The notes under the pieces were generated by a model, which saw nothing but the letters and a program-made list of their open reading frames with translations, was not told where the DNA came from and searched no databases. Of a stretch of DNA of 64,000 bases, positions 1-64,000 are shown piece by piece; positions within the stretch are counted from its first letter, which is position 1, and each line of letters opens with the position of its first letter. The position numbers were made by a program, and so were the translations under genes. This stretch comes from Sulfurovum sp. (GTDB lineage: Bacteria > Campylobacterota > Campylobacteria > Campylobacterales > Sulfurovaceae): positions 1 through 64,000 of the forward strand of contig NZ_WGDD01000058.1 of the NCBI RefSeq assembly GCF_015493435.1. Reading direction: 5' to 3'.

Positions 1-135
1 ATAGGCAAGCGCATAAACGAATACACCCAGTGCTACACTTCTTACGACAAAAAGCGTCTTCGGGTTTTTGAAAAAACGTTCTCCCCATTTGTAGGCGAAG
101 AGGTCGTTCCTGTCACGCTCTATCGTCTCGACCAT
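1..135 (-). CDS. N-terminal part of an unidentified protein, cut by the window edge
   Basis: Reading leftwards, an ATG at 133-135 opens a frame that stays open to the window edge (45 codons, beginning MVETIERDRNDLFAYKWGE). A good ribosome binding site (AAAGGAGC) lies just upstream at 141-148. The first 30 residues are charged; the last 15 or so turn hydrophobic, which suggests a first membrane segment. It follows the AhpD-like gene with a gap of about 20 bases and is probably in the same transcript. The family cannot be told from this fragment. Confidence 0.7.
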   Translation of the reverse strand, partial: MVETIERDRNDLFAYKWGERFFKNPKTLFVVRSVALGVFVYALAY

Positions 136-156
136 TTTCTGCTCCTTTACTCTTCT

Positions 157-522
157 TTAGCTCTCGAAAGTATCGAAAGCCGCTTTGGCATTGCCCATCA
201 CCGCACTGCTCTGTGCATGTTTGACAATTTTTACCAAATACGCCAGTTCTTCTTTGCTGATGCCCATTTTTTTAAGCATTCTTGTCTGCTCCATAATACA
301 CTCTTCACTTCCCAGTGTAATGGAAGCTGCCAGTGCAATCATCATCGATATTTTCGGATCGAACGGGTTTTTCTCATCCTGTACGCTGAATTTGCTGCTC
401 ATCGCCTGCTCGACGAGAAATCTCGGATCGATCGCTTTAGCGCTGTTCAGACTCTGGGGAAGCGCTCCCATTTTTTCTACCATCATCGCTTCTACCTGTT
501 CGGGTGTTGGTGCTTGCATCAT
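157..522 (-). CDS. AhpD-like / carboxymuconolactone decarboxylase-family protein
   Basis: A 121-residue all-helical protein of the carboxymuconolactone decarboxylase/AhpD fold. The central segment (FDPKISMMIALAASITLGSE, then CIMEQTRMLKKMGISKEEL) matches the family core. The catalytic CxxC of true AhpD peroxidase-reductases is absent: only one cysteine is seen there, so a classical thiol peroxidase role is unlikely. The start is placed at the double ATG at 520-522 because AAAGGAATAC precedes it; the frame is open further upstream, but that part does not look coding. Upstream, 567-586 holds a short dyad (TGACG...CGTCA) that could be an operator. The gene is separated from the efflux operon by a terminator hairpin and so is probably independently transcribed. 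Substrate unknown. Confidence 0.72.
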   Translation of the reverse strand: MMQAPTPEQVEAMMVEKMGALPQSLNSAKAIDPRFLVEQAMSSKFSVQDEKNPFDPKISMMIALAASITLGSEECIMEQTRMLKKMGISKEELAYLVKIVKHAQSSAVMGNAKAAFDTFES

Positions 523-658
523 GTATTCCTTTAAAATAATATAGTTCTTGCAAAATGTATTGGAAATGACGGCTCTAGCCTCGTCACAAGATGGAGCTAA
601 AGTACCACTTCCATGTTTGGCAAGATGTTTAGTAGATAAAACAAACTGTTCTATCTTC

Positions 659-681
659 AAAACACTCCAAAAGGAGTGCTT
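659..681 (-). terminator. Rho-independent terminator after the efflux/DUF4395 operon
   Basis: On the minus strand, 16 bases after the DUF4395 stop codon, an arm AAGCACTCC pairs with GGAGTGTTT around a TTTT loop (core CACTCC/GGAGTG at 663-668 and 673-678) and runs into a short T stretch. Position and form fit an intrinsic terminator ending the tetR-to-DUF4395 transcript. Confidence 0.7.
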
Positions 682-696
682 CAAAGAGAAAACGTA

Positions 697-1440
697 TCAT
701 TCATTGTCTTCGTCATCGTCGAAGAAGGCATCTTCTTCCGCTTTCTCTTTCGCTTTTTGTATCTTGTCAAGCTCTGCCTGGCTCATCATCAGTGTCTTCA
801 TCTTTTTGACAAAAACCGTTCTGTCTGGCAGTTTGGTAAAATAGGCGAAAATACCGTACCCCATGACCAGCACCGTGATGATGAGGATGACTTTCTGTGC
901 CGGAGAAAAGGTCTGGATGGGTTCCTTAATGTTCATTTCACACACACCGCCCGGGCAGTACTTGGGATCTTTCCCCTTCACCCATTCAAAGATCTTGCAG
1001 CCCAGGCAGATGGAAAAAGCCGCTTCAAAAAAGAGCAGCGCCATACAAATGAGACAGACGAGGACTTTCAGCGGATTGGGCTGAAAGTCGATGACCAGAT
1101 AGTAGAACATCGGCCAGGCAAGAATGAACCCCAGTGACCAGGCAAATCGCTTCTGTGCGGCACCCACATATTCCGGCTTCTGGTTCTGCACGAAAAAACG
1201 TCCCAGCATCAGACTGGGCGCATACCGGGGCTGAATGATCCGCAGAGTGAAATCGATCGCAAAAAAGGTCACGAAATATTCTGAAAAAACTGCGGTACCA
1301 AGCATGACACCGTTGGCAAGTCCCAGAAAGGCACCCACGAACAGAATCGCAGCCGCAGCACGCGCCTCTCTTTCATTCAGTACCCGCACTTCATAGCCGG
1401 GTACTTTCTCACCATAGGCAAAAAATGCTTTCCAATTCAT
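697..1440 (-). CDS. DUF4395 integral membrane protein
   Basis: A 247-residue membrane protein with about four to five hydrophobic segments. The parts YEVRVLNEREARAAAA, a long central segment ending FTLRIIQPRYAP, and the late ICLGCKIFEWV motif match the DUF4395 family, whose function is unknown. The CxGC pair is a family feature and could bind metal or carry thiol chemistry. The C-terminus is unusually acidic (DDDEDNE). It starts 9 bases after the RND pump gene with an AGGGGACAGG ribosome binding site, so it is the last gene of the efflux operon; that link suggests a role in envelope stress or transport, which is inference. Confidence 0.75.
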   Translation of the reverse strand: MNWKAFFAYGEKVPGYEVRVLNEREARAAAAILFVGAFLGLANGVMLGTAVFSEYFVTFFAIDFTLRIIQPRYAPSLMLGRFFVQNQKPEYVGAAQKRFAWSLGFILAWPMFYYLVIDFQPNPLKVLVCLICMALLFFEAAFSICLGCKIFEWVKGKDPKYCPGGVCEMNIKEPIQTFSPAQKVILIITVLVMGYGIFAYFTKLPDRTVFVKKMKTLMMSQAELDKIQKAKEKAEEDAFFDDDEDNE

Positions 1441-1449
1441 CCTGTCCCC

Positions 1450-4400
1450 TTATGATTCAATAGCTTCTTCCACTTTCTCAAGCGGATTCGTTTTCTTGTT
1501 GCCACTGTCGAAGATGTATGCATACATCGGTACATAGACCAGTGTCAGCAGTGTACCGACCAGCAGACCACCGATGGCGACATCTGCGAGCGGTGAAAGT
1601 CTCTCCAGCCCGACCGCCTGTTCCAATGCGATAGGGATCATCCCCGCAATAGTACCGAACGCCGTCATCATGACCGGACGGAAACGCACGCGTACCGCTT
1701 CCTGGGCACTTTCAAAGGGACTCTCTCCTTTTTCTCTGTAATCCTGATAGAAGTCTATCAGCAGGACGGCATTCTTGATGATGATACCAAAAAGCAGCAG
1801 GATTCCCAGCAGACTCGGCATACAGCTCGGTTTGTCAAAGAGCAGCATCCCCCACGCCGCCCCTATGAGGGACAGCGGCAGTACCAGGATCATAATGAAC
1901 GCCAGCCGGACCGAACGGTAGATCGCGATCAGTGTCATTAGCAGAATGACCACTCCCAGCCCTATGGCTTTAAGCATACGTTTGAAACTGTCGTTGATCT
2001 GTGCGATATCCCCTGTCTGATCGATCTGGATATCCGTGATATTGGCATCTTTGAGTGCGGCAACTGTATCGTCCGTCAGGTGTGTGACCGGACGTTTGGC
2101 CCGGTAGCCGTTGACATCCACACTGTAGAGCATTTTGTCACGTTCTATCTTCGCAAAGGTCAAATGCCGCTTGAGCGTCGCGATCTGGCTGAGCGGTATC
2201 TCCCCTTTGGGTGTTGCGATAGGCAGCAGCCGGAGTGTCTCTATGTTCTGGGAGAATTTTCCTTTCAGATAGAGCCTGACATACTGCGTATTCATCGACT
2301 GGTAATTAGCATTGAGTCCTACGATCTGTCCTTTGATCGGCAGCTGCATCGCGATCTGATACGGCGTAATACCGTAGCTGAGCGCCTTGTTCTCATCGAT
2401 ATCAAGTTCCACTTCCATGAAGTCCTTGTCCCAGCTCGTACTGATAGACGTCAGTCCCTTCACATCCTGAATGGCTTTGGCAACTTCATGCGAAACATTC
2501 GGCAGTCCGTCAACATAGGGAGAACTCAGACGCACGTCGACTGTCGCTTTAATGGAAGAGAGTGCCGTCGCCCCGAAGTCAAACACATCATTGCGTTTGA
2601 GCCCTTCTGTATGGGAAAGTCTGTCACGAATGACATTCTCAAGCTGCCACATGGTTTGTTTTCGTTTAAAACGGTTTACCGCATTAATGGTAATGGTCGC
2701 TTCTGCCGGAAGGTTACCCGAACCAAGGCTGAGCACTCCGGGTTCCGTTCCGAACGCGACCGAGCTCATTTTGACCCATTTTTGTTTGTCAAGCCAGTTC
2801 AAGAACGGCTGTATCTTGCGCTCGGCACTGTCAACTGTTTCGTTTGCACTGAACGCAATCTGTGCCTTGATGATCCCGGTATCCATCGGCGGCATGGCAT
2901 CTTTACCAATGGTAGGCATGATATTTTTCATACTCAGTACCAAAATAGCGATCACACCCATGGTAAGCATCATTCGTCTGGCAAACCAGAACTTTCCGTT
3001 GGAAAACTTAATGATCCCCTCGTAGGGACCAACCAGTTTTCCGATGGTATGCTGATAGAACCATTCAAAACCGTTCTCGATCTTTGTTTTTCCCACACCA
3101 TTCCTGTACAGCCACTTTGAAAGCAAGGGAATGAATGTAATAGAAAGGAACCAGCTCACCAGCAGTGCGATGATCAGCGTTTCAATGAGCGGTTTGAAGA
3201 TCTTCTCCGGAAATCCGCCGATGAACATCAGGGGAAAAAGAATAGCGATCGTTGCAATGGTACCCGCAAAAACCGGGCTGAGAACCTCTTTGGTCCCCTT
3301 CGTAATAGCATCTTCAAGCTTCTCATGTCCTTCGGTCAGATGCCGCTCGATGTTCTCCAGCACCACGACCGCATCATCGGTCAGCATTCCCAGTGCCAGG
3401 ATGATCGCAGTATAGATAACGATATTCAGCTCGCCGCCGGTCAGCCAGATGATCGCCATGGTTGAGAAAAACACCATAGGGATGGAAAGTCCCGCAGCAA
3501 CAATAGCACGGAAATTCCCCAAAAAGATCATAATGACCAGCAGGGTATAGATGATGGCATCCCGCAAGGCTTCAAGCATATTGTCATTCGCCTGCTCGAT
3601 AAGATCTCTCTGTGTATCTGAGATCTGGAACCGGATATTGGGATATTTCGCCTCAAGGTCCTTCATTTCTGCCCGTGCCGCTTTACTTACATCAAGTACG
3701 CTTCCTCCCGGTGCACGCTGTATGGAAAGTGCAATGGCATCTGTTCCGTTACCGATGTAGCCGCTTGTCCGTTTCTGGTAACTCCACTGAATATCTGCAA
3801 TGTCGCCCAAACGTACATTCGGCATGATCTGAAGCTGTTTCAGGCGCTGGATATTGTCTTTTTCCCCGTAAAAGGTCACCGTATAGAAATCATTTTTGCC
3901 TTTGATGAAACCGATCGGCATATCGCGGTTGAGTGTTCCTATGGCTTTGGCGATCGTTTCGAAGTTCACATGGTATTTTTTCGCTTTGAACGGATCTACT
4001 TCTATATTGATAGCACTCTGATAGCCCCCAAAGACTTCAACATTGCCTATCTTCTTGTTGCTGAGCAAATGCGGTTTGATGAAACTGTCCGCAATTTTTC
4101 TGATATCGGCAAGACTGATAGCGCTGTTTTTGGGACTCAGGGAGATCACATCTACCGGCAGGGTAAAATCCCCGGCGGTATAAATGGCAGGGTTGGTACC
4201 TTTGGGCAGTTTCGCCTTTACGATGCTCAGGGCATTCGCTACATCCACCGCTGCGGCATTCAATCCTTTTTTGTAGCCGAAATCCGCTTTGACAATGGAG
4301 TAGTTCGCCACATTCACAGAGCTGACATCGGTTACAAGTCCAAGACGGGAGATCTCCTCTTCGATCGGTTTGGAAACAGTCGAAGCCGCGACCTGTGCCG

Positions 4401-4557
4401 TTGCACCGGGCACATTCGTAATGACAATGACTTCAGGAGGGTTGGCATCGGGGAAAAGGTTTTTGGGCAGTGTCACCAGTGCAATGATCCCCATAATGAA
4501 AAAGGCTGCAATCACGGAATACAGCAGATAGGGCCTTTTGTAAAAAAATGAAAACAT
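1450..4557 (-). CDS. RND-family efflux transporter permease (AcrB/MexB-like)
   Basis: At 1035 residues this has the usual length of an inner-membrane RND pump. It starts with a first membrane helix, followed by a large periplasmic loop, helices 2-6, a second periplasmic loop and the last helices. The proton-relay pair is present in helix 4 (LGMLTDDAVVVLENI, matching the AcrB Asp407/Asp408 motif), and so is the conserved late-helix region PVMMTAFGTIAGMIPIA. With the adaptor and outer-membrane genes it would form a three-part pump exporting drugs, solvents or metabolites across both membranes. The substrate cannot be told; the paired aspartates point to proton-driven small-molecule rather than divalent-metal export. 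It follows the adaptor gene with a 3-base gap. Confidence 0.93.
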   Translation of the reverse strand: MFSFFYKRPYLLYSVIAAFFIMGIIALVTLPKNLFPDANPPEVIVITNVPGATAQVAASTVSKPIEEEISRLGLVTDVSSVNVANYSIVKADFGYKKGLNAAAVDVANALSIVKAKLPKGTNPAIYTAGDFTLPVDVISLSPKNSAISLADIRKIADSFIKPHLLSNKKIGNVEVFGGYQSAINIEVDPFKAKKYHVNFETIAKAIGTLNRDMPIGFIKGKNDFYTVTFYGEKDNIQRLKQLQIMPNVRLGDIADIQWSYQKRTSGYIGNGTDAIALSIQRAPGGSVLDVSKAARAEMKDLEAKYPNIRFQISDTQRDLIEQANDNMLEALRDAIIYTLLVIMIFLGNFRAIVAAGLSIPMVFFSTMAIIWLTGGELNIVIYTAIILALGMLTDDAVVVLENIERHLTEGHEKLEDAITKGTKEVLSPVFAGTIATIAILFPLMFIGGFPEKIFKPLIETLIIALLVSWFLSITFIPLLSKWLYRNGVGKTKIENGFEWFYQHTIGKLVGPYEGIIKFSNGKFWFARRMMLTMGVIAILVLSMKNIMPTIGKDAMPPMDTGIIKAQIAFSANETVDSAERKIQPFLNWLDKQKWVKMSSVAFGTEPGVLSLGSGNLPAEATITINAVNRFKRKQTMWQLENVIRDRLSHTEGLKRNDVFDFGATALSSIKATVDVRLSSPYVDGLPNVSHEVAKAIQDVKGLTSISTSWDKDFMEVELDIDENKALSYGITPYQIAMQLPIKGQIVGLNANYQSMNTQYVRLYLKGKFSQNIETLRLLPIATPKGEIPLSQIATLKRHLTFAKIERDKMLYSVDVNGYRAKRPVTHLTDDTVAALKDANITDIQIDQTGDIAQINDSFKRMLKAIGLGVVILLMTLIAIYRSVRLAFIMILVLPLSLIGAAWGMLLFDKPSCMPSLLGILLLFGIIIKNAVLLIDFYQDYREKGESPFESAQEAVRVRFRPVMMTAFGTIAGMIPIALEQAVGLERLSPLADVAIGGLLVGTLLTLVYVPMYAYIFDSGNKKTNPLEKVEEAIES

Positions 4558-4560
4558 TCT

Positions 4561-5571
4561 CTACTCCTTCACTTTAAGCACATACCCGCTGGTGAGCTTC
4601 AGCAATATATCCGGTTTGGCCACTACGATCTTTTTTCCGCTGAGATCATCGGAGATCACAACACCCTGTTCCGCACTCTGTACGATATGGATCTCTTTGG
4701 GAACGGCACGATCTTTGCTGACAACAAGGACATAACTTTTGCCTTCTCTGTTCAGTACAGCGTCAAACGGCAGTTCGATCGCTTTGCCTTCAAAAACCAC
4801 GACATTGACTTCCACTCTTTCTCCCGCACTTAAGCCATGGCTGTCTTTGACATAGGCTTTATATTCATTCAGTCCGTTAAACGTACTGTTCAGTGCATGA
4901 AGGGCATATTCTTTTCCTCCGAAGAGTACCGCTTTGGGTACGATATCCTGCGGTGTCCGTACCAGCAGACTGAAACCACTCTCCGCACTGATCTGGACCA
5001 TCGGCTTGCCCGGCATAGTGACATCACCCACCGCAGCAAAGGTTTTAGCCACAATTCCGGAGATCGGTGCTGTGATCGTCGCATAGCTGAGCTGGTTTTC
5101 CACAGCCTTGAGCTTGGCTTTAAGTGACGCTATTTCTGACTGTTCTTTCTGCAGCTGCTCAATGGAAGCACCTTTGACCCGGTACAGAGCCTGGGTACGC
5201 TTGTGGCTTTTAAGCAGATTGGAAAGCGCTACTTTAAGTGCTTCGGTATTGGCCGTAATGTCTGTTGTATCGAGTTTGGCAACAACATCTCCTTTTTTAA
5301 CCGCCATACCGCTTTTAACGATCTGTTCAACACGCGATGCGATACGTGAAGAAAGGGTTACATCTGTCTCGTTGACTGTCTGCGCCAGAGAAGGCAGTGT
5401 CAGTTTGTCTTCGGCTGCCTTGGGTACCATCGTTTTCACTACGATCGGATAGATCTTTGCAGGCGGCAGCGATGCCTCTTTGGCACGTTTGTCGTGGATC
5501 AACTTTATACCCAATACTGCCAGAGCAGCGATAATAACCAAAAACAGCAGTATTTTTAACACTTTTTTCAT
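4561..5571 (-). CDS. Periplasmic adaptor (membrane fusion protein) of the RND pump
   Basis: A 336-residue HlyD/AcrA-type adaptor. An uncleaved membrane anchor lies at about residues 5-25 (KILLFLVIIAALAVLGI). Next comes the first half of a lipoyl-like barrel (KKGDVVAKLDTTDI), a helical hairpin over about 90-140, the second half (ITAPISGIVAKTFAAVGDVT, catalytically inert but family-typical) and a beta-barrel domain. The protein links the inner-membrane pump to the TolC-like channel. It overlaps the outer-membrane gene by four bases and abuts the pump gene, so the three are translated together. It is at the shorter end for AcrA-type adaptors. Confidence 0.9.
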   Translation of the reverse strand: MKKVLKILLFLVIIAALAVLGIKLIHDKRAKEASLPPAKIYPIVVKTMVPKAAEDKLTLPSLAQTVNETDVTLSSRIASRVEQIVKSGMAVKKGDVVAKLDTTDITANTEALKVALSNLLKSHKRTQALYRVKGASIEQLQKEQSEIASLKAKLKAVENQLSYATITAPISGIVAKTFAAVGDVTMPGKPMVQISAESGFSLLVRTPQDIVPKAVLFGGKEYALHALNSTFNGLNEYKAYVKDSHGLSAGERVEVNVVVFEGKAIELPFDAVLNREGKSYVLVVSKDRAVPKEIHIVQSAEQGVVISDDLSGKKIVVAKPDILLKLTSGYVLKVKE

Positions 5572-6854
5572 TTTACGATTCCTTTCATATTATTGCCGTA
5601 AATAACGGCCAGCTCGGCAACATCCTGCCACTTCTTTGCCCGAAAACTGTAAAGGTTGGCTTTGGCATTCGCCAAGGCATCTTCATAGCGCAGATATTCT
5701 TCCTCTGTGATCGTACCGTTGGAAAATGAAACTTTGGCAATGGTAAGCAGTTTCTGCTGGTCCGAAACACTTTTTTTGGCCAAAACGATCGAACGTTTAA
5801 GCAGCCCTATTTCCCGGCTGAGCTGTTTCGCCTGAACCGTAAGTGAATGACTCGTTTTGTCATATTCCGTTTTTTCCTTAAGATAGTCCAGTTTCGCTTC
5901 CTGTGAAGCAGTTCCTTTGCTGCTGTCAAAAAGCGGCATCGTAATGTAAAGACCAGCCGTACCGAAATGTTCATGGACACGTTTTCCGTTGTTATAGGCA
6001 TCTGCCTGCGAATAGGTATAGCTTCCTTTGGTCACGATACTCGGTATATAGGCCTCATCTGCCGCTTTCATACCTTTTTTGCTTGCTTCTACTTTCTGAT
6101 AGAGCGGTTTAAGGGCGAAGATCTCTCCTTTATGTACCTTTCTTTTCAGTCTCAGCGGCACACTGCCCTTGAGATATACACCGGTCAGGGTTTCTATTTT
6201 TGCCGTAAGCAGGTTGATATTCTGTGCAATATTGTTCAACGCAATATCAAGCTCATTGATATGGCTGCTCAAAATAAACAGGGCACTTTGGGGGGCACGT
6301 CCTTCTTTGACTTTGAGTTTGGTACTCACAGCTGTTTGCAGGATAGAACGTTTTTTGGCTTTCAGTGCCGACTTGAGTGCTTCGAGGTAACGCAGCTGTG
6401 CCACAGACCCCACGACGACCGCCTGACGCTGGATCAGGCTGAGCTTCCGTTTTTCTTTGGCTGCAAGATTGAGCAGTCTGGCTTTTTCTTTGAGCGTATA
6501 GATCGACTTGACAAAAAGCGGCCAGGTAAAACTCGCCCCTTCGCGCATGATCTGTTTGCTGAAAGGCTGTCCTATCTTCTGGTCTTTGACCATCCCGATC
6601 AGTTCGTTTGGAGCGACCGGCAGCAAACCGTTGGGTGAATTATAGATCTCATAGCCTGCATAGAGATCGGCTTTGGGCATCAGTTTGTCACTGAGCGCCT
6701 GCTCTCCCAGACTGCTTTTTTGGACATCAAGCAGGTCCAGCCTGCTCTCCGGTCTGTGATCAAGGGCATCGAGCAGCGCTGTAATGCTTGCTGCCTGGGA
6801 CAGCTGTCCTGCGAGGAACAGTGAGACCCCTATTTTGTACAGTTTCAATTTCAT
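5568..6854 (-). CDS. TolC-family outer-membrane efflux channel
   Basis: A 428-residue protein with a cleavable signal peptide (KIGVSLFLAGQLSQAAS, about 1-22) and two long helical repeats, as in TolC/OprM channels. The pairs of helices rich in Leu, Lys and Ala at about 130-220 and 330-410 would form the periplasmic tunnel. It gives the pump its exit through the outer membrane. The gene overlaps tetR and the adaptor gene by four bases each (ATGA junctions), a strong sign of one coupled operon. No lipobox cysteine is seen, so it is TolC-like rather than an acylated OprM type. Confidence 0.88.
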   Translation of the reverse strand: MKLKLYKIGVSLFLAGQLSQAASITALLDALDHRPESRLDLLDVQKSSLGEQALSDKLMPKADLYAGYEIYNSPNGLLPVAPNELIGMVKDQKIGQPFSKQIMREGASFTWPLFVKSIYTLKEKARLLNLAAKEKRKLSLIQRQAVVVGSVAQLRYLEALKSALKAKKRSILQTAVSTKLKVKEGRAPQSALFILSSHINELDIALNNIAQNINLLTAKIETLTGVYLKGSVPLRLKRKVHKGEIFALKPLYQKVEASKKGMKAADEAYIPSIVTKGSYTYSQADAYNNGKRVHEHFGTAGLYITMPLFDSSKGTASQEAKLDYLKEKTEYDKTSHSLTVQAKQLSREIGLLKRSIVLAKKSVSDQQKLLTIAKVSFSNGTITEEEYLRYEDALANAKANLYSFRAKKWQDVAELAVIYGNNMKGIVK

Positions 6855-7492
6855 TCACACTCCTTTAGCATTAATTTCATTTTTTTGATCACATAGTCGG
6901 CGATATCATCGATATCGCACTGATCGCAGGTATCAATCTCTATATCTCCCAGTTTGGCTGCTTTGATACGCAGCGGCTTGGTCGTGATCATAAGATTGAG
7001 TGTCCCCAGAATCATAAAATAGAGTATCATGGGTATCGGATCGTGGAAACATCCTTTTTCTTCTCCGCGCTTCAGAATATCATTGAAAAGTGCAAAAAGC
7101 TGCCGCATAGAAGTAAAAAGCATATCGGGTATAACCGCCCCGCTGTCACTGAGCTCTTTGAGCAGCAAAGAAGGCAGATAGGGATGTGCACAGGCAAACT
7201 TTGCATAGGTACGGATAAAGCCTTCCAGCTCCGCTTCCGGTTTTTTATGGGTCTTGTTTTCTTCAATGATCGTTCTCTGTATCTCTTCAAGCACTTCACG
7301 CATGACCGCTTCGTAAAGCCCCTTTTTGTTCTTGAAGTAGTAAAAGACCATCGCTTTGTTCAGGCCGCAGCGTTCCGCCAGCTCATCCATCGAAGCTGAA
7401 GCATAGCCTTTTTGGGAAAAAAGTTCTATGGCATGGGTAATGATCAGCTGTTTGGAGGCTTCCGCATCACGTTTATGTATTTTTTTAGACAT
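6851..7492 (-). CDS. TetR/AcrR-family repressor of the efflux operon
   Basis: A 213-residue regulator. The N-terminal helix-turn-helix is typical (ITHAIELFSQKGYASASMDE, then CGLNKAMVFYYFKNKKGL), and the rest is a helical ligand-binding domain with no close similarity that I can name. It is the first gene of the operon, with an AGGATAGCT ribosome binding site. A palindrome overlapping its own promoter lies directly upstream, so autorepression with release by a pump substrate is likely. The C-terminal half contains a small Cys/Asp-rich stretch (DTCDQCDIDDIAD) that could sense a thiol-reactive or metal ligand; this last point is speculative. Confidence 0.9.
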   Translation of the reverse strand: MSKKIHKRDAEASKQLIITHAIELFSQKGYASASMDELAERCGLNKAMVFYYFKNKKGLYEAVMREVLEEIQRTIIEENKTHKKPEAELEGFIRTYAKFACAHPYLPSLLLKELSDSGAVIPDMLFTSMRQLFALFNDILKRGEEKGCFHDPIPMILYFMILGTLNLMITTKPLRIKAAKLGDIEIDTCDQCDIDDIADYVIKKMKLMLKECE

Positions 7493-7504
7493 AGCTATCC
7501 TAAT

Positions 7505-7528
7505 TAATTAACTGGTTAGTTAATTATA
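7505..7528. promoter_or_regulatory. TetR operator palindrome overlapping the tetR -10 box
   Basis: TAATTAACT (7505-7513) and AGTTAATTA (7518-7526) form a perfect dyad around GGTT. On the minus strand a TATAAT box (7528-7523) overlaps the right arm, so a repressor bound here would block transcription of tetR and the efflux genes. Form and position fit TetR-family autoregulation. Confidence 0.75.
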
Positions 7529-7621
7529 GGATTAAATACTTTAAATTATAATTAAAAAGAGATCTGTTTGGGGAAGCATTATGCATTTCGGACTATTTTC
7601 TTATTGTTAACCCTTGTTGTA

Positions 7622-7636
7622 TATGATTATATCATA
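7622..7636. promoter_or_regulatory. Dyad upstream of the micro-ORF/XpaC/TelA operon
   Basis: TATGAT and ATCATA make a perfect 15-bp dyad around TAT, about 30 bases before the GTG of the micro-ORF. A further ATCATA half-copy follows at once, and AT-rich sequence (CATATAAAA) suits a promoter. It is a candidate operator; the regulator is unknown. Confidence 0.4.
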
Positions 7637-7667
7637 CAAATCATATAAAAACAGGGAAGGATCGCCG

Positions 7668-7763
7668 GTGTCTGCTTATCAAAAAATATTCGGTTTTATA
7701 TTTTTGCTTTTTTCTGTAGGTGCGGCAGTTTTTGCGCCTTTCATGAAACTGATACAGGGGTAG
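7668..7763 (+). CDS. 31-residue single-pass membrane micro-protein
   Basis: A GTG-started frame of 31 codons ending in TAG at 7761-7763. It is preceded by a well-placed GGAAGG ribosome binding site at 7655-7660. The product is one hydrophobic helix (IFGFIFLLFSVGAAVFAPF) with a short basic N-terminus and a lysine after the helix. The XpaC-like gene begins two bases after its stop, so translation is probably coupled. No family is recognised. The three-gene arrangement suggests a partner of the XpaC/TelA proteins in the membrane. Because it is so short it could also be a leader peptide, but the coding of a clean transmembrane helix favours a real product. Confidence 0.55.
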   Translation: MSAYQKIFGFIFLLFSVGAAVFAPFMKLIQG

Positions 7764-7765
7764 CC

Positions 7766-8590
7766 ATGTCCTCCAAACCGCATTACAGCCCGATTTTAGG
7801 ACAATGGAAACGCAAACGCGGGTGGTTCTTCTATTTCTTTCTGCTGCCCCTTTTCTTTGCTGTCATTTTTCCCCTGTTCGCGTTGAACCTGAAAGCCCTT
7901 CTCCTGAACTCTGTGGCTTTTTTGCTGATGTATACTGCCTTCAGGGTCGCCAGAAAAGGCTTTGAACAGGAAGATGCCTACCATGAGGCAAAACTGGCCA
8001 AAGCCCCCCAAATACCTTTCAAACAACTTGCAGCGGCCCTGCTTGCAGTGACCGTGTTTTACACTGCCCACGTCGCGGGAAACTATACCCTGTTCAATTC
8101 GCTTTTTCTTTCTGCTGTATCGTTTGCAGGATTTCTTCTTTATTACGGGGTTGATCCGCGAAAAGACAAGCTGAAGGATTTTGGCGATATCTCTTCGGGG
8201 ATAGTGCTGGACATGTTGAATGAAACAGAAAAGAAGATGGCAGATATCACAAAAGCTGCAGACAACATAGAGGATGGACCTTTGCATGATAAAGTGCAGC
8301 TGGCTGTCAAACGTTCACAAATGATTTTGGATGCACTGACCGACGACCCCAGGGACATCCGGGCAGCCCGAAAATTTCTTGTAGTCTATTTGGACGGCAT
8401 AGCCGATGTGATCCACTCTTACAACACGGTCGAAGAAAAAAATATTGACACGGCTACCAGAGAGAAACTGCTTACACTGATGGATGACGTGGAAGCACAT
8501 TTGGCCAAAGAGCTGAAACGCCTTAAAGCCGGTGACCGGTTTGACCTTGACGTCAACATCGATACACTGAAAGAACAGATCAAACACTGA
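7766..8590 (+). CDS. XpaC-like membrane protein (5-bromo-4-chloroindolyl phosphate hydrolysis family)
   Basis: A 274-residue protein with four hydrophobic segments in the first half (about 20-65 and 85-125) and a soluble helical second half (about 145-274), the layout of the XpaC family. XpaC-like genes are commonly next to telA-like genes, as here (14-base gap). The biochemical role is unsettled: the family name comes from an old colony-colour phenotype, not from a shown hydrolase activity. The gene lies directly after the 31-codon micro-ORF and before telA, probably as one operon. Confidence 0.75.
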   Translation: MSSKPHYSPILGQWKRKRGWFFYFFLLPLFFAVIFPLFALNLKALLLNSVAFLLMYTAFRVARKGFEQEDAYHEAKLAKAPQIPFKQLAAALLAVTVFYTAHVAGNYTLFNSLFLSAVSFAGFLLYYGVDPRKDKLKDFGDISSGIVLDMLNETEKKMADITKAADNIEDGPLHDKVQLAVKRSQMILDALTDDPRDIRAARKFLVVYLDGIADVIHSYNTVEEKNIDTATREKLLTLMDDVEAHLAKELKRLKAGDRFDLDVNIDTLKEQIKH

Positions 8591-8604
8591 AAAGGAACAA
8601 AAGT

Positions 8605-9714
8605 ATGGAAGAACAAGTCAGAGAAAGGGTTGAGAACAGCATTGAAAAACATGAAGCGGAGGTACCCGAAGTATTGCCTGAGGAGCACAGCCAATTGCAG
8701 GAGGCCATAGACAGACTGGATGTAAAGAACAGAAATTCTGTCATCTATTTCGGAACAGAAGCACAGGAAAAACTCGATGAAATCTCCAACCGAATGATAG
8801 ACGGCGTACAAAATAAAGATATCGGTGCCGCAGGAGAATCACTCAGTAAGCTCGTGGGAGCCATCCGGGGTTTTGATATCGATGAGCTCAACCCCAACAA
8901 ATCACTTCCCTGGTACAAAAAACTCCTGGGTGCGCCCTCACCTCTCGTTGCGTTCCTGCAAAGCTATGAAGCAGTACGCGATCAGATTGATATGATTTCC
9001 AATGCGCTTGAAAAACATAAAAGCCGGCTCATGAAAGATGTAGTCTCTCTGGACAAACTTTATGAAGCCAATCTCGAATATTTCAGGGGATTGGAGCTTT
9101 ACATCAAAGCCGGAGAAGAGAAACTCAAAGAGCTTGACGAAAAGACCATACCGGAGTATGCCGCCAAAGCGGAAGGCCAGGAAATGATGGCCATACAGGA
9201 ACTCAAAGAGATACGCGGATTCAGGGACGACCTTGAACGAAAAGTGTATGATCTCAAACTTTCAAGACAGGTAGCAATGCAGTCCCTGCCGGCCATAAGG
9301 CTGGTACAGGAAAATGACAAGTCGCTCATCAGCAAAATCACTTCAACCCTTGTCAATACCGTACCTCTGTGGCGCAACCAGCTGGCCCAGACCATTACGA
9401 TCTTCCGTTCCCACGATGCAGCCAGAAGCATTAAAGAAGCAAGTGACCTCACCAATGAACTGCTTGAGAAAAATGCGGACGGACTGCGTGAAGCAAATCA
9501 GGAAGTACGCAGACAGATGGAACGAGGTATCTACGATATCGAAAGCATCAAAAAGGCGAACAATACACTTATCGAAACGCTTAATGACTCTCTAAAAATT
9601 GCACAGGAAGGGAAAGCGGCCAGACTCAGGGCACTTGAAGAACTTAAAGAGACAGAAAGCAGTCTGAAAAATGCTCTTCTGTCCGCCAAAGCGAAAAGTG
9701 AAGCGCTACACTAA
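8605..9714 (+). CDS. TelA-like toxic anion resistance family protein
   Basis: A 369-residue soluble, mostly helical protein. The segment from about 90 to 330 carries TelA hallmarks (YKKLLGAPSPLV region, long coiled-coil stretches such as LYIKAGEEKLKELDEK, and LPAIRLVQENDKSLISKITS followed by VPLWRNQLAQTI). The family was named for tellurite resistance in some bacteria; elsewhere it is linked to envelope or anion stress and the mechanism is unknown. It has a good AAAGGAACAAAAGT ribosome binding site. The gene ends facing pckA with a short hairpin between them. Confidence 0.85.
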   Translation: MEEQVRERVENSIEKHEAEVPEVLPEEHSQLQEAIDRLDVKNRNSVIYFGTEAQEKLDEISNRMIDGVQNKDIGAAGESLSKLVGAIRGFDIDELNPNKSLPWYKKLLGAPSPLVAFLQSYEAVRDQIDMISNALEKHKSRLMKDVVSLDKLYEANLEYFRGLELYIKAGEEKLKELDEKTIPEYAAKAEGQEMMAIQELKEIRGFRDDLERKVYDLKLSRQVAMQSLPAIRLVQENDKSLISKITSTLVNTVPLWRNQLAQTITIFRSHDAARSIKEASDLTNELLEKNADGLREANQEVRRQMERGIYDIESIKKANNTLIETLNDSLKIAQEGKAARLRALEELKETESSLKNALLSAKAKSEALH

Positions 9715-9730
9715 ACTTTGACATGAATAA

Positions 9731-9751
9731 CCTTCCTCTGCAGGAGGGAGG
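9731..9751. terminator. Hairpin between convergent telA-like and pckA genes
   Basis: CCTTCCTC (9731-9738) pairs with GAGGGAGG (9744-9751), eight pairs including one G-U, around a five-base loop. It lies in the 42-base gap between two converging genes. There is no clear T-run on either side, so a bidirectional terminator is likely but not certain. Confidence 0.4.
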
Positions 9752-9756
9752 CAGTA

Positions 9757-11346
9757 TTAGAGCTGCGGACCTGCCGAAGCAAAGTCAAATTCTCCGCCAT
9801 TGTCATCATAACGGTGGAAGTTCTTCTGGAACATACCGGCAAGTTTTGCCAGCATAGCATCATACTCTGCTTTGTCAGCCCAGGTGTTTCTCGGGTTGAG
9901 GACTTCCGTATCGACACCTTCAAGCGTTTTGGGAATGGCAAGATTGAAGGTATCGAGTGTATCGAACTCAGTCTCCAAAATAGAACCGTTTAGGATACCG
10001 TTGATACAAGCCCTTGTATTTTTGATACTCATACGCTTGCCTGTACCGTAAGGCCCGCCTGTCCATCCTGTATTGACCAGGTAGACGTTCACTCCGTGCT
10101 CATCAATCTTTTCCCCGAGCAGTTTGGCATAAACCGTTGGATGAAGCGGGAGAAATGCTTCACCGAAACAGGCAGAGAAAGTAGCGACCGGTTCAGTGAT
10201 CCCTCTTTCCGTTCCTGCTACTTTGGCAGTATATCCGCTCAGGAAATAGTACATTGCCTGCTCTTTGGTCAGTTTGGAGACCGGAGGAAGCACACCAAAC
10301 GCATCTGCCGACAGGAAGATGATATTTTTCGGATGACCTGCCTGAAGATCATCTTTGTGATTCTCAATATGCTCTATAGGATAGGAAACACGTGTGTTTT
10401 CTGTTTTTGAACCGTCCGTATAGTCCACATGGCCCGTCGCATCTGCCACAACATTTTCAAGCAGTGCGTCTTTGACAATGGCCCCATGGATCTCAGGTTC
10501 GCTTTTGGGATCAAGATTGATCACTTTGGCATAACACCCGCCCTCAAAGTTAAAAACACCATTGTCATCCCAGCCATGCTCGTCATCCCCGATGAGTGCA
10601 CGGTTCGGATCTGTTGAGAGCGTGGTCTTGCCTGTACCGGAAAGTCCGAAGAAGAGACAGACATCATTGTCTTTCCCTACATTTGCCGAACAGTGCATAG
10701 AGAGTTTTCCTTCCAGCGGCAGCCAGTAGTTCATCATGGAGAAGACCCCCTTCTTCATCTCTCCGCCGTACCAGGTCCCACCAATAATGGAAATATTGTC
10801 TTCTATATTGAATACCACATATACATCTGAATTAAGACCGTGTTCTTTGTACTTTTCATCTACTGCTTTGCAGGCATTATACATAGTAAAGTCAGGTTCA
10901 AATGTTTCAAGCTCTTCTTCTGTCGGACGAATGAACATATTTTTGACAAAGTGTGCCTGCCATGCCACTTCGGTAATGAACCTGATGGATCTTCTGCTTG
11001 CCGGGCTGGCCCCTGCATAGACATCGGTAATATAAATATTTTTGCCTGAAAGCTGATTGAGTGTGATATCCAGAAGTTCTTCATAAATCTCTTTTTTGAT
11101 CGGTCTGTTCACATCACCCCAGGCAATGTTCTTGTTGGAAGGCGGCTGATCAACAAAATATTTGTCTTTCGGGCTTCTTCCCGTAAATATCCCTGTATCA
11201 CACATAGCCGTACCTGAAGTAGAGATCTTGCACTCTCCCTGGTTTATTTCATGCGCTTGCAACTCGTCATAACTCAAATTGTAATAGACTTCTCCGATAT
11301 TTTTCAATCCGAGTCTGTCAAGTCCGTTGGGCGTTCTGGTACTCAT
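9757..11346 (-). CDS. pckA: ATP-dependent phosphoenolpyruvate carboxykinase
   Basis: A 529-residue PckA of normal length. The kinase-type P-loop ([11 protein letters not shown]) and the downstream metal-binding aspartates (LIGDDEHGW) are visible. So are the N-terminal substrate region ([12 protein letters not shown]), the PEPCK signature and the C-terminal [15 protein letters not shown] loop. It interconverts oxaloacetate + ATP and PEP + CO2 in the cytoplasm, normally the first step of gluconeogenesis. Its neighbour is the oxaloacetate decarboxylase cluster, so the region handles the PEP-oxaloacetate-pyruvate node. A 15-bp palindrome sits at about the -35 region of its promoter, which hints at repressor control. 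The start is supported by an AGAGGATACT ribosome binding site. Confidence 0.96.
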
Positions 11347-11378
11347 AGTATCCTCTTTATATAATTTTGTAAGGCAAA

Positions 11379-11393
11379 ATGGACAGTGTCCAT
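11379..11393. promoter_or_regulatory. Perfect palindrome in the pckA promoter region
   Basis: ATGGACA, a central G, then TGTCCAT form a perfect 15-bp palindrome 33 bases upstream of the pckA start. The TTATATAAA stretch between it and the gene could hold the -10 box, which would place the palindrome near -35. A repressor or activator site is plausible; the protein is unknown. Confidence 0.45.
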
Positions 11394-11405
11394 CACATGT
11401 CTCAA

Positions 11406-11469
11406 ATAAAAACTCACTGAAAAGTTTTTATCTGAAACTGCTGACAGGTACTCTTTTTAAGAGCCCTGT
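11406..11469 (-). terminator. Tandem hairpins downstream of oadB
   Basis: Two hairpins follow the oadB stop on the minus strand. The nearer has arms CTCTT/AAGAG nested in ACAGG/CCTGT (11444-11469); the farther has nine-base arms ATAAAAACT/AGTTTTTAT (11406-11414 and 11423-11431). The second ends in an AT-rich run, TTTTTAT. They probably end the oadGAB transcript before the pckA promoter, though neither has a textbook U-tract. Confidence 0.45.
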
Positions 11470-11479
11470 ACCAGTTGTC

Positions 11480-12823
11480 TTATTTGAATATGGACAGCAA
11501 TACACCTGCTGCAACCGCTGAACCGATTACACCGGCCACATTCGGCCCCATGGCATGCATGAGCAGAATGTTACCCGGTTTTTCTTCAGAACCAACTTTG
11601 GAAACAACCCTTGCCGCCATCGGTACCGCAGAAACCCCTGCAGCACCGATAAGCGGGTTGATAGGCTCTTTGGAGAACCTGTTCATCAGTTTCCCCATGA
11701 GAACACCTGCCGCTGTTCCCGCAGAGAATGCCAAAAGACCGATGACCATAATACCGAGCGACTCTGCCACAAGAAAGGTATCGGACTGAAGTTTTGAACC
11801 GACACCCAGACCAAGGAAGATCGTAACGATATTGATCAGTGAATTCTGCATTTCGTTGGACAGTCTGTCCACCACGCCTGATTCTTTGGCAAAGTTACCC
11901 AAGGCAAAGGCACCCATCAAAGGTGCTGCATCAGGCAGGATCAAGGCGATCATCATAATGACTACAAGCGGGAAGATCAGCTTTTCAAGCGGATTGACCT
12001 TTCGGGTCGTTTTCATGACGATCTTACGCTCTTCGGGGTTGGTCAGTGCTCTCATGATCGGAGGCTGTATGACCGGAACCAGTGCCATATAGGAGTATGC
12101 CGCAACCGCGATCGCTCCAAGAAGTTCCGGTGCCAGTGCAGACGCAATAAAGATCGAAGTCGGACCATCGGCACCGCCGATGATAGAAATGGCAGCTGAC
12201 TGTTTCAGCGTAAAGTCCACCATCCCGGTATATTGGGAAAGTGCTGCTGCACCTACCAGTGATCCGAAAATACCGAACTGTGCCGCACCGCCGAGCAGTG
12301 CCGTCTTCGGATTGGAAAGCAGCGGACCGAAATCGGTCATTGCCCCTACCCCCATAAAGATGAGCAGAGGAAAAAATTCATTGGCAATACCCATATTGTA
12401 AATAATCCCCAGCATTCCGTGCGGCCCAGTCATATTGGCGATCGGGATATTGGCGAGAAGTCCGCCGAAGGCAATAGGCAGCAGGAGAAGCGGTTCAAAT
12501 CCTTTGGCAATCGCAAGGTAGAAAAGGAGGAAAATGATAGCGAACATAAGCACACGCCCCCAGCTTTGCGCAAAAAGGGAAATGTTTTTTCCTTCACCGT
12601 TCTTTACACCCTCTTTAGGATTAATGATCGCATTGAGTCCTGTGGTTTTGAAAAAACTCACGATCAGCTGGCCGACTGACTTTTCTTCATAGACCTTTGC
12701 TGCGTTCTGTGTCTGTGCAGCAGGGACAGAAGCAGCCGCTTCGTGTCCTTCGCTTGCCTGCACTGTCGATGTAAGTGCCGCAAAGGCGAACAACAGTGAG
12801 AGAATTAAATGTTTGAGCTTCAT
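11480..12823 (-). CDS. oadB: Oxaloacetate decarboxylase beta subunit, sodium-pumping membrane carboxy-transferase partner
   Basis: A 447-residue polytopic inner-membrane protein of the OadB/GcdB/MmdB family. The conserved [10 protein letters not shown] motif, with its sodium-site aspartate, lies mid-protein. The C-terminal part holds the family pattern of repeated helices ([17 protein letters not shown]). It decarboxylates carboxybiotin and couples this to sodium export. The N-terminus is longer than in classical beta subunits: a signal-like stretch and an Ala/Gln-rich segment (about 1-50) precede the first family helix. It follows oadA with a 2-base gap. The clustered alpha and gamma genes make the oxaloacetate version most likely, but methylmalonyl or glutaconyl use is not excluded by this subunit alone. 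Confidence 0.92.
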
Positions 12824-12825
12824 AG

Positions 12826-14616
12826 TTACTCCATTGTAGCTAAAAGTTGTCCGTCTGCAATAGCGTCGTTGACATTCACGTTGACAGATGCGATCCTGCC
12901 TGCCTGAGGTGCAGTAATATCGATCTCCATTTTCATAGCTTCAAGGATCATGATCACATCACCCTCTGCAACAGAATCACCCGGGTTTTTAAGGATTTTC
13001 CATACATTGCCCGGTGTCTGGGAATGTATCTCAACCGAACCGACACCGTTTGCCGGTACCGGTGCCGCTGCTGCCGGTGTTGTTACCGGTGCCGCTTCGG
13101 AGATTTGGATATCAGCATCTCCCTCTGCTACCTGTACACTGTATTTCTTGCCATCTACCACTACTGTATAATTTCCTGCCATTTCTGCTTCTCCACTGTT
13201 GTTTTGTTGTTTACCTTTTCTCACCATGAGAGGCCCTTCGCCTTTCAGGAACGCAATACCCTTCTGATCACATGCACCTGCAATGAAAATATTCTCGTCC
13301 GTTACTTCAAGACCTTCTTCTTCGAGTATCCTGGTCCAGTGTGCGATCGATTTTGTTTCATCTCTGTCTGCAATATCAAGCGGATTCTCTGTTGTAGGAT
13401 CCAGGTTGAGCTTCTGTGCAGCCAGTTCCATGATCTCTTTGTCTGCTTCTACCGGTGTTTTCCCGAAATATCCCAGTACCATACGGCCGTATCCCGGAGC
13501 AATCTGTTTCCATGGGCCGAACATGACGTTCGCATAGGCCTGCTGCCAGTAAAACTGGCTTACCGGGGTCACAGACGTACCGTATCCGCCGCGCTCAACA
13601 ACTTCTTTCATCGCCTTGATCACTTCGTCAAATTTGTCAAGATCTCCTGAATCTCTCATCATCTGTGTATTGGCCGTCAGAGCACCGCCAGGCATAGGAG
13701 AGAAAGGAATAAGCGGAGAAACCTGTGTCGCTTCAGGAGGGATCATATAGTCGGCAAGACATTCTTTGAGTCTCTCTTCGTATTTCAGTACTTTGTCCAG
13801 TTTGAGATCACCCAGGTTGTAGTTTGTTCCTTTGGTTGCATGGAGCATCGTAAGAATATCCGGCTGTGACGTACCGCCGCTTACCGGTGATGCCGCCATA
13901 TCGATACCGTTGGCACCCGCTTCAAGCGCTGCAAGATAGGAAGCAACCGAAACACCCGCTGTTTCATGGGTATGCAGCCTGAGGTGTACGCTGTCACCCA
14001 GCAGTTTTCTTGCCATCGCGATCGTCTCATAGACTTTGTGCGGGTTGGCCGTTCCGGAAGCATCTTTGAAGCAGACAGAATCAAATTCAATGCCGCTGTC
14101 AAGAATGTTTCTCAATGTTTTTTCATAGAAAGCCACATCATGCGCGCCTTTGCATCCTGGAGGAAGATCCATCATCGTGACAACAGCTTCATGGTTCATA
14201 CCGTACTTTTTAATACACTGTGCAGAATACTCAAGGTTACGAGCATCATTGAGCGCATCGAAGTTCCTGACAGTCGACGTACTGTGCTTTGCAAACATTT
14301 TCGCAAACAGATCGATCATTTCGCGGCTTCCCGTATCGAGCATCACGGTATTGATCCCGCGGGAAAGTACCTGAAGGTTCGCATCAGGGCCGACGATCTC
14401 TCTGAAACCATCCATCATTTTGAAGGCATCTTCCTGAAGATAGAAATAAAGTGACTGGAAACGTGCCCCGCCGCCAAATTCAAAGTGTGTGATTCCCGCT
14501 TTTTTTGCAGCCTCGACCGCCGGGAAAAAGTCATCCATAAGTACACGCCCGCCAAAGACAGACTGAAAACCGTCTCTGAAAGTTGTATCCATTACATCTA
14601 TATATTTTTTAGCCAT
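12826..14616 (-). CDS. oadA: Oxaloacetate decarboxylase alpha subunit / biotin carboxyl-carrier carboxyltransferase
   Basis: A 596-residue protein with three parts. The first is a TIM-barrel carboxyltransferase domain (about 1-290) with metal-site motifs RDGFQS, CFKDASG and HTHETAG. The second is a conserved PYC_OADA middle domain (about 300-460). After an Ala/Pro-rich linker comes a biotinyl domain ending near residue 590, where EAMKME holds the biotin lysine. It moves the carboxyl group of oxaloacetate to biotin, giving pyruvate. The same architecture is found in PycB of two-subunit pyruvate carboxylase, but adjacent beta and gamma membrane subunits favour the decarboxylase pump. In such organisms the enzyme may also run near equilibrium with PckA. 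Confidence 0.94.
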
Positions 14617-14644
14617 TTAATATACCTTGCTTAGTTTATTGTAG

Positions 14645-14887
14645 TCATTTTTTTTTACGAAACTCTGTAACAGCGGCAATGATCGCTGCTGTACGGCGTG
14701 CTTCTTCATCCGTGTCTGTTGTGCTGGAGGCGGAAGTAGATACCGGGATTTCTTTTTCGGGAAAATATTTGCTGATGATCTTGGCTTGAAGTTTCATGAC
14801 TTCTACCAGAACATACAGGAAGACAAATACGATCAACATACCCAATATCATAAATTTAAGGCTCTCGCCTACTAAACTGTATTCCAT
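14645..14887 (-). CDS. oadG: Oxaloacetate decarboxylase gamma subunit
   Basis: An 80-residue protein with a single N-terminal membrane helix (LKFMILGMLIVFVFLYVLVEVM) and a charged tail. This is the standard OadG layout, which tethers the alpha to the beta subunit. The tail ends in basic residues (EFRKKK). It is the first gene of oadG-oadA-oadB, 28 bases before oadA, with an AAAAAGGGTATCC ribosome binding site. Identification rests on size, topology and position more than on sequence motifs, as gamma subunits are poorly conserved. Confidence 0.85.
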   Translation of the reverse strand: MEYSLVGESLKFMILGMLIVFVFLYVLVEVMKLQAKIISKYFPEKEIPVSTSASSTTDTDEEARRTAAIIAAVTEFRKKK

Positions 14888-14986
14888 GATGGATACCCTT
14901 TTTCTTTTTTTTAATGTAGGTTACAAATTTTAAAATAGTTTTGCTTGTTATTTGTTAAAAATCACGTATTATCTGTGCTTTATCGT

Positions 14987-15018
14987 ATGATTGTATCTTC
15001 CGGAAAAGATATAATCAT
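14987..15018. terminator. Long inverted repeat between helicase end and oad promoter
   Basis: ATGATTGTATCTT (14987-14999) pairs with AAGATATAATCAT (15006-15018), 13 pairs with one G-U, around CCGGAA. It starts 18 bases after the helicase stop on the minus strand and lies upstream of oadG. It probably ends or protects the helicase transcript. No T-run follows, so it may instead act in mRNA stability. Confidence 0.5.
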
Positions 15019-15036
15019 ATATTCGTTCTGATTTAT

Positions 15037-16419
15037 CTATCTTCTTTTTCGTCTCCGGTGATTGCTTTTGCCTGTTTTCTGCTCACTGCTGTATTCCTGG
15101 AGCATTGAATCGACCGTGTGCTGGTCAAAACCGATCTGTGAACCGACATTCTGCTGTTCCTTGTCGATAAAACAGGAAATGATCTTTTCGAGAAGCAGTG
15201 TTTTGTCTATGTTTCCGAGATATTCGATCAGTTTTTCCGCTTCATTGTGGATAGGCATATCCCGGATCTCGTCTGCAAGATATTCAAGACTTGCCGCATC
15301 GAGACCGTCACCGCCCTGAATAGTTGCAAGACGCATTTCTGCACCGACTTCTTTCTGTATGCGCTGAAGCTCTCTGAACTCTTCAGTCGTCACCAGTGTA
15401 ATCGCCTGCCCGCTCTTTCCTGCTCTTCCGGTACGCCCGATACGGTGTACATAGGACTGGGGATCAAAAGGAATATGGTAGTTGAATACGTGTGTTACAT
15501 CTTTGACATCGAGACCGCGTGCCGCGACATCAGTGGCCACCATGATCTTTGTTTCTCCTCTTCTGTATGCTTTGATGACTGTTTCACGGTCCTGCTGTTC
15601 AAGGTCTCCATGCAGCCCAGCGGCATTGAACCCGAGTGCCTGAAGGTATTCGGCCAGTCTGTCAACTTCGCGCTTCATGCGGCAGAAGATAATACACTTG
15701 TTTGTCTCTTCGGTCTCAAGCAGTTTGACAATGGCTTCATCTCTTTGGCTTTCGTTAATGACATAATAACGCTGGTCAATGACATTGTTGGTCGTTTCAT
15801 CTTCCCCCACCACAGAAATGAATTCAGGCTGATAGAGAATATGGTTGGCAAGTTCCTTGATAGGCTCGGGCATGGTTGCTGAAAAGAGCAGTGTCTGCCT
15901 GTTCTGGGGAATATATTCAAATATCTCTTTGATCTCATCGAGGAAACCCATATCGAGCATTTCGTCTGCTTCATCGAGTACGACGATCTCCGGATTGAGT
16001 ACATCGATCTTCCCTTTTCGGTAAAGATCTTTGAGCCTGCCCGGAGTCGCCACTACGATCTGTACCCCTTTGTGGATAAGTGCGATCTGCCGGCCGTAGC
16101 CTACACCGCCATACACGGTCAGTGTCCTGATGCCCGCAAAGCGTCCGAGATGATACAATTCATCGGCCACCTGTGTTGCAAGCTCTCTGGTCGGTGTAAT
16201 GACCAGTGCCCTTTCGATCTCGCCTTTGGCAAGCTTGTCCATCATCGGCAGGCCGAATGCCGCAGTTTTCCCTGTACCTGTATGTGCCTGCCCTACCAGA
16301 TCTTTTCCGCTTTCGATGATCGGTATTGCCATTTTCTGAATGGGACTCGGTTCTTTAAAACCTGCTATTTTGATTCCCTTTGCAATATCACGATGAAAAT
16401 TAAATTGACTGAATTTCAT
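15037..16419 (-). CDS. DEAD-box ATP-dependent RNA helicase
   Basis: A 460-residue helicase with the full motif set: Q motif region (GFKEPSPIQKMAIP), motif I AHTGTGKT, Ia PTRELATQ, motif II VLDEADEML, motif III SAT, motif V ARGLDV and motif VI HRIGRTGRAG. After the core (about 1-375) comes a helical tail with a very basic end (NHRRRKRR) that would bind RNA. The short tail differs from the long RNA-binding domain of CsdA. Campylobacterota usually carry a single such gene linked to growth at low temperature. A perfect hairpin sits just upstream of its ribosome binding site. Confidence 0.94.
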   Translation of the reverse strand: MKFSQFNFHRDIAKGIKIAGFKEPSPIQKMAIPIIESGKDLVGQAHTGTGKTAAFGLPMMDKLAKGEIERALVITPTRELATQVADELYHLGRFAGIRTLTVYGGVGYGRQIALIHKGVQIVVATPGRLKDLYRKGKIDVLNPEIVVLDEADEMLDMGFLDEIKEIFEYIPQNRQTLLFSATMPEPIKELANHILYQPEFISVVGEDETTNNVIDQRYYVINESQRDEAIVKLLETEETNKCIIFCRMKREVDRLAEYLQALGFNAAGLHGDLEQQDRETVIKAYRRGETKIMVATDVAARGLDVKDVTHVFNYHIPFDPQSYVHRIGRTGRAGKSGQAITLVTTEEFRELQRIQKEVGAEMRLATIQGGDGLDAASLEYLADEIRDMPIHNEAEKLIEYLGNIDKTLLLEKIISCFIDKEQQNVGSQIGFDQHTVDSMLQEYSSEQKTGKSNHRRRKRR

Positions 16420-16440
16420 AAGTTACCTTCTTTTAGTATC

Positions 16441-16457
16441 ACGGAAAAAATTTCCGT
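16441..16457 (-). promoter_or_regulatory. Hairpin in the 5' leader of the helicase gene
   Basis: ACGGAAA (16441-16447) and TTTCCGT (16451-16457) make a perfect seven-pair stem with a three-base loop. It ends 21 bases before the start codon and close to the AGAAGGTAACTT ribosome binding site. It could end uppP transcription (T-rich loop, no T-run after) or control helicase translation. Confidence 0.4.
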
Positions 16458-16549
16458 TTCGCGTCCAAAATATTTTTTGAACTTAACAGAGACCCCCGCA
16501 GGAACTTCTATAAACCCAAAGTTTTGTATCCGGACCAAAAGAGCCCTGC

Positions 16550-17314
16550 TTAGAGCATCACCAGCAGAATGACACCGAAAACGATCCGATAGATACCGAA
16601 AGGTACAAAGGTAAAACGCTGCAGGAATGCCAAAAAAAGCTTGATGGTTGCATAGGCCACAACAAAAGCCACCAGGAAACCGACCAGAAAGGCACCCCAG
16701 TTCGCATGGACGAACTCATGATAGTGCTTGAGCAGGTCATAACCGCTGACTGCTGCCATCACGGGGATCGCCAGAAGAAAAGAGAATTCAGCAGATGTTT
16801 TGCGGTCCAGGCCACAAAGCAGACCGCCGATGATGGTCGCACCTGCACGGCTTGTTCCGGGTATAAGCGAAAAGATCTGTGCAAATCCGACCCACCATGC
16901 CTGTGTCCAGCTTACCTTCTCGACATCCTTGACATGTGTTTCCTTCTCTTGGTAAAAGTGTTCCACGATCAGGAAGATGATACCCCCGATAATGAACATC
17001 CATGCCACTACCTGCACACTGAAAAGTGCTTTGACCTGGTCTTTAAAAATGAAACCGACAATGGCAAGCGGAAGAAATGCGAACAGCAGCTTCATCCAAA
17101 GGTTGATCTTCCTGAAAGTGATTTTTTCTCTGTAAATCAGCATGACAGCCAGAATGGCCGCAAACTGGATGATCACTTCATACGCCTTGGTAAGGTCTGT
17201 CTCTGCCACACCGAGAAATTTCGATGCCACGATCATATGTCCTGTAGAAGAGATAGGAAGGAATTCTGTAAAACCTTCGATGATCCCGATGATTATCGCC
17301 TGAAAAATATCCAA
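16550..17314 (-). CDS. uppP: Undecaprenyl-diphosphate phosphatase
   Basis: A 254-residue polytopic membrane enzyme of the UppP/BacA family. It recycles the lipid carrier for peptidoglycan and polysaccharide synthesis by removing one phosphate from undecaprenyl diphosphate. Both family signatures are present: EGFTEFLPISSTGH near the N-terminus and PGTSRAGATIIGG in the middle, the latter with the catalytic Ser and Arg. The predicted start is TTG at 17312-17314, supported by an AAAGGTTTTAT site; no ATG fits the conserved N-terminus. Overexpression of such genes is known to give bacitracin resistance, hence the alias bacA. Confidence 0.94.
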   Translation of the reverse strand: MDIFQAIIIGIIEGFTEFLPISSTGHMIVASKFLGVAETDLTKAYEVIIQFAAILAVMLIYREKITFRKINLWMKLLFAFLPLAIVGFIFKDQVKALFSVQVVAWMFIIGGIIFLIVEHFYQEKETHVKDVEKVSWTQAWWVGFAQIFSLIPGTSRAGATIIGGLLCGLDRKTSAEFSFLLAIPVMAAVSGYDLLKHYHEFVHANWGAFLVGFLVAFVVAYATIKLFLAFLQRFTFVPFGIYRIVFGVILLVML

Positions 17315-17372
17315 ATAAAACCTTTGTTTTCCGCAGGGTGCTGTCTTCTGACATCACGCTGTAACAGATTGC

Positions 17373-17400
17373 TGCTGTGAGGGCACACTGCCCTACAGCA
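17373..17400. repeat. GTAG-headed hairpin at the 3' end of the ABC transporter gene
   Basis: TGCTGT (17373-17378) and AGGGCA (17380-17385) pair with TGCCCT (17389-17394) and ACAGCA (17395-17400), a 12-pair stem with one bulged G. It overlaps the last codons of the ABC gene. On the minus strand it begins GTAGGGCA, the GTAG-plus-palindrome layout of REP elements served by RAYT transposases. It could equally be a plain terminator. Confidence 0.5.
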
Positions 17401-19156
17401 TTTGTGAAAAATAACTCTCGTCTTTGGCAAGCAGTTCTTTCGGTGTGCCGCTGTCTACGATATGACCGTCTTCAAGCACATAAATGAACGCTGCATTCTT
17501 GATCGTACTGAGCCTGTGTGCAATAGTGATGACCGTTTTCTCACGAAGAAAATCATGCAGCGCTTCGAAAAGTTTTGCTTCGGTATGCACATCAAGTGCC
17601 GACGTCGACTCGTCAAAGATCACCACTTTCGGATCGGACAGTACCATCCGTGCGATCGCCACTCTCTGACGCTGTCCTCCGCTGAGTTTGATACCGTCTT
17701 TTCCGACCAGCGTATCGAGCCCTTTGTCCAACCTTGCTATAACACTGTCCAGCTGTGCGATATGCAGTGCTTTCTGTACCGCTGCTTCGCTGTAACTGTT
17801 GCCAAGCGTAAGATTGAACAACATTGTATCATTAAAGAGTTTAGGGTGTTGCAATATCAGGTAAATATTTTCACGGATTGTAGAGAGTTTCAGTCTTCTG
17901 TTTGAGACACCGCCATACAGAATCTCTCCCTTCTCAAGCGGGTAGAACCCTACCAGGATATTGGCCAGTGTCGTTTTTCCGCTGCCGCTCGCACCGACAA
18001 TCGCCACTTTGGAACCAGCATTGATCTTCATGTTGATATTTTCTAATATATTAACTTTTTCAATATAGGCAAAAGATAGATCCTTTACTTCAATATCGAT
18101 CGCAGCCGACCCTTCAAAAGGATTGACACCCTCTTCTACAACAGGTTCCCTGTGCATGTCAAAAATGCTGTTGATTCGCCTGCATGCAGCTTTTGCCGTA
18201 GCAAGGACATACTGAAAATTGATAATATCCTGGGTTGGCGACACCATGACCCACAGGTAGGAGAAGATTGCAAGCATCAGACCCACACTCAAGTCACTAT
18301 ATGCTACGGCAAGAATACTGACTGACCGGAAGATCTCATATCCGGACAGGAAGATCAGATAGGAGAGTTTCATCGCAGCATCACTTTTATAGCCGTAATT
18401 GACCGAATGTTCTTTGAGTTCTTTGGCCCTGGCCTCGCTTTGTTTGAAAAAATAGCTCTCTTTGTTGGCTGCCCGTATCTGGTGAAAAAGTTCCAGTGTT
18501 TCGTTCAAGCTGGACTGAAACAGTTCTACCGCCCGGTTCTCCTCTTTTTTGAGTTTGCCGATATTGCGTGAAAGTTTGACAGTAAAGAGCACCACTACCG
18601 GGTTGGTCAGCAAAATAAAAAGTGCCAGCTGCCAGTGGATCCATAACAACACGACCGAAGAGAAGAGCAGGATGAGGGAAGAGACAATAAGTTTTGAAAC
18701 GGTCGTACTGACAAAACCGTCTATCGTTTCCACATCGGTCACAAGCTTTGAAGTGACTGCCCCTACCCGCATCATCTCGTATTCTTTGAGTGATACGTCT
18801 TTTAAATGGTTCAGGAGAGAAACGCGCATTTTGTAGGTAATATTTTTTGATATGGAAACAAATATCTTTGTCTGGAATATCGACAGGAAGGTACTCAAAA
18901 GCCTTAAAACAATAATAAACACCAAAATACCGATCACATATCCTTTGGTATCGGTCTGCCAGATATGTGTGGAGATCCAGGAGATAAAATGATGGTCTTT
19001 CCCCAAAAGAAGTTCATCGACGATGATAGGGATAAAAAGCGGAATGACCACCACCAGCAAAGTTGCGGCAATTGCTATAATATTTCCAAATATTAGATCT
19101 TTTCTGTGTTCCAAAAGCTGCTGAACAATACTTTTGATGCTGCAATGGGATTTCAT
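17393..19156 (-). CDS. ABC-type exporter half-transporter (MsbA-like fold)
   Basis: A 587-residue fused half-transporter. The membrane domain takes up about residues 1-310 with six helices. The ATPase domain follows: Walker A GASGSGKTT (near 375), signature LSGGQRQR (near 480), Walker B VVIFDES with the catalytic Glu, and the H-loop AHRLST. It would work as a homodimer exporting a lipid, peptide or drug. The substrate is not evident. It begins 34 bases after serB and is probably cotranscribed with it. An 11-bp sequence (TGCCCTACAGC) occurs at each end of the gene, at 17389-17399 and 19161-19171. Confidence 0.93.
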   Translation of the reverse strand: MKSHCSIKSIVQQLLEHRKDLIFGNIIAIAATLLVVVIPLFIPIIVDELLLGKDHHFISWISTHIWQTDTKGYVIGILVFIIVLRLLSTFLSIFQTKIFVSISKNITYKMRVSLLNHLKDVSLKEYEMMRVGAVTSKLVTDVETIDGFVSTTVSKLIVSSLILLFSSVVLLWIHWQLALFILLTNPVVVLFTVKLSRNIGKLKKEENRAVELFQSSLNETLELFHQIRAANKESYFFKQSEARAKELKEHSVNYGYKSDAAMKLSYLIFLSGYEIFRSVSILAVAYSDLSVGLMLAIFSYLWVMVSPTQDIINFQYVLATAKAACRRINSIFDMHREPVVEEGVNPFEGSAAIDIEVKDLSFAYIEKVNILENINMKINAGSKVAIVGASGSGKTTLANILVGFYPLEKGEILYGGVSNRRLKLSTIRENIYLILQHPKLFNDTMLFNLTLGNSYSEAAVQKALHIAQLDSVIARLDKGLDTLVGKDGIKLSGGQRQRVAIARMVLSDPKVVIFDESTSALDVHTEAKLFEALHDFLREKTVITIAHRLSTIKNAAFIYVLEDGHIVDSGTPKELLAKDESYFSQML

Positions 19157-19190
19157 CTCATGCCCTACAGCGAAAAAATCAACATAGGCA

Positions 19191-19814
19191 TTAAAGAATC
19201 TTCAATATTTCTGTCAGATCTTTGACATCCACGCAGTGTGTTGCGGCTTCTCTGAGTACAGGTTTTGCACAGAATGCCACCCGGGTATCGGCATGGGCGA
19301 ACATACTCAGGTCATTGGCCCCGTCACCGACCACAAGTGTATTTTTCCGGTTTACGCCCAAAAGTTTCTGCATACGGACGATCATATCGCCCTTGGCATC
19401 GGAGTACATCATTTCACCCCCTACCCTGCCTGTCAGTATGCCGTTCTCGTCATGCAGAAAATTGGAAAAATCCGCATCGACTCCCAGGTATTCACAGGCG
19501 GGTTTGGTCGCATTGCGAAAACCGCCGGAAAAACAGACGACCGTATAGTCTCTCTCCTTGAGACCTGCAACAACTTTCTCTGCGCCCGGCATCAGGGGCA
19601 GGTTCCCGCAGATGGCATCAACCTTCGCTTTTTCAAGCCCCTCAAGCAGGGCGACACGTGCAACAAGTGATTTGAAAAAGTCAAGCTCTCCCGCCATAGC
19701 CCGTTCCGTAATGGCAGCGACCTGCTCTTCCAGCCCGAGTGGTTTGGCAAGAAAGTCGATGGTCTCACCGTCCATCAATGTAGAATCAAAATCAAAAACT
19801 GCCAGTTTATGCAT
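19191..19814 (-). CDS. serB: Phosphoserine phosphatase, HAD superfamily
   Basis: A 207-residue HAD phosphatase. It has the nucleophile motif DFDSTLMDGETIDFLA at the start, motif II FSGGF near residue 95 and motif III/IV GDGANDLSMF near 165, the pattern of SerB. It hydrolyses L-phosphoserine in the last step of serine biosynthesis. The ATG at 19812-19814 is preferred over an upstream in-frame one because AAGGGATATT precedes it and the protein then begins just before the catalytic aspartate. No N-terminal ACT domain is present, as in other short bacterial SerB proteins. Confidence 0.93.
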   Translation of the reverse strand: MHKLAVFDFDSTLMDGETIDFLAKPLGLEEQVAAITERAMAGELDFFKSLVARVALLEGLEKAKVDAICGNLPLMPGAEKVVAGLKERDYTVVCFSGGFRNATKPACEYLGVDADFSNFLHDENGILTGRVGGEMMYSDAKGDMIVRMQKLLGVNRKNTLVVGDGANDLSMFAHADTRVAFCAKPVLREAATHCVDVKDLTEILKIL

Positions 19815-19870
19815 AATATCCCTTTTCTTTTCACAGCCGGTAAACCGACCCTTCACATTATTTGGGTAAA

Positions 19871-19876
19871 ATTATA
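19871..19876 (-). promoter_or_regulatory. -10 box of serB
   Basis: On the minus strand GGCTATAATTT holds a TATAAT box (19876-19871) about 55 bases before the serB ATG. No good -35 box is seen, as is common in Campylobacterota promoters. Confidence 0.5.
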
Positions 19877-19907
19877 GCCAATTAAAACTATATAAGTGGG
19901 AACAGAC

Positions 19908-20828
19908 ATGTTTGACGAGTTCTGCGATTTTTTATGCAACAAGACCAAAAAATTCATCACAGTGGAGGTCAATCCCCCCCACGGAGCGTCCATAGAGCAC
20001 ATCTTGGAAGATATTAAAAAATATGATCTTCACAATAAAGTCTCAGGCTTCTCCTGTACCGACAATCCGCTCGCCAAACTCAAAATGAGCGGGGTGCTCT
20101 CTGCAATCAGGGTCCAGCAGGCATTCAACAAACCGGTCATAGCGACCATGAGCATGAGAGACAAGAACAAACTTTCTCTTCAGTCCACACTGCTCGGTGC
20201 CAACGATTTCGACCTGCGATGTATTCTTGCACTGACCGGAGATCCGGCCAAATTTTCAGACCAGCCGGAAGTCAAAGGCGTACTTGAACGTGACTCTACC
20301 CTGCTGCTGAGTATCATTTACCATTTGAATAACGGGGTGGACTATTCCAACAAACTGCTGAATCCGGCACCACGCCCCATTTACCCGTTCGCTGTCAGCA
20401 ATTCCTATGCCAAAGATATGAAACAGCTTCAAAAGCGTATGGTCAAAAAACTGAATTACGGAGCACGGGCCATCATTACCCAGCCGGTCTACGATACAGA
20501 CAATGCGCAAGAACTCCTTGAAATCTTCGAAGAGGCAAAAAATATCAGTGTACGGGAAACAGCAAAAGAGGCACAGCTTGTCCTCGGCCAATTTCCTATT
20601 GTACGGGCAAAAACTGCCAACTTCATTGACGATAAAGTACCGGGTATCAGTGTTCCAAAAGAGATCATCGATGAAATGAACCTTGCCGCAATGGACGGCG
20701 AAGCCAAAGAGCAGGACGTGGGATTTTCACTCTCAAAACGTATTTTTGACGAGATCATGCAAATGCACGGCAAAGTACACTTGATGACCCATAACCGATT
20801 CGATCTGTGTTCAGAACTGATCGGGTGA
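19908..20828 (+). CDS. Methylenetetrahydrofolate reductase-like protein
   Basis: A 306-residue TIM-barrel protein of the MTHFR (MetF) family. The catalytic-glutamate region ITVEVNPPHGAS near the start and the FAD/NADH-region CILALTGDPAKF near residue 105 both match. Later segments (ARAIITQPVYD, VLGQFPIVRAKTANF) fit the family as well. The EVNPP form in place of EFFPP is divergent, so it may be a paralogue rather than the housekeeping MetF, perhaps in C1 metabolism. ATG at 19908 is preferred over a GTG at 19896 because AAGTGGGA precedes it. It is divergent from serB. Confidence 0.8.
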   Translation: MFDEFCDFLCNKTKKFITVEVNPPHGASIEHILEDIKKYDLHNKVSGFSCTDNPLAKLKMSGVLSAIRVQQAFNKPVIATMSMRDKNKLSLQSTLLGANDFDLRCILALTGDPAKFSDQPEVKGVLERDSTLLLSIIYHLNNGVDYSNKLLNPAPRPIYPFAVSNSYAKDMKQLQKRMVKKLNYGARAIITQPVYDTDNAQELLEIFEEAKNISVRETAKEAQLVLGQFPIVRAKTANFIDDKVPGISVPKEIIDEMNLAAMDGEAKEQDVGFSLSKRIFDEIMQMHGKVHLMTHNRFDLCSELIG

Positions 20829-20911
20829 TTGTCTTGATGCCCACATCTCGAAATAGAAATCTGTAGCTGCTGCAATCATTGTACGCTATTTTCTATGAGG
20901 AGATCTTCGGG

Positions 20912-21586
20912 TTATGCGTTTGTCTCATCAAATATGCTGGTATAGAGCAGACCGTAGAGGGTGGTAAAAAGTACAGGAACCGCCCAGACAAGGCCGATTC
21001 CGAATGTCAGGATACCGCCCAGCATCAGGAGACTTAGAATCAGGACAAGACCAAATACTTTGAACCAGTGCCTGGTAATGGTTTTTCTTGAGAGTTCCAT
21101 GGCATCCCAGACCGGCATTTGTTTGTCAGCGATCAGAGGAAGGGTAAAAAGATATGACACACTCAGGTAAATCCCCGGCAAAATAAAGAATAAAATACCC
21201 AAAAGGGTCATCAGGTAGATCAATACGCCTGCCAAAGCCAGGGTCCATGTCATGTGGTAATAGCCAAAAACAGACTTGATATTCAGCGGCTTGCCCCGTG
21301 CATCGTCAACTGCCAGCATGATAATACCCACCATAATAGGCATCAGTACAGGGTAACTTAAAAGCGTAACGATCTGCTGGTTAAGCAAATGTTCCTGTCC
21401 TGCTGCATTCTGCATAGGAAAGAAGAGTGACAAGACCATCTGCACAGCCATTGCCACAGCCACATAAATTAAAAATGCACCAACAAACAGTCCTTTTTTT
21501 CCTTCTATTCTTTTAAAGCCTTCTTTGAGAGTTTTGATGATATCAAAATCATACTCCGGTATATTCTGGGGTACTTTCTCTGACAT
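20912..21586 (-). CDS. Conserved membrane protein, function unknown
   Basis: A 224-residue protein with a soluble N-terminus (about 1-35) and about five to six hydrophobic segments. The middle part (GILFFILPGIYLSVSYLFTLPLIADK, split by a Pro-Gly turn) and the following WDAMELSRK motif resemble membrane proteins that share the glycerophosphodiesterase-type membrane domain or DUF975. No catalytic residues can be named. It has an AAGGATATTTCC ribosome binding site and converges on the MTHFR-like gene. Confidence 0.7.
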   Translation of the reverse strand: MSEKVPQNIPEYDFDIIKTLKEGFKRIEGKKGLFVGAFLIYVAVAMAVQMVLSLFFPMQNAAGQEHLLNQQIVTLLSYPVLMPIMVGIIMLAVDDARGKPLNIKSVFGYYHMTWTLALAGVLIYLMTLLGILFFILPGIYLSVSYLFTLPLIADKQMPVWDAMELSRKTITRHWFKVFGLVLILSLLMLGGILTFGIGLVWAVPVLFTTLYGLLYTSIFDETNA

Positions 21587-21662
21587 GGAAATATCCTTCT
21601 GTTTTTCTTTTTAGGCATTGTAACAGAAATTAAAGTACTTCTGCTTTGAAAAAGAGTTGAAT

Positions 21663-22040
21663 TTACTCAGCACTCCCGGCGGCCTGCTGCTCTGCGATCT
21701 CTTTTCGGACCATATCCATATCGAGTTCCTTCACCTGTCTGATAACATCCTTGAGACCCTCTTCGGGCATAAGACCCGGCTGCTGGAAAATAGCGATATT
21801 GTCTCTCAAAATAATGGTCGTCGGGATGGAACGGATCTGGAAATGTCCGGCCAACTCCTGTTCTTCTTCCGTATTCACTTTTCCGAAAAGAATATCCGGA
21901 TATTCTCCGGCTGTTTTTTCAAAGATCGGAGCGAACTGTTTGCACGGTCCGCACCACGGTGCCCAAAAGTCAATTACGACGATATCGCTGGATTCTACTT
22001 TCTCGTTAAAGTTCTGCGCGGTTAAATTTTCTAATGCCAT
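21663..22040 (-). CDS. Thioredoxin-family protein
   Basis: A 125-residue thioredoxin fold with the active site WAPWCGPCKQF near residue 30 and the cis-proline region SIPTTIILRD near 72. It lacks a signal peptide and so works in the cytoplasm as a disulfide reductase. The C-terminal tail after residue 105 (DMDMVRKEIAEQQAAGSAE) is longer and more charged than in TrxA, so it may be a secondary thioredoxin. AGAGGACCAAAC precedes the ATG. It stands alone between a membrane-protein gene and lpxH. Confidence 0.9.
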   Translation of the reverse strand: MALENLTAQNFNEKVESSDIVVIDFWAPWCGPCKQFAPIFEKTAGEYPDILFGKVNTEEEQELAGHFQIRSIPTTIILRDNIAIFQQPGLMPEEGLKDVIRQVKELDMDMVRKEIAEQQAAGSAE

Positions 22041-22125
22041 GTTTGGTCCTCTGTTTTGATATAGTCAACATTATGACATACTGGACTGAAAATAATGGTA
22101 TGATCCGGGAGAAAAAATCAACCTT

Positions 22126-22809
22126 TTAGAGTGAAATGAATTCTATCCTTCCCTCTTTTAACACAGCAACCTGTCCCTGACAGGCAAGTGAAGGCAGGGA
22201 AATATAATTGCCTATTACTCTGGCCTGATGGTAATGCCCCTCGATCACAAGATCGCAATCTGCATAATCTTTCATGATCATTTCTACCCGCTTTTCGAAC
22301 CCTGTAAAAGTATGGCAGATATCTTTCTGTAAAAGTTTTTTCATCCTGTCATTGATGATCGCTTTTTCAAAAGGTTTCAGGATCGTCAGGGTGGTCTTGC
22401 TGCGCATGATCCTGCAGTAAAGGTCATACCCTGCTCCGGTCGCAAATCTGTCACCGTGGGACATACCCACTTTTTTCTCCCCCAGTTTAAAATACACAGG
22501 CTGATCTTCCCTGCTGTACACATTTATATCGGGGAAAAGCTCCTGAAGGCAGAAGTCGTGGTTGCCTTCAAAATAGTGTATCTCCATCTGTCGTGAAAGA
22601 TCCTGCAACAGCTGGATAGCCTCTGAAGAAAAAGTTTGTATGTAGTCATTGTAGCCAAAAAGAAGGTCGAAGTTGTCTCCCATTAAAAAAAGTTGAGGAG
22701 TTTTGCTTTCCCCCTTCTCCAGTTTTTGAAGCAGTGTCAAAAAGCCATCACCATGATGAGGATAATGAGAATCGGCAACAAACAACGCACCCTCTACTAT
22801 CATTCTCAT
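22126..22809 (-). CDS. lpxH: UDP-2,3-diacylglucosamine pyrophosphatase-like metallophosphoesterase
   Basis: A 227-residue calcineurin-like phosphoesterase. Metal ligands are visible in order: ADSHYP near residue 13, MGDNFD near 44, FEGNHDF near 81, MSHGDRF near 114 and EGHYHQAR near 195. This pattern and length match LpxH-type enzymes of lipid A synthesis, though DxH is represented by DSH and other small phosphoesterases share the fold. The start codon overlaps the last codons of the broken RAYT gene (ATGA junction), so its original leader and promoter may have been displaced. Confidence 0.8.
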   Translation of the reverse strand: MRMIVEGALFVADSHYPHHGDGFLTLLQKLEKGESKTPQLFLMGDNFDLLFGYNDYIQTFSSEAIQLLQDLSRQMEIHYFEGNHDFCLQELFPDINVYSREDQPVYFKLGEKKVGMSHGDRFATGAGYDLYCRIMRSKTTLTILKPFEKAIINDRMKKLLQKDICHTFTGFEKRVEMIMKDYADCDLVIEGHYHQARVIGNYISLPSLACQGQVAVLKEGRIEFISL

Positions 22810-23427
22810 CTCATCCCCTTCTTGACTATCGCACTTACCGTTGATTGTGCCAAACCCAACACTTTTGCGATCTTGTGTTGGGAATATCCCTCCTGGTATG
22901 CTTTACAGATGATAGTATTTCTCTCTTTAGTCGTTTGCACATTTTCAAAATACTTTTTGAGTCTCGTGCTATCCAACTGCTTCTCTACATGGGGCGCTTC
23001 TACCAGACTTGAGGCTTTTCGCATCTCCTGCAGCTCTGTGCTGTCCACATCAGTCGTTAAAAATGCTTTTATGGCTTCCTTCTTCTCATGGTACTGCTTC
23101 ACTATCCATGCACTTTGCAGACACTCAGATAGCCCCTGCCACAGATGCCCTGTTCTTTTGTATTTTTTATTGAAGTAAATGGCGTAGTTCATATTGAGCT
23201 GTCTCATGAACTTTGAGAGGTTTTCCTGCCTTATCTCTATGAGTAGATGGTAGTGGTTTAACATCAGGCAGTAGTTATGCAGTGTGATCCCATAACTTTT
23301 CATATGAAAACACATGAGCTCTTCAAAGTAGGCATAAACCAGGGTGACTAAAGATACTTATCCTATCCACACCCCTATTGATAATGTGATAATACCCTGC
23401 CCTCTCAATACGCAGCCGTCTTGCCAT
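22806..23427 (-). pseudogene. REP-associated tyrosine transposase (RAYT), broken
   Basis: Minus-strand remnant of a TnpA_REP/IS200-like transposase. The first frame starts at ATG 23427 (MARRLRIERAGYYHIINRGV, a typical RAYT start) and runs into TGA after 34 codons. The rest is in another frame, from about 23360 down to 22806. There YFEELMCF, the HUH metal motif NHYHLLIE and RTGHLWQG are seen. A second lesion follows: the segment that normally holds the catalytic tyrosine and YIHLNPV is missing after LWQG. A short helix-turn-helix tail (YSQHKIAKVLGLAQSTVSAI) ends the frame. The element cannot make an active enzyme. Its stop overlaps the lpxH-like start. Confidence 0.82.
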
Positions 23428-23487
23428 TTTAGCTCTTTCTTCTGTGATAAATATATGATAGCAAAAACCAACTTACGATTACGTTCA

Positions 23488-23625
23488 CCTTCTTTTACTT
23501 CGAAAAGAAGGCATAGTTATTTGGATTATCTCTCTCCAAACAACTTTGAGATAAGATATTATGCAGACATCGAAAAATAAGAGGTGTTAGCGGCTAATTT
23601 AGTGTCTACTAAATAATACGGATAA
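23488..23625 (+). mobile_element. 3' remnant of an IS3-family transposase
   Basis: A frame ending at TAA 23578-23580 reads SKRRHSYLDYLSPNNFE followed by IRYY. This is the well-known C-terminus of IS3-type DDE transposases (pattern RRHS-L-YLSP-FE--Y). Nothing upstream of about 23488 matches the family, so only about 30 codons remain. The following stretch (TTTAGTGTCTACTAAAT, 23598-23614) may hold the former right end of the element. The limits are approximate. A nine-base inverted repeat, CCTTCTTTT/AAAAGAAGG at 23488-23511, overlaps its start. Confidence 0.55.
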
Positions 23626-23682
23626 TTTTGATATCATACTGTAATGATGATCAGCGCGCCCGTTAGGTAAAGGAAAAACAGA

Positions 23683-24438
23683 TTGCAGATAATTATACAA
23701 ATATGTAGAATAGTAAGTTATATTATAGCCTACTCTTGCATCATTGCAGCTGTTACGAATGATGGGTTTAGTGGATATTTTTTTGGAATTCCGTTTGTAA
23801 TATATCTTTTTCTAGACACCATAATTTTAATATTTAAAAAATCACCCATTTCCATTATTCATATACTGTTTCTAGTGACTTCAATTTATACAGCGAAAAG
23901 TGATCGAAGTGATTGGAAGATTATTCATCCTCTTATAAATGAAAAAATCACTGTTCTTTCTGATAGAAATATTACACATAATGAATATTTTCCCTATGAA
24001 ATCGATCTTCCTCGCTCAAAACAATCTAATTATACTTTGCATAAAGGAGAGTCTTTTACTATAAAACGGCAGATAGTAACAGGGCATCCAGATTTTGGAA
24101 TAAGCTATATATTTGAACTGGGAAATAGTGACAATCTCAATACGATTACAACTTTTATTGAAAATGCGAATAATTTAACTATAGATTATGGAGCAGTTGG
24201 CAATGGGTATCGAAAATTAGACAAGAGCAAATTTTTCATTGACGATATTTCTCTTCTATATCATGGCTATGATAAATGGCTTTCTTGTGATACTACATCT
24301 TTAAATAGATTTAATAGTTTTGGTTTTTTGCTTGTTTATATTTACTATATTCCTATAAGTATAATATTTATCATAGTATCATTAATATACCTAACAAACC
24401 AAAGGAGACCAATCAAAAACCCGCAAGCGGATTTTTAA
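23683..24438 (+). CDS. Orphan AT-rich membrane protein
   Basis: A 251-residue frame with no family that I recognise. It has two or three hydrophobic segments at the start (about 5-25, 30-52 and 55-68), a soluble middle of about 150 residues (including FTIKRQIVTGHPDFGISYIF), and one C-terminal helix (FLLVYIYYIPISIIFIIVSL). The likely start is TTG at 23683 with AAAGGAAAAACAGA before it. Codon use is much more AT-rich than in neighbouring genes, and it sits beside two transposase remnants, which points to recent transfer. A terminator overlaps its last codons. Confidence 0.65.
   Translation: MQIIIQICRIVSYIIAYSCIIAAVTNDGFSGYFFGIPFVIYLFLDTIILIFKKSPISIIHILFLVTSIYTAKSDRSDWKIIHPLINEKITVLSDRNITHNEYFPYEIDLPRSKQSNYTLHKGESFTIKRQIVTGHPDFGISYIFELGNSDNLNTITTFIENANNLTIDYGAVGNGYRKLDKSKFFIDDISLLYHGYDKWLSCDTTSLNRFNSFGFLLVYIYYIPISIIFIIVSLIYLTNQRRPIKNPQADF
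24415..24436 (+). terminator. Intrinsic terminator overlapping the orphan gene's stop
   Basis: AAAAA, C, CCG (24415-24423) pair with CGG, A, TTTTT (24428-24436) around a CAAG loop with one mismatch, ending in the T-run. It overlaps the last codons of the orphan gene. Confidence 0.5.
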
Positions 24439-24487
24439 TTGCTCATTAGGCATAAAGAAAAAGGTGTGAATATAATCCTACCTTCTC

Positions 24488-25495
24488 CTACGGTATATAG
24501 GAAATCACGGGCAATCCCATCCCTTCATCGTATCCGCACATCAGGTTGGCCGCGGCCAGTGCCTGTGAACTTGCTCCGCGCAGCAGATTGTCTATGGCAG
24601 AGTTGACAAAAAGTGCATTGCCGTTCTTGGCAGCAAAGATGTCACAGAAGTGCGTTCCAGCCGTACTCTTGATGTCAACCGGTTTTTCTCTGATGCGGAT
24701 GAATTTGTCATTGGCATAGTGTTTTTTCAGGACTTCCAGAGGGTCGATATTTTCTTTGAGCGTAGCATAGACAGAGATAAGCTCCCCCCGGGTTGCCGGA
24801 ATGAGATGCGGTACAAAATTCACATTCATCTTTGCCCCGTGTATTTTTTCTATCTTTTCTGCTATCTCCGGTGCATGACGGTGTTTGAGCGGATTATAGG
24901 CAAAAATATTGTCATTGACCGTTACGAAATGTGTCGTTTCTGAAAGTTTCTTCCCAGCTCCGCTCACACCCGACTTGGCATCGACAAAAAGCGGCGCAGC
25001 AGTATCAATATAGGGGATAAAAGGAAGAATACCGAGCAGCGTGGCCGTAGGATAGCATCCCGGACCGGCCGCAAGCCTGGCTTTCTTAAGGTCTTCCCTG
25101 TAGTATTCTATGAGCGCATACACACTTTCATCAAGATGTGCTTTGTCCTCATGCTCACAATAGTGTGCTTCATAGGTATCGAGTTCCAGACGGTAATCCG
25201 CTGACAGGTCCACAACCTTGACACCTTTTTCGATGAGTCCTTTGGCAAAGCCCATGGAAGCTTTGTGGGGCAAGGCAAGAAAGACCAGTTCACAGGCATT
25301 GGCTACAGCATCAACATCCGCTTTTTCCACCCTCAGTGTGATGACACCTTCGAGTGAAGGATGTAACGCTTCAATGGACGTATCGCCCTGTGTCGTAGCC
25401 AGATAAGTTAGTTCGAAACCCGGGTGGGTGACCAGCATCTTGACCAATTCAAGTCCTGTGTATCCGCTGGCGCCTACTACACCTACATTTATCAT
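24488..25495 (-). CDS. argC: N-acetyl-gamma-glutamyl-phosphate reductase
   Basis: A 335-residue cytoplasmic enzyme that reduces N-acetylglutamyl phosphate with NADPH in arginine synthesis. The Rossmann motif GVVGASGYTGLELVKML opens the protein, and the catalytic cysteine lies in AAGPGCYPTA near residue 145. Later family motifs (AKSGVSGAGK and VPHLIPATRGE) are present. Length is normal. It stands alone, 73 bases downstream of greA, with a GTAG-headed palindrome between them and an AAAAGGACAGTAAA ribosome binding site. Confidence 0.96.
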   Translation of the reverse strand: MINVGVVGASGYTGLELVKMLVTHPGFELTYLATTQGDTSIEALHPSLEGVITLRVEKADVDAVANACELVFLALPHKASMGFAKGLIEKGVKVVDLSADYRLELDTYEAHYCEHEDKAHLDESVYALIEYYREDLKKARLAAGPGCYPTATLLGILPFIPYIDTAAPLFVDAKSGVSGAGKKLSETTHFVTVNDNIFAYNPLKHRHAPEIAEKIEKIHGAKMNVNFVPHLIPATRGELISVYATLKENIDPLEVLKKHYANDKFIRIREKPVDIKSTAGTHFCDIFAAKNGNALFVNSAIDNLLRGASSQALAAANLMCGYDEGMGLPVISYIP

Positions 25496-25509
25496 TTTAC
25501 TGTCCTTTT

Positions 25510-25533
25510 GGGTGCGTGATTACGCACCCTACA
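25510..25533 (-). repeat. REP-like palindrome between greA and argC
   Basis: GGGTGCGT and ACGCACCC (25510-25517, 25522-25529) are perfect arms around four bases. On the minus strand it is headed by GTAG, giving GTAGGGTGCGT. This is the form of REP elements recognised by RAYT transposases, and a broken RAYT gene lies 2 kb away. It is 14 bases from the argC start, so it may also act as a terminator or leader hairpin. Confidence 0.55.
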
Positions 25534-25568
25534 TTTGGAATATATATATTACCACATCCGACTAAATA

Positions 25569-26060
25569 CTATTTGCCGAGAGTGATCTCTTCGTAGAGTA
25601 TCTCTTCGATGTCATAGGATTTTTTACCGCTGGGGAGGGTAAGCTCCACTTCATCCCCTTCTTCTTTTCCGATGAGCACTCTTGCCATAGGCGACTGAAT
25701 GGAGATGAGACCGGACTGCGGGTTTGATTCCTGTCCGCCGACTATGGCATAGCGTACTTCTTCATCCGTATCCTGGTCCACCAGCACCACGGTTGAGCCG
25801 AAACTGACACGATCATGCGAAAAAGTGGATGGATCGACTACCTGGGCACGCCCTACTACATCGGTCAGTTCGGCGATACGCGCTTCCATCAACCCCTGTT
25901 TGTCCTTGGCCGCATGGTACTCTGCGTTCTCTTTAAGGTCACCGAGTTCACGTGCTTCATCGATGACCTTGGCAATGACCCCTCTTTCCACTGATTTCAG
26001 CTGTTCCAGCTCTTCCGATAATTTTCTGTATGTTTCTTCCAGCATCGGCTCTTTTTGCAC
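25569..26060 (-). CDS. greA: Transcription elongation factor GreA
   Basis: A 163-residue GreA with an N-terminal coiled coil (about 8-75) and a C-terminal FKBP-like domain. The tip carries acidic residues (ARELGDLKENAEYHAAK) that reach into the RNA polymerase channel to rescue stalled complexes. The start is GTG at 26060: this preserves the family opening MQxxPM and has AAAGGACGAATC before it, whereas the internal ATG five codons later would remove it. Transcription begins from an extended -10 promoter just upstream. Confidence 0.95.
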   Translation of the reverse strand: MQKEPMLEETYRKLSEELEQLKSVERGVIAKVIDEARELGDLKENAEYHAAKDKQGLMEARIAELTDVVGRAQVVDPSTFSHDRVSFGSTVVLVDQDTDEEVRYAIVGGQESNPQSGLISIQSPMARVLIGKEEGDEVELTLPSGKKSYDIEEILYEEITLGK

Positions 26061-26097
26061 GATTCGTCCTTTAAAATGATTTATTATAATTTTGGAT

Positions 26098-26103
26098 ATT
26101 ATA
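26098..26103 (-). promoter_or_regulatory. -10 box of greA
   Basis: On the minus strand TTTTGGTATAATA carries TATAAT at 26103-26098, about 40 bases before the greA GTG. The -35 position reads TTTAGC with a 17-base spacer, a weak match. Confidence 0.55.
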
Positions 26104-26291
26104 CCAAAACTTGTCTAATCGCTAAAAGCATCTTTGAATTTTGCTGGACTTCTGTGTGTTCCCAAACCTGGTATATCCTATAATAGTTTGGATGTTATCG
26201 ATGAAGTGAGTTATACAACAATCGTACTGCAAACAATTAGAAAAAGTAAAAAGATTAAGAACAGCTATAGTACTAAACCATCCCCATTTTT

Positions 26292-26299
26292 GTTATAAT
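26292..26299 (+). promoter_or_regulatory. Extended -10 promoter of surE
   Basis: TGTTATAAT at 26291-26299 joins an extended TG to a perfect TATAAT box, 21 bases before the surE ATG. The 190 bases between it and the greA promoter hold a second TATAAT (26179-26184) and no credible gene. Confidence 0.55.
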
Positions 26300-26320
26300 A
26301 CCTCAAAAAAAAGAGAAAGT

Positions 26321-27109
26321 ATGTCAGAACGAAAACAGATACTTGTCACCAATGACGACGGCTATGACTCAAAGGGACTCATAGCCTTGGCAGAAGCCCT
26401 TAAACCTTTGGGTGATGTGACTGTCGTTGCACCTACAACTGAGAAATCTGCCTGCGGGCATTCCCTAACGCTGACCAGACCTTTGCGTTTCATAGAAATA
26501 GACGAACATTTCTACAAACTCGATGACGGAACCCCTACCGACTGTGTTTTTCTTTCACTTACCAAACTTTTTACCGGAGACAAAAAACCCGATATCGTCA
26601 TTTCCGGCATTAATATCGGTGCGAACATGGGTGAGGACATCACGTATTCGGGAACAGCCTCGGCAGCAATGGAGGCGGTACTTCAGGGGATTCCGGGCAT
26701 TGCGGTTTCGCAGGTTTACATGAACAGCGGTGAAAGCATAGAAAAATACGGATATACTCTGGCACAGCAGAGCATTGCCGCACTGGTTCAAAAAATATTT
26801 GAAGGGAATTACCCTCTGCCCGAACGCAAATTCCTCAATATCAACATTCCGCCTATCCCTGCTGCTTCCTGCAAAGGTTTCAAGAGTACACGACTGGGCA
26901 ACAAACACTACGGTTTTCATGCAGAAGTACATTACAATCCGCGCGGACTGGAATACTACTGGATAGGCCTTCCCCGTCTGGAGTGGATGGAAACCACAGG
27001 CCATACAACTGATTTTGAAGCGGTGAAAGAAGGCTACGTTTCTGTCACCCCTGTACAGCTTGACATGACTTCGCATGATGACATCAAAGCACTGGAGAAA
27101 TGGCTGTGA
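26321..27109 (+). CDS. surE: 5'-nucleotidase SurE
   Basis: A 262-residue SurE/survival protein. The metal-binding motif LVTNDDGYDSKG is at the N-terminus, with ASTEKSACGHS-like (PTTEKSACGHSLTL), VISGINIGANMGEDITYSGT and DCVFLSL as further family marks. It removes phosphate from nucleoside 5'-(and 3'-)monophosphates and may trim short polyphosphates. The gene overlaps tcdA by ten bases, so the two are translationally coupled. The linkage with a tRNA-modification gene is of unclear meaning. Confidence 0.95.
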   Translation: MSERKQILVTNDDGYDSKGLIALAEALKPLGDVTVVAPTTEKSACGHSLTLTRPLRFIEIDEHFYKLDDGTPTDCVFLSLTKLFTGDKKPDIVISGINIGANMGEDITYSGTASAAMEAVLQGIPGIAVSQVYMNSGESIEKYGYTLAQQSIAALVQKIFEGNYPLPERKFLNINIPPIPAASCKGFKSTRLGNKHYGFHAEVHYNPRGLEYYWIGLPRLEWMETTGHTTDFEAVKEGYVSVTPVQLDMTSHDDIKALEKWL

Positions 27110-27750
27110 GATATGAACGCTGCCGTATGCTCTTTGGAGAGAGAGACTTTGAAAAACTTCAAAAAGCCAATATACTCATACTTGGGGTCGGCGGGGTCGG
27201 TTCCTATGCACTGGATTGTCTTTACCGCTCCGGTGTCAAGCACATCACCATTCTTGATTTTGATATTTATGATGAGACGAACCAGAACCGACAGATCGGC
27301 TCCGAAGCAGTCGGCAGGGCAAAGGTAGAACGTCTTAAAGAGCTCTATCCAGGGGTAAAAACCATCCATCAGCGTATGGACATAGCCTGGGTAGAGAGCT
27401 TTGACTTTGATCCGTACGATATCATCATCGATGCGGCCGACACAACCAGAGTCAAAATCGAAATTGCCAAAAAGTGTTACCCAAAACTTATTATGGCTCT
27501 GGGTTCCGCAAAACGCTACGATACAAACAGCATAGAAGTTGCTTCCATCTGGAAAACCCACGGTGATGCACTGGCACGCAAGATACGCAACGAACTCAAA
27601 AAAGCGAAGTTCAATAGAAATTTCACCGTGGTTTTCTCTCCGGAAGAAGACAAATGCAAAGAGAAAGGCTCCTGTGTCGCCGTGACAGGGGCGGTTGGCC
27701 TGACCGTCTGTTCGGAAGCGATCAAACGTATACTCAGCACAAAAGCATAG
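27100..27750 (+). CDS. tcdA: tRNA threonylcarbamoyladenosine dehydratase (ThiF/E1 family)
   Basis: A 216-residue E1-like enzyme. The ATP-binding Rossmann motif ILGVGGVGSYALD is followed by DFDIYDETNQNRQ with the conserved arginine of the family. IIDAADTTRVK and the late cysteine region KEKGSCVAVTG also fit TcdA (CsdL). It cyclises t6A to ct6A at position 37 of ANN-decoding tRNAs, using ATP. It is slightly shorter than the E. coli protein, which has a membrane-binding tail. An in-frame GTG at 27106 is an alternative start. Confidence 0.85.
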   Translation: MAVRYERCRMLFGERDFEKLQKANILILGVGGVGSYALDCLYRSGVKHITILDFDIYDETNQNRQIGSEAVGRAKVERLKELYPGVKTIHQRMDIAWVESFDFDPYDIIIDAADTTRVKIEIAKKCYPKLIMALGSAKRYDTNSIEVASIWKTHGDALARKIRNELKKAKFNRNFTVVFSPEEDKCKEKGSCVAVTGAVGLTVCSEAIKRILSTKA

Positions 27751-27756
27751 AACAGA

Positions 27757-28641
27757 CTACGCGGTAAAACAGTACTCCTTGCCATTCCAGCCGACTTGTC
27801 TGGCCTCCATATTCTGTCCTTCAAGTTCATAGACCCAGCAGCCTTCATGGCCTTCCATGGTGGCACTGCCCGCACAGAACAGTTCACTTTTCACTTCCGG
27901 AACATGCAGACGGTAGGTTTTGTGGATATGCCCAAAGAGAATGGCACCGTTTTCAATGCCGCTGCAGGTTTTCAGAAACTCATCCGCATTGATAAGACCA
28001 TGCAGTTTTTTGTCATCCTGTCCGTTAGAAAGACGGGGGGCATAGTGGGTGATCACGAAGAGAAAACGTCCTTGCAGTCGTTCATCTTTGAGTATGTCAC
28101 CGAGTGATTCAAGCTGTTCAGGCGGTATCTCGCCGCTGGATACCCAGGGCAAAGGATTGGGACGGGCACTGTTGACGGCGATCACAGCCGCTTCATCGCC
28201 CACAAGCCGTATCAGCGGCCAGTGCCCTCCCCGGCAGTACTCAGGAAGATCATTTTGCAGTACACTGCAGAACTGCTCGCTGAAACGGTAGTGGCTGTTT
28301 CCCTCATGCACATAAATATCATGGTTTCCCGGTACGGTAATATAGTTCTGAGGAGGGGTCATCATGGGTTCAAGCATCTGTCTGGCCAATGTCAGTTCAC
28401 TTTTGAGCCCCAGCGCAGTGTAGTCCCCTGTATTGATCACAATATCGATGCTGTTTTCTTCTTTAAAACGTAGCAGTGCGGCAAGTTTTTCTTCTGTCTC
28501 ATCAAAATATTTCGCCCGCCCCCGAAGCAGGTTTACAGCACCAATGGCACGCTTGCTGAACCACTTCTTCCAATGCATGTGTCTTATCTGGATATTGACA
28601 TGAATATCACTGAAATGCAATATGCGAAGAGGCGTGTTCAT
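27757..28641 (-). CDS. Calcineurin-like metallophosphoesterase
   Basis: A 294-residue phosphoesterase. Metal-ligand motifs appear in order: FSDIHVN near residue 10, NTGDYT near 70, PGNHDIY near 105, ITHYAP near 195 and FGHIHKTY near 235. The pattern resembles cyclic-nucleotide and general calcineurin-like phosphodiesterases (Icc/CpdA group). The substrate cannot be assigned. It converges on tcdA with a 6-base gap and lies 22 bases after ccsBA. Confidence 0.88.
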   Translation of the reverse strand: MNTPLRILHFSDIHVNIQIRHMHWKKWFSKRAIGAVNLLRGRAKYFDETEEKLAALLRFKEENSIDIVINTGDYTALGLKSELTLARQMLEPMMTPPQNYITVPGNHDIYVHEGNSHYRFSEQFCSVLQNDLPEYCRGGHWPLIRLVGDEAAVIAVNSARPNPLPWVSSGEIPPEQLESLGDILKDERLQGRFLFVITHYAPRLSNGQDDKKLHGLINADEFLKTCSGIENGAILFGHIHKTYRLHVPEVKSELFCAGSATMEGHEGCWVYELEGQNMEARQVGWNGKEYCFTA

Positions 28642-28663
28642 GTTATCTCCATAGGAACTGTCA

Positions 28664-31600
28664 TTATGACGATGTCGGTGCTGTGACTTTTTTTATCTTT
28701 CTGTTTCTCCATGCCAGCAGTGTCAACAGCGCAAGGCCTGCAATGCCGTAATAAACCCACATAGGGATAGGCACAGGGTCTCCCGCTGCATAGGAGTGCA
28801 GGCCTGAAAGGTAGTAGTTGACCCCGAAATAGGTCATAAGTACCGAGGAATATGCCCACGTTGATGCAACATTGAAAATAAAGATATCATTCAGCTTTGG
28901 TACAAACCGCATATGCAGTACTGTAGCATAAATAAGAATGGTCACCGCCGCCCAGGTCTCTTTGGGATCCCAGCCCCAGTAGCGTCCCCAGCTCTCATTG
29001 GCCCAGACACCGCCCAGGAAGTTTCCGACAGTCAGCAGCATTAGACCGATGATCAGTCCCATTTCAGCAAGGTTCGTCAGCTCTTTGATGGAACGGTCAA
29101 TATTGGCGTCGCCTTCTTTGCCGCGGATAATAAAAAGAATCAGTACCAGCAGGGAAAGGATGGAACCGAGTCCGAGGAAACCGTCTCCCGAAATAATGGT
29201 CGCCACGTGGATCATCAACCAGTAGGATTTCAGAACCGGAACCAGGTTTGTGATCTCCGGGTTAATGAAGTTCATATGTGCAACACCCATGGTCACACCG
29301 GCAAGGATGGCAGTACCTGCAAGGGCAAACGGTGAACGTCGCGCCAGAATAATGCCTGCCAGCACGGTGGCTGCCGCGATGAATATGATGGATTCATACG
29401 CATTGGACCACGGAGCATGTCCGGCAATATACCATCTTATCCCCATGCCAGCTACCTGCAGAGCAAAGGCTGCGATCAAAACAGCCCAGGAAATACGCAT
29501 GATCCACTTCATAGGGAAATTCGGCTTGACCACATGAATGAAAGAGAACATCAGAAGCAACAGACCCAGCAGCAGATAGACGGGCACAAGCTTGCCGAAA
29601 AGTCCGAGTTTGTTATACCATATCTCCATTTCGATATGCTTGCGGCTCGGCATTACGGCCGCTCCGTAAGTTCTCTGATATTTTTTGATCCCCTTGAGTG
29701 CAAGGTCGGCATTTTTCCAATTGCCTGTTTTCAATGCCTGACCAACCATAATAAAGTAGGCGGAAATAGCCATTTTGACTTCCTGCGCCTCTTTTGGAGG
29801 GAAAGTTTTCATTGCATCCATTGGGGCATACCATTTATGGTTCGGGTCATTCGGTTTTGGGAAAATCCGCATCATTGATCCCTGATATACCATATAGGAA
29901 ACATTGACACGTTCATCAATTTTGATCAATTCTTTGTCATACTGGGTTTTTTCCAACGGTTTTTTTCTGCTTGCTGCCGAAACAGCATCAAAAATTTTGT
30001 ACGCATGGTCTTTTTTCTCAAAAAAGTCGGTAAATTTGGCATATTTGGCATCATCAGGGAGCCCAAGTTCACGCGCAATTTTTTTATGGCCTATCTTGAT
30101 CATGGGAATATTCTGATAAACGTCGGGCTGAAGGGTCATACCGAGAAAGACTTGTGTCGGTTCCAGGCCGAAAATCGAACTTTTTCCTGTGATCTTGGCA
30201 ACGACATCATGCGCGATCGTATCCATCGGTTTCATACGTCCCCTATGGTCCTGCACTACAAGCTCTCCGAACTGCACTGCATGGCCGGCATTGTATTTTG
30301 AAATGGTCTTGAGCTGTTCAGGCGTAATATTCGGTGAAGCAGCCTGTGAATGCTGCGGTGCAAAAAGCATGAGTGCAAAGAGCAGAGCAAGTGCTCCGTG
30401 CTGAAGCTTTCTGGCACCTTTGAGCAGTTTCTGGAAGCGTCCGTTGGGAATGAAAAGACTCCAGATCATTCCTATGGCAAGCAGGATATAGCCCAGATAG
30501 GTCGGGAGTGTACCCGGATCATGGTTGACGGAAAGCACTGTACCTTTTTCATCAGGATCATACGAAGACTGGAAGAAACGGTAGTTTCTATGGTCAAGAA
30601 TGTGATTCATATAGATTTTATAAGGCATGGTCAAGTTTTCCTCTTTGTCTATCAGTACGACATCACTGGCATACGATGAAGGGGTCATAGAACCCGGATA
30701 GCGTTCCAGTTCGAAATGGACAAGTTTGATGGAGAACGGCAGTTCGATCACTTTTGCTCCAATGCTCATATTAATCTTAACACCGTCAAGTGTCACGGTA
30801 TGCCATTTGCCGGTCTGACCTTTTACAGGACGGAAGGTTACTATTTTACTGTCATTTCCTACGCTGACCTTCAGTTGTACGAACTCTGCCTTGCCGGGTT
30901 TTGTTTTAAGGCTGTCAGAGACGGTTTTGACAATGACCTTCTTTTCAACCGATTTCAAAACGACCGCATTGTCCGCAAAACGGTAAAGGGTTCTGCGTGA
31001 AAGATTGTTGTCTCCCGCATTCAATTCTTTTTGCTGTTTGGTATTCATGTTGAGTGTTTCAAGAATAAAAGGAAAATGTACTTTCAGTGCATCCGGCTCA
31101 CCGCTGATGAGGAATGTCGGTTTGTCTGTTTTTTCCGTTTTGGGTTCATACGCCACATAAAAATTCCCGAAATCTTTTCTGTCGCCTTTGGCAAAGTAGT
31201 AGAACTTTCCGCGTCCGCCTGCCGAGATCTTCATCTCCAGCATTGTTTTCCCGTGAGGGTCTTTCACTGCTTTCTCTTCTGCGGTAGGCAGATATTTCAC
31301 CATGGTTATCTTGACTTTTTTATCTCCTACTTTCAAATCTTCGGAGAGATGGTTCTTTGTCATAGATGAAAAATAAAGCGGTTTTTCCAAAGAAGCGTTC
31401 TGGTCGCCGCTGTGGGCAAATACCTGCAAAACCTTTTCACTCGAAACCATAATATTGCTCGTCTGTCCTTCACGAATATGCATGATACCCTCATAACCGA
31501 CATAACGGGTGATCAGTGCACCGATGGCGATAATGAAAAAGGAAAAGTGGAAAAGGAATACAGCCGGTTTGGTTTTGTATGTTTTGTATTTGAAAATGTT

Positions 31601-31780
31601 GTAAAGAAGAATCGCAACAAAGTAAACCAGGAAAAGTTCAAACCACCTTGCCTTATAAACGAGCGCCTGTGCTGTCTGTGTACCGTAATCATTTTCTATA
31701 AATGTCGCGATACCAATGGATACACCGAAGATGAACAGCACCAGGACTGCCATTTTCATGGAAAAAATATGTTTTAACAT
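28664..31780 (-). CDS. ccsBA: Fused ResB-CcsA cytochrome c assembly protein (system II)
   Basis: A 1038-residue fusion typical of Campylobacterota. The N-terminal half is ResB/CcsB-like: three early membrane helices, a large periplasmic domain (about 110-450) and another helix. The C-terminal third is CcsA-like with many helices and the heme-handling WWD motif (WGRYWGWDPKETW near residue 955). The protein moves heme out of the cytoplasm and attaches it to CxxCH motifs of c-type cytochromes. ATG at 31778-31780 is chosen over a GTG at 31825, giving a start directly before the first helix. On the minus strand TATAAT at 31874-31869 is a likely -10 box. Confidence 0.93.
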   Translation of the reverse strand: MLKHIFSMKMAVLVLFIFGVSIGIATFIENDYGTQTAQALVYKARWFELFLVYFVAILLYNIFKYKTYKTKPAVFLFHFSFFIIAIGALITRYVGYEGIMHIREGQTSNIMVSSEKVLQVFAHSGDQNASLEKPLYFSSMTKNHLSEDLKVGDKKVKITMVKYLPTAEEKAVKDPHGKTMLEMKISAGGRGKFYYFAKGDRKDFGNFYVAYEPKTEKTDKPTFLISGEPDALKVHFPFILETLNMNTKQQKELNAGDNNLSRRTLYRFADNAVVLKSVEKKVIVKTVSDSLKTKPGKAEFVQLKVSVGNDSKIVTFRPVKGQTGKWHTVTLDGVKINMSIGAKVIELPFSIKLVHFELERYPGSMTPSSYASDVVLIDKEENLTMPYKIYMNHILDHRNYRFFQSSYDPDEKGTVLSVNHDPGTLPTYLGYILLAIGMIWSLFIPNGRFQKLLKGARKLQHGALALLFALMLFAPQHSQAASPNITPEQLKTISKYNAGHAVQFGELVVQDHRGRMKPMDTIAHDVVAKITGKSSIFGLEPTQVFLGMTLQPDVYQNIPMIKIGHKKIARELGLPDDAKYAKFTDFFEKKDHAYKIFDAVSAASRKKPLEKTQYDKELIKIDERVNVSYMVYQGSMMRIFPKPNDPNHKWYAPMDAMKTFPPKEAQEVKMAISAYFIMVGQALKTGNWKNADLALKGIKKYQRTYGAAVMPSRKHIEMEIWYNKLGLFGKLVPVYLLLGLLLLMFSFIHVVKPNFPMKWIMRISWAVLIAAFALQVAGMGIRWYIAGHAPWSNAYESIIFIAAATVLAGIILARRSPFALAGTAILAGVTMGVAHMNFINPEITNLVPVLKSYWLMIHVATIISGDGFLGLGSILSLLVLILFIIRGKEGDANIDRSIKELTNLAEMGLIIGLMLLTVGNFLGGVWANESWGRYWGWDPKETWAAVTILIYATVLHMRFVPKLNDIFIFNVASTWAYSSVLMTYFGVNYYLSGLHSYAAGDPVPIPMWVYYGIAGLALLTLLAWRNRKIKKVTAPTSS

Positions 31781-31919
31781 GGGAAAAATAAACCTTTTGT
31801 CGGAAATAGAGATACCCCTGAACACATTTTACGCATCTATCGCAGTGCTCAGGGTACCCGGAGAGCCGATTATATCCCATCTTTATTAATCATTCGTTAA
31901 TTTTGTCAAGAAATCGTAT

Positions 31920-32279
31920 CTATCCCTGTTTTACTTTTCGCTTTAACACTTCAAGACGCTGCATAGCCAAGGCGGTTTCAGGGTTAAGCTCTATGACTTT
32001 GAAGTAGGCATCTACCGCCAGTTTCGGTTCATCGAACATTTCATACGCCATACCCAAAGCCAAAAAATATTCCGAATCATTCGGCTTGAGTTCACTTGAT
32101 TTTTTAAAAGATCTGACCGCATTGGAGACATCTCCCACTGCATTAAAATATGTTCCCAGCATATAATAGACTTCCGCATCATCATTTTTTTCCTGAAACA
32201 GTAACATGAGTATATTATGCGCCTCTTCATATTTTTCTTCATGTATCAACTGCTCTACTGTTTTTTTTGTATCAGTCAT
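31920..32279 (-). CDS. Small tetratricopeptide-repeat protein
   Basis: A 119-residue protein composed of about three TPR units (AEVYYMLGTYFNAVGDVSNA, SEYFLALGMAYEMFDEPKLA and preceding helices). The start at 32277-32279 is chosen because AAAAAAGGAAACAGT precedes it; the frame is open upstream but that part is unlike protein. No signal peptide, so cytoplasmic. TPR domains bind other proteins; the partner is unknown. It is divergent from the XRE-type regulator. Confidence 0.82.
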   Translation of the reverse strand: MTDTKKTVEQLIHEEKYEEAHNILMLLFQEKNDDAEVYYMLGTYFNAVGDVSNAVRSFKKSSELKPNDSEYFLALGMAYEMFDEPKLAVDAYFKVIELNPETALAMQRLEVLKRKVKQG

Positions 32280-32374
32280 ACTGTTTCCTTTTTTACTGTG
32301 ATGCGGAAGTATAGAATGTATCTTCCCTTTTGATAAGGGCATCTTTGATAAAAAAAAATTAAAAAAATGCCAAG

Positions 32375-32415
32375 TTGCACAAGAAAAAAAAGTTTTTGCT
32401 ATACTGTTAGTGCAA
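32375..32415 (+). promoter_or_regulatory. Promoter and flanking dyad of the XRE regulator gene
   Basis: An extended -10 box TGCTATACT (32397-32405) lies 19 bases after a TTGCAC -35-like box (32375-32380). TTGCAC and its inverse GTGCAA (32410-32415) bracket the promoter, a layout that suits autorepression by the encoded helix-turn-helix protein. A second dyad CCCTT/AAGGG is at 32325-32339. Confidence 0.45.
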
Positions 32416-32457
32416 ATATGCATCATTCTAAATGAAAGAGAGAAGGGGAAGAGTAAC

Positions 32458-33393
32458 GTGAATTTCAGCGACTATCTAAAAACATGCCGCGAACAGAGCC
32501 GTCTTACACAGGAACAGCTGGTAGAGGAACTTTACCTGTTTGACGATAGCGTGTTCCGTGGCCTGGATACTACCACTGTCAGCAAATGGGAAAGGATGGT
32601 CACACAGCCAAAAGTCCCGAAACAGGTCAGAATACTCCAGTATTTTCAGGGTAGACAGAAAGGAAAAGCATTTCCCTGTCTTGACAACTGCAGCATAGAG
32701 GAAAATGAAAGTGCCCTTTGTAAAAGAGGTATAGAGAATCTGATTATCGGAAAACGCAAAGAACTTGTACTGAACTTTCCCTCCGAAATGATGACTGCAG
32801 ACAATCTCACCCTGACACATTTACGCAACAAAGAGCAGCAAAGGCAAAAAACACTGCTTGAAGTCGCAAATGACATGCGGAACAGCTATCATCCGGCTTT
32901 TACCCATATGCAAGATATGCCTATTCGCAGCTGGGCTCTGTATCCGGGGAATCTTTTTCTTATCTCCCAGTACAAAGATGTCATCACAGGGTTTCTCTTT
33001 GTCCTGCGCCTGAAAAAAGAAATACAGAAAAAGATCCTCCATTTTGAAATGCAGCCGAATGCCTTGACCTTGGAAGATTTTGCTTCATTCGACGAACCGG
33101 GAAACCATCTTATACTCAACTTTTTTGCGCTGAATCCTAAGTCAGCCGTTTTGCTGAGCATCAGATATTATGCCCACCTGATCGCCAACCAGGACAATAT
33201 TGAAAGTATCGGCGCAGCCGTTGCCAAGGAAGAGGCAAAAAGAATACTCGAAAATATGAACTTGAGTCTCATTGACCGCTATACCAAAGAAGATACGGAA
33301 GTGACCTCGTATAGGGAAATACTGCCAAACGTCATTGCCAGCGAGAATGTTGTCCGTATGCTTTTCAGAAAAGAAGCCTGTCCCGAAGAATGA
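32458..33393 (+). CDS. XRE-type helix-turn-helix protein with a large C-terminal domain
   Basis: A 311-residue protein. The N-terminal 65 residues form an XRE/Cro helix-turn-helix (FSDYLKTCREQSRLTQEQL, then TTTVSKWERMVTQPK). The following 245 residues match no family that I can name; they contain a DIPIRSWAL-like segment (DMPIRSWALYPGN) and a mixed alpha/beta stretch (ITGFLFVLRLKK). GTG at 32458 is the likely start, with GAAGGGGAAGAGTAAC before it. Such proteins are usually transcription regulators with a sensing domain. It converges on polA with a 15-base gap. Confidence 0.8.
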   Translation: MNFSDYLKTCREQSRLTQEQLVEELYLFDDSVFRGLDTTTVSKWERMVTQPKVPKQVRILQYFQGRQKGKAFPCLDNCSIEENESALCKRGIENLIIGKRKELVLNFPSEMMTADNLTLTHLRNKEQQRQKTLLEVANDMRNSYHPAFTHMQDMPIRSWALYPGNLFLISQYKDVITGFLFVLRLKKEIQKKILHFEMQPNALTLEDFASFDEPGNHLILNFFALNPKSAVLLSIRYYAHLIANQDNIESIGAAVAKEEAKRILENMNLSLIDRYTKEDTEVTSYREILPNVIASENVVRMLFRKEACPEE

Positions 33394-33408
33394 TACGGAA
33401 TACGATGA

Positions 33409-36105
33409 CTACTTCAGCTCACCCCAGCAGTCCCCGACACTGACAGAACAGACCAGCGGCACTTCAAGTTCCCAAATCTCTTCCATTACATGTTTAAAAC
33501 GCCTGGAAATTTTTTCAACCGATTCTTCTTTGACCTCAAAGATCAGTTCATCATGAATTTGCAGCAGCATATGTGCTTCCAGCCCTTCATCTTCTATCAT
33601 GGCATCGATATCATTCATCGAAAGCTTGATGAGATCGGCAGCAGAACCCTGGAAAACAGTATTGACCGATTCACGCATGTAGGCTGCTTTTTGCATACCG
33701 TTGGCATGTTCATAGTCAAAAATACGTCTGCGCCTGAGCAGTGTCTCCACATAACCGTCTATTTTCACCCGCTCCTGAATACTTTCAAGAAAATGCTTCA
33801 CTGTCGGGAAGGAAGCAAAATAATGACTGATGATCTCTTTAGCTTCAGAAGTACTGATGCCCAGTTCATCTGAAAGCTTTTTCGGGCCCATACCATACAG
33901 CAGTCCGAAATTCACGGATTTGGCGAAGTTCCGTTTGGCACGGGCCTCTTCCTCCCCAAAAAGTTTGACGGCTGTCGCCATATGTATATCCATACCGTTT
34001 TTAAATGCTTCCATCAGTGCCGTATCTTTTGAAAAATGTGCCAGCAGACGCAGTTCGATCTGGGAATAGTCAATACTTACCAGCCGGTATCCTTCTTTAG
34101 CGACAAAGGCTTCACGGACCGAACGCCCCAGAGCGGAACGGACAGGGATATTCTGCAGGTTCGGATCTCTGGAACTCAAACGTCCTGTTGCCGTGCCTGT
34201 CTGAACAAAGGAAGTGTAAATGCGGCTTTTTTCATCTTTTTTTGCCAGCCTCAGCAGGGGCTCGACATAGGTAGACAGCATTTTCTGGTATTCACGATAC
34301 GCCAATATCTTCTCGATGACCGGATGTTCCCCTTTAAGCGACTGGAGTACCGCTTCGTTCGTACTGTAGCCGGTCTTTGTCTTTTTCCCTCCCTTGAGAC
34401 CCATTTGCTGAAAAAGTACTGCGCCAAGCTGCTGTGTAGAACGAATATTGAACTGGCTTCCGCTGAGATCATGGATCTCGGCAGTGAGTTTAACCAGATC
34501 ATCACTGAGCTGCTTCTGCAAAACTTCAAGTCTTCCCTGATCTACTTTGATCCCCAGACGCTCCATGCGGATCAGAACATTGATAAAAGGATACTCTACA
34601 TTTTTTGCCTCTTTCAGCAAATGGGTCAGGGAAGAAAGTTCCATTTTCTTTTTGATAGCACCGTAGAGCAGATAGGTCATCCAGGCATCTTCTGCCGCAT
34701 AGAAAGTTGCATCTGCAATAATGACATGGGAAAAGTTTTCCCCTTTTTTCACCATTTCCTTAAACGGCTTCATGGTATATTTGAAAAATTTCTGCGCCAG
34801 TGAATCCAGTCCTACCTTTGAACCCGGATCGGTAAGCCAGGCCATGATCATCGTATCGGCAAACGGCAGCACTTCTTTAATGCCGTGCTGATGGTAAAGC
34901 AGGGAAAGGTCAAACTTCAGATTTTGGCCTACGATCCGATGTTTCATCAGTTTTTGAAGTGCTGCATCCGCATCTGCAACGGACACTTGCTCTTCTACAC
35001 CGAGATAACTGTGCCTCACCGGCACATAATAGGCTTTATCACCCGAGGTGCAAAAGCTGAACCCGACCATTTTGTCTGTTTTGGTATCCAAACCTGTTGT
35101 TTCAGTATCGAATGCAACAAGGCTGTCGTGCGGCAAAGCATCGATCACTTCATGCAGTTTTTCTTTGGTATCAAGGGTAACGGCTTCAAAAGAAAGTACC
35201 GGTGTTTTCGGTTTTGGCGGAGTGATGTCATGGCAGCCCGCTTCGTTCTGTCCGACTTTTGCCTTTTGCAATGCACGCTTCATCTCATATTTCTCAAATT
35301 CGTCCACCAGGCAGCTGAGATAGTTCCGTTCCTCGAACTCAAATCGGCTCAGGTCGAGATTATCATAAACATCATCACGCATCTTTACCAGCTCACGTGA
35401 AAGAAATGCACTTTCTTTGTATTCAAGCAAAAGGTTTTGAATGCGCGGTGTACCGCACTCTTCTATATGGTCGTAAATGTTTTCAAGCGTATGAAATACA
35501 TTGATGAGCTTCGCTGCCCCTTTGACACCGATACCTTTGACTCCGGGAACATTGTCGGAAGTATCGCCTACAATCGCCTGAAAATCAACGAAATCTTTAG
35601 GGTTTACACCGAATTTTTCAATACAGGCGGCTTCATCGATCTCTTTGCGTTTCACTGAATCGTACATTACCACCATGCCGTCATCAATGAGCTGATAGAG
35701 GTCTTTGTCATGAGAAACCACAGTTACCTTCATTTGCTGTTCTCTCGCGAATTTGGTAACTGTGGTAATAATATCATCCGCTTCAAACCCTTCTTTTGAA
35801 AGATTGGCAAAACCCATTTTCTCCACCCATTCTATCGCTATGGGCAGTTGTTTGACAAGGTCTTCCGGCGGTGCTTCGCGATTCGCTTTGTACTGCGGGT
35901 AGATTTCGTTTCTGAACGTCGGCCCTTTGCTGTCAAGTGCGAAGACCAGGTAATCTGTTGCATGGTCCCGGTGCAGTGAATCTACAAGATTCACAAAACC
36001 GGTTAAAAGTCCGGTGGGAAATCCTTCCGAATTACGCAGGGGCGGCAGAGCATAATATGACCTGAAGAAGAAACCGAATGTATCTATAATGGTGATTGTT
36101 TTCAA
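33409..36105 (-). CDS. polA: DNA polymerase I
   Basis: An 898-residue PolA with all three activities. The 5' nuclease domain covers about 1-290. The 3'-5' proofreading domain covers about 305-495 and keeps its acidic residues (VAFDTETTGLD, NLKFDLSLL, FYAAEDAW). The polymerase domain follows, with motif A DYSQIELRLLA, motif B and motif C LQIHDELIFEV. It repairs gaps and removes RNA primers. The start is probably TTG at 36103-36105 (MKTITIIDTFGFFFRS), because the 14 residues from the upstream ATG at 36147 are unlike the family and a -10-like TAAAAT lies between the two. Confidence 0.95.
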   Translation of the reverse strand: MKTITIIDTFGFFFRSYYALPPLRNSEGFPTGLLTGFVNLVDSLHRDHATDYLVFALDSKGPTFRNEIYPQYKANREAPPEDLVKQLPIAIEWVEKMGFANLSKEGFEADDIITTVTKFAREQQMKVTVVSHDKDLYQLIDDGMVVMYDSVKRKEIDEAACIEKFGVNPKDFVDFQAIVGDTSDNVPGVKGIGVKGAAKLINVFHTLENIYDHIEECGTPRIQNLLLEYKESAFLSRELVKMRDDVYDNLDLSRFEFEERNYLSCLVDEFEKYEMKRALQKAKVGQNEAGCHDITPPKPKTPVLSFEAVTLDTKEKLHEVIDALPHDSLVAFDTETTGLDTKTDKMVGFSFCTSGDKAYYVPVRHSYLGVEEQVSVADADAALQKLMKHRIVGQNLKFDLSLLYHQHGIKEVLPFADTMIMAWLTDPGSKVGLDSLAQKFFKYTMKPFKEMVKKGENFSHVIIADATFYAAEDAWMTYLLYGAIKKKMELSSLTHLLKEAKNVEYPFINVLIRMERLGIKVDQGRLEVLQKQLSDDLVKLTAEIHDLSGSQFNIRSTQQLGAVLFQQMGLKGGKKTKTGYSTNEAVLQSLKGEHPVIEKILAYREYQKMLSTYVEPLLRLAKKDEKSRIYTSFVQTGTATGRLSSRDPNLQNIPVRSALGRSVREAFVAKEGYRLVSIDYSQIELRLLAHFSKDTALMEAFKNGMDIHMATAVKLFGEEEARAKRNFAKSVNFGLLYGMGPKKLSDELGISTSEAKEIISHYFASFPTVKHFLESIQERVKIDGYVETLLRRRRIFDYEHANGMQKAAYMRESVNTVFQGSAADLIKLSMNDIDAMIEDEGLEAHMLLQIHDELIFEVKEESVEKISRRFKHVMEEIWELEVPLVCSVSVGDCWGELK

Positions 36106-36289
36106 AGGGAAACCTGATTTTTTTCTGTATTTTAGCCTATTTCGCATTACAAGCCGTACCGATTAGCAGATGCCCAAATACTATGCAGCAGACTGCCTCT
36201 TATTTTACACTGTTTTAAGTAAAGTATTATTATTTTTAATATAGAATAGGACACAATAAAAATATTAAATTTGTAAAGTGAGTTATCTT

Positions 36290-36685
36290 ATGCAGGGGAA
36301 ACAACGATCGCACGGTACTTCCATCCATTTTGCACATCCGGAAGAACGTATAAAATCTGCTAACGGTATCGGCGGCAGCTTTACAAAACAGGAAGTCCAA
36401 TTGAATGATACCCCCTTATTTTTCCCAGAAGGATTTGAAAAGATCTTTCTGGCAATCTATTTTATCTCTCTGCCCTATATTCTGGGTCTTATTTTTCTCT
36501 TTTTCTACATAGCGGAAGGAAAGTTCAAAGTTTTTATTGCGGTCAACCACGATTCGCCTTTCCTGATGACATGGGCGATCGGATATGAAATACTTGCTAC
36601 GCTGGTGATCTTGTGGGTCATCAAGAGCGCTATTTCATTTACCCGCGAGAATTCACGAAAACATTTGCACACACTTCGACAATAG
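36290..36685 (+). CDS. Small two-helix membrane protein, function unknown
   Basis: A 131-residue frame with a soluble N-terminal 50 residues, two hydrophobic helices (IFLAIYFISLPYILGLIFLF and ILATLVILWVIKSAI) and a basic tail. No family is recognised. The start is uncertain: ATG at 36290 or GTG at 36278, neither with a strong ribosome binding site. It lies between polA and uvrA, converging on uvrA with a 16-base gap. Composition resembles its neighbours, so it is probably a genuine lineage-specific gene. Confidence 0.65.
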   Translation: MQGKQRSHGTSIHFAHPEERIKSANGIGGSFTKQEVQLNDTPLFFPEGFEKIFLAIYFISLPYILGLIFLFFYIAEGKFKVFIAVNHDSPFLMTWAIGYEILATLVILWVIKSAISFTRENSRKHLHTLRQ

Positions 36686-36701
36686 GCTGCAGCAGTATTT
36701 G

Positions 36702-39524
36702 TTAACCCAACTCTTTTGCCAGGTACTCACCGGTGTATGAACCTGTTTCTTTATGCTCTGCCGCCAATGCTTCCGGAGAACCGGTCGCAATGATCAATCC
36801 GCCTTTGTTCCCGCCTTCAGGACCCATATCGACAATATAGTCCGCATTTTTCACCATATCTAAGTTATGTTCGATCACTACAACTGAATTGCCCAGTTCC
36901 ACCAGATGGTGCAGTACTCCTGTCAGTCTGTCCACATCGGCAAAATGCAGCCCTGTCGTAGGTTCATCGAGAATATAAAGTGTTTTTCCTGTATCTTTTC
37001 GGCTCAACTCCTTGCTCAGTTTGATACGCTGAGCCTCGCCCCCCGAAAGTGTTGTGGCATTCTGTCCCAAAGTAATATAGTCAAGTCCTACGGCTGTCAG
37101 TGTTTTAAGCTTCGAAGCGATGGCCGGAATGGCTTTGAAAAATTCCAGTGCCTCCCCTACACTCATGGCCAGTACATCCGCGATCGACTTTCCTTTGTAG
37201 AGGACTTCCAGTGTCTGGGCATTGTAGCGTGTTCCGTTGCAGGCATCACAGCTGACCAGTACATCGGGAAGAAAATGCATCTCAATCTTGATCTGGCCGT
37301 CCCCCTGGCACTTCTCACAGCGCCCACCTTTGACATTGAAAGAAAAACGTCCTACTTTGTAGCCGCGAAGCTCAGCCTCTTTAGTCTGGGCAAACAGTTT
37401 GCGTATCTCATCCATAATACCTGTATAGGTTGCAGGATTGGAACGCGGTGTACGCCCGATGGGACTCTGATCGAGGTAAATGACTTTATCGAGCGCTTCA
37501 AGCCCTGTGATCTCCACACCGTCAACCTTGTTGACCTTTTTGGCACGGTTCAGCAGTTCCCTTGCGACAGGCAGCAATGTCTGGAGAATAAGCGAGCTTT
37601 TGCCGCTGCCGCTTACACCGGTCACACAGACAAAGTTGTGCAGCGGTATCCGGGCATCAAGGTTTTCAATATTGTTAATGTTCACATTTTTGATCTCTAT
37701 CCATTTTTTCTGCGGATTCTCATGCGGATAGGAGATCTCTTTTTTTCCAAAAAGATAATCGGCTGTCAGTGTTTTGGCTTTGGGAAGCTTTTTCGCATCA
37801 CCGGAAAAAACGATCTCACCGCCGTATTCACCTGCCCCCGGACCGATGTCCACAATATAGTCAGCTGCAAGAATGGTTTCTTTGTCATGCTCTACCACGA
37901 CAACCGAATTGCCTTTCTCCTTGAGAGAATTGAGTGTACGTATCAGCTTCATCGTGTCACGTTCATGCAGGCCGATACTGGGTTCATCAAGGACATACAT
38001 CACTCCCGTCAGTCCGGAACCGATCTGAGAAGCAATACGGATACGCTGTGCTTCTCCGCCGGAGATACTCCGGGCATCCCGGCTGAGCGTAATGTACCCA
38101 AGTCCGACATCATAAAGGAAATAGAGCCGTTCATAGAGCTCCTTGAGAATGGACTCGGCGATCAACTTCTGCTGTGCTGTCAGGTATGCAAAGTTCTTTT
38201 TATCCGCAAAATAGGCATAAGACTCTTCAATGGGCATGTCGATAATATCGGCGATATTCCTGTCTTCGAGCTTGACTGCCAGGGAACGCGGGCGCAGCCG
38301 GTGTCCATGGCATTTATCACACACCTTTTCCGTCATATATTCGGAAAGATCCTTTTCATCCTTGAACATATCATGTGCAAACTTGACCACGCCGGGCCAT
38401 TCACGTTTGAGCTTGTGACGTTTCCATGTAAAGTCCACCACCCCTCCATTGCCGTAAAGGATCGCTTTTTGTTCATGGCTTGCAAGCTCACCGTAAGGCT
38501 TCTTTATATCGATACCGTTTTGTTCGCAAAAGGCATTGAGAAATTTGGTGTAGTAGCTTTTGTTGAACCCGTACATGATCTTTACGGCACCCTTGTCGAT
38601 GGAGAGTTCAGGGTCGATCACTTTTTTGAGATCGATGGCATAGCGGATTCCCAGACCGTCACAGGCGGGGCAGGCCCCTTTGGGCGAATTGAAAGAAAAG
38701 CTGACCGGTTCAAGCGGTTCAAAACTGAGTTTGCAGTCGAAACAGGCCAAATGTTCCGAATAATGGATATGCTGCCTGTCAAGCCCCAATTCCTCGTAAT
38801 TGAGTACTTCTATTTCCATTTCACCGTAACTCTCTTTAAGAGCCTTTTCCACATCCTGTCCTATACGGTCACGATTCTCTTCTTTGATGACCACCCTGTC
38901 TATCACGACTTTGATGGTATGCATTTTGGTTTTGGAGAGTTCTATCTCGTCATCAAGACGTACCATGACGCCGTCTATCATGGCACGGATGTAGCCTTTA
39001 TGCCGCAAAGATTCAAGCATATCGGCAAAAGTACCTTTTTTCTCTTTGACCAGCGGTGCCATAATGACCAGTTTGGCTCCTTCCGGAAGCTTCAGTACTT
39101 CTTCAATGATATCACTGGCAGACATGGAGGAGATAGGCTTGCCGCACTGGTGGCAGTGCTGTACACCGACCCGTGCGAAGAGTAGACGCAGATAGTCATA
39201 AATCTCTGTGATTGTTCCTACCGTTGAACGCGGATTCTTTGACGTAGTCTTCTGGTCAATCGCAATGGCGGGCGTGAGACCTTCTATCTTGTCCACTTCC
39301 GGTTTGCCTACGCGGCCGAGGAACTGTCTGGCATAGGAAGAAAGCGACTCGATGTAGCGTCTCTGACCTTCCGCATAAAGTGTTGAGAAGGCTAGTGTCG
39401 ATTTACCCGAACCGGAAATACCGGTAATCACCACTAACTTGTTTTTAGGGATGCTTATATCTATATTTTTTAAATTGTTTTCTTTCGCCCCGTAAACGTG
39501 TATCATGTCTTTTTGTTTTTTCAA
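36702..39524 (-). CDS. uvrA: Excinuclease ABC subunit A
   Basis: A 940-residue UvrA of normal length. It has two ABC ATPase modules, each split by insertions: Walker A GISGSGKSTLAF near residue 35 and GVSGSGKSSLIL near 630, each with its signature (SGGEAQRIR and SGGEAQRIK). Zinc-module cysteines are visible (CHQCGKP, FDCKLSF... CPACDG, CEKCQGDGQ, CDACNGTRY). The dimer finds DNA lesions and loads UvrB for nucleotide excision repair. A very long antisense frame (759 codons) lies opposite the gene and is judged a shadow. Confidence 0.98.
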   Translation of the reverse strand: MKKQKDMIHVYGAKENNLKNIDISIPKNKLVVITGISGSGKSTLAFSTLYAEGQRRYIESLSSYARQFLGRVGKPEVDKIEGLTPAIAIDQKTTSKNPRSTVGTITEIYDYLRLLFARVGVQHCHQCGKPISSMSASDIIEEVLKLPEGAKLVIMAPLVKEKKGTFADMLESLRHKGYIRAMIDGVMVRLDDEIELSKTKMHTIKVVIDRVVIKEENRDRIGQDVEKALKESYGEMEIEVLNYEELGLDRQHIHYSEHLACFDCKLSFEPLEPVSFSFNSPKGACPACDGLGIRYAIDLKKVIDPELSIDKGAVKIMYGFNKSYYTKFLNAFCEQNGIDIKKPYGELASHEQKAILYGNGGVVDFTWKRHKLKREWPGVVKFAHDMFKDEKDLSEYMTEKVCDKCHGHRLRPRSLAVKLEDRNIADIIDMPIEESYAYFADKKNFAYLTAQQKLIAESILKELYERLYFLYDVGLGYITLSRDARSISGGEAQRIRIASQIGSGLTGVMYVLDEPSIGLHERDTMKLIRTLNSLKEKGNSVVVVEHDKETILAADYIVDIGPGAGEYGGEIVFSGDAKKLPKAKTLTADYLFGKKEISYPHENPQKKWIEIKNVNINNIENLDARIPLHNFVCVTGVSGSGKSSLILQTLLPVARELLNRAKKVNKVDGVEITGLEALDKVIYLDQSPIGRTPRSNPATYTGIMDEIRKLFAQTKEAELRGYKVGRFSFNVKGGRCEKCQGDGQIKIEMHFLPDVLVSCDACNGTRYNAQTLEVLYKGKSIADVLAMSVGEALEFFKAIPAIASKLKTLTAVGLDYITLGQNATTLSGGEAQRIKLSKELSRKDTGKTLYILDEPTTGLHFADVDRLTGVLHHLVELGNSVVVIEHNLDMVKNADYIVDMGPEGGNKGGLIIATGSPEALAAEHKETGSYTGEYLAKELG

Positions 39525-39578
39525 TTATCTTTCCTGTACTACCTGTGCCATTTGAAACAGCGTAAAAATTAATCTGGA

Positions 39579-39587
39579 ATTATAGCA
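39579..39587 (-). promoter_or_regulatory. Extended -10 promoter of uvrA
   Basis: The minus strand reads TGCTATAAT, 55 bases before the uvrA ATG. The same nine bases occur upstream of the TSUP gene and the merR gene, which shows a shared promoter style. Confidence 0.55.
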
Positions 39588-39612
39588 TAATTACCGGGTA
39601 GAGAGCATTGCA

Positions 39613-40353
39613 TCAAAACCACATCTTCCTGACCAGCATTCCCAGAGCGAAGAGATAAAGTACGATCAATGCCATTTTATGATGGGTTGATTTAACATGG
39701 TCTTTGAGCCAGATACCGAAAGTAACACCGACCAGCGATGCCACTGCAACGATCAGACCGCTGTGAAAATCAATATTCCCGGAGATCAGTCTGCCTATCA
39801 GGCCTGAAACTGATGAGAATACCACAAAGAAAAGTCCTGCACTTACCGCTTTTTTTATGGGGTAGTGCAGCATTCCCACCAGTACCGGTGTAAGAATGAT
39901 GGAGCCTCCGACACCAAGCGTGATCGAAAATATCCCTATGGTCAGACCCAGGGCAAAAAGCAGTCTTTTATCGAGGGTTTTCGTATGGGTATCATCGATA
40001 TGGTTCGGAGAAAAGAAGAGTCGTAGAAGGGCATAGACAAGCAGTCCCAAAAACAGAAAGTGCAGTACACTGTCAGGGATAAGATGTGTTATTTTCGCCC
40101 CGATAAATCCGCCGACAAATCCGCCGATACCGACGAAAATACCCTCCCCGAGGACCAGTGAACCTTTTTTAAAATTCAGAAAGGAACCGAAGATCGACGA
40201 AAAAACCATCTGTACAATGGAAATACCGATGGCATCTTTGATCTCAAAACCGAGCACAAGCAGCATCGGTACAAGCATCATACCGCCGCCGATCCCAAAG
40301 AAACCGGCCAGCGACCCGATCAAAATACCGACAAATGAAAGTTCAACAACCAT
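39613..40353 (-). CDS. TSUP-family permease (TauE/SafE)
   Basis: A 246-residue membrane protein with about eight helices. The family motif GSLAGFFGIGGGMMLVP is near the start and its repeat (FSITLGVGGSIILTPVLVG) is in the second half. The family exports or imports sulfite, sulfonates and other small organic or sulfur anions. In a sulfur-oxidising host a sulfite or sulfur-compound exporter is a reasonable guess, but the substrate is not shown. It stands alone with GGAGTAAAAG before the ATG. Confidence 0.9.
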   Translation of the reverse strand: MVVELSFVGILIGSLAGFFGIGGGMMLVPMLLVLGFEIKDAIGISIVQMVFSSIFGSFLNFKKGSLVLGEGIFVGIGGFVGGFIGAKITHLIPDSVLHFLFLGLLVYALLRLFFSPNHIDDTHTKTLDKRLLFALGLTIGIFSITLGVGGSIILTPVLVGMLHYPIKKAVSAGLFFVVFSSVSGLIGRLISGNIDFHSGLIVAVASLVGVTFGIWLKDHVKSTHHKMALIVLYLFALGMLVRKMWF

Positions 40354-40378
40354 CTTTTACTCCAAAAACTAAGAAGGA

Positions 40379-40387
40379 ATTATAGCA
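40379..40387 (-). promoter_or_regulatory. Extended -10 promoter of the TSUP gene
   Basis: TATGCTATAATTCC on the minus strand, 25 bases before the ATG at 40353. Identical core to the uvrA and merR promoters. Confidence 0.55.
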
Positions 40388-40409
40388 TAAAAGAAACATT
40401 AAACCCGGA

Positions 40410-40826
40410 TCAGATATACATAAACTGCGACAGAAAAATAATAGTGATCACAAAAGCAAAAGGGAGGACATGGCTTTTAAAGACAAAAGGCTGGATCTTG
40501 AAATAAACCTGGAGTCCGCCTCTGAGCCCCAGCCAGATACCCAGAAACGCTTTAATGCCCAGAAGTGTCTGAAAACGTGTCAGTCCGTCCGGGCCTATGG
40601 GGCCGTAAACCTGCGAAATAAGATAAAGCCCGGTTACCACAGCAACAATAAGACTCGGCGGCACCACTTTGCGTACATATTTCATGAAAGATTCACGGAT
40701 AACTTTATGTTCTTCTTCACTGAATGAACGCTTGATCTTGGCCAAAAAGAGATTGTCCGTAATAAGAAAACCGCCGTAAATGAATGCGGCGAAAACATGA
40801 ATGGTTTTAATGAGGATGAATGTCAT
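40410..40826 (-). CDS. Four-helix membrane protein, CopD/DUF2269-like
   Basis: A 138-residue protein with four hydrophobic helices. The opening (LIKTIHVFAAFIYGGFLITD) has the helix-with-histidine layout of CopD-like and DUF2269 proteins, where paired histidines can hold heme or copper. A second histidine is near the end (FKSHVLPFAFV). Function unknown. It has an AAAGGCAGTATCCT ribosome binding site and its own -10 box upstream. Confidence 0.65.
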   Translation of the reverse strand: MTFILIKTIHVFAAFIYGGFLITDNLFLAKIKRSFSEEEHKVIRESFMKYVRKVVPPSLIVAVVTGLYLISQVYGPIGPDGLTRFQTLLGIKAFLGIWLGLRGGLQVYFKIQPFVFKSHVLPFAFVITIIFLSQFMYI

Positions 40827-40851
40827 AGGATACTGCCTTTAAAAATGTATG

Positions 40852-40857
40852 ATTATA
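40852..40857 (-). promoter_or_regulatory. -10 box of the CopD-like gene
   Basis: GACTATAATC on the minus strand holds TATAAT at 40857-40852, 25 bases before the ATG. Confidence 0.45.
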
Positions 40858-40889
40858 GTCTGTCTCTGTGCCGTTTGCTTTGATGCAGG

Positions 40890-41846
40890 TCAACATTCAT
40901 ACAAAAACGTTTGCGAAAAGAATGCTTCTGTCACTTCTCTCATCTCTTTCGGATCTTCGATACGGTTGACCGTATCTCTGAAAAGAGATGCTCCCTTGTA
41001 GCCGGCTTTAGAATAGGAATGCAGGTTTTTTCTGAAAATGACGGCACCGTATTTGTCATAATACCGGATCATCTGGTCAAAATGCTCCAGAACAACTTCT
41101 TTGATAAGTGCAGATGACGGCTGAGCCATCCCCTCTTTGATCTGTTTGAATATCCAGGGCTTCGCCACGGCAGCACGGCCTATCATGATACCGTCGGCAC
41201 CGGTATAGTCAAGTACCCATTTGGCTTTTTCCGCTGAAGTGATGTCACCGTTGGCTATGACAGGAATGGAAACTGCTTCTTTGACCTCTCTGATGGCATC
41301 ATAGTCAACCGCAGCCTTGTATCGTCCGGCTCTTGTACGTCCGTGCACCGCAATATAGTCTACACCGCTCGCCTCGGCAATTTTCGCGATCTCAATATGT
41401 TTCTTTTCATTGAAACCCAGACGCATTTTCATCGAAGTATAGGGTTTGTTGGAATATTTTTTGATCGTTTCGATGACCCTTCCCATTTGAGGAAGATCGG
41501 TCAGAAGAGAGCTGCCCTGAAGATTGTTTACCACTTTTGGAGCGGGACATCCGCAGTTCAGGTCGATAACGCTCACACCCTCCTGTGCATTGATGATCTC
41601 TACGGCACCTCTGATCACGTTCAGGTCAGAACCTGCTATCTGGATGGAATACGGATCTTCCAGGGGACTTTTCTCCAGCATCTTGTATGTTTTTTTACTG
41701 TGATGTACCAACGCGTTTGAGCTGATCATTTCACTGACAGTAAGGTCAACACCGAATTTTTTGACAACAGAACGAAAGGGAAGGTCTGTAAAGCCCGCGA
41801 GAGGGGCCAAGGCATACAAAGGATCTGAAAAATCTAACGCAGCCAT
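40890..41846 (-). CDS. dusB: tRNA-dihydrouridine synthase
   Basis: A 318-residue FMN-dependent TIM-barrel enzyme of the Dus family. Marks seen: LAPLAGFTDLPFRS at the start, the catalytic cysteine in DLNCGCPAPKV near residue 90, VHGRTRAG near 165 and the phosphate-binding ANGDI and GADGIMIGRAA motifs. It reduces uridine to dihydrouridine in tRNA. DusB is the usual single copy in Campylobacterota. It is last in the rlmH-dksA-like-membrane-dus operon. ATG at 41844-41846 is chosen over an upstream TTG at 41861. Confidence 0.92.
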   Translation of the reverse strand: MAALDFSDPLYALAPLAGFTDLPFRSVVKKFGVDLTVSEMISSNALVHHSKKTYKMLEKSPLEDPYSIQIAGSDLNVIRGAVEIINAQEGVSVIDLNCGCPAPKVVNNLQGSSLLTDLPQMGRVIETIKKYSNKPYTSMKMRLGFNEKKHIEIAKIAEASGVDYIAVHGRTRAGRYKAAVDYDAIREVKEAVSIPVIANGDITSAEKAKWVLDYTGADGIMIGRAAVAKPWIFKQIKEGMAQPSSALIKEVVLEHFDQMIRYYDKYGAVIFRKNLHSYSKAGYKGASLFRDTVNRIEDPKEMREVTEAFFSQTFLYEC

Positions 41847-41864
41847 TTTGGAAAAGATCAAATA

Positions 41865-42899
41865 CTATTTGCTGCAAATAGTATTGATATTGATGATATC
41901 TTCAAGTTTAAATTTCTTTTGGCTTTTTTTCAGCTCGTAGAATGCTCTGAACTTGAGGAATTCATGCTCTTCATGTTCATCAAGATATGCACTGACCTCA
42001 TCGAGAAGCTCATAGTCAAAAAGCAGATACAAGTAGGCTTCCTGTGCTTTGGGGTATTTGTTCTGGTATTCTTTAAAGAGCGCAAGATTCTGGTTTGGTG
42101 TAAATACCTTTTTCGTTACATTGACGATCTTTACAAAATCTGAACAGTTCAATTTTATCGCGGAGACAAAATCATTCAGTACTTCCGCACTGAGGCCCAT
42201 ATCTTCTTCATGTGCCACTCGTGCAAGCATGACATGCAGACTCTCTGCATCAAATATTTTGGCATATTTGCGTGCTTTGAAGAATGTTTCATTGCGTGCA
42301 AAAATATCGAGTGCGTGTTTTTGCACCTGCTTGGAATACTGGGATGATGACTTCATGACTTCTTCTACAAACTCAGGGTCATGATGCAGACGGTTCACAC
42401 GGTTCCTTATCAGATGCGGGTTCCCATCGCTGAACACTTTGGACATTTTGTGCTCTTTGAGATCAACATACTCTCCGCCTTTGATTTTGTTAATGAGATT
42501 CAGAACTTTTGAAAGTCTTGTATTCAGTCCTTCCACCGCATCGAGAACATGCAGAGAAGACTTGCCCAAAAGAACCGCTGAGCCTCTGATCTCTTCTATG
42601 GTATATTTCTGTTCTTTGGGTTCATTGACCAGTGACCAGTACAAGGCATCTTCAAGTGTTGCTGCATCATTCTGCCACTTCTTCAGTTTAAAATAGCTTT
42701 TTAAAGAATAGAAAACCATATGGAGTGCTGTAAACAGCAGTAAAACAGCCATAGGCAGAACGATCCAAACGGCAACTGGGAAATTAAAATTGATTCCCAT
42801 AAACTCTACAAGATAGTTGTTGGGATTTACTGTGTATGTCAATGCGGCAGTAATACCCATCAGGGTCAATGCTGCGAAGATATATAGCCCAAGTCTCAT
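41865..42899 (-). CDS. Conserved membrane-anchored protein, function unknown
   Basis: A 344-residue protein with two N-terminal membrane helices (LYIFAALTLMGITAALTY and VAVWIVLPMAVLLLFTALHM) and a long, soluble helical domain facing the cytoplasm. The helical part resembles a solenoid (repeated AYLYLLFDYELLDEVSAYL-like units near the end). No family name can be given with confidence. Its place in an RNA-linked operon (rlmH, dksA-like, dus) with 11- and 18-base gaps appears genuine and shows that it is expressed with them. Confidence 0.78.
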   Translation of the reverse strand: MRLGLYIFAALTLMGITAALTYTVNPNNYLVEFMGINFNFPVAVWIVLPMAVLLLFTALHMVFYSLKSYFKLKKWQNDAATLEDALYWSLVNEPKEQKYTIEEIRGSAVLLGKSSLHVLDAVEGLNTRLSKVLNLINKIKGGEYVDLKEHKMSKVFSDGNPHLIRNRVNRLHHDPEFVEEVMKSSSQYSKQVQKHALDIFARNETFFKARKYAKIFDAESLHVMLARVAHEEDMGLSAEVLNDFVSAIKLNCSDFVKIVNVTKKVFTPNQNLALFKEYQNKYPKAQEAYLYLLFDYELLDEVSAYLDEHEEHEFLKFRAFYELKKSQKKFKLEDIININTICSK

Positions 42900-42910
42900 A
42901 TTTTATCCTT

Positions 42911-43267
42911 TTATTGTTGTTCTTTTTCGTTGATCTCCCGGCATGTAATACAAAAACGTGCAAAATTCTTTACTTCCAGGCGTGCTTTGCCTATCGGCTC
43001 TTCACACATTTCACAAATACCGTAAGTTCCGTTTTTTATTTTATCCAAAGCAAGGTCAATTTCTGCTAATTCTTTGCGCTGTTGCTCCAAAATTGCACTA
43101 TCAACTACCGTTTCGGCAGAAGCTGCGGCATAATCACCCTCGTCATTGAGGTCAAGATCCCGCATTCCTTTCAGTTCCAATGCCGTCCCCGCAAGGTTCT
43201 TCTCAATCTGTACTCTTCTGTCCAGTAACTTGTTTTCGAAACGTTTCAACTCGTCTTGTGTTAACAT
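42911..43267 (-). CDS. DksA/TraR-type zinc-finger protein
   Basis: A 118-residue protein with a helical N-terminus and a C4 zinc finger (YGICEMCEEPIGKARL, then FCITCREI). The coiled-coil tip holds acidic residues (DLNDEGDYAAAS), as in DksA, which acts in the RNA polymerase secondary channel with ppGpp. It is shorter than E. coli DksA (151). In Campylobacterota proteins of this type serve as DksA. AGGAAGAAGTACAT precedes the ATG. Confidence 0.88.
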   Translation of the reverse strand: MLTQDELKRFENKLLDRRVQIEKNLAGTALELKGMRDLDLNDEGDYAAASAETVVDSAILEQQRKELAEIDLALDKIKNGTYGICEMCEEPIGKARLEVKNFARFCITCREINEKEQQ

Positions 43268-43279
43268 ATGTACTTCTTC

Positions 43280-43741
43280 CTATTTATGATATGGGTGATT
43301 GTTATTGATCGTCAAACCTCTGAAGATCTGTTCAAGCAAAACAACTTTCACCAGTTTATGTGAAAGCGTTATTTTACCAAATGATACGGCGTTATTACAT
43401 TTGCTTAAAAAATCCCTCTCGAAGCCGTATGCACCGCCAATGTAGAAGTTCACCGTTGCGCTATCCTTAAGCAGATTTGCGAATTCGAAACTGTCAAACT
43501 CTTTTGAAGCGGGATCCAGAGCGATATTTGTACCCGATCCCAAATATTTTTCCAGAGCCCTGCTGTAGGATTTTTGTGCTGCCTGGGGAGAAATATCCTG
43601 TGCCTTGGAGATTTCTTTGTCAAAAAGCGCTATGACTTCCACTTTGGCAAAAGGTTTGGTGATCTTTTTATAATGTTCTATCAAAGGAGCATAAAGCTGG
43701 TCTTTCCCCTTTTTATCAATAATGATAACATTTATTTTCAT
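43280..43741 (-). CDS. rlmH: 23S rRNA (pseudouridine1915-N3)-methyltransferase
   Basis: A 153-residue SPOUT-class methyltransferase. The knot motifs VNFYIGGAYGFERDFL and ISLSHKL-type (ITLSHKLVKVVLLEQIFR) near the C-terminus are family hallmarks, followed by the terminal NNHPYHK. It methylates pseudouridine 1915 in helix 69 of 23S rRNA. First gene of the operon that ends with dus. Its promoter lies in a symmetrical divergent region shared with the aat-like gene. Confidence 0.95.
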   Translation of the reverse strand: MKINVIIIDKKGKDQLYAPLIEHYKKITKPFAKVEVIALFDKEISKAQDISPQAAQKSYSRALEKYLGSGTNIALDPASKEFDSFEFANLLKDSATVNFYIGGAYGFERDFLSKCNNAVSFGKITLSHKLVKVVLLEQIFRGLTINNNHPYHK

Positions 43742-43766
43742 CGTGCTGTTCCCAAAAAATTTTGTA

Positions 43767-43790
43767 ATTGTAGCAGTTTTTCACTACAAT
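43767..43790. promoter_or_regulatory. Symmetrical divergent promoters of rlmH and the aat-like gene
   Basis: ATTGTAG (43767-43773) and CTACAAT (43784-43790) are seven-base inverted arms ten bases apart. Each arm supplies a TACAAT -10 box, one for each strand, 26 bases from rlmH and 46 bases from the leader ORF. Both promoters cannot be occupied freely at once. Confidence 0.45.
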
Positions 43791-43835
43791 ATTACCGCAC
43801 TAACTAAACACTTAAACAAAAACTATGGAGTGAAC

Positions 43836-43886
43836 ATGATACATGAAGCAGGCAAAGGGAACATAAACAAGCGGTGCGCAGAGTGA
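43836..43886 (+). CDS. 16-codon leader ORF overlapping the aat-like start
   Basis: An ATG with an excellent TGGAGTGAAC site opens a 16-codon frame (MIHEAGKGNINKRCAE). Its TGA stop overlaps the GTG start of the aat-like gene by four bases (GTGA junction). The aat-like start has no ribosome binding site of its own, so the leader probably provides translational coupling. It could alternatively be the old N-terminus of the aat-like gene, split off by a frameshift. Confidence 0.45.
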   Translation: MIHEAGKGNINKRCAE

Positions 43887-44647
43887 AAGACACGATACAG
43901 CTTGGCATCCATCACCTTCCCTATCATGCGGTTTGCGACCAGACCCTGCTCCGGCAAAAGATTTATCCCGACATGTATAAAAACTACTACTGGAGCGATG
44001 ATTTTTCTGCAAAATATTACATCGCACAGGCAAAAGCGGGATTCATTGCCGTAACGGACTTTTTTGAAGAAAAAGAACTCCTGCTGCCGGAGATACAGTT
44101 CTCCTATGCGCTGCTTGATTTTAAAGACTTGCATATCAGTAAAAAAGTACAGAAACTGTTCAGACAGAAACCCCTGAAACTCCACATAAGCCAAAATCCT
44201 GACGCAGTCGTTCAAGCCATTTCAAAGATACACAAGAACAACTGGCTGAGTCCGCGCTATTTCCGGATGCTTAAACAGACCCGGGGTGCAGATGACAATT
44301 TTCAGCTTATTTCAGCCTATATTGAAGAAGAGGGAAAACTGGTCGCCGGAGAAACAGGCTATATCATTGGCAAAACCTATACCAGTCTCAGCGGCTGCAG
44401 CCGCAGAGAAAAACGCTACAACCATTACGGTACTGCCCAGCTCGTACTCCTGGGACAGTATCTGCAAAGAAAAGGGTTTGCCTTCTGGAATCTCGGACAG
44501 CCCTACATGGACTACAAGCTTGCACTGGGTGCAAAGATCTATGAACGCTCCTCTTTTCTAGAACGCTGGTTTGAAGCAACAAAAGGTCCCTCTTCCTGTA
44601 CGATCCATGAGGCCTCGACAAGCAGCTTTGTACCGGAAAAGACTTGA
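43883..44647 (+). CDS. aat: Leucyl/phenylalanyl-tRNA-protein transferase-like (Aat family)
   Basis: A 254-residue protein with the Aat layout of a GNAT-like fold: AQAKAGFIAVT near the N-terminus, LLPEIQFSYALL, then GETGYIIGKTYTSLSG and a C-terminal LGQPYMDYKLALGAKIYER region. Aat attaches leucine or phenylalanine to proteins with basic N-termini for N-end-rule degradation. The match is to family pattern rather than full motifs (the usual hydrophobic-pocket sequence differs), so a diverged function is possible. The start is GTG at 43883, coupled to the leader ORF. It overlaps the convergent FAH gene by 109 bases. Confidence 0.72.
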   Translation: MKDTIQLGIHHLPYHAVCDQTLLRQKIYPDMYKNYYWSDDFSAKYYIAQAKAGFIAVTDFFEEKELLLPEIQFSYALLDFKDLHISKKVQKLFRQKPLKLHISQNPDAVVQAISKIHKNNWLSPRYFRMLKQTRGADDNFQLISAYIEEEGKLVAGETGYIIGKTYTSLSGCSRREKRYNHYGTAQLVLLGQYLQRKGFAFWNLGQPYMDYKLALGAKIYERSSFLERWFEATKGPSSCTIHEASTSSFVPEKT

Positions 44648-45201
44648 CCTACAAAACGGTCTCCCCTATCGTATGTCGCTACTCCCTTGGGCGTACCGCT
44701 CATGATAATGTCATTGTCTTCAAGTGTCATAAATGTCTGTATTTCCTCCAGCATGGCAGCAGGTTTGTACATCATAAGGTCATAGCCGGCATACTGCACC
44801 AGTCTATCATTGCGGTAGAGTTTCATATGTAGACTTTCCACTGTTCCGCCAAAGACAGCAAATCGGCTCAGTACAGCCGAGTGGTCAAATGCTTTGGCAC
44901 GTTCCCACGGAAGTCCCTTTTGTTTAAGTCTGTTCTGAATATCGGCATGGGTCAGATCGAGTCCGAAACCGACACCTGCGATCCTGCCGCTGCGTATCAG
45001 AAAACAAATCTCTCCTTCAAAGCGGCACTTTTCGCTAAAGTAGTAAAGTGTGTCGCTGATAGCGGAATTGGGCTTGTTAAACACTACCATATTTTCAGGG
45101 ATCTCATTGCCAAGCTCTTCGATATGTTCTACATAGTTACGCCCTATACAGACCACTTTTGACACTGCAACTCTCTTCTCGCCAAACTGTACAGTTTTCA
45201 T
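44539..45201 (-). CDS. Fumarylacetoacetate hydrolase-family protein
   Basis: A 220-residue FAH-superfamily enzyme close to the FAHD1/YcgM group. IGRNYVEHIEELGNE, FEGEICFLIR (metal-binding Glu), and IIMSGTPKGVA are seen. Such enzymes hydrolyse or decarboxylate acylpyruvates or oxaloacetate; the substrate here is open. The last 20 residues (after about residue 200) extend over the 3' end of the aat-like gene, and are probably an extension without structural role. ATG at 45201 is preferred (AGGGACAAA before it). Confidence 0.85.
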   Translation of the reverse strand: MKTVQFGEKRVAVSKVVCIGRNYVEHIEELGNEIPENMVVFNKPNSAISDTLYYFSEKCRFEGEICFLIRSGRIAGVGFGLDLTHADIQNRLKQKGLPWERAKAFDHSAVLSRFAVFGGTVESLHMKLYRNDRLVQYAGYDLMMYKPAAMLEEIQTFMTLEDNDIIMSGTPKGVATYDRGDRFVGQVFSGTKLLVEASWIVQEEGPFVASNQRSRKEERS

Positions 45202-45295
45202 TTTGTCCCTATTTCTTCTCAAATGATTTTTATTATGATACCCACAAAAGCAGCAACAGCATTAATATGGTCATCACATTCATGATACTGCAAAA

Positions 45296-45745
45296 TTATT
45301 TAAAAGTCATAATGGCATAGCCTTCATTTTGATATTTGATTGTATCAAGAAAACTATTTTTAGATATTTGAACAAAGGGCAATACTTCACTTTTCTCAAT
45401 GGCATTGGAAGCTAAAGACATGGCACAAACAATAATTTCTACATTTTTTCTTTTGGATAAGGCAATAAGATACTTTTGGGCTTTTTTTATATTTTGAACA
45501 TCTTCATCCGGGACAATCATTTTATAATTTTTTGAAACCATAGAAACACAACCGCCATGAAGTGTCAGTACCACACTACTTGTATCATTGTTTTCCTGCA
45601 TCATATTCATTGTCTTTTTTACAAGCCACATTCTGCTCTTTATATATCTTGCTTCGTTAGAACTACAGTCATAAATAACTTTATATTCTTTGGCCTGCAG
45701 TGCAGTAATCAATAAAACAAAGATAAGTAATATAAAGCTTTTCAT
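45296..45745 (-). CDS. Exported DsrE/DsrF-like protein
   Basis: A 149-residue protein with a cleavable signal peptide (SFILLIFVLLITALQAKE, about 3-20). The mature part has the DsrE-like fold (KYKVIYDCSS, VVLTLHGGCVSMV, VEIIVCAMSLAS). Cysteines at three places (CSS, GGCV and VCAM) could be reactive: the VCAMS cysteine occupies the usual DsrE active-site place. DsrE proteins carry sulfur as persulfide. This one is exported, so a periplasmic sulfur role is inferred. It begins two bases after the AhpD-like gene. Its promoter region has the MerR-linked dyad. Confidence 0.78.
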   Translation of the reverse strand: MKSFILLIFVLLITALQAKEYKVIYDCSSNEARYIKSRMWLVKKTMNMMQENNDTSSVVLTLHGGCVSMVSKNYKMIVPDEDVQNIKKAQKYLIALSKRKNVEIIVCAMSLASNAIEKSEVLPFVQISKNSFLDTIKYQNEGYAIMTFK

Positions 45746-45747
45746 CG

Positions 45748-46278
45748 CTATTCTCCCAGCCCGAATACATTAGAGAGTGTATTGATATAATTAAAATACC
45801 CTGTAATGGAAACAGCTTCAATAATTTGTATATCGCTCCAGCCCATCTCTTTAAGCGTATCTATCTCCTCTTTTAAAATCTTAAAATTTTCTTTTCCTGA
45901 TGCTTTTATACAAAAATTCAAAAGAGCTTTTTCGCTGTTATCACTATTGATAGCATCCACACCCTGAAGAATTTCTGCTATTCTTTCATCACTTAAACCC
46001 AGCATCTTTGCAATACTTTTGTGGACATCTACACACATTTTACAACCATTCTCTTTTGAAATAAGCAATGCAATAGCCTCTTTTATATTATACGAAAGTG
46101 TCGTCTCATCAAGGAGATACTTTTGAATCATTACATCCGTTGCAAAATAAACTTTTTCATCTATGGCCAGGAGTTTAAAGATTTCTCCCAGTTTTCCTGT
46201 TTTTTCCAAAATAGGTCTCGCTTTGTCTTGAATTGCAGGAGTCATATCCTCAAATTCCGGTAATTTTATATGTGCCAT
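45748..46278 (-). CDS. AhpD-like carboxymuconolactone decarboxylase-family protein with CxxC
   Basis: A 176-residue cytoplasmic protein. The AhpD-type active site is present: NGCKMCVDVHKSIAKMLGLS near residue 85, with CxxC followed by the conserved histidine three residues on. Thus it can carry out disulfide or peroxide chemistry, unlike the CxxC-less relative at 157-522. The rest (DIQIIEAVSITGYFNYINT) is typical of the family. It is first in a two-gene operon with the DsrE-like gene. AAAGGAAAAGAAAA precedes the ATG. Confidence 0.85.
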   Translation of the reverse strand: MAHIKLPEFEDMTPAIQDKARPILEKTGKLGEIFKLLAIDEKVYFATDVMIQKYLLDETTLSYNIKEAIALLISKENGCKMCVDVHKSIAKMLGLSDERIAEILQGVDAINSDNSEKALLNFCIKASGKENFKILKEEIDTLKEMGWSDIQIIEAVSITGYFNYINTLSNVFGLGE

Positions 46279-46331
46279 TTTTCTTTTCCTTTGTGTTAAT
46301 TAAATTTTATTTTTCACCATCTTCCAATAAT

Positions 46332-46348
46332 GTTAAGTTAAACTTTAC
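46332..46348. promoter_or_regulatory. MerR-type operator, copy 1
   Basis: GTTAAGT, TAA, ACTTTAC form a 17-bp dyad with a single mismatch in the right arm, between ahpD-like and merR. The layout (7-3-7) and sequence match copy 2 at 47103-47119. On the minus strand it is followed by ACTTAACAT in front of the AhpD-like gene. On the plus strand it overlaps the likely -35 region of merR, so the regulator could control itself. Confidence 0.7.
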
Positions 46349-46361
46349 GATTTTAATTATA

Positions 46362-46370
46362 TGCTATAAT
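46362..46370 (+). promoter_or_regulatory. Extended -10 promoter of merR
   Basis: TGCTATAAT at 46362-46370, 29 bases before the ATG at 46399. The dyad copy 1 lies at the -35 place. Confidence 0.6.
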
Positions 46371-46398
46371 TCTTATATGAACATTAAGAGGATTGCAA

Positions 46399-47082
46399 AT
46401 GGAATATAAAATATCAGAATTGGTGAAAAAAACAAAAATACCCAAATCGACCATACTTTACTATATAAGAGAAGGACTTCTACCTGAAGCCAAAAAATTA
46501 AAATCAAATGTACATCGCTACAGTGATGAACATGTGGAATTGCTAGGGTACATAGAATATATGAAAAAACATTTTGGCAGTACCAACGAACAGCTCCGAC
46601 AGATACTTCAAAACAGGAATCAGTCCTTCTCTTCCTCTTCCTCGATGATCACTCCTTTGATGAATACACTTTGCGATATACCTGCTGATGCAAAACATTA
46701 CACAAAAGACGAGTTTATAGACGCTTACAAAGTAGATGAGGTATTATTGGACCAGCTGCTTAAAGACGAGATACTCTCTCCCATTCATGCAGATGACTTT
46801 ACGGACAAAGAAGCTTCCATACTCAAACTAATAGATTATTTTACAGCCGTCGGTATAGAATATGAAATACTGAAACTCTATGTTTTTCATGCGAAAGCAC
46901 TCAGCCTTTTAGAACAGAGAATGCAGGTACAACTCTGTGGCATAAGAAATGAAGAAAATTTCCCTACATTATGGAAGATTGTCTTTGAAACACTTTTCTA
47001 TGCCAAACCGTATATTTTTAACAGACAGACTTACAAAGCATTTTTTTCTACGTTGGAAAATGAGATTTTAAAAGAGTCGTAA
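46399..47082 (+). CDS. MerR-family transcription regulator
   Basis: A 227-residue regulator. The N-terminal winged helix is typical (YKISELVKKTKIPKSTILYY, IREGLLPEAKKLKSNVHRY). A coiled helix follows, and then about 140 residues of effector domain with no family known to me. Only one cysteine is visible late in the effector domain, so metal sensing as in true MerR is unlikely; a small-molecule or stress signal is inferred. ATG 46399 is preferred over TTG at 46393 because AAGAGGATTGCAA precedes it. Two identical-form dyads near the genes on either side mark its likely regulon. Confidence 0.88.
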   Translation: MEYKISELVKKTKIPKSTILYYIREGLLPEAKKLKSNVHRYSDEHVELLGYIEYMKKHFGSTNEQLRQILQNRNQSFSSSSSMITPLMNTLCDIPADAKHYTKDEFIDAYKVDEVLLDQLLKDEILSPIHADDFTDKEASILKLIDYFTAVGIEYEILKLYVFHAKALSLLEQRMQVQLCGIRNEENFPTLWKIVFETLFYAKPYIFNRQTYKAFFSTLENEILKES

Positions 47083-47102
47083 GTTAATCTTGATACCATA
47101 AC

Positions 47103-47119
47103 GTTAAGTATAACTTAAC
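47103..47119 (+). promoter_or_regulatory. MerR-type operator, copy 2, with promoter
   Basis: GTTAAGT, ATA, ACTTAAC form a perfect 17-bp dyad. A TTGATA box at 47090-47095 and TAACAT at 47116-47121 flank it with a 20-base spacer, the overlong spacing used by MerR-regulated promoters. The small exported-protein gene begins at 47136. Confidence 0.72.
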
Positions 47120-47135
47120 ATAAGGACAAATAAAT

Positions 47136-47468
47136 ATGAAAAAAAGATTTAGTATCATCATTATGACAACCATAACAGGATTCATGCTACCAACACTTGC
47201 AATAGGTAATGACAAACTGGGTCATAGAATTTACAAAAAGAAATTGCAGAAAAAATGTGGTTTTTATGGTTCAGTATTTTCACGAAAGCATACGCAGGCC
47301 GAGTGGGAAAAGATAAAAGAACAGGGGAAATTTCAAGAGGAAACCTTGAAAATATGCCCTAAATTCGATAAAACCAAACTAAGTGAAAAACAGTGGAACG
47401 ACTTGTATGATTTTACCTACCGTTATGGCAAAGGAGGAGAGATTCCTGGTGGCTGCAATGATAAATAG
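47136..47468 (+). CDS. Small exported protein with three cysteines, function unknown
   Basis: A 110-residue protein with a signal peptide (FSIIIMTTITGFMLPTLAIG, about 5-24), so periplasmic. The mature part (about 86 residues) is basic and aromatic: KKCGFYGSVFSRKHTQAEWEK, LKICPKFD, then LYDFTYRYGKGGEIPGGC. It has no CxxCH, so it is not a c-type cytochrome, though its spacing resembles a cytochrome-like domain that has lost heme. Three cysteines could form a disulfide. It is placed in the MerR regulon by the operator directly upstream. AAGGACAAATAA precedes the ATG. No family known to me. Confidence 0.7.
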   Translation: MKKRFSIIIMTTITGFMLPTLAIGNDKLGHRIYKKKLQKKCGFYGSVFSRKHTQAEWEKIKEQGKFQEETLKICPKFDKTKLSEKQWNDLYDFTYRYGKGGEIPGGCNDK

Positions 47469-47509
47469 TTTTAAACCTTCTACATACTTGTGTTAATTTT
47501 TCGGATATT

Positions 47510-47596
47510 TTACACTTTAAAGAGGGCTCTGTGTCCAGGCTGAGTCTGCATAAAGAAGATACGGCCGCAAGGGTCAAAGGTGTACTGAAACTTTAG
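47510..47596 (+). pseudogene. Possible 3' fragment of a lost gene
   Basis: In a frame ending at TAG 47594-47596, about 26 codons before the stop (SRLSLHKEDTAARVKGVLKL at the end) have protein-like composition and higher GC than the AT-rich sequence before them. No start with a ribosome binding site is present. It may be the tail of a deleted gene; the family is not recognised. The rest of the 173-base gap holds only a short hairpin near 47600-47615. Confidence 0.25.
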
Positions 47597-47641
47597 GGAA
47601 AATTTTCTCCCGGAGAAATGCCTGTCCCCGGTTTATTCTAC

Positions 47642-49033
47642 TCATCCTGCCATGAGGTCAAGAGTATCGAAAAACTCTTCCGGTCCCTGATAGCCGTAAA
47701 AGTTCTCCTCCTCCATTTCTTTGCCGCTTTGATCAAAGAAAACAAAAGAAGGCGTGCCGAAGACATTGAACTTTTTCTTGATCTCCATGCTTGCTTTGTT
47801 GGAGTGGTCGGTAATGTTCACTCTGACCGCTACAAAATGTTCTGCCAGTATTTTTCTGACTTTGACATCTTTCAGCGTGGTAGCCTTGAGCTTTTTGCAT
47901 ACACCGCAGGTATCGCTGTAAAAATAAGCTATGAAAAATTTGTCATTGCGGATAGCTTCCTGACGCTTTTTTTCAAATGCTTCCATATTGCGCACCAGTT
48001 CAAAAGGAAACTGTGATGCAGCAGTCTGTGTATTTCTCTCTCCCGAAGAGACAATCACCGGTATGTCACTTTTAAGAGGCTGGTAAAGGTCGTCTCCGCC
48101 CCTTGCAGCACCGACGATCAGAATGGTACCCACAAGCAGAAAAAGCACCCCGACCGCCTTGCCAAGCACGGTCCATCCTGATGCCGCTTCCGGAAGTGCT
48201 TCGAGCGCACGCATATAGACACCGAGTATCAGAATGAAAACACCCCATAACAGCAGTTCACTGACCAGTCCGAGTTCGTTGAAAAGGTAGATGGCAACAG
48301 CCAGAAGCAACACACCGAAGAAATGTTTCACCTGTTCCATCCAGCCTCCGGCTTTGGGAATGAGCTGCCCTGCTCCAAGCCCAACAATGATGAGCGGTAC
48401 ACCCATCCCCAGGGCAAGGGAGAACATGGTTACAGCACCCAGTACCGCATCATGTGTTGCAATGGCCACACTCAGGAAAGAGATGAGTACGGGAGAAACA
48501 CAGGCACCGAGAATAAGAGCAGATATCATCCCCAGCAGAAAGACCATGACGATGGAACCGCCTTTGATCTGCTGTGATTCGGCATTGAGCTTCGACTGGA
48601 TAAAAGAAGGGAGCTGTATGGTATAGACCCCGAACATGGAGAGCGCCATCAGCACAAAAATAAGACTGAAAGCACTGATAGCCCAGACATTTTGAAAATA
48701 GGCCTGCAGCTGTTCGCCTGTTGCACCTGCCAGCGCTCCCATCAGTGCATACGTGGCTGCTGTACCCATGACATAGGAAAAAGAGAGCCAAAAGGCTTTC
48801 ATTTTCGTCAGCCCTTCCCCCTGGCCTGCCACAATACTTGAAACAATGGGAACCATGGGCAGTACACACGGCGTGAAGGTCAGCAGCACTCCGGCACCGA
48901 ACGTTGCCCCTATGAGGGCCCAGGTACTCTGCCCGGAAAGAGGTACAGTCTCACTCCCTGCACCAAACGCCACAGAGGCAAAAAGCAGTAAGAGAATTCC
49001 TATCGGAAAAAGAATCCTTGTTTTCAGTTTCAT
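47642..49033 (-). CDS. dsbD: DsbD-like thiol:disulfide interchange protein without the alpha domain
   Basis: A 463-residue membrane protein. After a signal-like segment it goes straight into the CcdA-like membrane domain with both reactive cysteines (TFTPCVLPMVP near residue 58 and LGACVSPVLI near 178). A C-terminal thioredoxin-like periplasmic domain carries YSDTCGVCKKL near 375. E. coli DsbD has an additional N-terminal periplasmic alpha domain that passes electrons on; here it is missing. Electrons from cytoplasmic thioredoxin would thus end at the C-terminal CxxC domain. Targets may be cytochrome c thiols or periplasmic sulfur proteins. AAGGAGCAAACA precedes the ATG. Confidence 0.9.
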   Translation of the reverse strand: MKLKTRILFPIGILLLLFASVAFGAGSETVPLSGQSTWALIGATFGAGVLLTFTPCVLPMVPIVSSIVAGQGEGLTKMKAFWLSFSYVMGTAATYALMGALAGATGEQLQAYFQNVWAISAFSLIFVLMALSMFGVYTIQLPSFIQSKLNAESQQIKGGSIVMVFLLGMISALILGACVSPVLISFLSVAIATHDAVLGAVTMFSLALGMGVPLIIVGLGAGQLIPKAGGWMEQVKHFFGVLLLAVAIYLFNELGLVSELLLWGVFILILGVYMRALEALPEAASGWTVLGKAVGVLFLLVGTILIVGAARGGDDLYQPLKSDIPVIVSSGERNTQTAASQFPFELVRNMEAFEKKRQEAIRNDKFFIAYFYSDTCGVCKKLKATTLKDVKVRKILAEHFVAVRVNITDHSNKASMEIKKKFNVFGTPSFVFFDQSGKEMEEENFYGYQGPEEFFDTLDLMAG

Positions 49034-49137
49034 TGTTTGCTCCTTGAAACACTAGTTTGGGCAGTGTAGCGTTTTTTTATGCACGCATTGTGCAGTCAAG
49101 GGAATTTTTAGAAAAAAAGTATCAGAAGAGTGCCAGA

Positions 49138-49160
49138 AGAACGGGACCCCCCCCTGTTCT
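49138..49160 (-). terminator. Hairpin with a C8/G8 tract downstream of sqr
   Basis: AGAAC and GGG (49138-49145) pair with CCC, a bulged T, and GTTCT (49152-49160), with most of an eight-C tract (49147-49154) in the loop. It begins 24 bases after the sqr stop and is a plausible terminator. The tract itself could slip in replication. T-runs on the minus strand are only found further on. Confidence 0.4.
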
Positions 49161-49183
49161 CATTGAGAGAAAAAAGGAGGGAG

Positions 49184-50629
49184 TTATATCCATCCTCTCA
49201 ACATAAGGTGCCAGTACATAGGCTTGAGCATATACAGGTCAAATGCCCACCAGAACCACCTTGGTGTTGCCGGATCAAGGAACGGGACAGTCGGTGCCAG
49301 TCCGTCGTAGTTGAATTCTGCCATGATGATCTCTCCGTATTCCACTTTCAGAGGACAAACCGTATATCCGTCAAAAATTTCCGGAAGCTTTTCACCGTTC
49401 ACCGCTGCGACAAGGTTGGCCGTCACCACCGGAGCATGGTGCCGTGCAGATCCGCCTGTCTTTCCTTTGGGGATACCGCATACATCACCTATACCGAAAA
49501 TATTCGGGTATCTTTTGTGCTGAAGCGTATACTGGTCGACTTCAAGCCAGCCTTTTGCTGACCCTTTCTGCCATCCGAGCTTTGAGTCCACAACTGCTTT
49601 GGGCGGAGACATCGGCGGTACCACATGGATGAAGTCATACTGCATGTCCACCATTTCTTTTTTGGTGATCATATCGTATTCTTCCAAATCTTTGTCGTAT
49701 TCACCTTTGACTTCATAGGTTCTTTCAAAGGTCGCTACTTTGTTGGCAACATCCATCGCTACAAGATTGTGCTTGAACTTGTTGGTGATGGTGTCGTACC
49801 AGCTTTGTACATTTTCAAGTGACTTGGCGATCGTAGGAAGACCAAAAAGTTTTCCACCGTTCGTAGCAAAGATATAGTTTGCTCCGAAGCCCTCTTTTTT
49901 CAGGTGGTCTGCACTCAGGTAGAGGATCTTCTGCGGTGCACCGCCGCATTTGATGGGAGTAGCCGGCTGTGTATAGATCGCTGTCGGCTTCTTGCCAGAT
50001 GCAGCCGCAGCTTTTAGTTCGTTAAACCATTTCCAGGTTACTTCACCCCCTTTTGTCGTACCTTTTTCAAGGTTGCTGAGGTATACACTCGAAATACCGT
50101 TGGTACCTATATCTTCTTTGGTTAACCCCTTGATCCACTCATAATGGTATACAATACCTGTTGCCACGACCATATAGTCATACGCTGCTTCTTTGCCCGC
50201 ACGTGTCACAACTTTGTTGTTGTCCGGATCGAACACAGCCACTTCATCTTTGATCCACTCCACACCGGAGGGAATGAAGTCTTTGTTTTGCTTGACAATA
50301 TCGTTATGCGTATAAAGCCCTGCCGCCATGAATACCTGTCCTGGCTGATAGAGATGTATTTCATTGGGCGCAATGATCGTGAATACTGCATTCGGCATTG
50401 CCCGGTGCAGCCTTACCAGAGCCATAATGCCCCCTGCACCGCCGCCGACAACGAGTACTTTGACTTTTTTGTCACTGCTCGGTCCAGCTTCGGCAGAGGT
50501 GGGCGTACCCATCATCATCGCTGCACCTCCCGTCAGGCCCATGACCTTCAGTGCCTCTCTTCTGCTCATTCCTTCTGCAGCGTTCAGGGCATCGTATGCG
50601 ATCTTGCTTGCTTCTATTTTTTGATTCAT
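49184..50629 (-). CDS. sqr: Tat-exported sulfide:quinone oxidoreductase
   Basis: A 481-residue flavoprotein. A Tat motif (SRREALK, residues 22-28) and a hydrophobic stretch to about 48 precede the FAD-binding VLVVGGGAGG (near 59). HLYQPGQVF near 92-100 and the tail YWHLMLRGW are SQR marks. Only two cysteines exist, C228 (PIKCGGAPQK) and C384 (GDVCGIPKGK), which match the two redox cysteines of SQR; the third cysteine of type I enzymes is absent. It would oxidise sulfide on the periplasmic face and pass electrons to quinone. It is divergent from the psr operon. A FccB-type enzyme is less likely as the C-terminal FCSD region is absent. Confidence 0.88.
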   Translation of the reverse strand: MNQKIEASKIAYDALNAAEGMSRREALKVMGLTGGAAMMMGTPTSAEAGPSSDKKVKVLVVGGGAGGIMALVRLHRAMPNAVFTIIAPNEIHLYQPGQVFMAAGLYTHNDIVKQNKDFIPSGVEWIKDEVAVFDPDNNKVVTRAGKEAAYDYMVVATGIVYHYEWIKGLTKEDIGTNGISSVYLSNLEKGTTKGGEVTWKWFNELKAAAASGKKPTAIYTQPATPIKCGGAPQKILYLSADHLKKEGFGANYIFATNGGKLFGLPTIAKSLENVQSWYDTITNKFKHNLVAMDVANKVATFERTYEVKGEYDKDLEEYDMITKKEMVDMQYDFIHVVPPMSPPKAVVDSKLGWQKGSAKGWLEVDQYTLQHKRYPNIFGIGDVCGIPKGKTGGSARHHAPVVTANLVAAVNGEKLPEIFDGYTVCPLKVEYGEIIMAEFNYDGLAPTVPFLDPATPRWFWWAFDLYMLKPMYWHLMLRGWI

Positions 50630-50786
50630 ATTGGTAAAATTCCTTATTTTATGTTTGATCTTTCATACATCGGCCGTGATCTATACTCTATCTGATCTAC
50701 AGCCTCTCTGTCACAATAATTTCCGGAAAGAGAATAGTTAAAAGAGAATAACAAATCTCTTAAATCGTACCTAAAAACACTGTTTC

Positions 50787-50833
50787 TTGATTTAAATCAT
50801 AATTATATAAGCATAAGTACTATAAAATATAAC
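50787..50833 (+). promoter_or_regulatory. FNR/CRP-like box and promoter of the psr operon
   Basis: TTGAT, TTAA, ATCAT at 50787-50800 matches the FNR consensus TTGATnnnnATCAA in nine of ten positions; its core TGATTTAAATCA is a perfect palindrome. TATAAA at 50821-50826 or TATAAC at 50828-50833 can serve as -10 box, putting the box near -40, the class II activator place. A repeated AAGAGAATA (50728-50736, 50742-50750) lies further upstream. The 272-base gap to sqr otherwise holds no gene. Confidence 0.65.
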
Positions 50834-50901
50834 GTGTTCTTATAAATAGGAGTCTTTTTCTCTTATTTAGTAAGTAATAATTTATAGAAGGAGTGTACCT
50901 G

Positions 50902-53295
50902 ATGCAGGTTGAAATATCAAGAAGAAAATTTCTTCAGGGTAGTGTTGCCTTGAGTATCGTCGGAGGAACAGCTGTAAGCACTACAAGCTTACTTTCCGGC
51001 GAACAGGAAGAGCACCATACTTTACCTGAAAACATTACCACAAAAACGGGAACAGGAAAAGCAGAGAATATACCATTTTTATGTGGAATATGTGTCAACA
51101 AATGTGCCGGTTTTGCAAGGGTTGAAAATGGAGTAATCACAAAGTTAAATCCAAATCCATACTTCCCAAAAAGCAGAAATATGCTGTGCCCGCGGGGAAA
51201 TGCGGGCATTCAAACCACGTATGATCCGGACAGACTGAAATATCCGCTTATCAGGATAGGTGAAAGAGGCGACGGAAAATATAAAAGAGTCAGCTGGGAC
51301 GAGGCTTATGAAGCCATCTTGAACGGTACTGACAAATTTAAAGGCATCAAACATATTCTCGATGAAGAGAAAGACAACCGTGCAACTATCGGCTACTGTA
51401 ACGGCGAGGGTCTTTCAAAAGAAGGCTTTGAAGTACTCGTGGGAGAAAAGATCGGTTCTCCAAACTACGTAGATGAAATCAGTATCTGTCTCGAAACAAC
51501 GCTGGGTGCCTACGTAAACACTATAGGCACATACGGTGAAGCTGATCTGAACAATGCAGACTATTTGATCATAGCGGGAGCGAACAGGGCGGAAGCCATT
51601 ATCACGCCGGATACGATGGATATGTTCAAAAGAACACAGAGAAGAGGATTGAAGACCATAGTGCTTGATCCGAGATTTACCAACACTGCCGCCAAAGCAG
51701 ACAGGTGGTATGCGGTCAATCCCGGAACTGACCTGGCTTTTGTTCTCGCATTGACATATGTCGTTATGAATGAAGCATTATATGATAAAGATTTTGTCAC
51801 AAAGCACGGTGTCGGTTTCGAAGAGTACAAAAACCATATTCTTTCCCATAAATATACGCCGGAGTGGGCGGAAAAGATCACCAATATTCCGGCAAAAGAG
51901 ATCTATAAGACCGCCAGAGAATTTATGGCGGCAGAACATCCGATCTATTATCAGGGTCGAAGAAGTGTATTTAGCAAAAATGACTTTCAGCTTCGCCGTG
52001 CCATGGCGATCTTCCAGGCGCTAAGCGGCAATCTCGACAAAAAAGGCGGTATTATTTACGGTCAGAAACTGGCACTTCCAAAAGAAGAAGTGAACTCTCC
52101 TATGTATGCCCAGGTCAAAGACAGATTTGACAAAGACGGCATAGCAATCCCCGCCCAGAAAACAGGTTCATGGATCGTATTCAGAAATATGGTACTTGAA
52201 GGCAAAGCTCCTTATCCGATAAGAGCAATGTTCATGAGAAAGCACAATCCTCTCGCAGGGGTTCCGAACACGGCCAAAACAGTTGAATTTCTGAAAAAAA
52301 TGGATTTGAATGTCATGATAGATATTCTTCCGAGTGACACTGCCATGTATGCAGATGTTATTTTGCCCGAGGCATCCTATCTTGAAAGAACCTCACCGGT
52401 TGCAAGCTACGGCTTCCTTGAACCTGCAATCGTACAGAGAAGAGCAGCGATCAAACCTCTTTTTGAAACCAAAGTTCCTGAGCAGATCTATAAAGAGCTG
52501 GCAGAGAAACTCTCAAAACCTCTTTGGGAAATCACCAAAAAGTATGATGAAGATGTACAGGATGATTTAAAAGGAAAATCAAAAGAAGAAGAGGAAAAAT
52601 ACTATAAGGCCAACGGTTTCGATTTGGCTGATGCCTGGGAAAAACCGGTTGAAGAGGCGAATAAAGAAAGAGTTGCAAAAGCATTTGGCGAAAAAGCATG
52701 GAAAACATTGGAAGAGAAAGGTGTTTTCTATCCGGAAATGGAGAAATACCACAAGCAGCTCAATCCGAATGAATTCCAGTATTATCCGGACAACAAGAAA
52801 TACTATACGACAAGAAAAGATGCTTTAAAGGTTGTCTTCAACTTTAAAAACCTGACAAAAAAAGGCGTTGATGCAATGCCGACATGGTATGACAAATGGA
52901 ATTTCAGTGTTCCTGACGGACAGTTCAGACTTGTTACCGGCCGTCATGCACAGTTCACACAAAGCGGAACGACGAACAATATGATGCTCAGAGATTTGAT
53001 CCCGACAAACTATATCTGGATCAACAGCCGGGTGGCATCCCAGAGAGGTATCAAATTTGGCGATGTGGTGGAAGTCAAAAGCAGCGTAGGCAAGATAACC
53101 ATAAAAGCCTACCCTACCGAGAAAATCGCTCCCAACCAGATCTTTATGCTTCACGGTTTTGGCGGAAGCAGTGAGAAAATGGAAATGGCATATGGCAACG
53201 GCGGAAATGATGCAGCAATTATTGAAGACAAAATAGAACCGGTTTACGGTGCTGCTGTTATGCATGAAACAAATGTAGAAATAAGGAAGGTATAA
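50902..53295 (+). CDS. psrA: Polysulfide/thiosulfate reductase catalytic subunit, copy 1
   Basis: A 797-residue molybdopterin oxidoreductase. The Tat signal (SRRKFLQGSVAL, residues 6-17) exports it folded. The [4Fe-4S] motif is C-x2-C-x3-C-x27-C (C61, C64, C68, C96). The Mo-ligand position is probably the cysteine of DEISICLETT near residue 200, as in Phs/Psr enzymes. Later parts match the MopB domain, ending in a molydopterin-dinucleotide domain (RLVTGRHAQFTQS). It reduces polysulfide or thiosulfate, or could act in reverse. The start ATG 50902 has GAAGGAG eight bases before; an upstream GTG is less likely. PsrB follows after two bases. Confidence 0.9.
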   Translation: MQVEISRRKFLQGSVALSIVGGTAVSTTSLLSGEQEEHHTLPENITTKTGTGKAENIPFLCGICVNKCAGFARVENGVITKLNPNPYFPKSRNMLCPRGNAGIQTTYDPDRLKYPLIRIGERGDGKYKRVSWDEAYEAILNGTDKFKGIKHILDEEKDNRATIGYCNGEGLSKEGFEVLVGEKIGSPNYVDEISICLETTLGAYVNTIGTYGEADLNNADYLIIAGANRAEAIITPDTMDMFKRTQRRGLKTIVLDPRFTNTAAKADRWYAVNPGTDLAFVLALTYVVMNEALYDKDFVTKHGVGFEEYKNHILSHKYTPEWAEKITNIPAKEIYKTAREFMAAEHPIYYQGRRSVFSKNDFQLRRAMAIFQALSGNLDKKGGIIYGQKLALPKEEVNSPMYAQVKDRFDKDGIAIPAQKTGSWIVFRNMVLEGKAPYPIRAMFMRKHNPLAGVPNTAKTVEFLKKMDLNVMIDILPSDTAMYADVILPEASYLERTSPVASYGFLEPAIVQRRAAIKPLFETKVPEQIYKELAEKLSKPLWEITKKYDEDVQDDLKGKSKEEEEKYYKANGFDLADAWEKPVEEANKERVAKAFGEKAWKTLEEKGVFYPEMEKYHKQLNPNEFQYYPDNKKYYTTRKDALKVVFNFKNLTKKGVDAMPTWYDKWNFSVPDGQFRLVTGRHAQFTQSGTTNNMMLRDLIPTNYIWINSRVASQRGIKFGDVVEVKSSVGKITIKAYPTEKIAPNQIFMLHGFGGSSEKMEMAYGNGGNDAAIIEDKIEPVYGAAVMHETNVEIRKV

Positions 53296-53297
53296 TC

Positions 53298-53861
53298 ATG
53301 GCTAGATACGGAATGGCGTTAGATTATAAAAACTGTATAAACTGTAGAGCATGCGAAGTAGCATGCAAAGAAGAGAATGGTGTTGAACTCGGTGCCGAAA
53401 AACACAGGATCTGGGTCGGAAGCAACAACCCGGACGGGGAATGGCCGAACCTGAGCCTCTCCTCTGCTGTATTTTTGCCAAGCCAGTGCCAACACTGCGA
53501 AGAAGCACCGTGTCAGGAAGTTTGTCCGACAAATGCAACATACTACAATGATGACGGCATTGTACTGGTTGACAGCGATAAATGCATTTTGTGTACTTAT
53601 TGCATGAATGCCTGTCCCTACGATGCCCGTTATGTAGATGAGAGAACAATGACTGTAGACAAATGTACGTTCTGTTCAGATACAAGACTCGCCCGCGGAG
53701 AAACCACTACTGCCTGCCAGGCAACCTGCCCGACAAAAGTAAGAACGTTTGGTGATCTTGACGATCCGAACAGCGAGATCAGCCAACTGCTTGAAAACAG
53801 AGAACACTTTAGTTTGAAAGCACATCTTGGTACGAAACCAAAACTATTTTATTTGAGATAA
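53298..53861 (+). CDS. psrB: Polysulfide reductase iron-sulfur subunit
   Basis: A 187-residue ferredoxin-like subunit with four [4Fe-4S] clusters. The cysteine groups are CINCRACEVACK, CQHCEEAPCQEVCP, CILCTYCMNACPY and CTFC with ATACQATCPT-type spacing (ACQATCPTK). It carries electrons between the membrane subunit and the molybdenum subunit and is carried through the Tat pathway with PsrA, as it has no signal. It begins 2 bases after psrA1 and is followed 9 bases later by psrC, so it is translated with them. It probably also serves the second PsrA. Confidence 0.95.
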   Translation: MARYGMALDYKNCINCRACEVACKEENGVELGAEKHRIWVGSNNPDGEWPNLSLSSAVFLPSQCQHCEEAPCQEVCPTNATYYNDDGIVLVDSDKCILCTYCMNACPYDARYVDERTMTVDKCTFCSDTRLARGETTTACQATCPTKVRTFGDLDDPNSEISQLLENREHFSLKAHLGTKPKLFYLR

Positions 53862-53870
53862 GGAACTGTT

Positions 53871-55034
53871 ATGATGATGAAAGACTTTATACCATTAAAA
53901 GAAAATATACATATCAACCTGAATTTTAGCATGGTCGGCAAGATCGTTGCAGCAGCTTCAGTCATACTTATCGGATTTTATCTGTTCGGAGTAGTGAATT
54001 TTTTGGAGCATGGACACCATGCCTACAATACGACAAGAGAACATCCATGGGGCTTTCTTGTATCTGCCTATGAATTTTTTGTAGCACTTTCCATGGGTAC
54101 AATCGCTATTGCCACGAGTGCTATCTTTTTTGATATCAAGGCGTTGAAACCATTGGTCAAAAGAATGCTGGTATTCGGTTTATTGGCACTTATCGCGGGG
54201 TTTGCCGTCTTTTTGTTTGAAATAGGCCACCCCATTACCATGGTCATATACACCGCACTGAGCGGACATCCGACATCGGCACTGTTCTGGCTGGGGGTAT
54301 TTTACCCGTTGACCATGCTGTTTACCGCAATTACCTATGTGCTGTACGTGAAAGGAAAAGAATCAAAAGTGTATTCAATGCTGGCACTGATATTTGCCAA
54401 TTCCTCCATACTGACAGCCGGTTCTATTTTTGGTTTGCTGAATGACAATGCGTTTGCCAGCGGTGTATTTTACCAGATAGAATTTATTGCCAGCGGAATT
54501 TTGGGAGGCATATTTCTTTTTTCCATTATTGCAAAATTTTTCATTACGACCAAAGAGTTTGAAAAAGGTGTCCTGCTGCTAAAAGGTGCTTCCATAGCAT
54601 TGATCTCACTGCTGTTGATTATGTATCTTGTAAAATTCCTGCAGGCCGTATATGGCGATGTACCGGGAAAAGTAGAAATCGTAGAACACATTTTCGCTTC
54701 TCCCAGATTTTGGTTGTTTGAAATACTTTTAGGACTGGTTTTCCCGCTTTTTGTCGCTATTTGGGGGAGTAAAGAAAAAATTGGGATGTTCTGCCTGGCA
54801 TCTGTCTTCGGACTCATCGGTTTGATGTCTGCAAGGATTAATGTCGTGGAAGCAGTTCAGATTGTACCAAAACAATTAATGAAAGTAACAGAGTACCAGC
54901 TGCCGCCATCCATCATAAGCTATACGCCGTCTATGACGGAGTGGGCCATCGGTCTTGGCGCCATCGGCATTTTTATATTTCTGCTTTTTATTGCCGAATC
55001 TGTATTGAAGCTGGACAAAAAAGACGCACATTGA
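53871..55034 (+). CDS. psrC: NrfD-type membrane subunit of polysulfide reductase
   Basis: A 387-residue protein with about nine to ten hydrophobic helices of the NrfD/PsrC family. It anchors the complex and exchanges electrons with the quinone pool near the periplasmic side. Recognisable segments include HPWGFLVSAYEFFVALSMG near the start and FEIGHPITMVIY. The start is taken as the first of three ATGs at 53871 with AAGGAACTGTT before it. It is close in length to the usual subunits (310-400). Confidence 0.92.
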   Translation: MMMKDFIPLKENIHINLNFSMVGKIVAAASVILIGFYLFGVVNFLEHGHHAYNTTREHPWGFLVSAYEFFVALSMGTIAIATSAIFFDIKALKPLVKRMLVFGLLALIAGFAVFLFEIGHPITMVIYTALSGHPTSALFWLGVFYPLTMLFTAITYVLYVKGKESKVYSMLALIFANSSILTAGSIFGLLNDNAFASGVFYQIEFIASGILGGIFLFSIIAKFFITTKEFEKGVLLLKGASIALISLLLIMYLVKFLQAVYGDVPGKVEIVEHIFASPRFWLFEILLGLVFPLFVAIWGSKEKIGMFCLASVFGLIGLMSARINVVEAVQIVPKQLMKVTEYQLPPSIISYTPSMTEWAIGLGAIGIFIFLLFIAESVLKLDKKDAH

Positions 55035-55077
55035 CAAAAGAGAACCTGTCTCTGAAAATAACACTATGCGCACAGAA

Positions 55078-55093
55078 GATACCTCAGGGTATC
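55078..55093 (+). promoter_or_regulatory. Hairpin in the psrC-psrA2 gap
   Basis: GATACC and GGTATC make a six-pair stem around TCAG in the 96-base gap. TTGACA at 55032-55037 could be the -35 box of an internal promoter, but a good -10 is not seen. The hairpin may set the level of psrA2 relative to psrABC. Confidence 0.35.
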
Positions 55094-55130
55094 CTGCAGT
55101 GAGAGACAAATAGCATTAAGTAGGAAGAAT

Positions 55131-57518
55131 ATGATGCAAAAAGAGATATCGAGAAGACGATTTCTGCAAGGCAGTGTAGCCCTAAGCGTGATTGGGGGTT
55201 CGGCCCTGGCTGAAACACACCTCCTTCCATCCGGCAAAGAACCGCTAAGCCGTATTCCGGAAAGTATCACGACCAAGACAAGTACAAAACAGGCGCAGGA
55301 AGTACCGTTTTTATGCGGCATATGTGTTAATAAATGTGCCGGCTTTGCGAGAGTGGAAGATGGCATCATTACCAAACTCGATCCAAATCCCTATTTCCCA
55401 AAATCCAGAAATATGCTGTGTGCAAGAGGAAATGCAGGTATACAGACAACCTATGATCCGGACAGACTGAAATATCCTCTCGTCAGAATAGGCAAGCGAG
55501 GTGACGGAAAATACAAACGTGTCTCCTGGGAAGAAGCCTATGATGCCATTTTGAACGGCACCCGCCTTTTCAAAGGACTGAAAGAAATCCTTGATGAGGA
55601 GAAAGACAACCGTTCTACGATCGCATACTGTAACGGAGAGGGACTCTCCAAAGAAGGCTTTGAGTCTCTTATGGGTGAAAAGATCGGTACGGTCAATTAT
55701 GTCGATGAAGTCAGTATCTGTCTTGAAACGGTGCTGGGAGGGTATTTTGCTACCATAGGTACCTATGGAGAAGCCGATCTGGGCCATGCCGATTACCTTG
55801 TCATTGCCGGAGCAAACAGGGCAGAAGCGATCATCACACCAGATACACTGGACCTGTTCAAAAGGAGTGAAGGAAGAGGATTAAAGACTATTGTTCTGGA
55901 TCCGAGGTTCACCAATACAGCAGCGAAAGCAGACCGCTGGTATGCGGTCAATCCGGGAACAGACCTGGCCTTTGTGCTGGCACTGACCCATGTTGTCCTC
56001 ACGGAGGAGTTGTATGACAAAACATTTGTTGCTTCCCATGCTGTAGGATTTGAAAGCTATAAAACACATATTCTTTCAAATAAGTATACTCCTGAATGGG
56101 CGGAAAAGATCACCAATATTCCCGCCGGGGAAATCGTTAGAACAGCCAGAGAATTCATGGCGGCCGAACATCCCATCTATTATCAGGGCAGACGAAGCGT
56201 TTTCAGCAAAAATGATTTTCAGCTGCGAAGGGCAATGGCAATTTTTCAGGGATTGAGCGGAAACCTGAACAAAAAAGGCGGTATTATCTACGGGGAACCG
56301 CTGAAACTGCCTGAAGAAGAAATATCTGCACCTATCTACAGCCAGGCCAAGGACAGGTTTGACCATGAAGGTGTTGCCATACTGTCCCAGCGTGCAGGCT
56401 CATGGATGGTCTTTCGAGACATGGTGGTCGAAAAGAAATCACCTTATCGCGTACGTGCCATGTTCATGCGCAAACACAACCCTGTCGACAGTGTTCCAGA
56501 CACAGCCAAAACCATCCGCTTTCTGGAAGGAATGGACTTGAATGTCATTATTGATATTCTTCCAAGCGACAGTGCCATGTTCGCCGATGTCATTTTGCCT
56601 GAAGCTTCCTACCTTGAAAAGACCTCACCCGTTACAAGTTACGGCTTGCTGGAACCGGCCATTGTTCAGAGAAAGGCTGCCATCAAGCCGCTTTATGAAA
56701 CGAAAGTCCCTGAACAGATATATAAAGAATTGGCCACAGTACTCTCCAAACCGCTTTTTGATATCAGTAAAAAATACGATAAAGACTTGCAGAATGAGAT
56801 CAAAAATCGTGGTGAACAGGCTGTTTATAAAGAGGACGGCTATATACTTTCCGATTTTTGGGACAAAGATGTGTCTGAAAAAAACAAAGAGCGTATGGTC
56901 AAGGCATTTGGAGAAAAAGCGTGGAAAATACTGGAAGAAAAGGGGGTATATTATCCCCATATTGAACAATACCATACCCAGCTCAACCCCAATGAATACC
57001 GCTATTACCCGGAAAACAGAAAAAAATACCATGTACAGACAGATGCATTAAAACTGATATGCGACTACAAGCATCTTGCTGCAAAAGGGGTTGACCCGAT
57101 GCCGACGTGGAAAGAGGAATACACTTTTTCTGTACCGGAAGGACAATTCAGACTGATTACCGGAAGGCATGCCCAGTTTACACAGAGTGCCACGACAAAC
57201 AATATGATGCTCAGAGACCTGATCCCTACAAACTATCTGTGGGTCAACCAAAGAGTGGCCAGGAACAGGGGAATCAAATTTGGTGATATGCTTGAAGTCA
57301 AAAGTCGTGCAGGCAAAGTAACGATCAAAGCATATCCTACTGAAAAAATAGCACCAAACCAGGTATTTATGGCACATGGTTTCGGCAGTATGAATCCGGA
57401 AATGACAATGTCATACGGCAATGGTGCCAACGATGCCATACTCCTCGAAGACATCCATGAACCGGTCTACGGTGCAGCGGTAATGAATGAAACCAATGTG
57501 GAAATACGAAAGGTTTAG
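55131..57518 (+). CDS. psrA: Polysulfide/thiosulfate reductase catalytic subunit, copy 2
   Basis: A 795-residue paralogue of the protein at 50902-53295, alike along its whole length. The Tat signal (SRRRFLQGSVALS) and the four cluster cysteines (CGICVNKC, later NMLCARGN) are kept. So are the Mo-ligand region DEVSICLETV and RRSVFSKNDFQLRRAM. Differences gather in the signal region, in about residues 600-680 and near the end. It has no second B or C gene after it, so it probably shares PsrB and PsrC. The two may differ in substrate (polysulfide, thiosulfate or tetrathionate). AGGAAGAAT precedes the ATG. Confidence 0.9.
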   Translation: MMQKEISRRRFLQGSVALSVIGGSALAETHLLPSGKEPLSRIPESITTKTSTKQAQEVPFLCGICVNKCAGFARVEDGIITKLDPNPYFPKSRNMLCARGNAGIQTTYDPDRLKYPLVRIGKRGDGKYKRVSWEEAYDAILNGTRLFKGLKEILDEEKDNRSTIAYCNGEGLSKEGFESLMGEKIGTVNYVDEVSICLETVLGGYFATIGTYGEADLGHADYLVIAGANRAEAIITPDTLDLFKRSEGRGLKTIVLDPRFTNTAAKADRWYAVNPGTDLAFVLALTHVVLTEELYDKTFVASHAVGFESYKTHILSNKYTPEWAEKITNIPAGEIVRTAREFMAAEHPIYYQGRRSVFSKNDFQLRRAMAIFQGLSGNLNKKGGIIYGEPLKLPEEEISAPIYSQAKDRFDHEGVAILSQRAGSWMVFRDMVVEKKSPYRVRAMFMRKHNPVDSVPDTAKTIRFLEGMDLNVIIDILPSDSAMFADVILPEASYLEKTSPVTSYGLLEPAIVQRKAAIKPLYETKVPEQIYKELATVLSKPLFDISKKYDKDLQNEIKNRGEQAVYKEDGYILSDFWDKDVSEKNKERMVKAFGEKAWKILEEKGVYYPHIEQYHTQLNPNEYRYYPENRKKYHVQTDALKLICDYKHLAAKGVDPMPTWKEEYTFSVPEGQFRLITGRHAQFTQSATTNNMMLRDLIPTNYLWVNQRVARNRGIKFGDMLEVKSRAGKVTIKAYPTEKIAPNQVFMAHGFGSMNPEMTMSYGNGANDAILLEDIHEPVYGAAVMNETNVEIRKV

Positions 57519-57538
57519 GGGACCTCTATCCTCAGGGA

Positions 57539-58624
57539 CTAGAAAACCGTAGGCTGAATGGCTTCATTGTCAACACCGCCCTCTTCATTGACCTTAAGCA
57601 GGCATTCCCAGAGTTTTGATGCAATAGTCCCGTAGCGTCTGGACGTTTCACATTCCGGAGCCAGCACCGTAATAGGCAGACCGCTGTCACCCCCTTCTCT
57701 GACCGCCGGTTCAAGGGGTATCTCCCCCAGGACTTCTGTTTTATACGCTTCCGCTAATGGCTGTGTCGTTCCTTTGCCGAAGATATCGTATTCTTTACCA
57801 CTGTCAGGACAAATGAATCCGCTCATGTTCTCTACGATACCGGCAATAGGAATATGTAGCTGTGTAAACATATCCATACTACGAATGGTATCGTCCAGAG
57901 CTACTTTCTGGGGGGTAGTGACACAAACACCGGACGTCACAGGAAGACTTTGTGCCAGTGCAAGCTGGGCATCCCCCGTACCGGGAGGCATATCAAAAAG
58001 CAGTACATCCAGACTGCCCCACTCTATATCTTCAAGCATCTGTTCTATGGCCTGTGTGACCATAGCACCTTTCCAAATGAGTGAAGCACCTCTTTCCACC
58101 AGTGAACCGATGGACATCACTTTTATATTGTGTGCTATTATAGGTTTAATGGTTTTTCCCAGAAAAACCGGCTGTTGATCCTCTATGCCCATCATTCGGG
58201 GGATATTCGGCCCGTAAATATCGGCATCAAGCAGTCCGACACGTTTGCCCTGCTGTGCCAGTGCAATGGCAAGATTCACGGTAGTTGTTGATTTTCCCAC
58301 ACCCCCTTTTCCGGAGCTTACCATGACAAAATTTTGAATTTTCGGCAATACATTTCTGCCTTGTGAACTGGTCTCTCTCGGCATTTTTGGTTTCATGATG
58401 GAAATATCGACTTCAAAATCTCCTAAAAAAGAGAGCCTTTTACTGATCTCATGACGAAGCTGTGTTTCTATCTCCGCAGCGGCAGAAGGAATATCGAGAC
58501 AGATCACGACACTGTTTTTCCCGATGCTGACCTCTTTGACAAAACCGAACTCTGCAATACTTTTTGTAAATCCCGGATAAATAACCTGTGCAAGTTTTTC
58601 GTGAATTTGTTCTTTGTTTACCAT
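57539..58624 (-). CDS. mrp: Mrp/ApbC-type iron-sulfur carrier ATPase
   Basis: A 361-residue P-loop ATPase. A short DUF59-like domain (about 1-85) is followed by the deviant Walker A VSSGKGGVGKSTTT near residue 105, GLLDADIYGPNIPRM, and LLFDMPPGTGD. The CxxC cluster-binding region lies in GFICPDSG, of which only one cysteine is visible, so cluster binding may be unusual. Family members carry [4Fe-4S] clusters to target proteins. Next to the iron-sulfur-rich psr operon, a supply role is plausible. It converges on psrA2. Confidence 0.9.
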   Translation of the reverse strand: MVNKEQIHEKLAQVIYPGFTKSIAEFGFVKEVSIGKNSVVICLDIPSAAAEIETQLRHEISKRLSFLGDFEVDISIMKPKMPRETSSQGRNVLPKIQNFVMVSSGKGGVGKSTTTVNLAIALAQQGKRVGLLDADIYGPNIPRMMGIEDQQPVFLGKTIKPIIAHNIKVMSIGSLVERGASLIWKGAMVTQAIEQMLEDIEWGSLDVLLFDMPPGTGDAQLALAQSLPVTSGVCVTTPQKVALDDTIRSMDMFTQLHIPIAGIVENMSGFICPDSGKEYDIFGKGTTQPLAEAYKTEVLGEIPLEPAVREGGDSGLPITVLAPECETSRRYGTIASKLWECLLKVNEEGGVDNEAIQPTVF

Positions 58625-58819
58625 ATATCACAACCTTAAAAATTAAAATTATCACATTTATACACAAACAAGATTAAAAAGGAGATACAAATCCCATTAT
58701 TGGAACGTATTGTCAGAATTGGCGAGGGAACCGTCATATTAATCCATGTTAATATGCTCTGTAGCAAAGAGATGCTATCCTTACACAATCAATTTGGAAG
58801 ACATGGGGTTAGTGCAGCA

Positions 58820-59452
58820 ATGAAACCACATTACTATATTTGCCATGAATGCGACGAGATCAGCAAAGTCAGTACGCCTCATAAGCCGGGTCGCTACAAG
58901 TGCCCCCGATGCGGCACAAAACTCTATACCTACAAGCCCGGGATGGTCGAAAAGATCTATGCCTACAACCTTGCAGCACTCTTCCTGTTCATCGTAGCGA
59001 ACTATTTTCCCTTTTTGAGTTTTCATGTAGCCGGCAGCAGTTCCCATGCCAACTTTACAACCAGTATTTTTTACCTTTACCAGGAAGAGCAGTGGATGAT
59101 GGCGACAGCGATCCTGCTGACAACTATCGTCGTTCCTCTCTCCAGAATCCTTCTTTACTGCATTCTGTTCGGCTCTCTCTATCACGGCTATCTTCCGCGT
59201 TATGCAGCACATATGCTTAAAACATTGGAAAAACTTCTTCCCTGGGGTATGCTCGACGTCCTCTTTCTCGGGGTGCTGGTTTCCATTGTCAAACTGGTCA
59301 AAATGGGGACGATCATCCCCGGTACCTCTCTGTGGGCATTCATGCTGATGGTCATGGTCATGGCTGCCGCACAGTCTATTTTCGATCCGCATCAGATATG
59401 GGAACGCATCGGTGAGAGAAAACGTCTTGAGCGTAGAAAGGCAGAGGTATGA
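58820..59452 (+). CDS. pqiA: PqiA-domain membrane protein, first
   Basis: A 210-residue protein. A zinc ribbon at the N-terminus (YYICHECDEI, then KCPRCGTKLYTYK) is followed by about four membrane helices with the PqiA marks ANYFPFLSF and GMLDVLFLGVLVS. E. coli PqiA is a single protein with two such halves; here they are two genes. The complex with PqiB and PqiC is thought to move lipids between membranes. The start is unclear: ATG at 58820 has only a weak site, while the frame is open to TTG at 58700 near AAGGAG. The next gene overlaps by four bases. Confidence 0.85.
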   Translation: MKPHYYICHECDEISKVSTPHKPGRYKCPRCGTKLYTYKPGMVEKIYAYNLAALFLFIVANYFPFLSFHVAGSSSHANFTTSIFYLYQEEQWMMATAILLTTIVVPLSRILLYCILFGSLYHGYLPRYAAHMLKTLEKLLPWGMLDVLFLGVLVSIVKLVKMGTIIPGTSLWAFMLMVMVMAAAQSIFDPHQIWERIGERKRLERRKAEV

Positions 59453-60078
59453 GAGCCATAGAAAGAGGTTTGACCAACTGCCCCGTCTGTCATGCCATTG
59501 TCAAGGTACCTCCGGAGGGCATGAATGAAGTAGCTTACTGTCCCCGCTGTGACAGCGAGGTCCATATGCGTAAACCCCAGGCCGTTCAAAAAACATGGGC
59601 TTATTTGATCGCAAGTATTGTCTTTTTCATTCCGGCAAACATTCTTCCCATGATGCATGTCGTTACCTTTGCCGGTACAGAATCAGACACAATTATGAGC
59701 GGTGTGTTCTACTTTATGGAAACAAAAGCCTATCTTATCGCTTTCGTTATTTTCACGGCAAGTATCTTTGTACCCATCCTGAAAATACTTATTCTGATCT
59801 ATCTTCTCCTCTCTGTACAAAAAGGATCATGTATGCATCGTAAAAAAAGGAAGAAGCTTTATGTCCTTACCGAAATTATTGGGCGATGGTCCATGGTCGA
59901 CGTCTACGTCGTCGGTACCATGGTCGCACTGGTCCATTTTGGCGGTCTGACAGAGATAAAAGCCGGTTTGGGCGCCAATTTTTTCCTTCTGGTGGTGATC
60001 ATGACCATGCTTGCAGCGATGTCATTCGACCCCAAACTGATCTGGGACAATACAAAGGAGTGTAATGCAAAACAATAA
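59449..60078 (+). CDS. pqiA: PqiA-domain membrane protein, second
   Basis: A 209-residue protein with a second zinc ribbon (LTNCPVCHAIVKV, then YCPRCDSEVHMRK) and four helices with the PqiA marks ANILPMMHV and WSMVDVYVVGTMVALV. Together with the preceding protein it equals the two halves of PqiA. It overlaps the upstream gene by four bases and pqiB by fourteen, so the operon is translated as a chain. Such overlap favours a stable 1:1 complex. Confidence 0.88.
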   Translation: MRAIERGLTNCPVCHAIVKVPPEGMNEVAYCPRCDSEVHMRKPQAVQKTWAYLIASIVFFIPANILPMMHVVTFAGTESDTIMSGVFYFMETKAYLIAFVIFTASIFVPILKILILIYLLLSVQKGSCMHRKKRKKLYVLTEIIGRWSMVDVYVVGTMVALVHFGGLTEIKAGLGANFFLLVVIMTMLAAMSFDPKLIWDNTKECNAKQ

Positions 60079-61663
60079 CGATGATCTCTCACACGTAGAG
60101 ATAGAAGAGGCTGTATGGCGAGAGAAACGCAAAACAATATCCACTGTCTGGATCGTCCCGATCGTCGCACTGATCGTCGGAGCGTGGCTGATCCTGCAAA
60201 GCATCAATGAGAAGGGGCCGGTCATTCACATCACCTTTAAGTCAGCAGAAGGGGTCACTGCCGGGAAAACCGTTATCAAATACAAAGATATCGAAGTAGG
60301 GAAAGTCACCGATGTCGATTTCAGCAAAGACCTTTCCAGCGTCATCATCACAGCCGAGATGAAAAAGAACATGAAACCCTACCTGAGTGAAAAGAGTAAA
60401 TTCTGGATCATGAAAGCCCGTGTCGGGCTCAACCAGGTTGAAGGCCTGGACACGCTTCTTTCCGGGGTCTACATTGTCATGGACCCTGAAAAAGGTGAGG
60501 TCAGAACCAGGGAATTCAAAGGCCTGGACACCATACCTGTCATATCCACAGATGAAAAAGGTACAAGTTACATACTGGAGGCACAGGATATAGGCTCTAT
60601 CGGTATCGGTTCACCCATTTACTACAAAAAACTTCCTGCCGGAAGTGTCAGTGCCTATCACCTTTCCAAAGACGGTCGAAGCGTAGAGATTGAAGTCTTC
60701 ATTAAAGCACCTTTCGACAAGCTCATCACAAACCATACACGCTTTTGGAATGCCAGCGGTATCAGTGCTTCACTCAGTGCTGACGGGGTCAGTATACGCA
60801 CAGAGTCTCTTACTTCTATTATTGCCGGTGGTCTGGCATTCGACAATTTCCATGAACAGGGTACAAAACAAAAGGTCGAACCAAAATACAAATTCACGCT
60901 ATACAGTACGAGAAAAGATGCCAAAAAACAGCACTATCAGAGAGAACTTTTCTTCTGGGTCTATTTCGACAGCAGTATCCGAGGACTCTCAGTAGGTGCA
61001 CCCGTAGAATTCCGTGGTGTAAATATCGGTGAGGTCGTAGACTTCTCTTTAATAGGCAATGCCGCTGATGCACATTTCACCATTCCCATTCTTATCAAGA
61101 TCGAGCCTGAACGTTTCACAATCATGCATCGTGACGAAAATGCAAGCAGGGATGAGGTTAATGAGGCCATATTGAAAAAGCTGATCCAGAATGGCTTCCG
61201 GGCACAGCTGAAAAGCGGAAACCTTATCACCGGAGAGCTCTTCGTCGACCTTGATATGTACAAAGATGTACCTGCCGAAACACTCAAAAAAAACAATGGC
61301 CTTTTTGTTCTTCCAACCGTTCCCGGAACCATCGAAACACTTAAGTCAGACTTGAAAAGCGTCCTTAACAACATTGCCAAAGTGCCGTTCGAAGCCATAG
61401 GAAAAGAGCTGCAGGAAACACTCAAAGAGGTCAGGACCGGGACCCTGCCGCAGCTTAATACCACCATTAAAAGCACAGATACTATGATGAGAGGTGCCAC
61501 TTCCAGCATGCAGGCTTTGCAAAAGAATTATCTTGACTCCAATGCACAGATCAACAAAAAAGTCATGAGACTGCTTGACGAAATGACAAGTACCAGCCGG
61601 TCCATCAAAAACCTGACCGATTATCTTGAACGACACCCCGAATCACTTATTAAAGGAAGATAG
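60065..61663 (+). CDS. pqiB: PqiB, MCE-domain intermembrane bridge protein
   Basis: A 532-residue protein with one N-terminal membrane helix (TVWIVPIVALIVGAWLI, about 23-40) and three MCE domains in the periplasm. They open near FKSAEGVTAGKTVIKYKD, GSPIYYKKLPAG and GLSVGAPVEFRGVNIGEV. A long coiled-coil tail follows (about 420-530). E. coli PqiB (546) builds a hexameric tube spanning the periplasm for lipid transport. Length and layout match well. Confidence 0.93.
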   Translation: MQNNNDDLSHVEIEEAVWREKRKTISTVWIVPIVALIVGAWLILQSINEKGPVIHITFKSAEGVTAGKTVIKYKDIEVGKVTDVDFSKDLSSVIITAEMKKNMKPYLSEKSKFWIMKARVGLNQVEGLDTLLSGVYIVMDPEKGEVRTREFKGLDTIPVISTDEKGTSYILEAQDIGSIGIGSPIYYKKLPAGSVSAYHLSKDGRSVEIEVFIKAPFDKLITNHTRFWNASGISASLSADGVSIRTESLTSIIAGGLAFDNFHEQGTKQKVEPKYKFTLYSTRKDAKKQHYQRELFFWVYFDSSIRGLSVGAPVEFRGVNIGEVVDFSLIGNAADAHFTIPILIKIEPERFTIMHRDENASRDEVNEAILKKLIQNGFRAQLKSGNLITGELFVDLDMYKDVPAETLKKNNGLFVLPTVPGTIETLKSDLKSVLNNIAKVPFEAIGKELQETLKEVRTGTLPQLNTTIKSTDTMMRGATSSMQALQKNYLDSNAQINKKVMRLLDEMTSTSRSIKNLTDYLERHPESLIKGR

Positions 61664-62245
61664 ATGAAATACAGACTATACATACTTTTTATTTCAGTGG
61701 GACTGCTGCTGAGCGGCTGCAGCAGCAAATCAAACTTTTACCAGCTTTACCCTAAAAGTGCACAAAACACAAACAGCACCAAAAGCACAAGAGGAACAGT
61801 CATCGGTATTGCCGAGGTAAAAGTAGCCGAATATCTTACAAAGTCGGCCATTGTCACCCGTATGGATGCAAGCCGCGTCTCGATACATGAAACAGACCTG
61901 TGGGCCGGTTCATTTGCCAAGAATATCCAGTCTGTTCTCACACACAACATCGCCAGCCTGCTCCCCCAATATACCTTCCTATCCTATCCCTGGGAAGAAC
62001 CTATCGATGACAAATACCGCATCTATATCACCATCGACCGTTTCGACGGTTCCCAGACAGGCAAGGTTACCCTGCAGGGAAGATGGAGTGTCATCAACAA
62101 AGAAGAAAACAAAGTACTGTACAGTGAATCTGTCAACTACACTGCCCAGGGCGGAAAAACACTTGACGCTATTATAGACACCCAAAGCAAACTGCTTGAA
62201 CAGCTCAGCAGACGTATCGCAGCCAAAGTGCGAACACGTCTATAA
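61664..62245 (+). CDS. pqiC: PqiC-like outer-membrane lipoprotein
   Basis: A 193-residue lipoprotein. The signal ends in the lipobox LLLSGC with Cys19, followed by SSKSNFYQL, the ABC-transport auxiliary/PqiC form. The mature part is a beta-rich DUF330-like domain (YRIYITIDRFDGS, VTLQGRWSVI). In the Pqi system it forms the outer-membrane docking ring for PqiB. It begins immediately after the pqiB stop. Confidence 0.88.
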   Translation: MKYRLYILFISVGLLLSGCSSKSNFYQLYPKSAQNTNSTKSTRGTVIGIAEVKVAEYLTKSAIVTRMDASRVSIHETDLWAGSFAKNIQSVLTHNIASLLPQYTFLSYPWEEPIDDKYRIYITIDRFDGSQTGKVTLQGRWSVINKEENKVLYSESVNYTAQGGKTLDAIIDTQSKLLEQLSRRIAAKVRTRL

Positions 62246-62257
62246 AATGGATATTAT

Positions 62258-62635
62258 GTGAAAATACGAGTTTATTATGAAGATACCGATGCCGGAGGCA
62301 TCACGTACCATACACGCTACATCAATTTTTGCGAGAGGGCACGTTCCGAGGTCTTCTTTGAACGGGGTATGATGCCGGGTGAAGGTTCTGACAGCGGCTT
62401 TGTAGTACGAAATATCAATGCCGGTTTTCTGGCTACTTCCACTCTGGGGGATATGCTGGAGGTCAATTCAACGATACTCAGCCGAAAAAGCTCTTCCATA
62501 GTCCTGCTTCAGGAGATCTTCAAGGAAAACATCAGGGTCTTTTCCATGGAAGTAACCCTCGTATACATCGAGAACGGAAGACCCAGGCGTATTCCTGAGA
62601 GGTTTCAAGTGATCTTCGATTCTTTTGAAGCTTAG
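62258..62635 (+). CDS. ybgC: YbgC/FadM-type acyl-CoA thioesterase
   Basis: A 125-residue hotdog-fold enzyme. The catalytic motif YYEDTDAGGITYHTRYINF is near the N-terminus with the active aspartate. It hydrolyses short-chain or aromatic acyl-CoA, or acyl-ACP, in the cytoplasm. In many bacteria ybgC is next to tol-pal; here it ends the pqi operon, which links it again with envelope lipid work. It starts with GTG 12 bases after pqiC. Confidence 0.93.
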   Translation: MKIRVYYEDTDAGGITYHTRYINFCERARSEVFFERGMMPGEGSDSGFVVRNINAGFLATSTLGDMLEVNSTILSRKSSSIVLLQEIFKENIRVFSMEVTLVYIENGRPRRIPERFQVIFDSFEA

Positions 62636-62704
62636 GTTCCCTTCTTCTTTAAATTTTTTTACCTACATACTTAATTCAAAATATCGTCAGGGGTTTTATA
62701 AAAC

Positions 62705-62741
62705 GACAGATTTTTGACAGATTCTTTGGATATAATATTAT
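62705..62741 (+). promoter_or_regulatory. Promoter of the AI-2E family gene
   Basis: A perfect TTGACA box (62714-62719) and TATTAT (62736-62741) are 16 bases apart. GACAGATT is repeated at 62705-62712 and 62716-62723, eleven bases (one helical turn) apart and overlapping the -35 box, which could be an activator or repressor site. Confidence 0.6.
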
Positions 62742-62770
62742 AAAAATATATTATCCCAAGGAACCCGATC

Positions 62771-63850
62771 GTGAACATCACAGAACGTGAAGAAAAGGTC
62801 AATCTGGCCATAGAGATCGCCATAAAAGTCGGTATGATCGCTCTGGTCATCTACCTCTCCTACCTGATCGCCAAACCGTTTATGGCCATGGTTGTCTGGG
62901 GTATCATCATCGCTGTAGGTATCAACCCGCTTGTGACGATGCTTGAAAAACGCTTTGGACACAGAAAAAAGATCATCATTGCCATTACCGTTGCCGTGAT
63001 TGCCGGATTGATCCTTCCGACCTATGCGCTTTCGGGCAAAACCATTGAAACCTCAAAGCACATTATCCATGTTATGGAAGAGGGAAATATTACTATTCCC
63101 CCTCCGACAGAACAAGTCAAAGAGTGGCCGCTCATCGGGAAAAAGACTTACACTCTATGGAATAATGCTTCACATAACCTAAAAAAAACACTGGCTCCCT
63201 TCTCAAAAGATATCAAAAAAGTCCTCACCACCCTGCTCTCTTCCATCGGGGGCCTGATCGGTACGGTATTCATGTTTGTGGTCTCCATGGTCATTGCTGC
63301 TGCTTTTCTCATAGGAAGCGAAAGCGCAGTCAAATTCTACAGAGACCTTTCCCGCCGTCTCATGGGAGACAAAGGCGATGACTGGGCCAAACTCTCCACT
63401 CTGACCGTACGTTCTGTGGTCAACGGTGTTCTGGGCGTAGCCATCATACAGGCGGGCTTTGCACTGGTAGGTATGACACTAATGGGCATTCCGCTTGCCA
63501 TTGTCTGGGCCGTGGTCATCATGTTCCTGACCATCATACAGCTTCCGGCGCTGATTGTTATCGCACCGATGATCGCTTATGTTTTTTCCCAGGGTTCCGG
63601 GACGGCGGAAGTGGTCTTTACCATCTATATGCTGATCGTGGGTGCAAGTGACGGTGTTCTCAAACCAATACTGATGGGAAGAGGTGTCGATGTCCCGATG
63701 CTTGTCATTCTTATCGGTGCGATCGGCGGAATGATGCTCATGGGAATGATCGGTCTCTTCTTGGGTGCGGTCATCTTCGCCCTGGCTTACACGCTCTTTG
63801 GATTCTGGATCGCGGAAGTGAAAGAGGATGAAGCCGTCCAAGAAGTGTAA
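62771..63850 (+). CDS. AI-2E family transporter-like permease
   Basis: A 359-residue membrane protein with about eight helices and a periplasmic insertion in the middle. The family features are a short N-terminal helix pair, a GIIIAVGINPLV segment, and the late block LPALIVIAPMIAYVF... followed by GRGVDVPMLVILIGAIGGM and GLFLGAVIFALAY. Members export autoinducer-2 in some bacteria, or ions in others, so the name is not a proof of substrate. The start is GTG with AAGGAACCCGATC before it. Confidence 0.88.
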   Translation: MNITEREEKVNLAIEIAIKVGMIALVIYLSYLIAKPFMAMVVWGIIIAVGINPLVTMLEKRFGHRKKIIIAITVAVIAGLILPTYALSGKTIETSKHIIHVMEEGNITIPPPTEQVKEWPLIGKKTYTLWNNASHNLKKTLAPFSKDIKKVLTTLLSSIGGLIGTVFMFVVSMVIAAAFLIGSESAVKFYRDLSRRLMGDKGDDWAKLSTLTVRSVVNGVLGVAIIQAGFALVGMTLMGIPLAIVWAVVIMFLTIIQLPALIVIAPMIAYVFSQGSGTAEVVFTIYMLIVGASDGVLKPILMGRGVDVPMLVILIGAIGGMMLMGMIGLFLGAVIFALAYTLFGFWIAEVKEDEAVQEV

Positions 63851-63865
63851 AGCATACCTGAAACC

Positions 63866-64000
63866 ATGAAAAAGATCACACAGAAAAACAATTTTTTCTA
63901 TCTTTTCTTCGCATTGATTACCCTGCTCTTTTCCGCAGCTGTGGTCGCAGAGGTTCAGGGCAGTTTCATGGAGGACATTTTTTCATTCATGACTGTTCTG
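63866..64000 (+). CDS. N-terminal part of a membrane protein, cut by the window edge
   Basis: ATG at 63866-63868 opens a frame that is still open at the window end (45 codons). It begins MKKITQKNNFFYLFFALITL and is followed by a hydrophobic helix. The beginning is like that of small potassium-channel-like proteins, but too little is visible to say. It lies 15 bases after the AI-2E family gene; no strong ribosome binding site is seen. Confidence 0.55.
   Translation, partial: MKKITQKNNFFYLFFALITLLFSAAVVAEVQGSFMEDIFSFMTVL

Follow-up and report, generated by a model that had tools for sequence, protein, structure and literature searches.

In this Sulfurovum genome, the locus psrA1-psrB-psrC-psrA2 probably specifies a single menaquinol:sulfur-compound oxidoreductase of the Psr/Phs type, membrane-bound and periplasmic, in which two catalytic subunits are interchangeable. 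The second of these, PsrA2, is an old lineage under strong purifying selection and not a recent duplicate, and the anchor gene psrC is a divergent replacement, a feature absent from the original prediction. The docking of both PsrAs on one PsrBC, the co-transcription of the four genes and the substrate are what we infer.

Gene content and the two catalytic subunits

The following features are found in the window, i.e. the whole 64,000-nucleotide stretch analysed:

50772..50901 (+): conserved region upstream of psrA1, from DNA similarity to relatives; operon leader and likely promoter, RBS aaggag
50902..53295 (+): psrA1, Tat-exported Mo-bisPGD catalytic subunit, "type I" PsrA, 797 aa
53298..53861 (+): psrB, electron-transfer subunit with 4 × [4Fe-4S], 187 aa, 16 Cys, without a signal peptide of its own
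53871..55034 (+): psrC (psrC*), NrfD-family membrane anchor of a divergent type, 387 aa, from Pfam NrfD and similarity breakpoints
55035..55130 (+): psrC-psrA2 gap, 96 bp, with a weak hairpin (GATACC-TCAG-GGTATC) and the psrA2 RBS gtaggaagaat
55131..57518 (+): psrA2, second Tat-exported Mo-bisPGD catalytic subunit, A2 lineage, 795 aa
57539..58624 (-): mrp/NBP35-like P-loop ATPase, convergent, not part of the enzyme

All four psr genes are intact and lie in this order on the same (+) strand, without a chaperone gene in the operon. In most relatives, too, the mrp/NBP35-like gene marks the downstream end of the psr locus, a conserved position; upstream of psrA1, DNA similarity begins at 50772-50773 (L123, L126, L121 and L144) or at 50784 (L134). 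Farther upstream, the window contains a divergently transcribed gene for a flavocytochrome c/SQR-like oxidoreductase with a twin-arginine signal (49184-50629); several relatives have a 40-43% counterpart some 2 kb 5' of psrA. It also contains a gene for a small exported protein of 110 aa without a CxxCH motif (47136-47468), and similar small proteins are encoded directly 3' of psrC in the relatives L083, L085, L086, L088 and L089.

The original prediction of two full-length molybdenum subunits with Tat signals and all cluster cysteines is borne out. Both proteins possess the twin-arginine signal SRR[KR]FLQG (SRRKFLQGS or SRRRFLQGS) and the CxxCxxxC...C cysteines of a [4Fe-4S] site (61/64/68/96 in PsrA1, 62/65/69/97 in PsrA2). 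C196 of PsrA1 and C197 of PsrA2 align to Cys173 of Thermus thermophilus PsrA (2vpw), which we take to be the Mo ligand, and with Tat signal, cluster site and ligand cysteine both qualify as Mo-bisPGD subunits. The Pfam families Molybdopterin and Molydop_binding score above cut-off in both, and Molybdop_Fe4S4 reaches 21.4 and 22.1, slightly below its cut-off of 22.7. Within the DMSO reductase superfamily, Pfam and NCBIfam assign the two proteins to the Psr/Phs branch. PsrA1 (427 bits) and PsrA2 (409 bits) both stay below the cut-off of 694 bits for the NCBIfam PhsA equivalog, so that the substrate is not readable from sequence; the DmsA/YnfE family (TIGR02166, cut-off 777.7 bits) is likewise missed, with 250 and 235 bits.

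From end to end, PsrA1 shares 75% identity and 88% similarity with PsrA2, a likeness that is not due to chance. The two had been described as alike throughout, which is only approximately correct: identity per 60 columns ranges from 51% (columns 541-600) to 88%, and the most divergent stretch comprises columns 541-660 with 51-62% identity.

Ancestry of psrA2 and of the psrC segment

The search for homologues took in 78 genomes from the genus and 142 from the family, and 84,980 species were scanned in addition. PsrA2 belongs to a clade of four (support 97/98), formed by the window genome (G000), the Lamellibrachia satsuma symbiont MAG (G012, locus L126), Sulfurovum sp. bin30019 (G037, locus L121) and G296 (locus L141). 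The A2 gene lies directly 3' of psrC in all four genomes and is found without a second B in the three complete loci (window, L126 and L121), the contig of L141 ending within A2. The idea that a duplication gave rise to the pair is right as regards paralogy. A recent tandem duplicate or decaying copy would agree with the high similarity of PsrA1 and PsrA2 and with their tandem position, but a tree that unites the window genome's A1 and A2 in one clade is worse by 210 lnL (p-AU 6e-82), and the A2 of the window groups with the A2s of other genomes, which rules out a recent local duplication. Moreover, PsrA2 is intact, and its dN/dS is 0.061 (G012/G037), 0.045 (window/G012) and 0.040 (window/G037), with dS near saturation in the latter two pairs; an A1 pair has a similar value of 0.047. 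A recent or decaying copy is hardly credible on this evidence. Viral carriers of psr genes were looked for and none was found.

Against the standard psrCs of the family, the psrC of the window reaches only 31-38% identity, whereas the adjoining psrB is 80-87% identical to the psrBs that accompany them. The closest psrC found is that of G296 (59%), likewise in the order A1-B-C. In L123, whose A1 is 90% identical, DNA similarity extends from 50772 to 53876 and ends five bases inside psrC. In G012 and G037 similarity restarts at 55108, 23 bases 5' of psrA2, and continues through mrp, and in G296 it extends into psrC as far as 54515. Since similarity breaks at the start of psrC and again just 5' of psrA2, psrC and the gap constitute a replaced or foreign segment of approximately 53876 to 55108. 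G296 carries a psrC*-type operon as well as a piece with a standard psrC and A2, and the psrBs of the two are 97% identical. A gene set like that of G296 is a plausible kind of source for the psrC* segment, with strain mixing in the G296 MAG being possible; that A1-B-C* recurs in a second, independent assembly speaks against a chimera created during assembly. PsrC has the marks of an NrfD-family anchor, with a Pfam NrfD score of 55.3 bits (cut-off 25.8), 8-10 hydrophobic segments, 54 residues invariant with the standard psrCs and a predicted quinol site. A sequence search of PsrC against solved structures returned no match.

The hairpin and a weak promoter in the psrC-psrA2 gap had been proposed to set the ratio of PsrA1 to PsrA2, a role for which neither gives support, as they lie at or near chance level. 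The hairpin is weak (z -1.4 to -2.2), and hairpins following psrC are equally common in operons with a single psrA (z -1.3 to -6.4) and, the window aside, in two-A operons (z -3.1 to -8.9); they appear to mark what was formerly the 3' end of psrABC. The promoter-like site at 55031 (TTGACA-17-GAAAAT) is one of 16 matches, with 12.7 ± 3.2 matches in shuffled sequences. The gap does contain a ribosome-binding site of psrA2's own.

Subunit exchange and the probable sharing of PsrBC

PsrB possesses 16 conserved cysteines in ferredoxin-type motifs for four [4Fe-4S] clusters and is recognised as PsrB-like. Blast searches of the window's own genome (2.16 Mb, 99.6% complete, 61 contigs, a small missing piece being possible) yield neither a second close psrB, the next PsrB-like proteins being 44% and 37% identical, nor a second PsrC-like protein. 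Pfam NrfD detects a single other NrfD protein in this genome, on contig C54; Pfam NrfD_2 (PF14589) has no match in it, nor in the controls. The operon on C54 (L041 5659-11528) comprises a B, the NrfD protein, a 1116-aa molybdopterin A and a TorD-like chaperone, the sole TorD/NarJ-type chaperone found in the genome. The original prediction of only one B and one C gene is thus upheld: a second psrBC that could pair with psrA2 was looked for in this assembly and not found, and within the assembly two intact A genes, as in ynfEFGH, have one B and one C as sole candidate partners. PsrA2 might instead pair with the B of C54, whose operon offers a B and an NrfD protein, or act as a soluble protein. 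This is very improbable, because the C54 B is only 42-44% identical to PsrB and belongs to an operon with its own A (only ~30% identical to PsrA) and chaperone, and because A2 adjoins psrBC wherever it is found.

Most relatives possess a plain psrA-psrB-psrC(-mrp) locus. PsrA types I and II, ~60% identical to each other, are both seen on near-identical BC. In G037 (L121 3664-6120), which also carries A2, the PsrA in slot one is of type II (90-95% identical to those of G125 and G074), yet B and C, at 97% and 89% identity, closely match the ones in G045, where PsrA is of type I. When 32 operons are arranged on a B+C tree, a single clade of type I PsrA is rejected (dlnL 320, p-AU 7e-32) and at least four changes are required. 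Furthermore, in L136 and L139 a type I PsrA is accompanied by a different B (B'', ~72%) and a third kind of C (~26%). A type I psrA followed by a B (~72% to B'') and the third NrfD-like C (~26%) is also seen in L152 and L153. In the course of evolution, then, a given kind of BC has taken up different PsrAs, and PsrAs have been combined with different BCs. Such an exchange is indirect, sequence-based support, and the best available, that one BC may serve two PsrAs. Together with the lack of an alternative B or C in the genome it lends the predicted sharing of PsrBC indirect support.

Against sharing stands a more distant second psrA (A', ~50% identical) that follows psrA-B-C in at least nine MAG loci: A' is accompanied by its own B' (~62%) in seven of them and the contig ends inside A' in the other two, so a second A is not always B-sharing. 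Operons of the order psrA-B-C-A'-B' recur in MAGs of vent Campylobacterota (L123, L125, L128, L131, L132, L133, L144, L145 and L146). The B' of G045 retains 15 of the 16 cluster cysteines. In the fragment L148 the second slot is occupied by a type I psrA.

Sharing of BC had been linked to two substrates, perhaps polysulfide versus thiosulfate or tetrathionate. A specialisation of PsrA1 and PsrA2 for such different acceptors would suit two old paralogues maintained separately under purifying selection, and the divergent columns 541-660 could change substrate access. However, of the positions fixed within each of the A1 and A2 clades, only ten are diagnostic in telling the two apart; these differences are mostly conservative and none precedes residue 420, which leaves the Fe-S region, the Mo ligand and the conserved pocket arginine alike in A1 and A2. 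Both proteins, in addition, share the same enzyme as best structural match by sequence and fall below the PhsA equivalog cut-off. Different acceptors are therefore unlikely, and the diagnostic residues, none of them near the cofactor ligands, do not yield a substrate split. From these sequences a change of chemistry appears unlikely, though possible, and changes in kinetics or expression as likely. PsrA2 could also be a dosage or expression copy, the same enzyme providing more catalytic capacity or expression in another condition. The identical active-site residues, the separate RBS and the 96 bp gap speak for this and make it a real possibility, while 25% divergence and an ancient separate lineage exceed what dosage needs.

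For the enzyme with two interchangeable catalytic subunits, which we prefer, PsrC* would accept electrons from menaquinol, and the four [4Fe-4S] clusters of PsrB would pass them to the docked PsrA, whichever one it is. PsrB, which has no signal peptide, would hitch-hike across the membrane with PsrA1 or PsrA2 by means of their twin-arginine signals; each exported AB pair would then hold one or the other before docking to PsrC*. Transcripts would probably reach psrA2 by read-through from the psrA1 promoter, with translation from its own RBS. The benefit would most likely lie in an additional catalytic subunit that performs the same chemistry but differs in kinetics, stability or expression; use of an entirely different substrate is less likely.

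More tentatively, PsrB (with PsrC) may serve vent Campylobacterota as a generic docking module: recombination at gene borders would exchange PsrAs of different lineages on it, and would replace even the quinol-oxidising anchor. The window would then combine an A1 from one lineage, an imported psrC* (possibly with a different energy coupling) and A2, giving alternative, perhaps mixed (A1BC/A2BC) complexes. If PsrA1 and PsrA2 share one BC, the respiratory flexibility of sulfur-breathing vent bacteria would consist in part of catalytic subunits exchanged on a fixed electron-delivery module and not of whole new operons. The relatives (type I and II PsrA on near-identical BC, A2, A'B', psrC versus psrC*) offer a natural series for docking determinants and for anchor type versus energy conservation. 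Counts of psrA genes in metagenomes should be equated with separate enzymes only with caution.

Comparison with known systems

The closest parallel is the selenate reductase operon ynfEFGH(-dmsD) of E. coli and Salmonella, a paralogue of DmsABC, in which YnfE and YnfF (71% identical) are combined with one YnfG (Fe-S) and one YnfH (anchor) (PMC5203670). In Salmonella most of the work falls to YnfE, and the contribution of its paralogue YnfF to activity is small (PMC5203670). Both systems have two paralogous, Tat-exported Mo subunits on one Fe-S subunit and one anchor. They differ in gene order (A-A-B-C there, A-B-C-A in the window) and in type: ynfEFGH is of the DmsA/selenate type with the chaperone DmsD in the operon, whereas the window has Psr/Phs-type A subunits and an NrfD-type C.

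With PsrABC/PhsABC of Wolinella, Thermus and Salmonella the locus shares the subunit set, the Tat signal, the [4Fe-4S] and Mo-Cys motifs, the 16-Cys PsrB and the NrfD anchor. It differs by its two catalytic subunits, its divergent psrC and its scores below the NCBIfam PhsA cut-off.

In the excerpt of PMC10045233 examined, the psr clusters of Sulfurovum/Sulfurimonas are given as psrA1B1C1, psrA2B2, psrA3B3C3 and psrA4B4C4, and Sulfurovum indicum is credited with four psr clusters, each psrA having at least its own psrB. Like the window genome, these members of the same bacterial group carry several Psr enzymes per genome; a psrA without B beside a complete psrABC, as in the window, is not noted in that excerpt. 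The psrA-B-C-A'-B' operons of vent Campylobacterota MAGs resemble the window in a second psrA located 3' of a single psrC, several at the same locus before mrp, but their A' is ~50% identical and has its own B' (~62%). An architecture of two A subunits on one BC is thus already known from ynfEFGH, and what makes the present locus most notable is that catalytic and membrane subunits have been exchanged on either side of a psrB that stays conserved.
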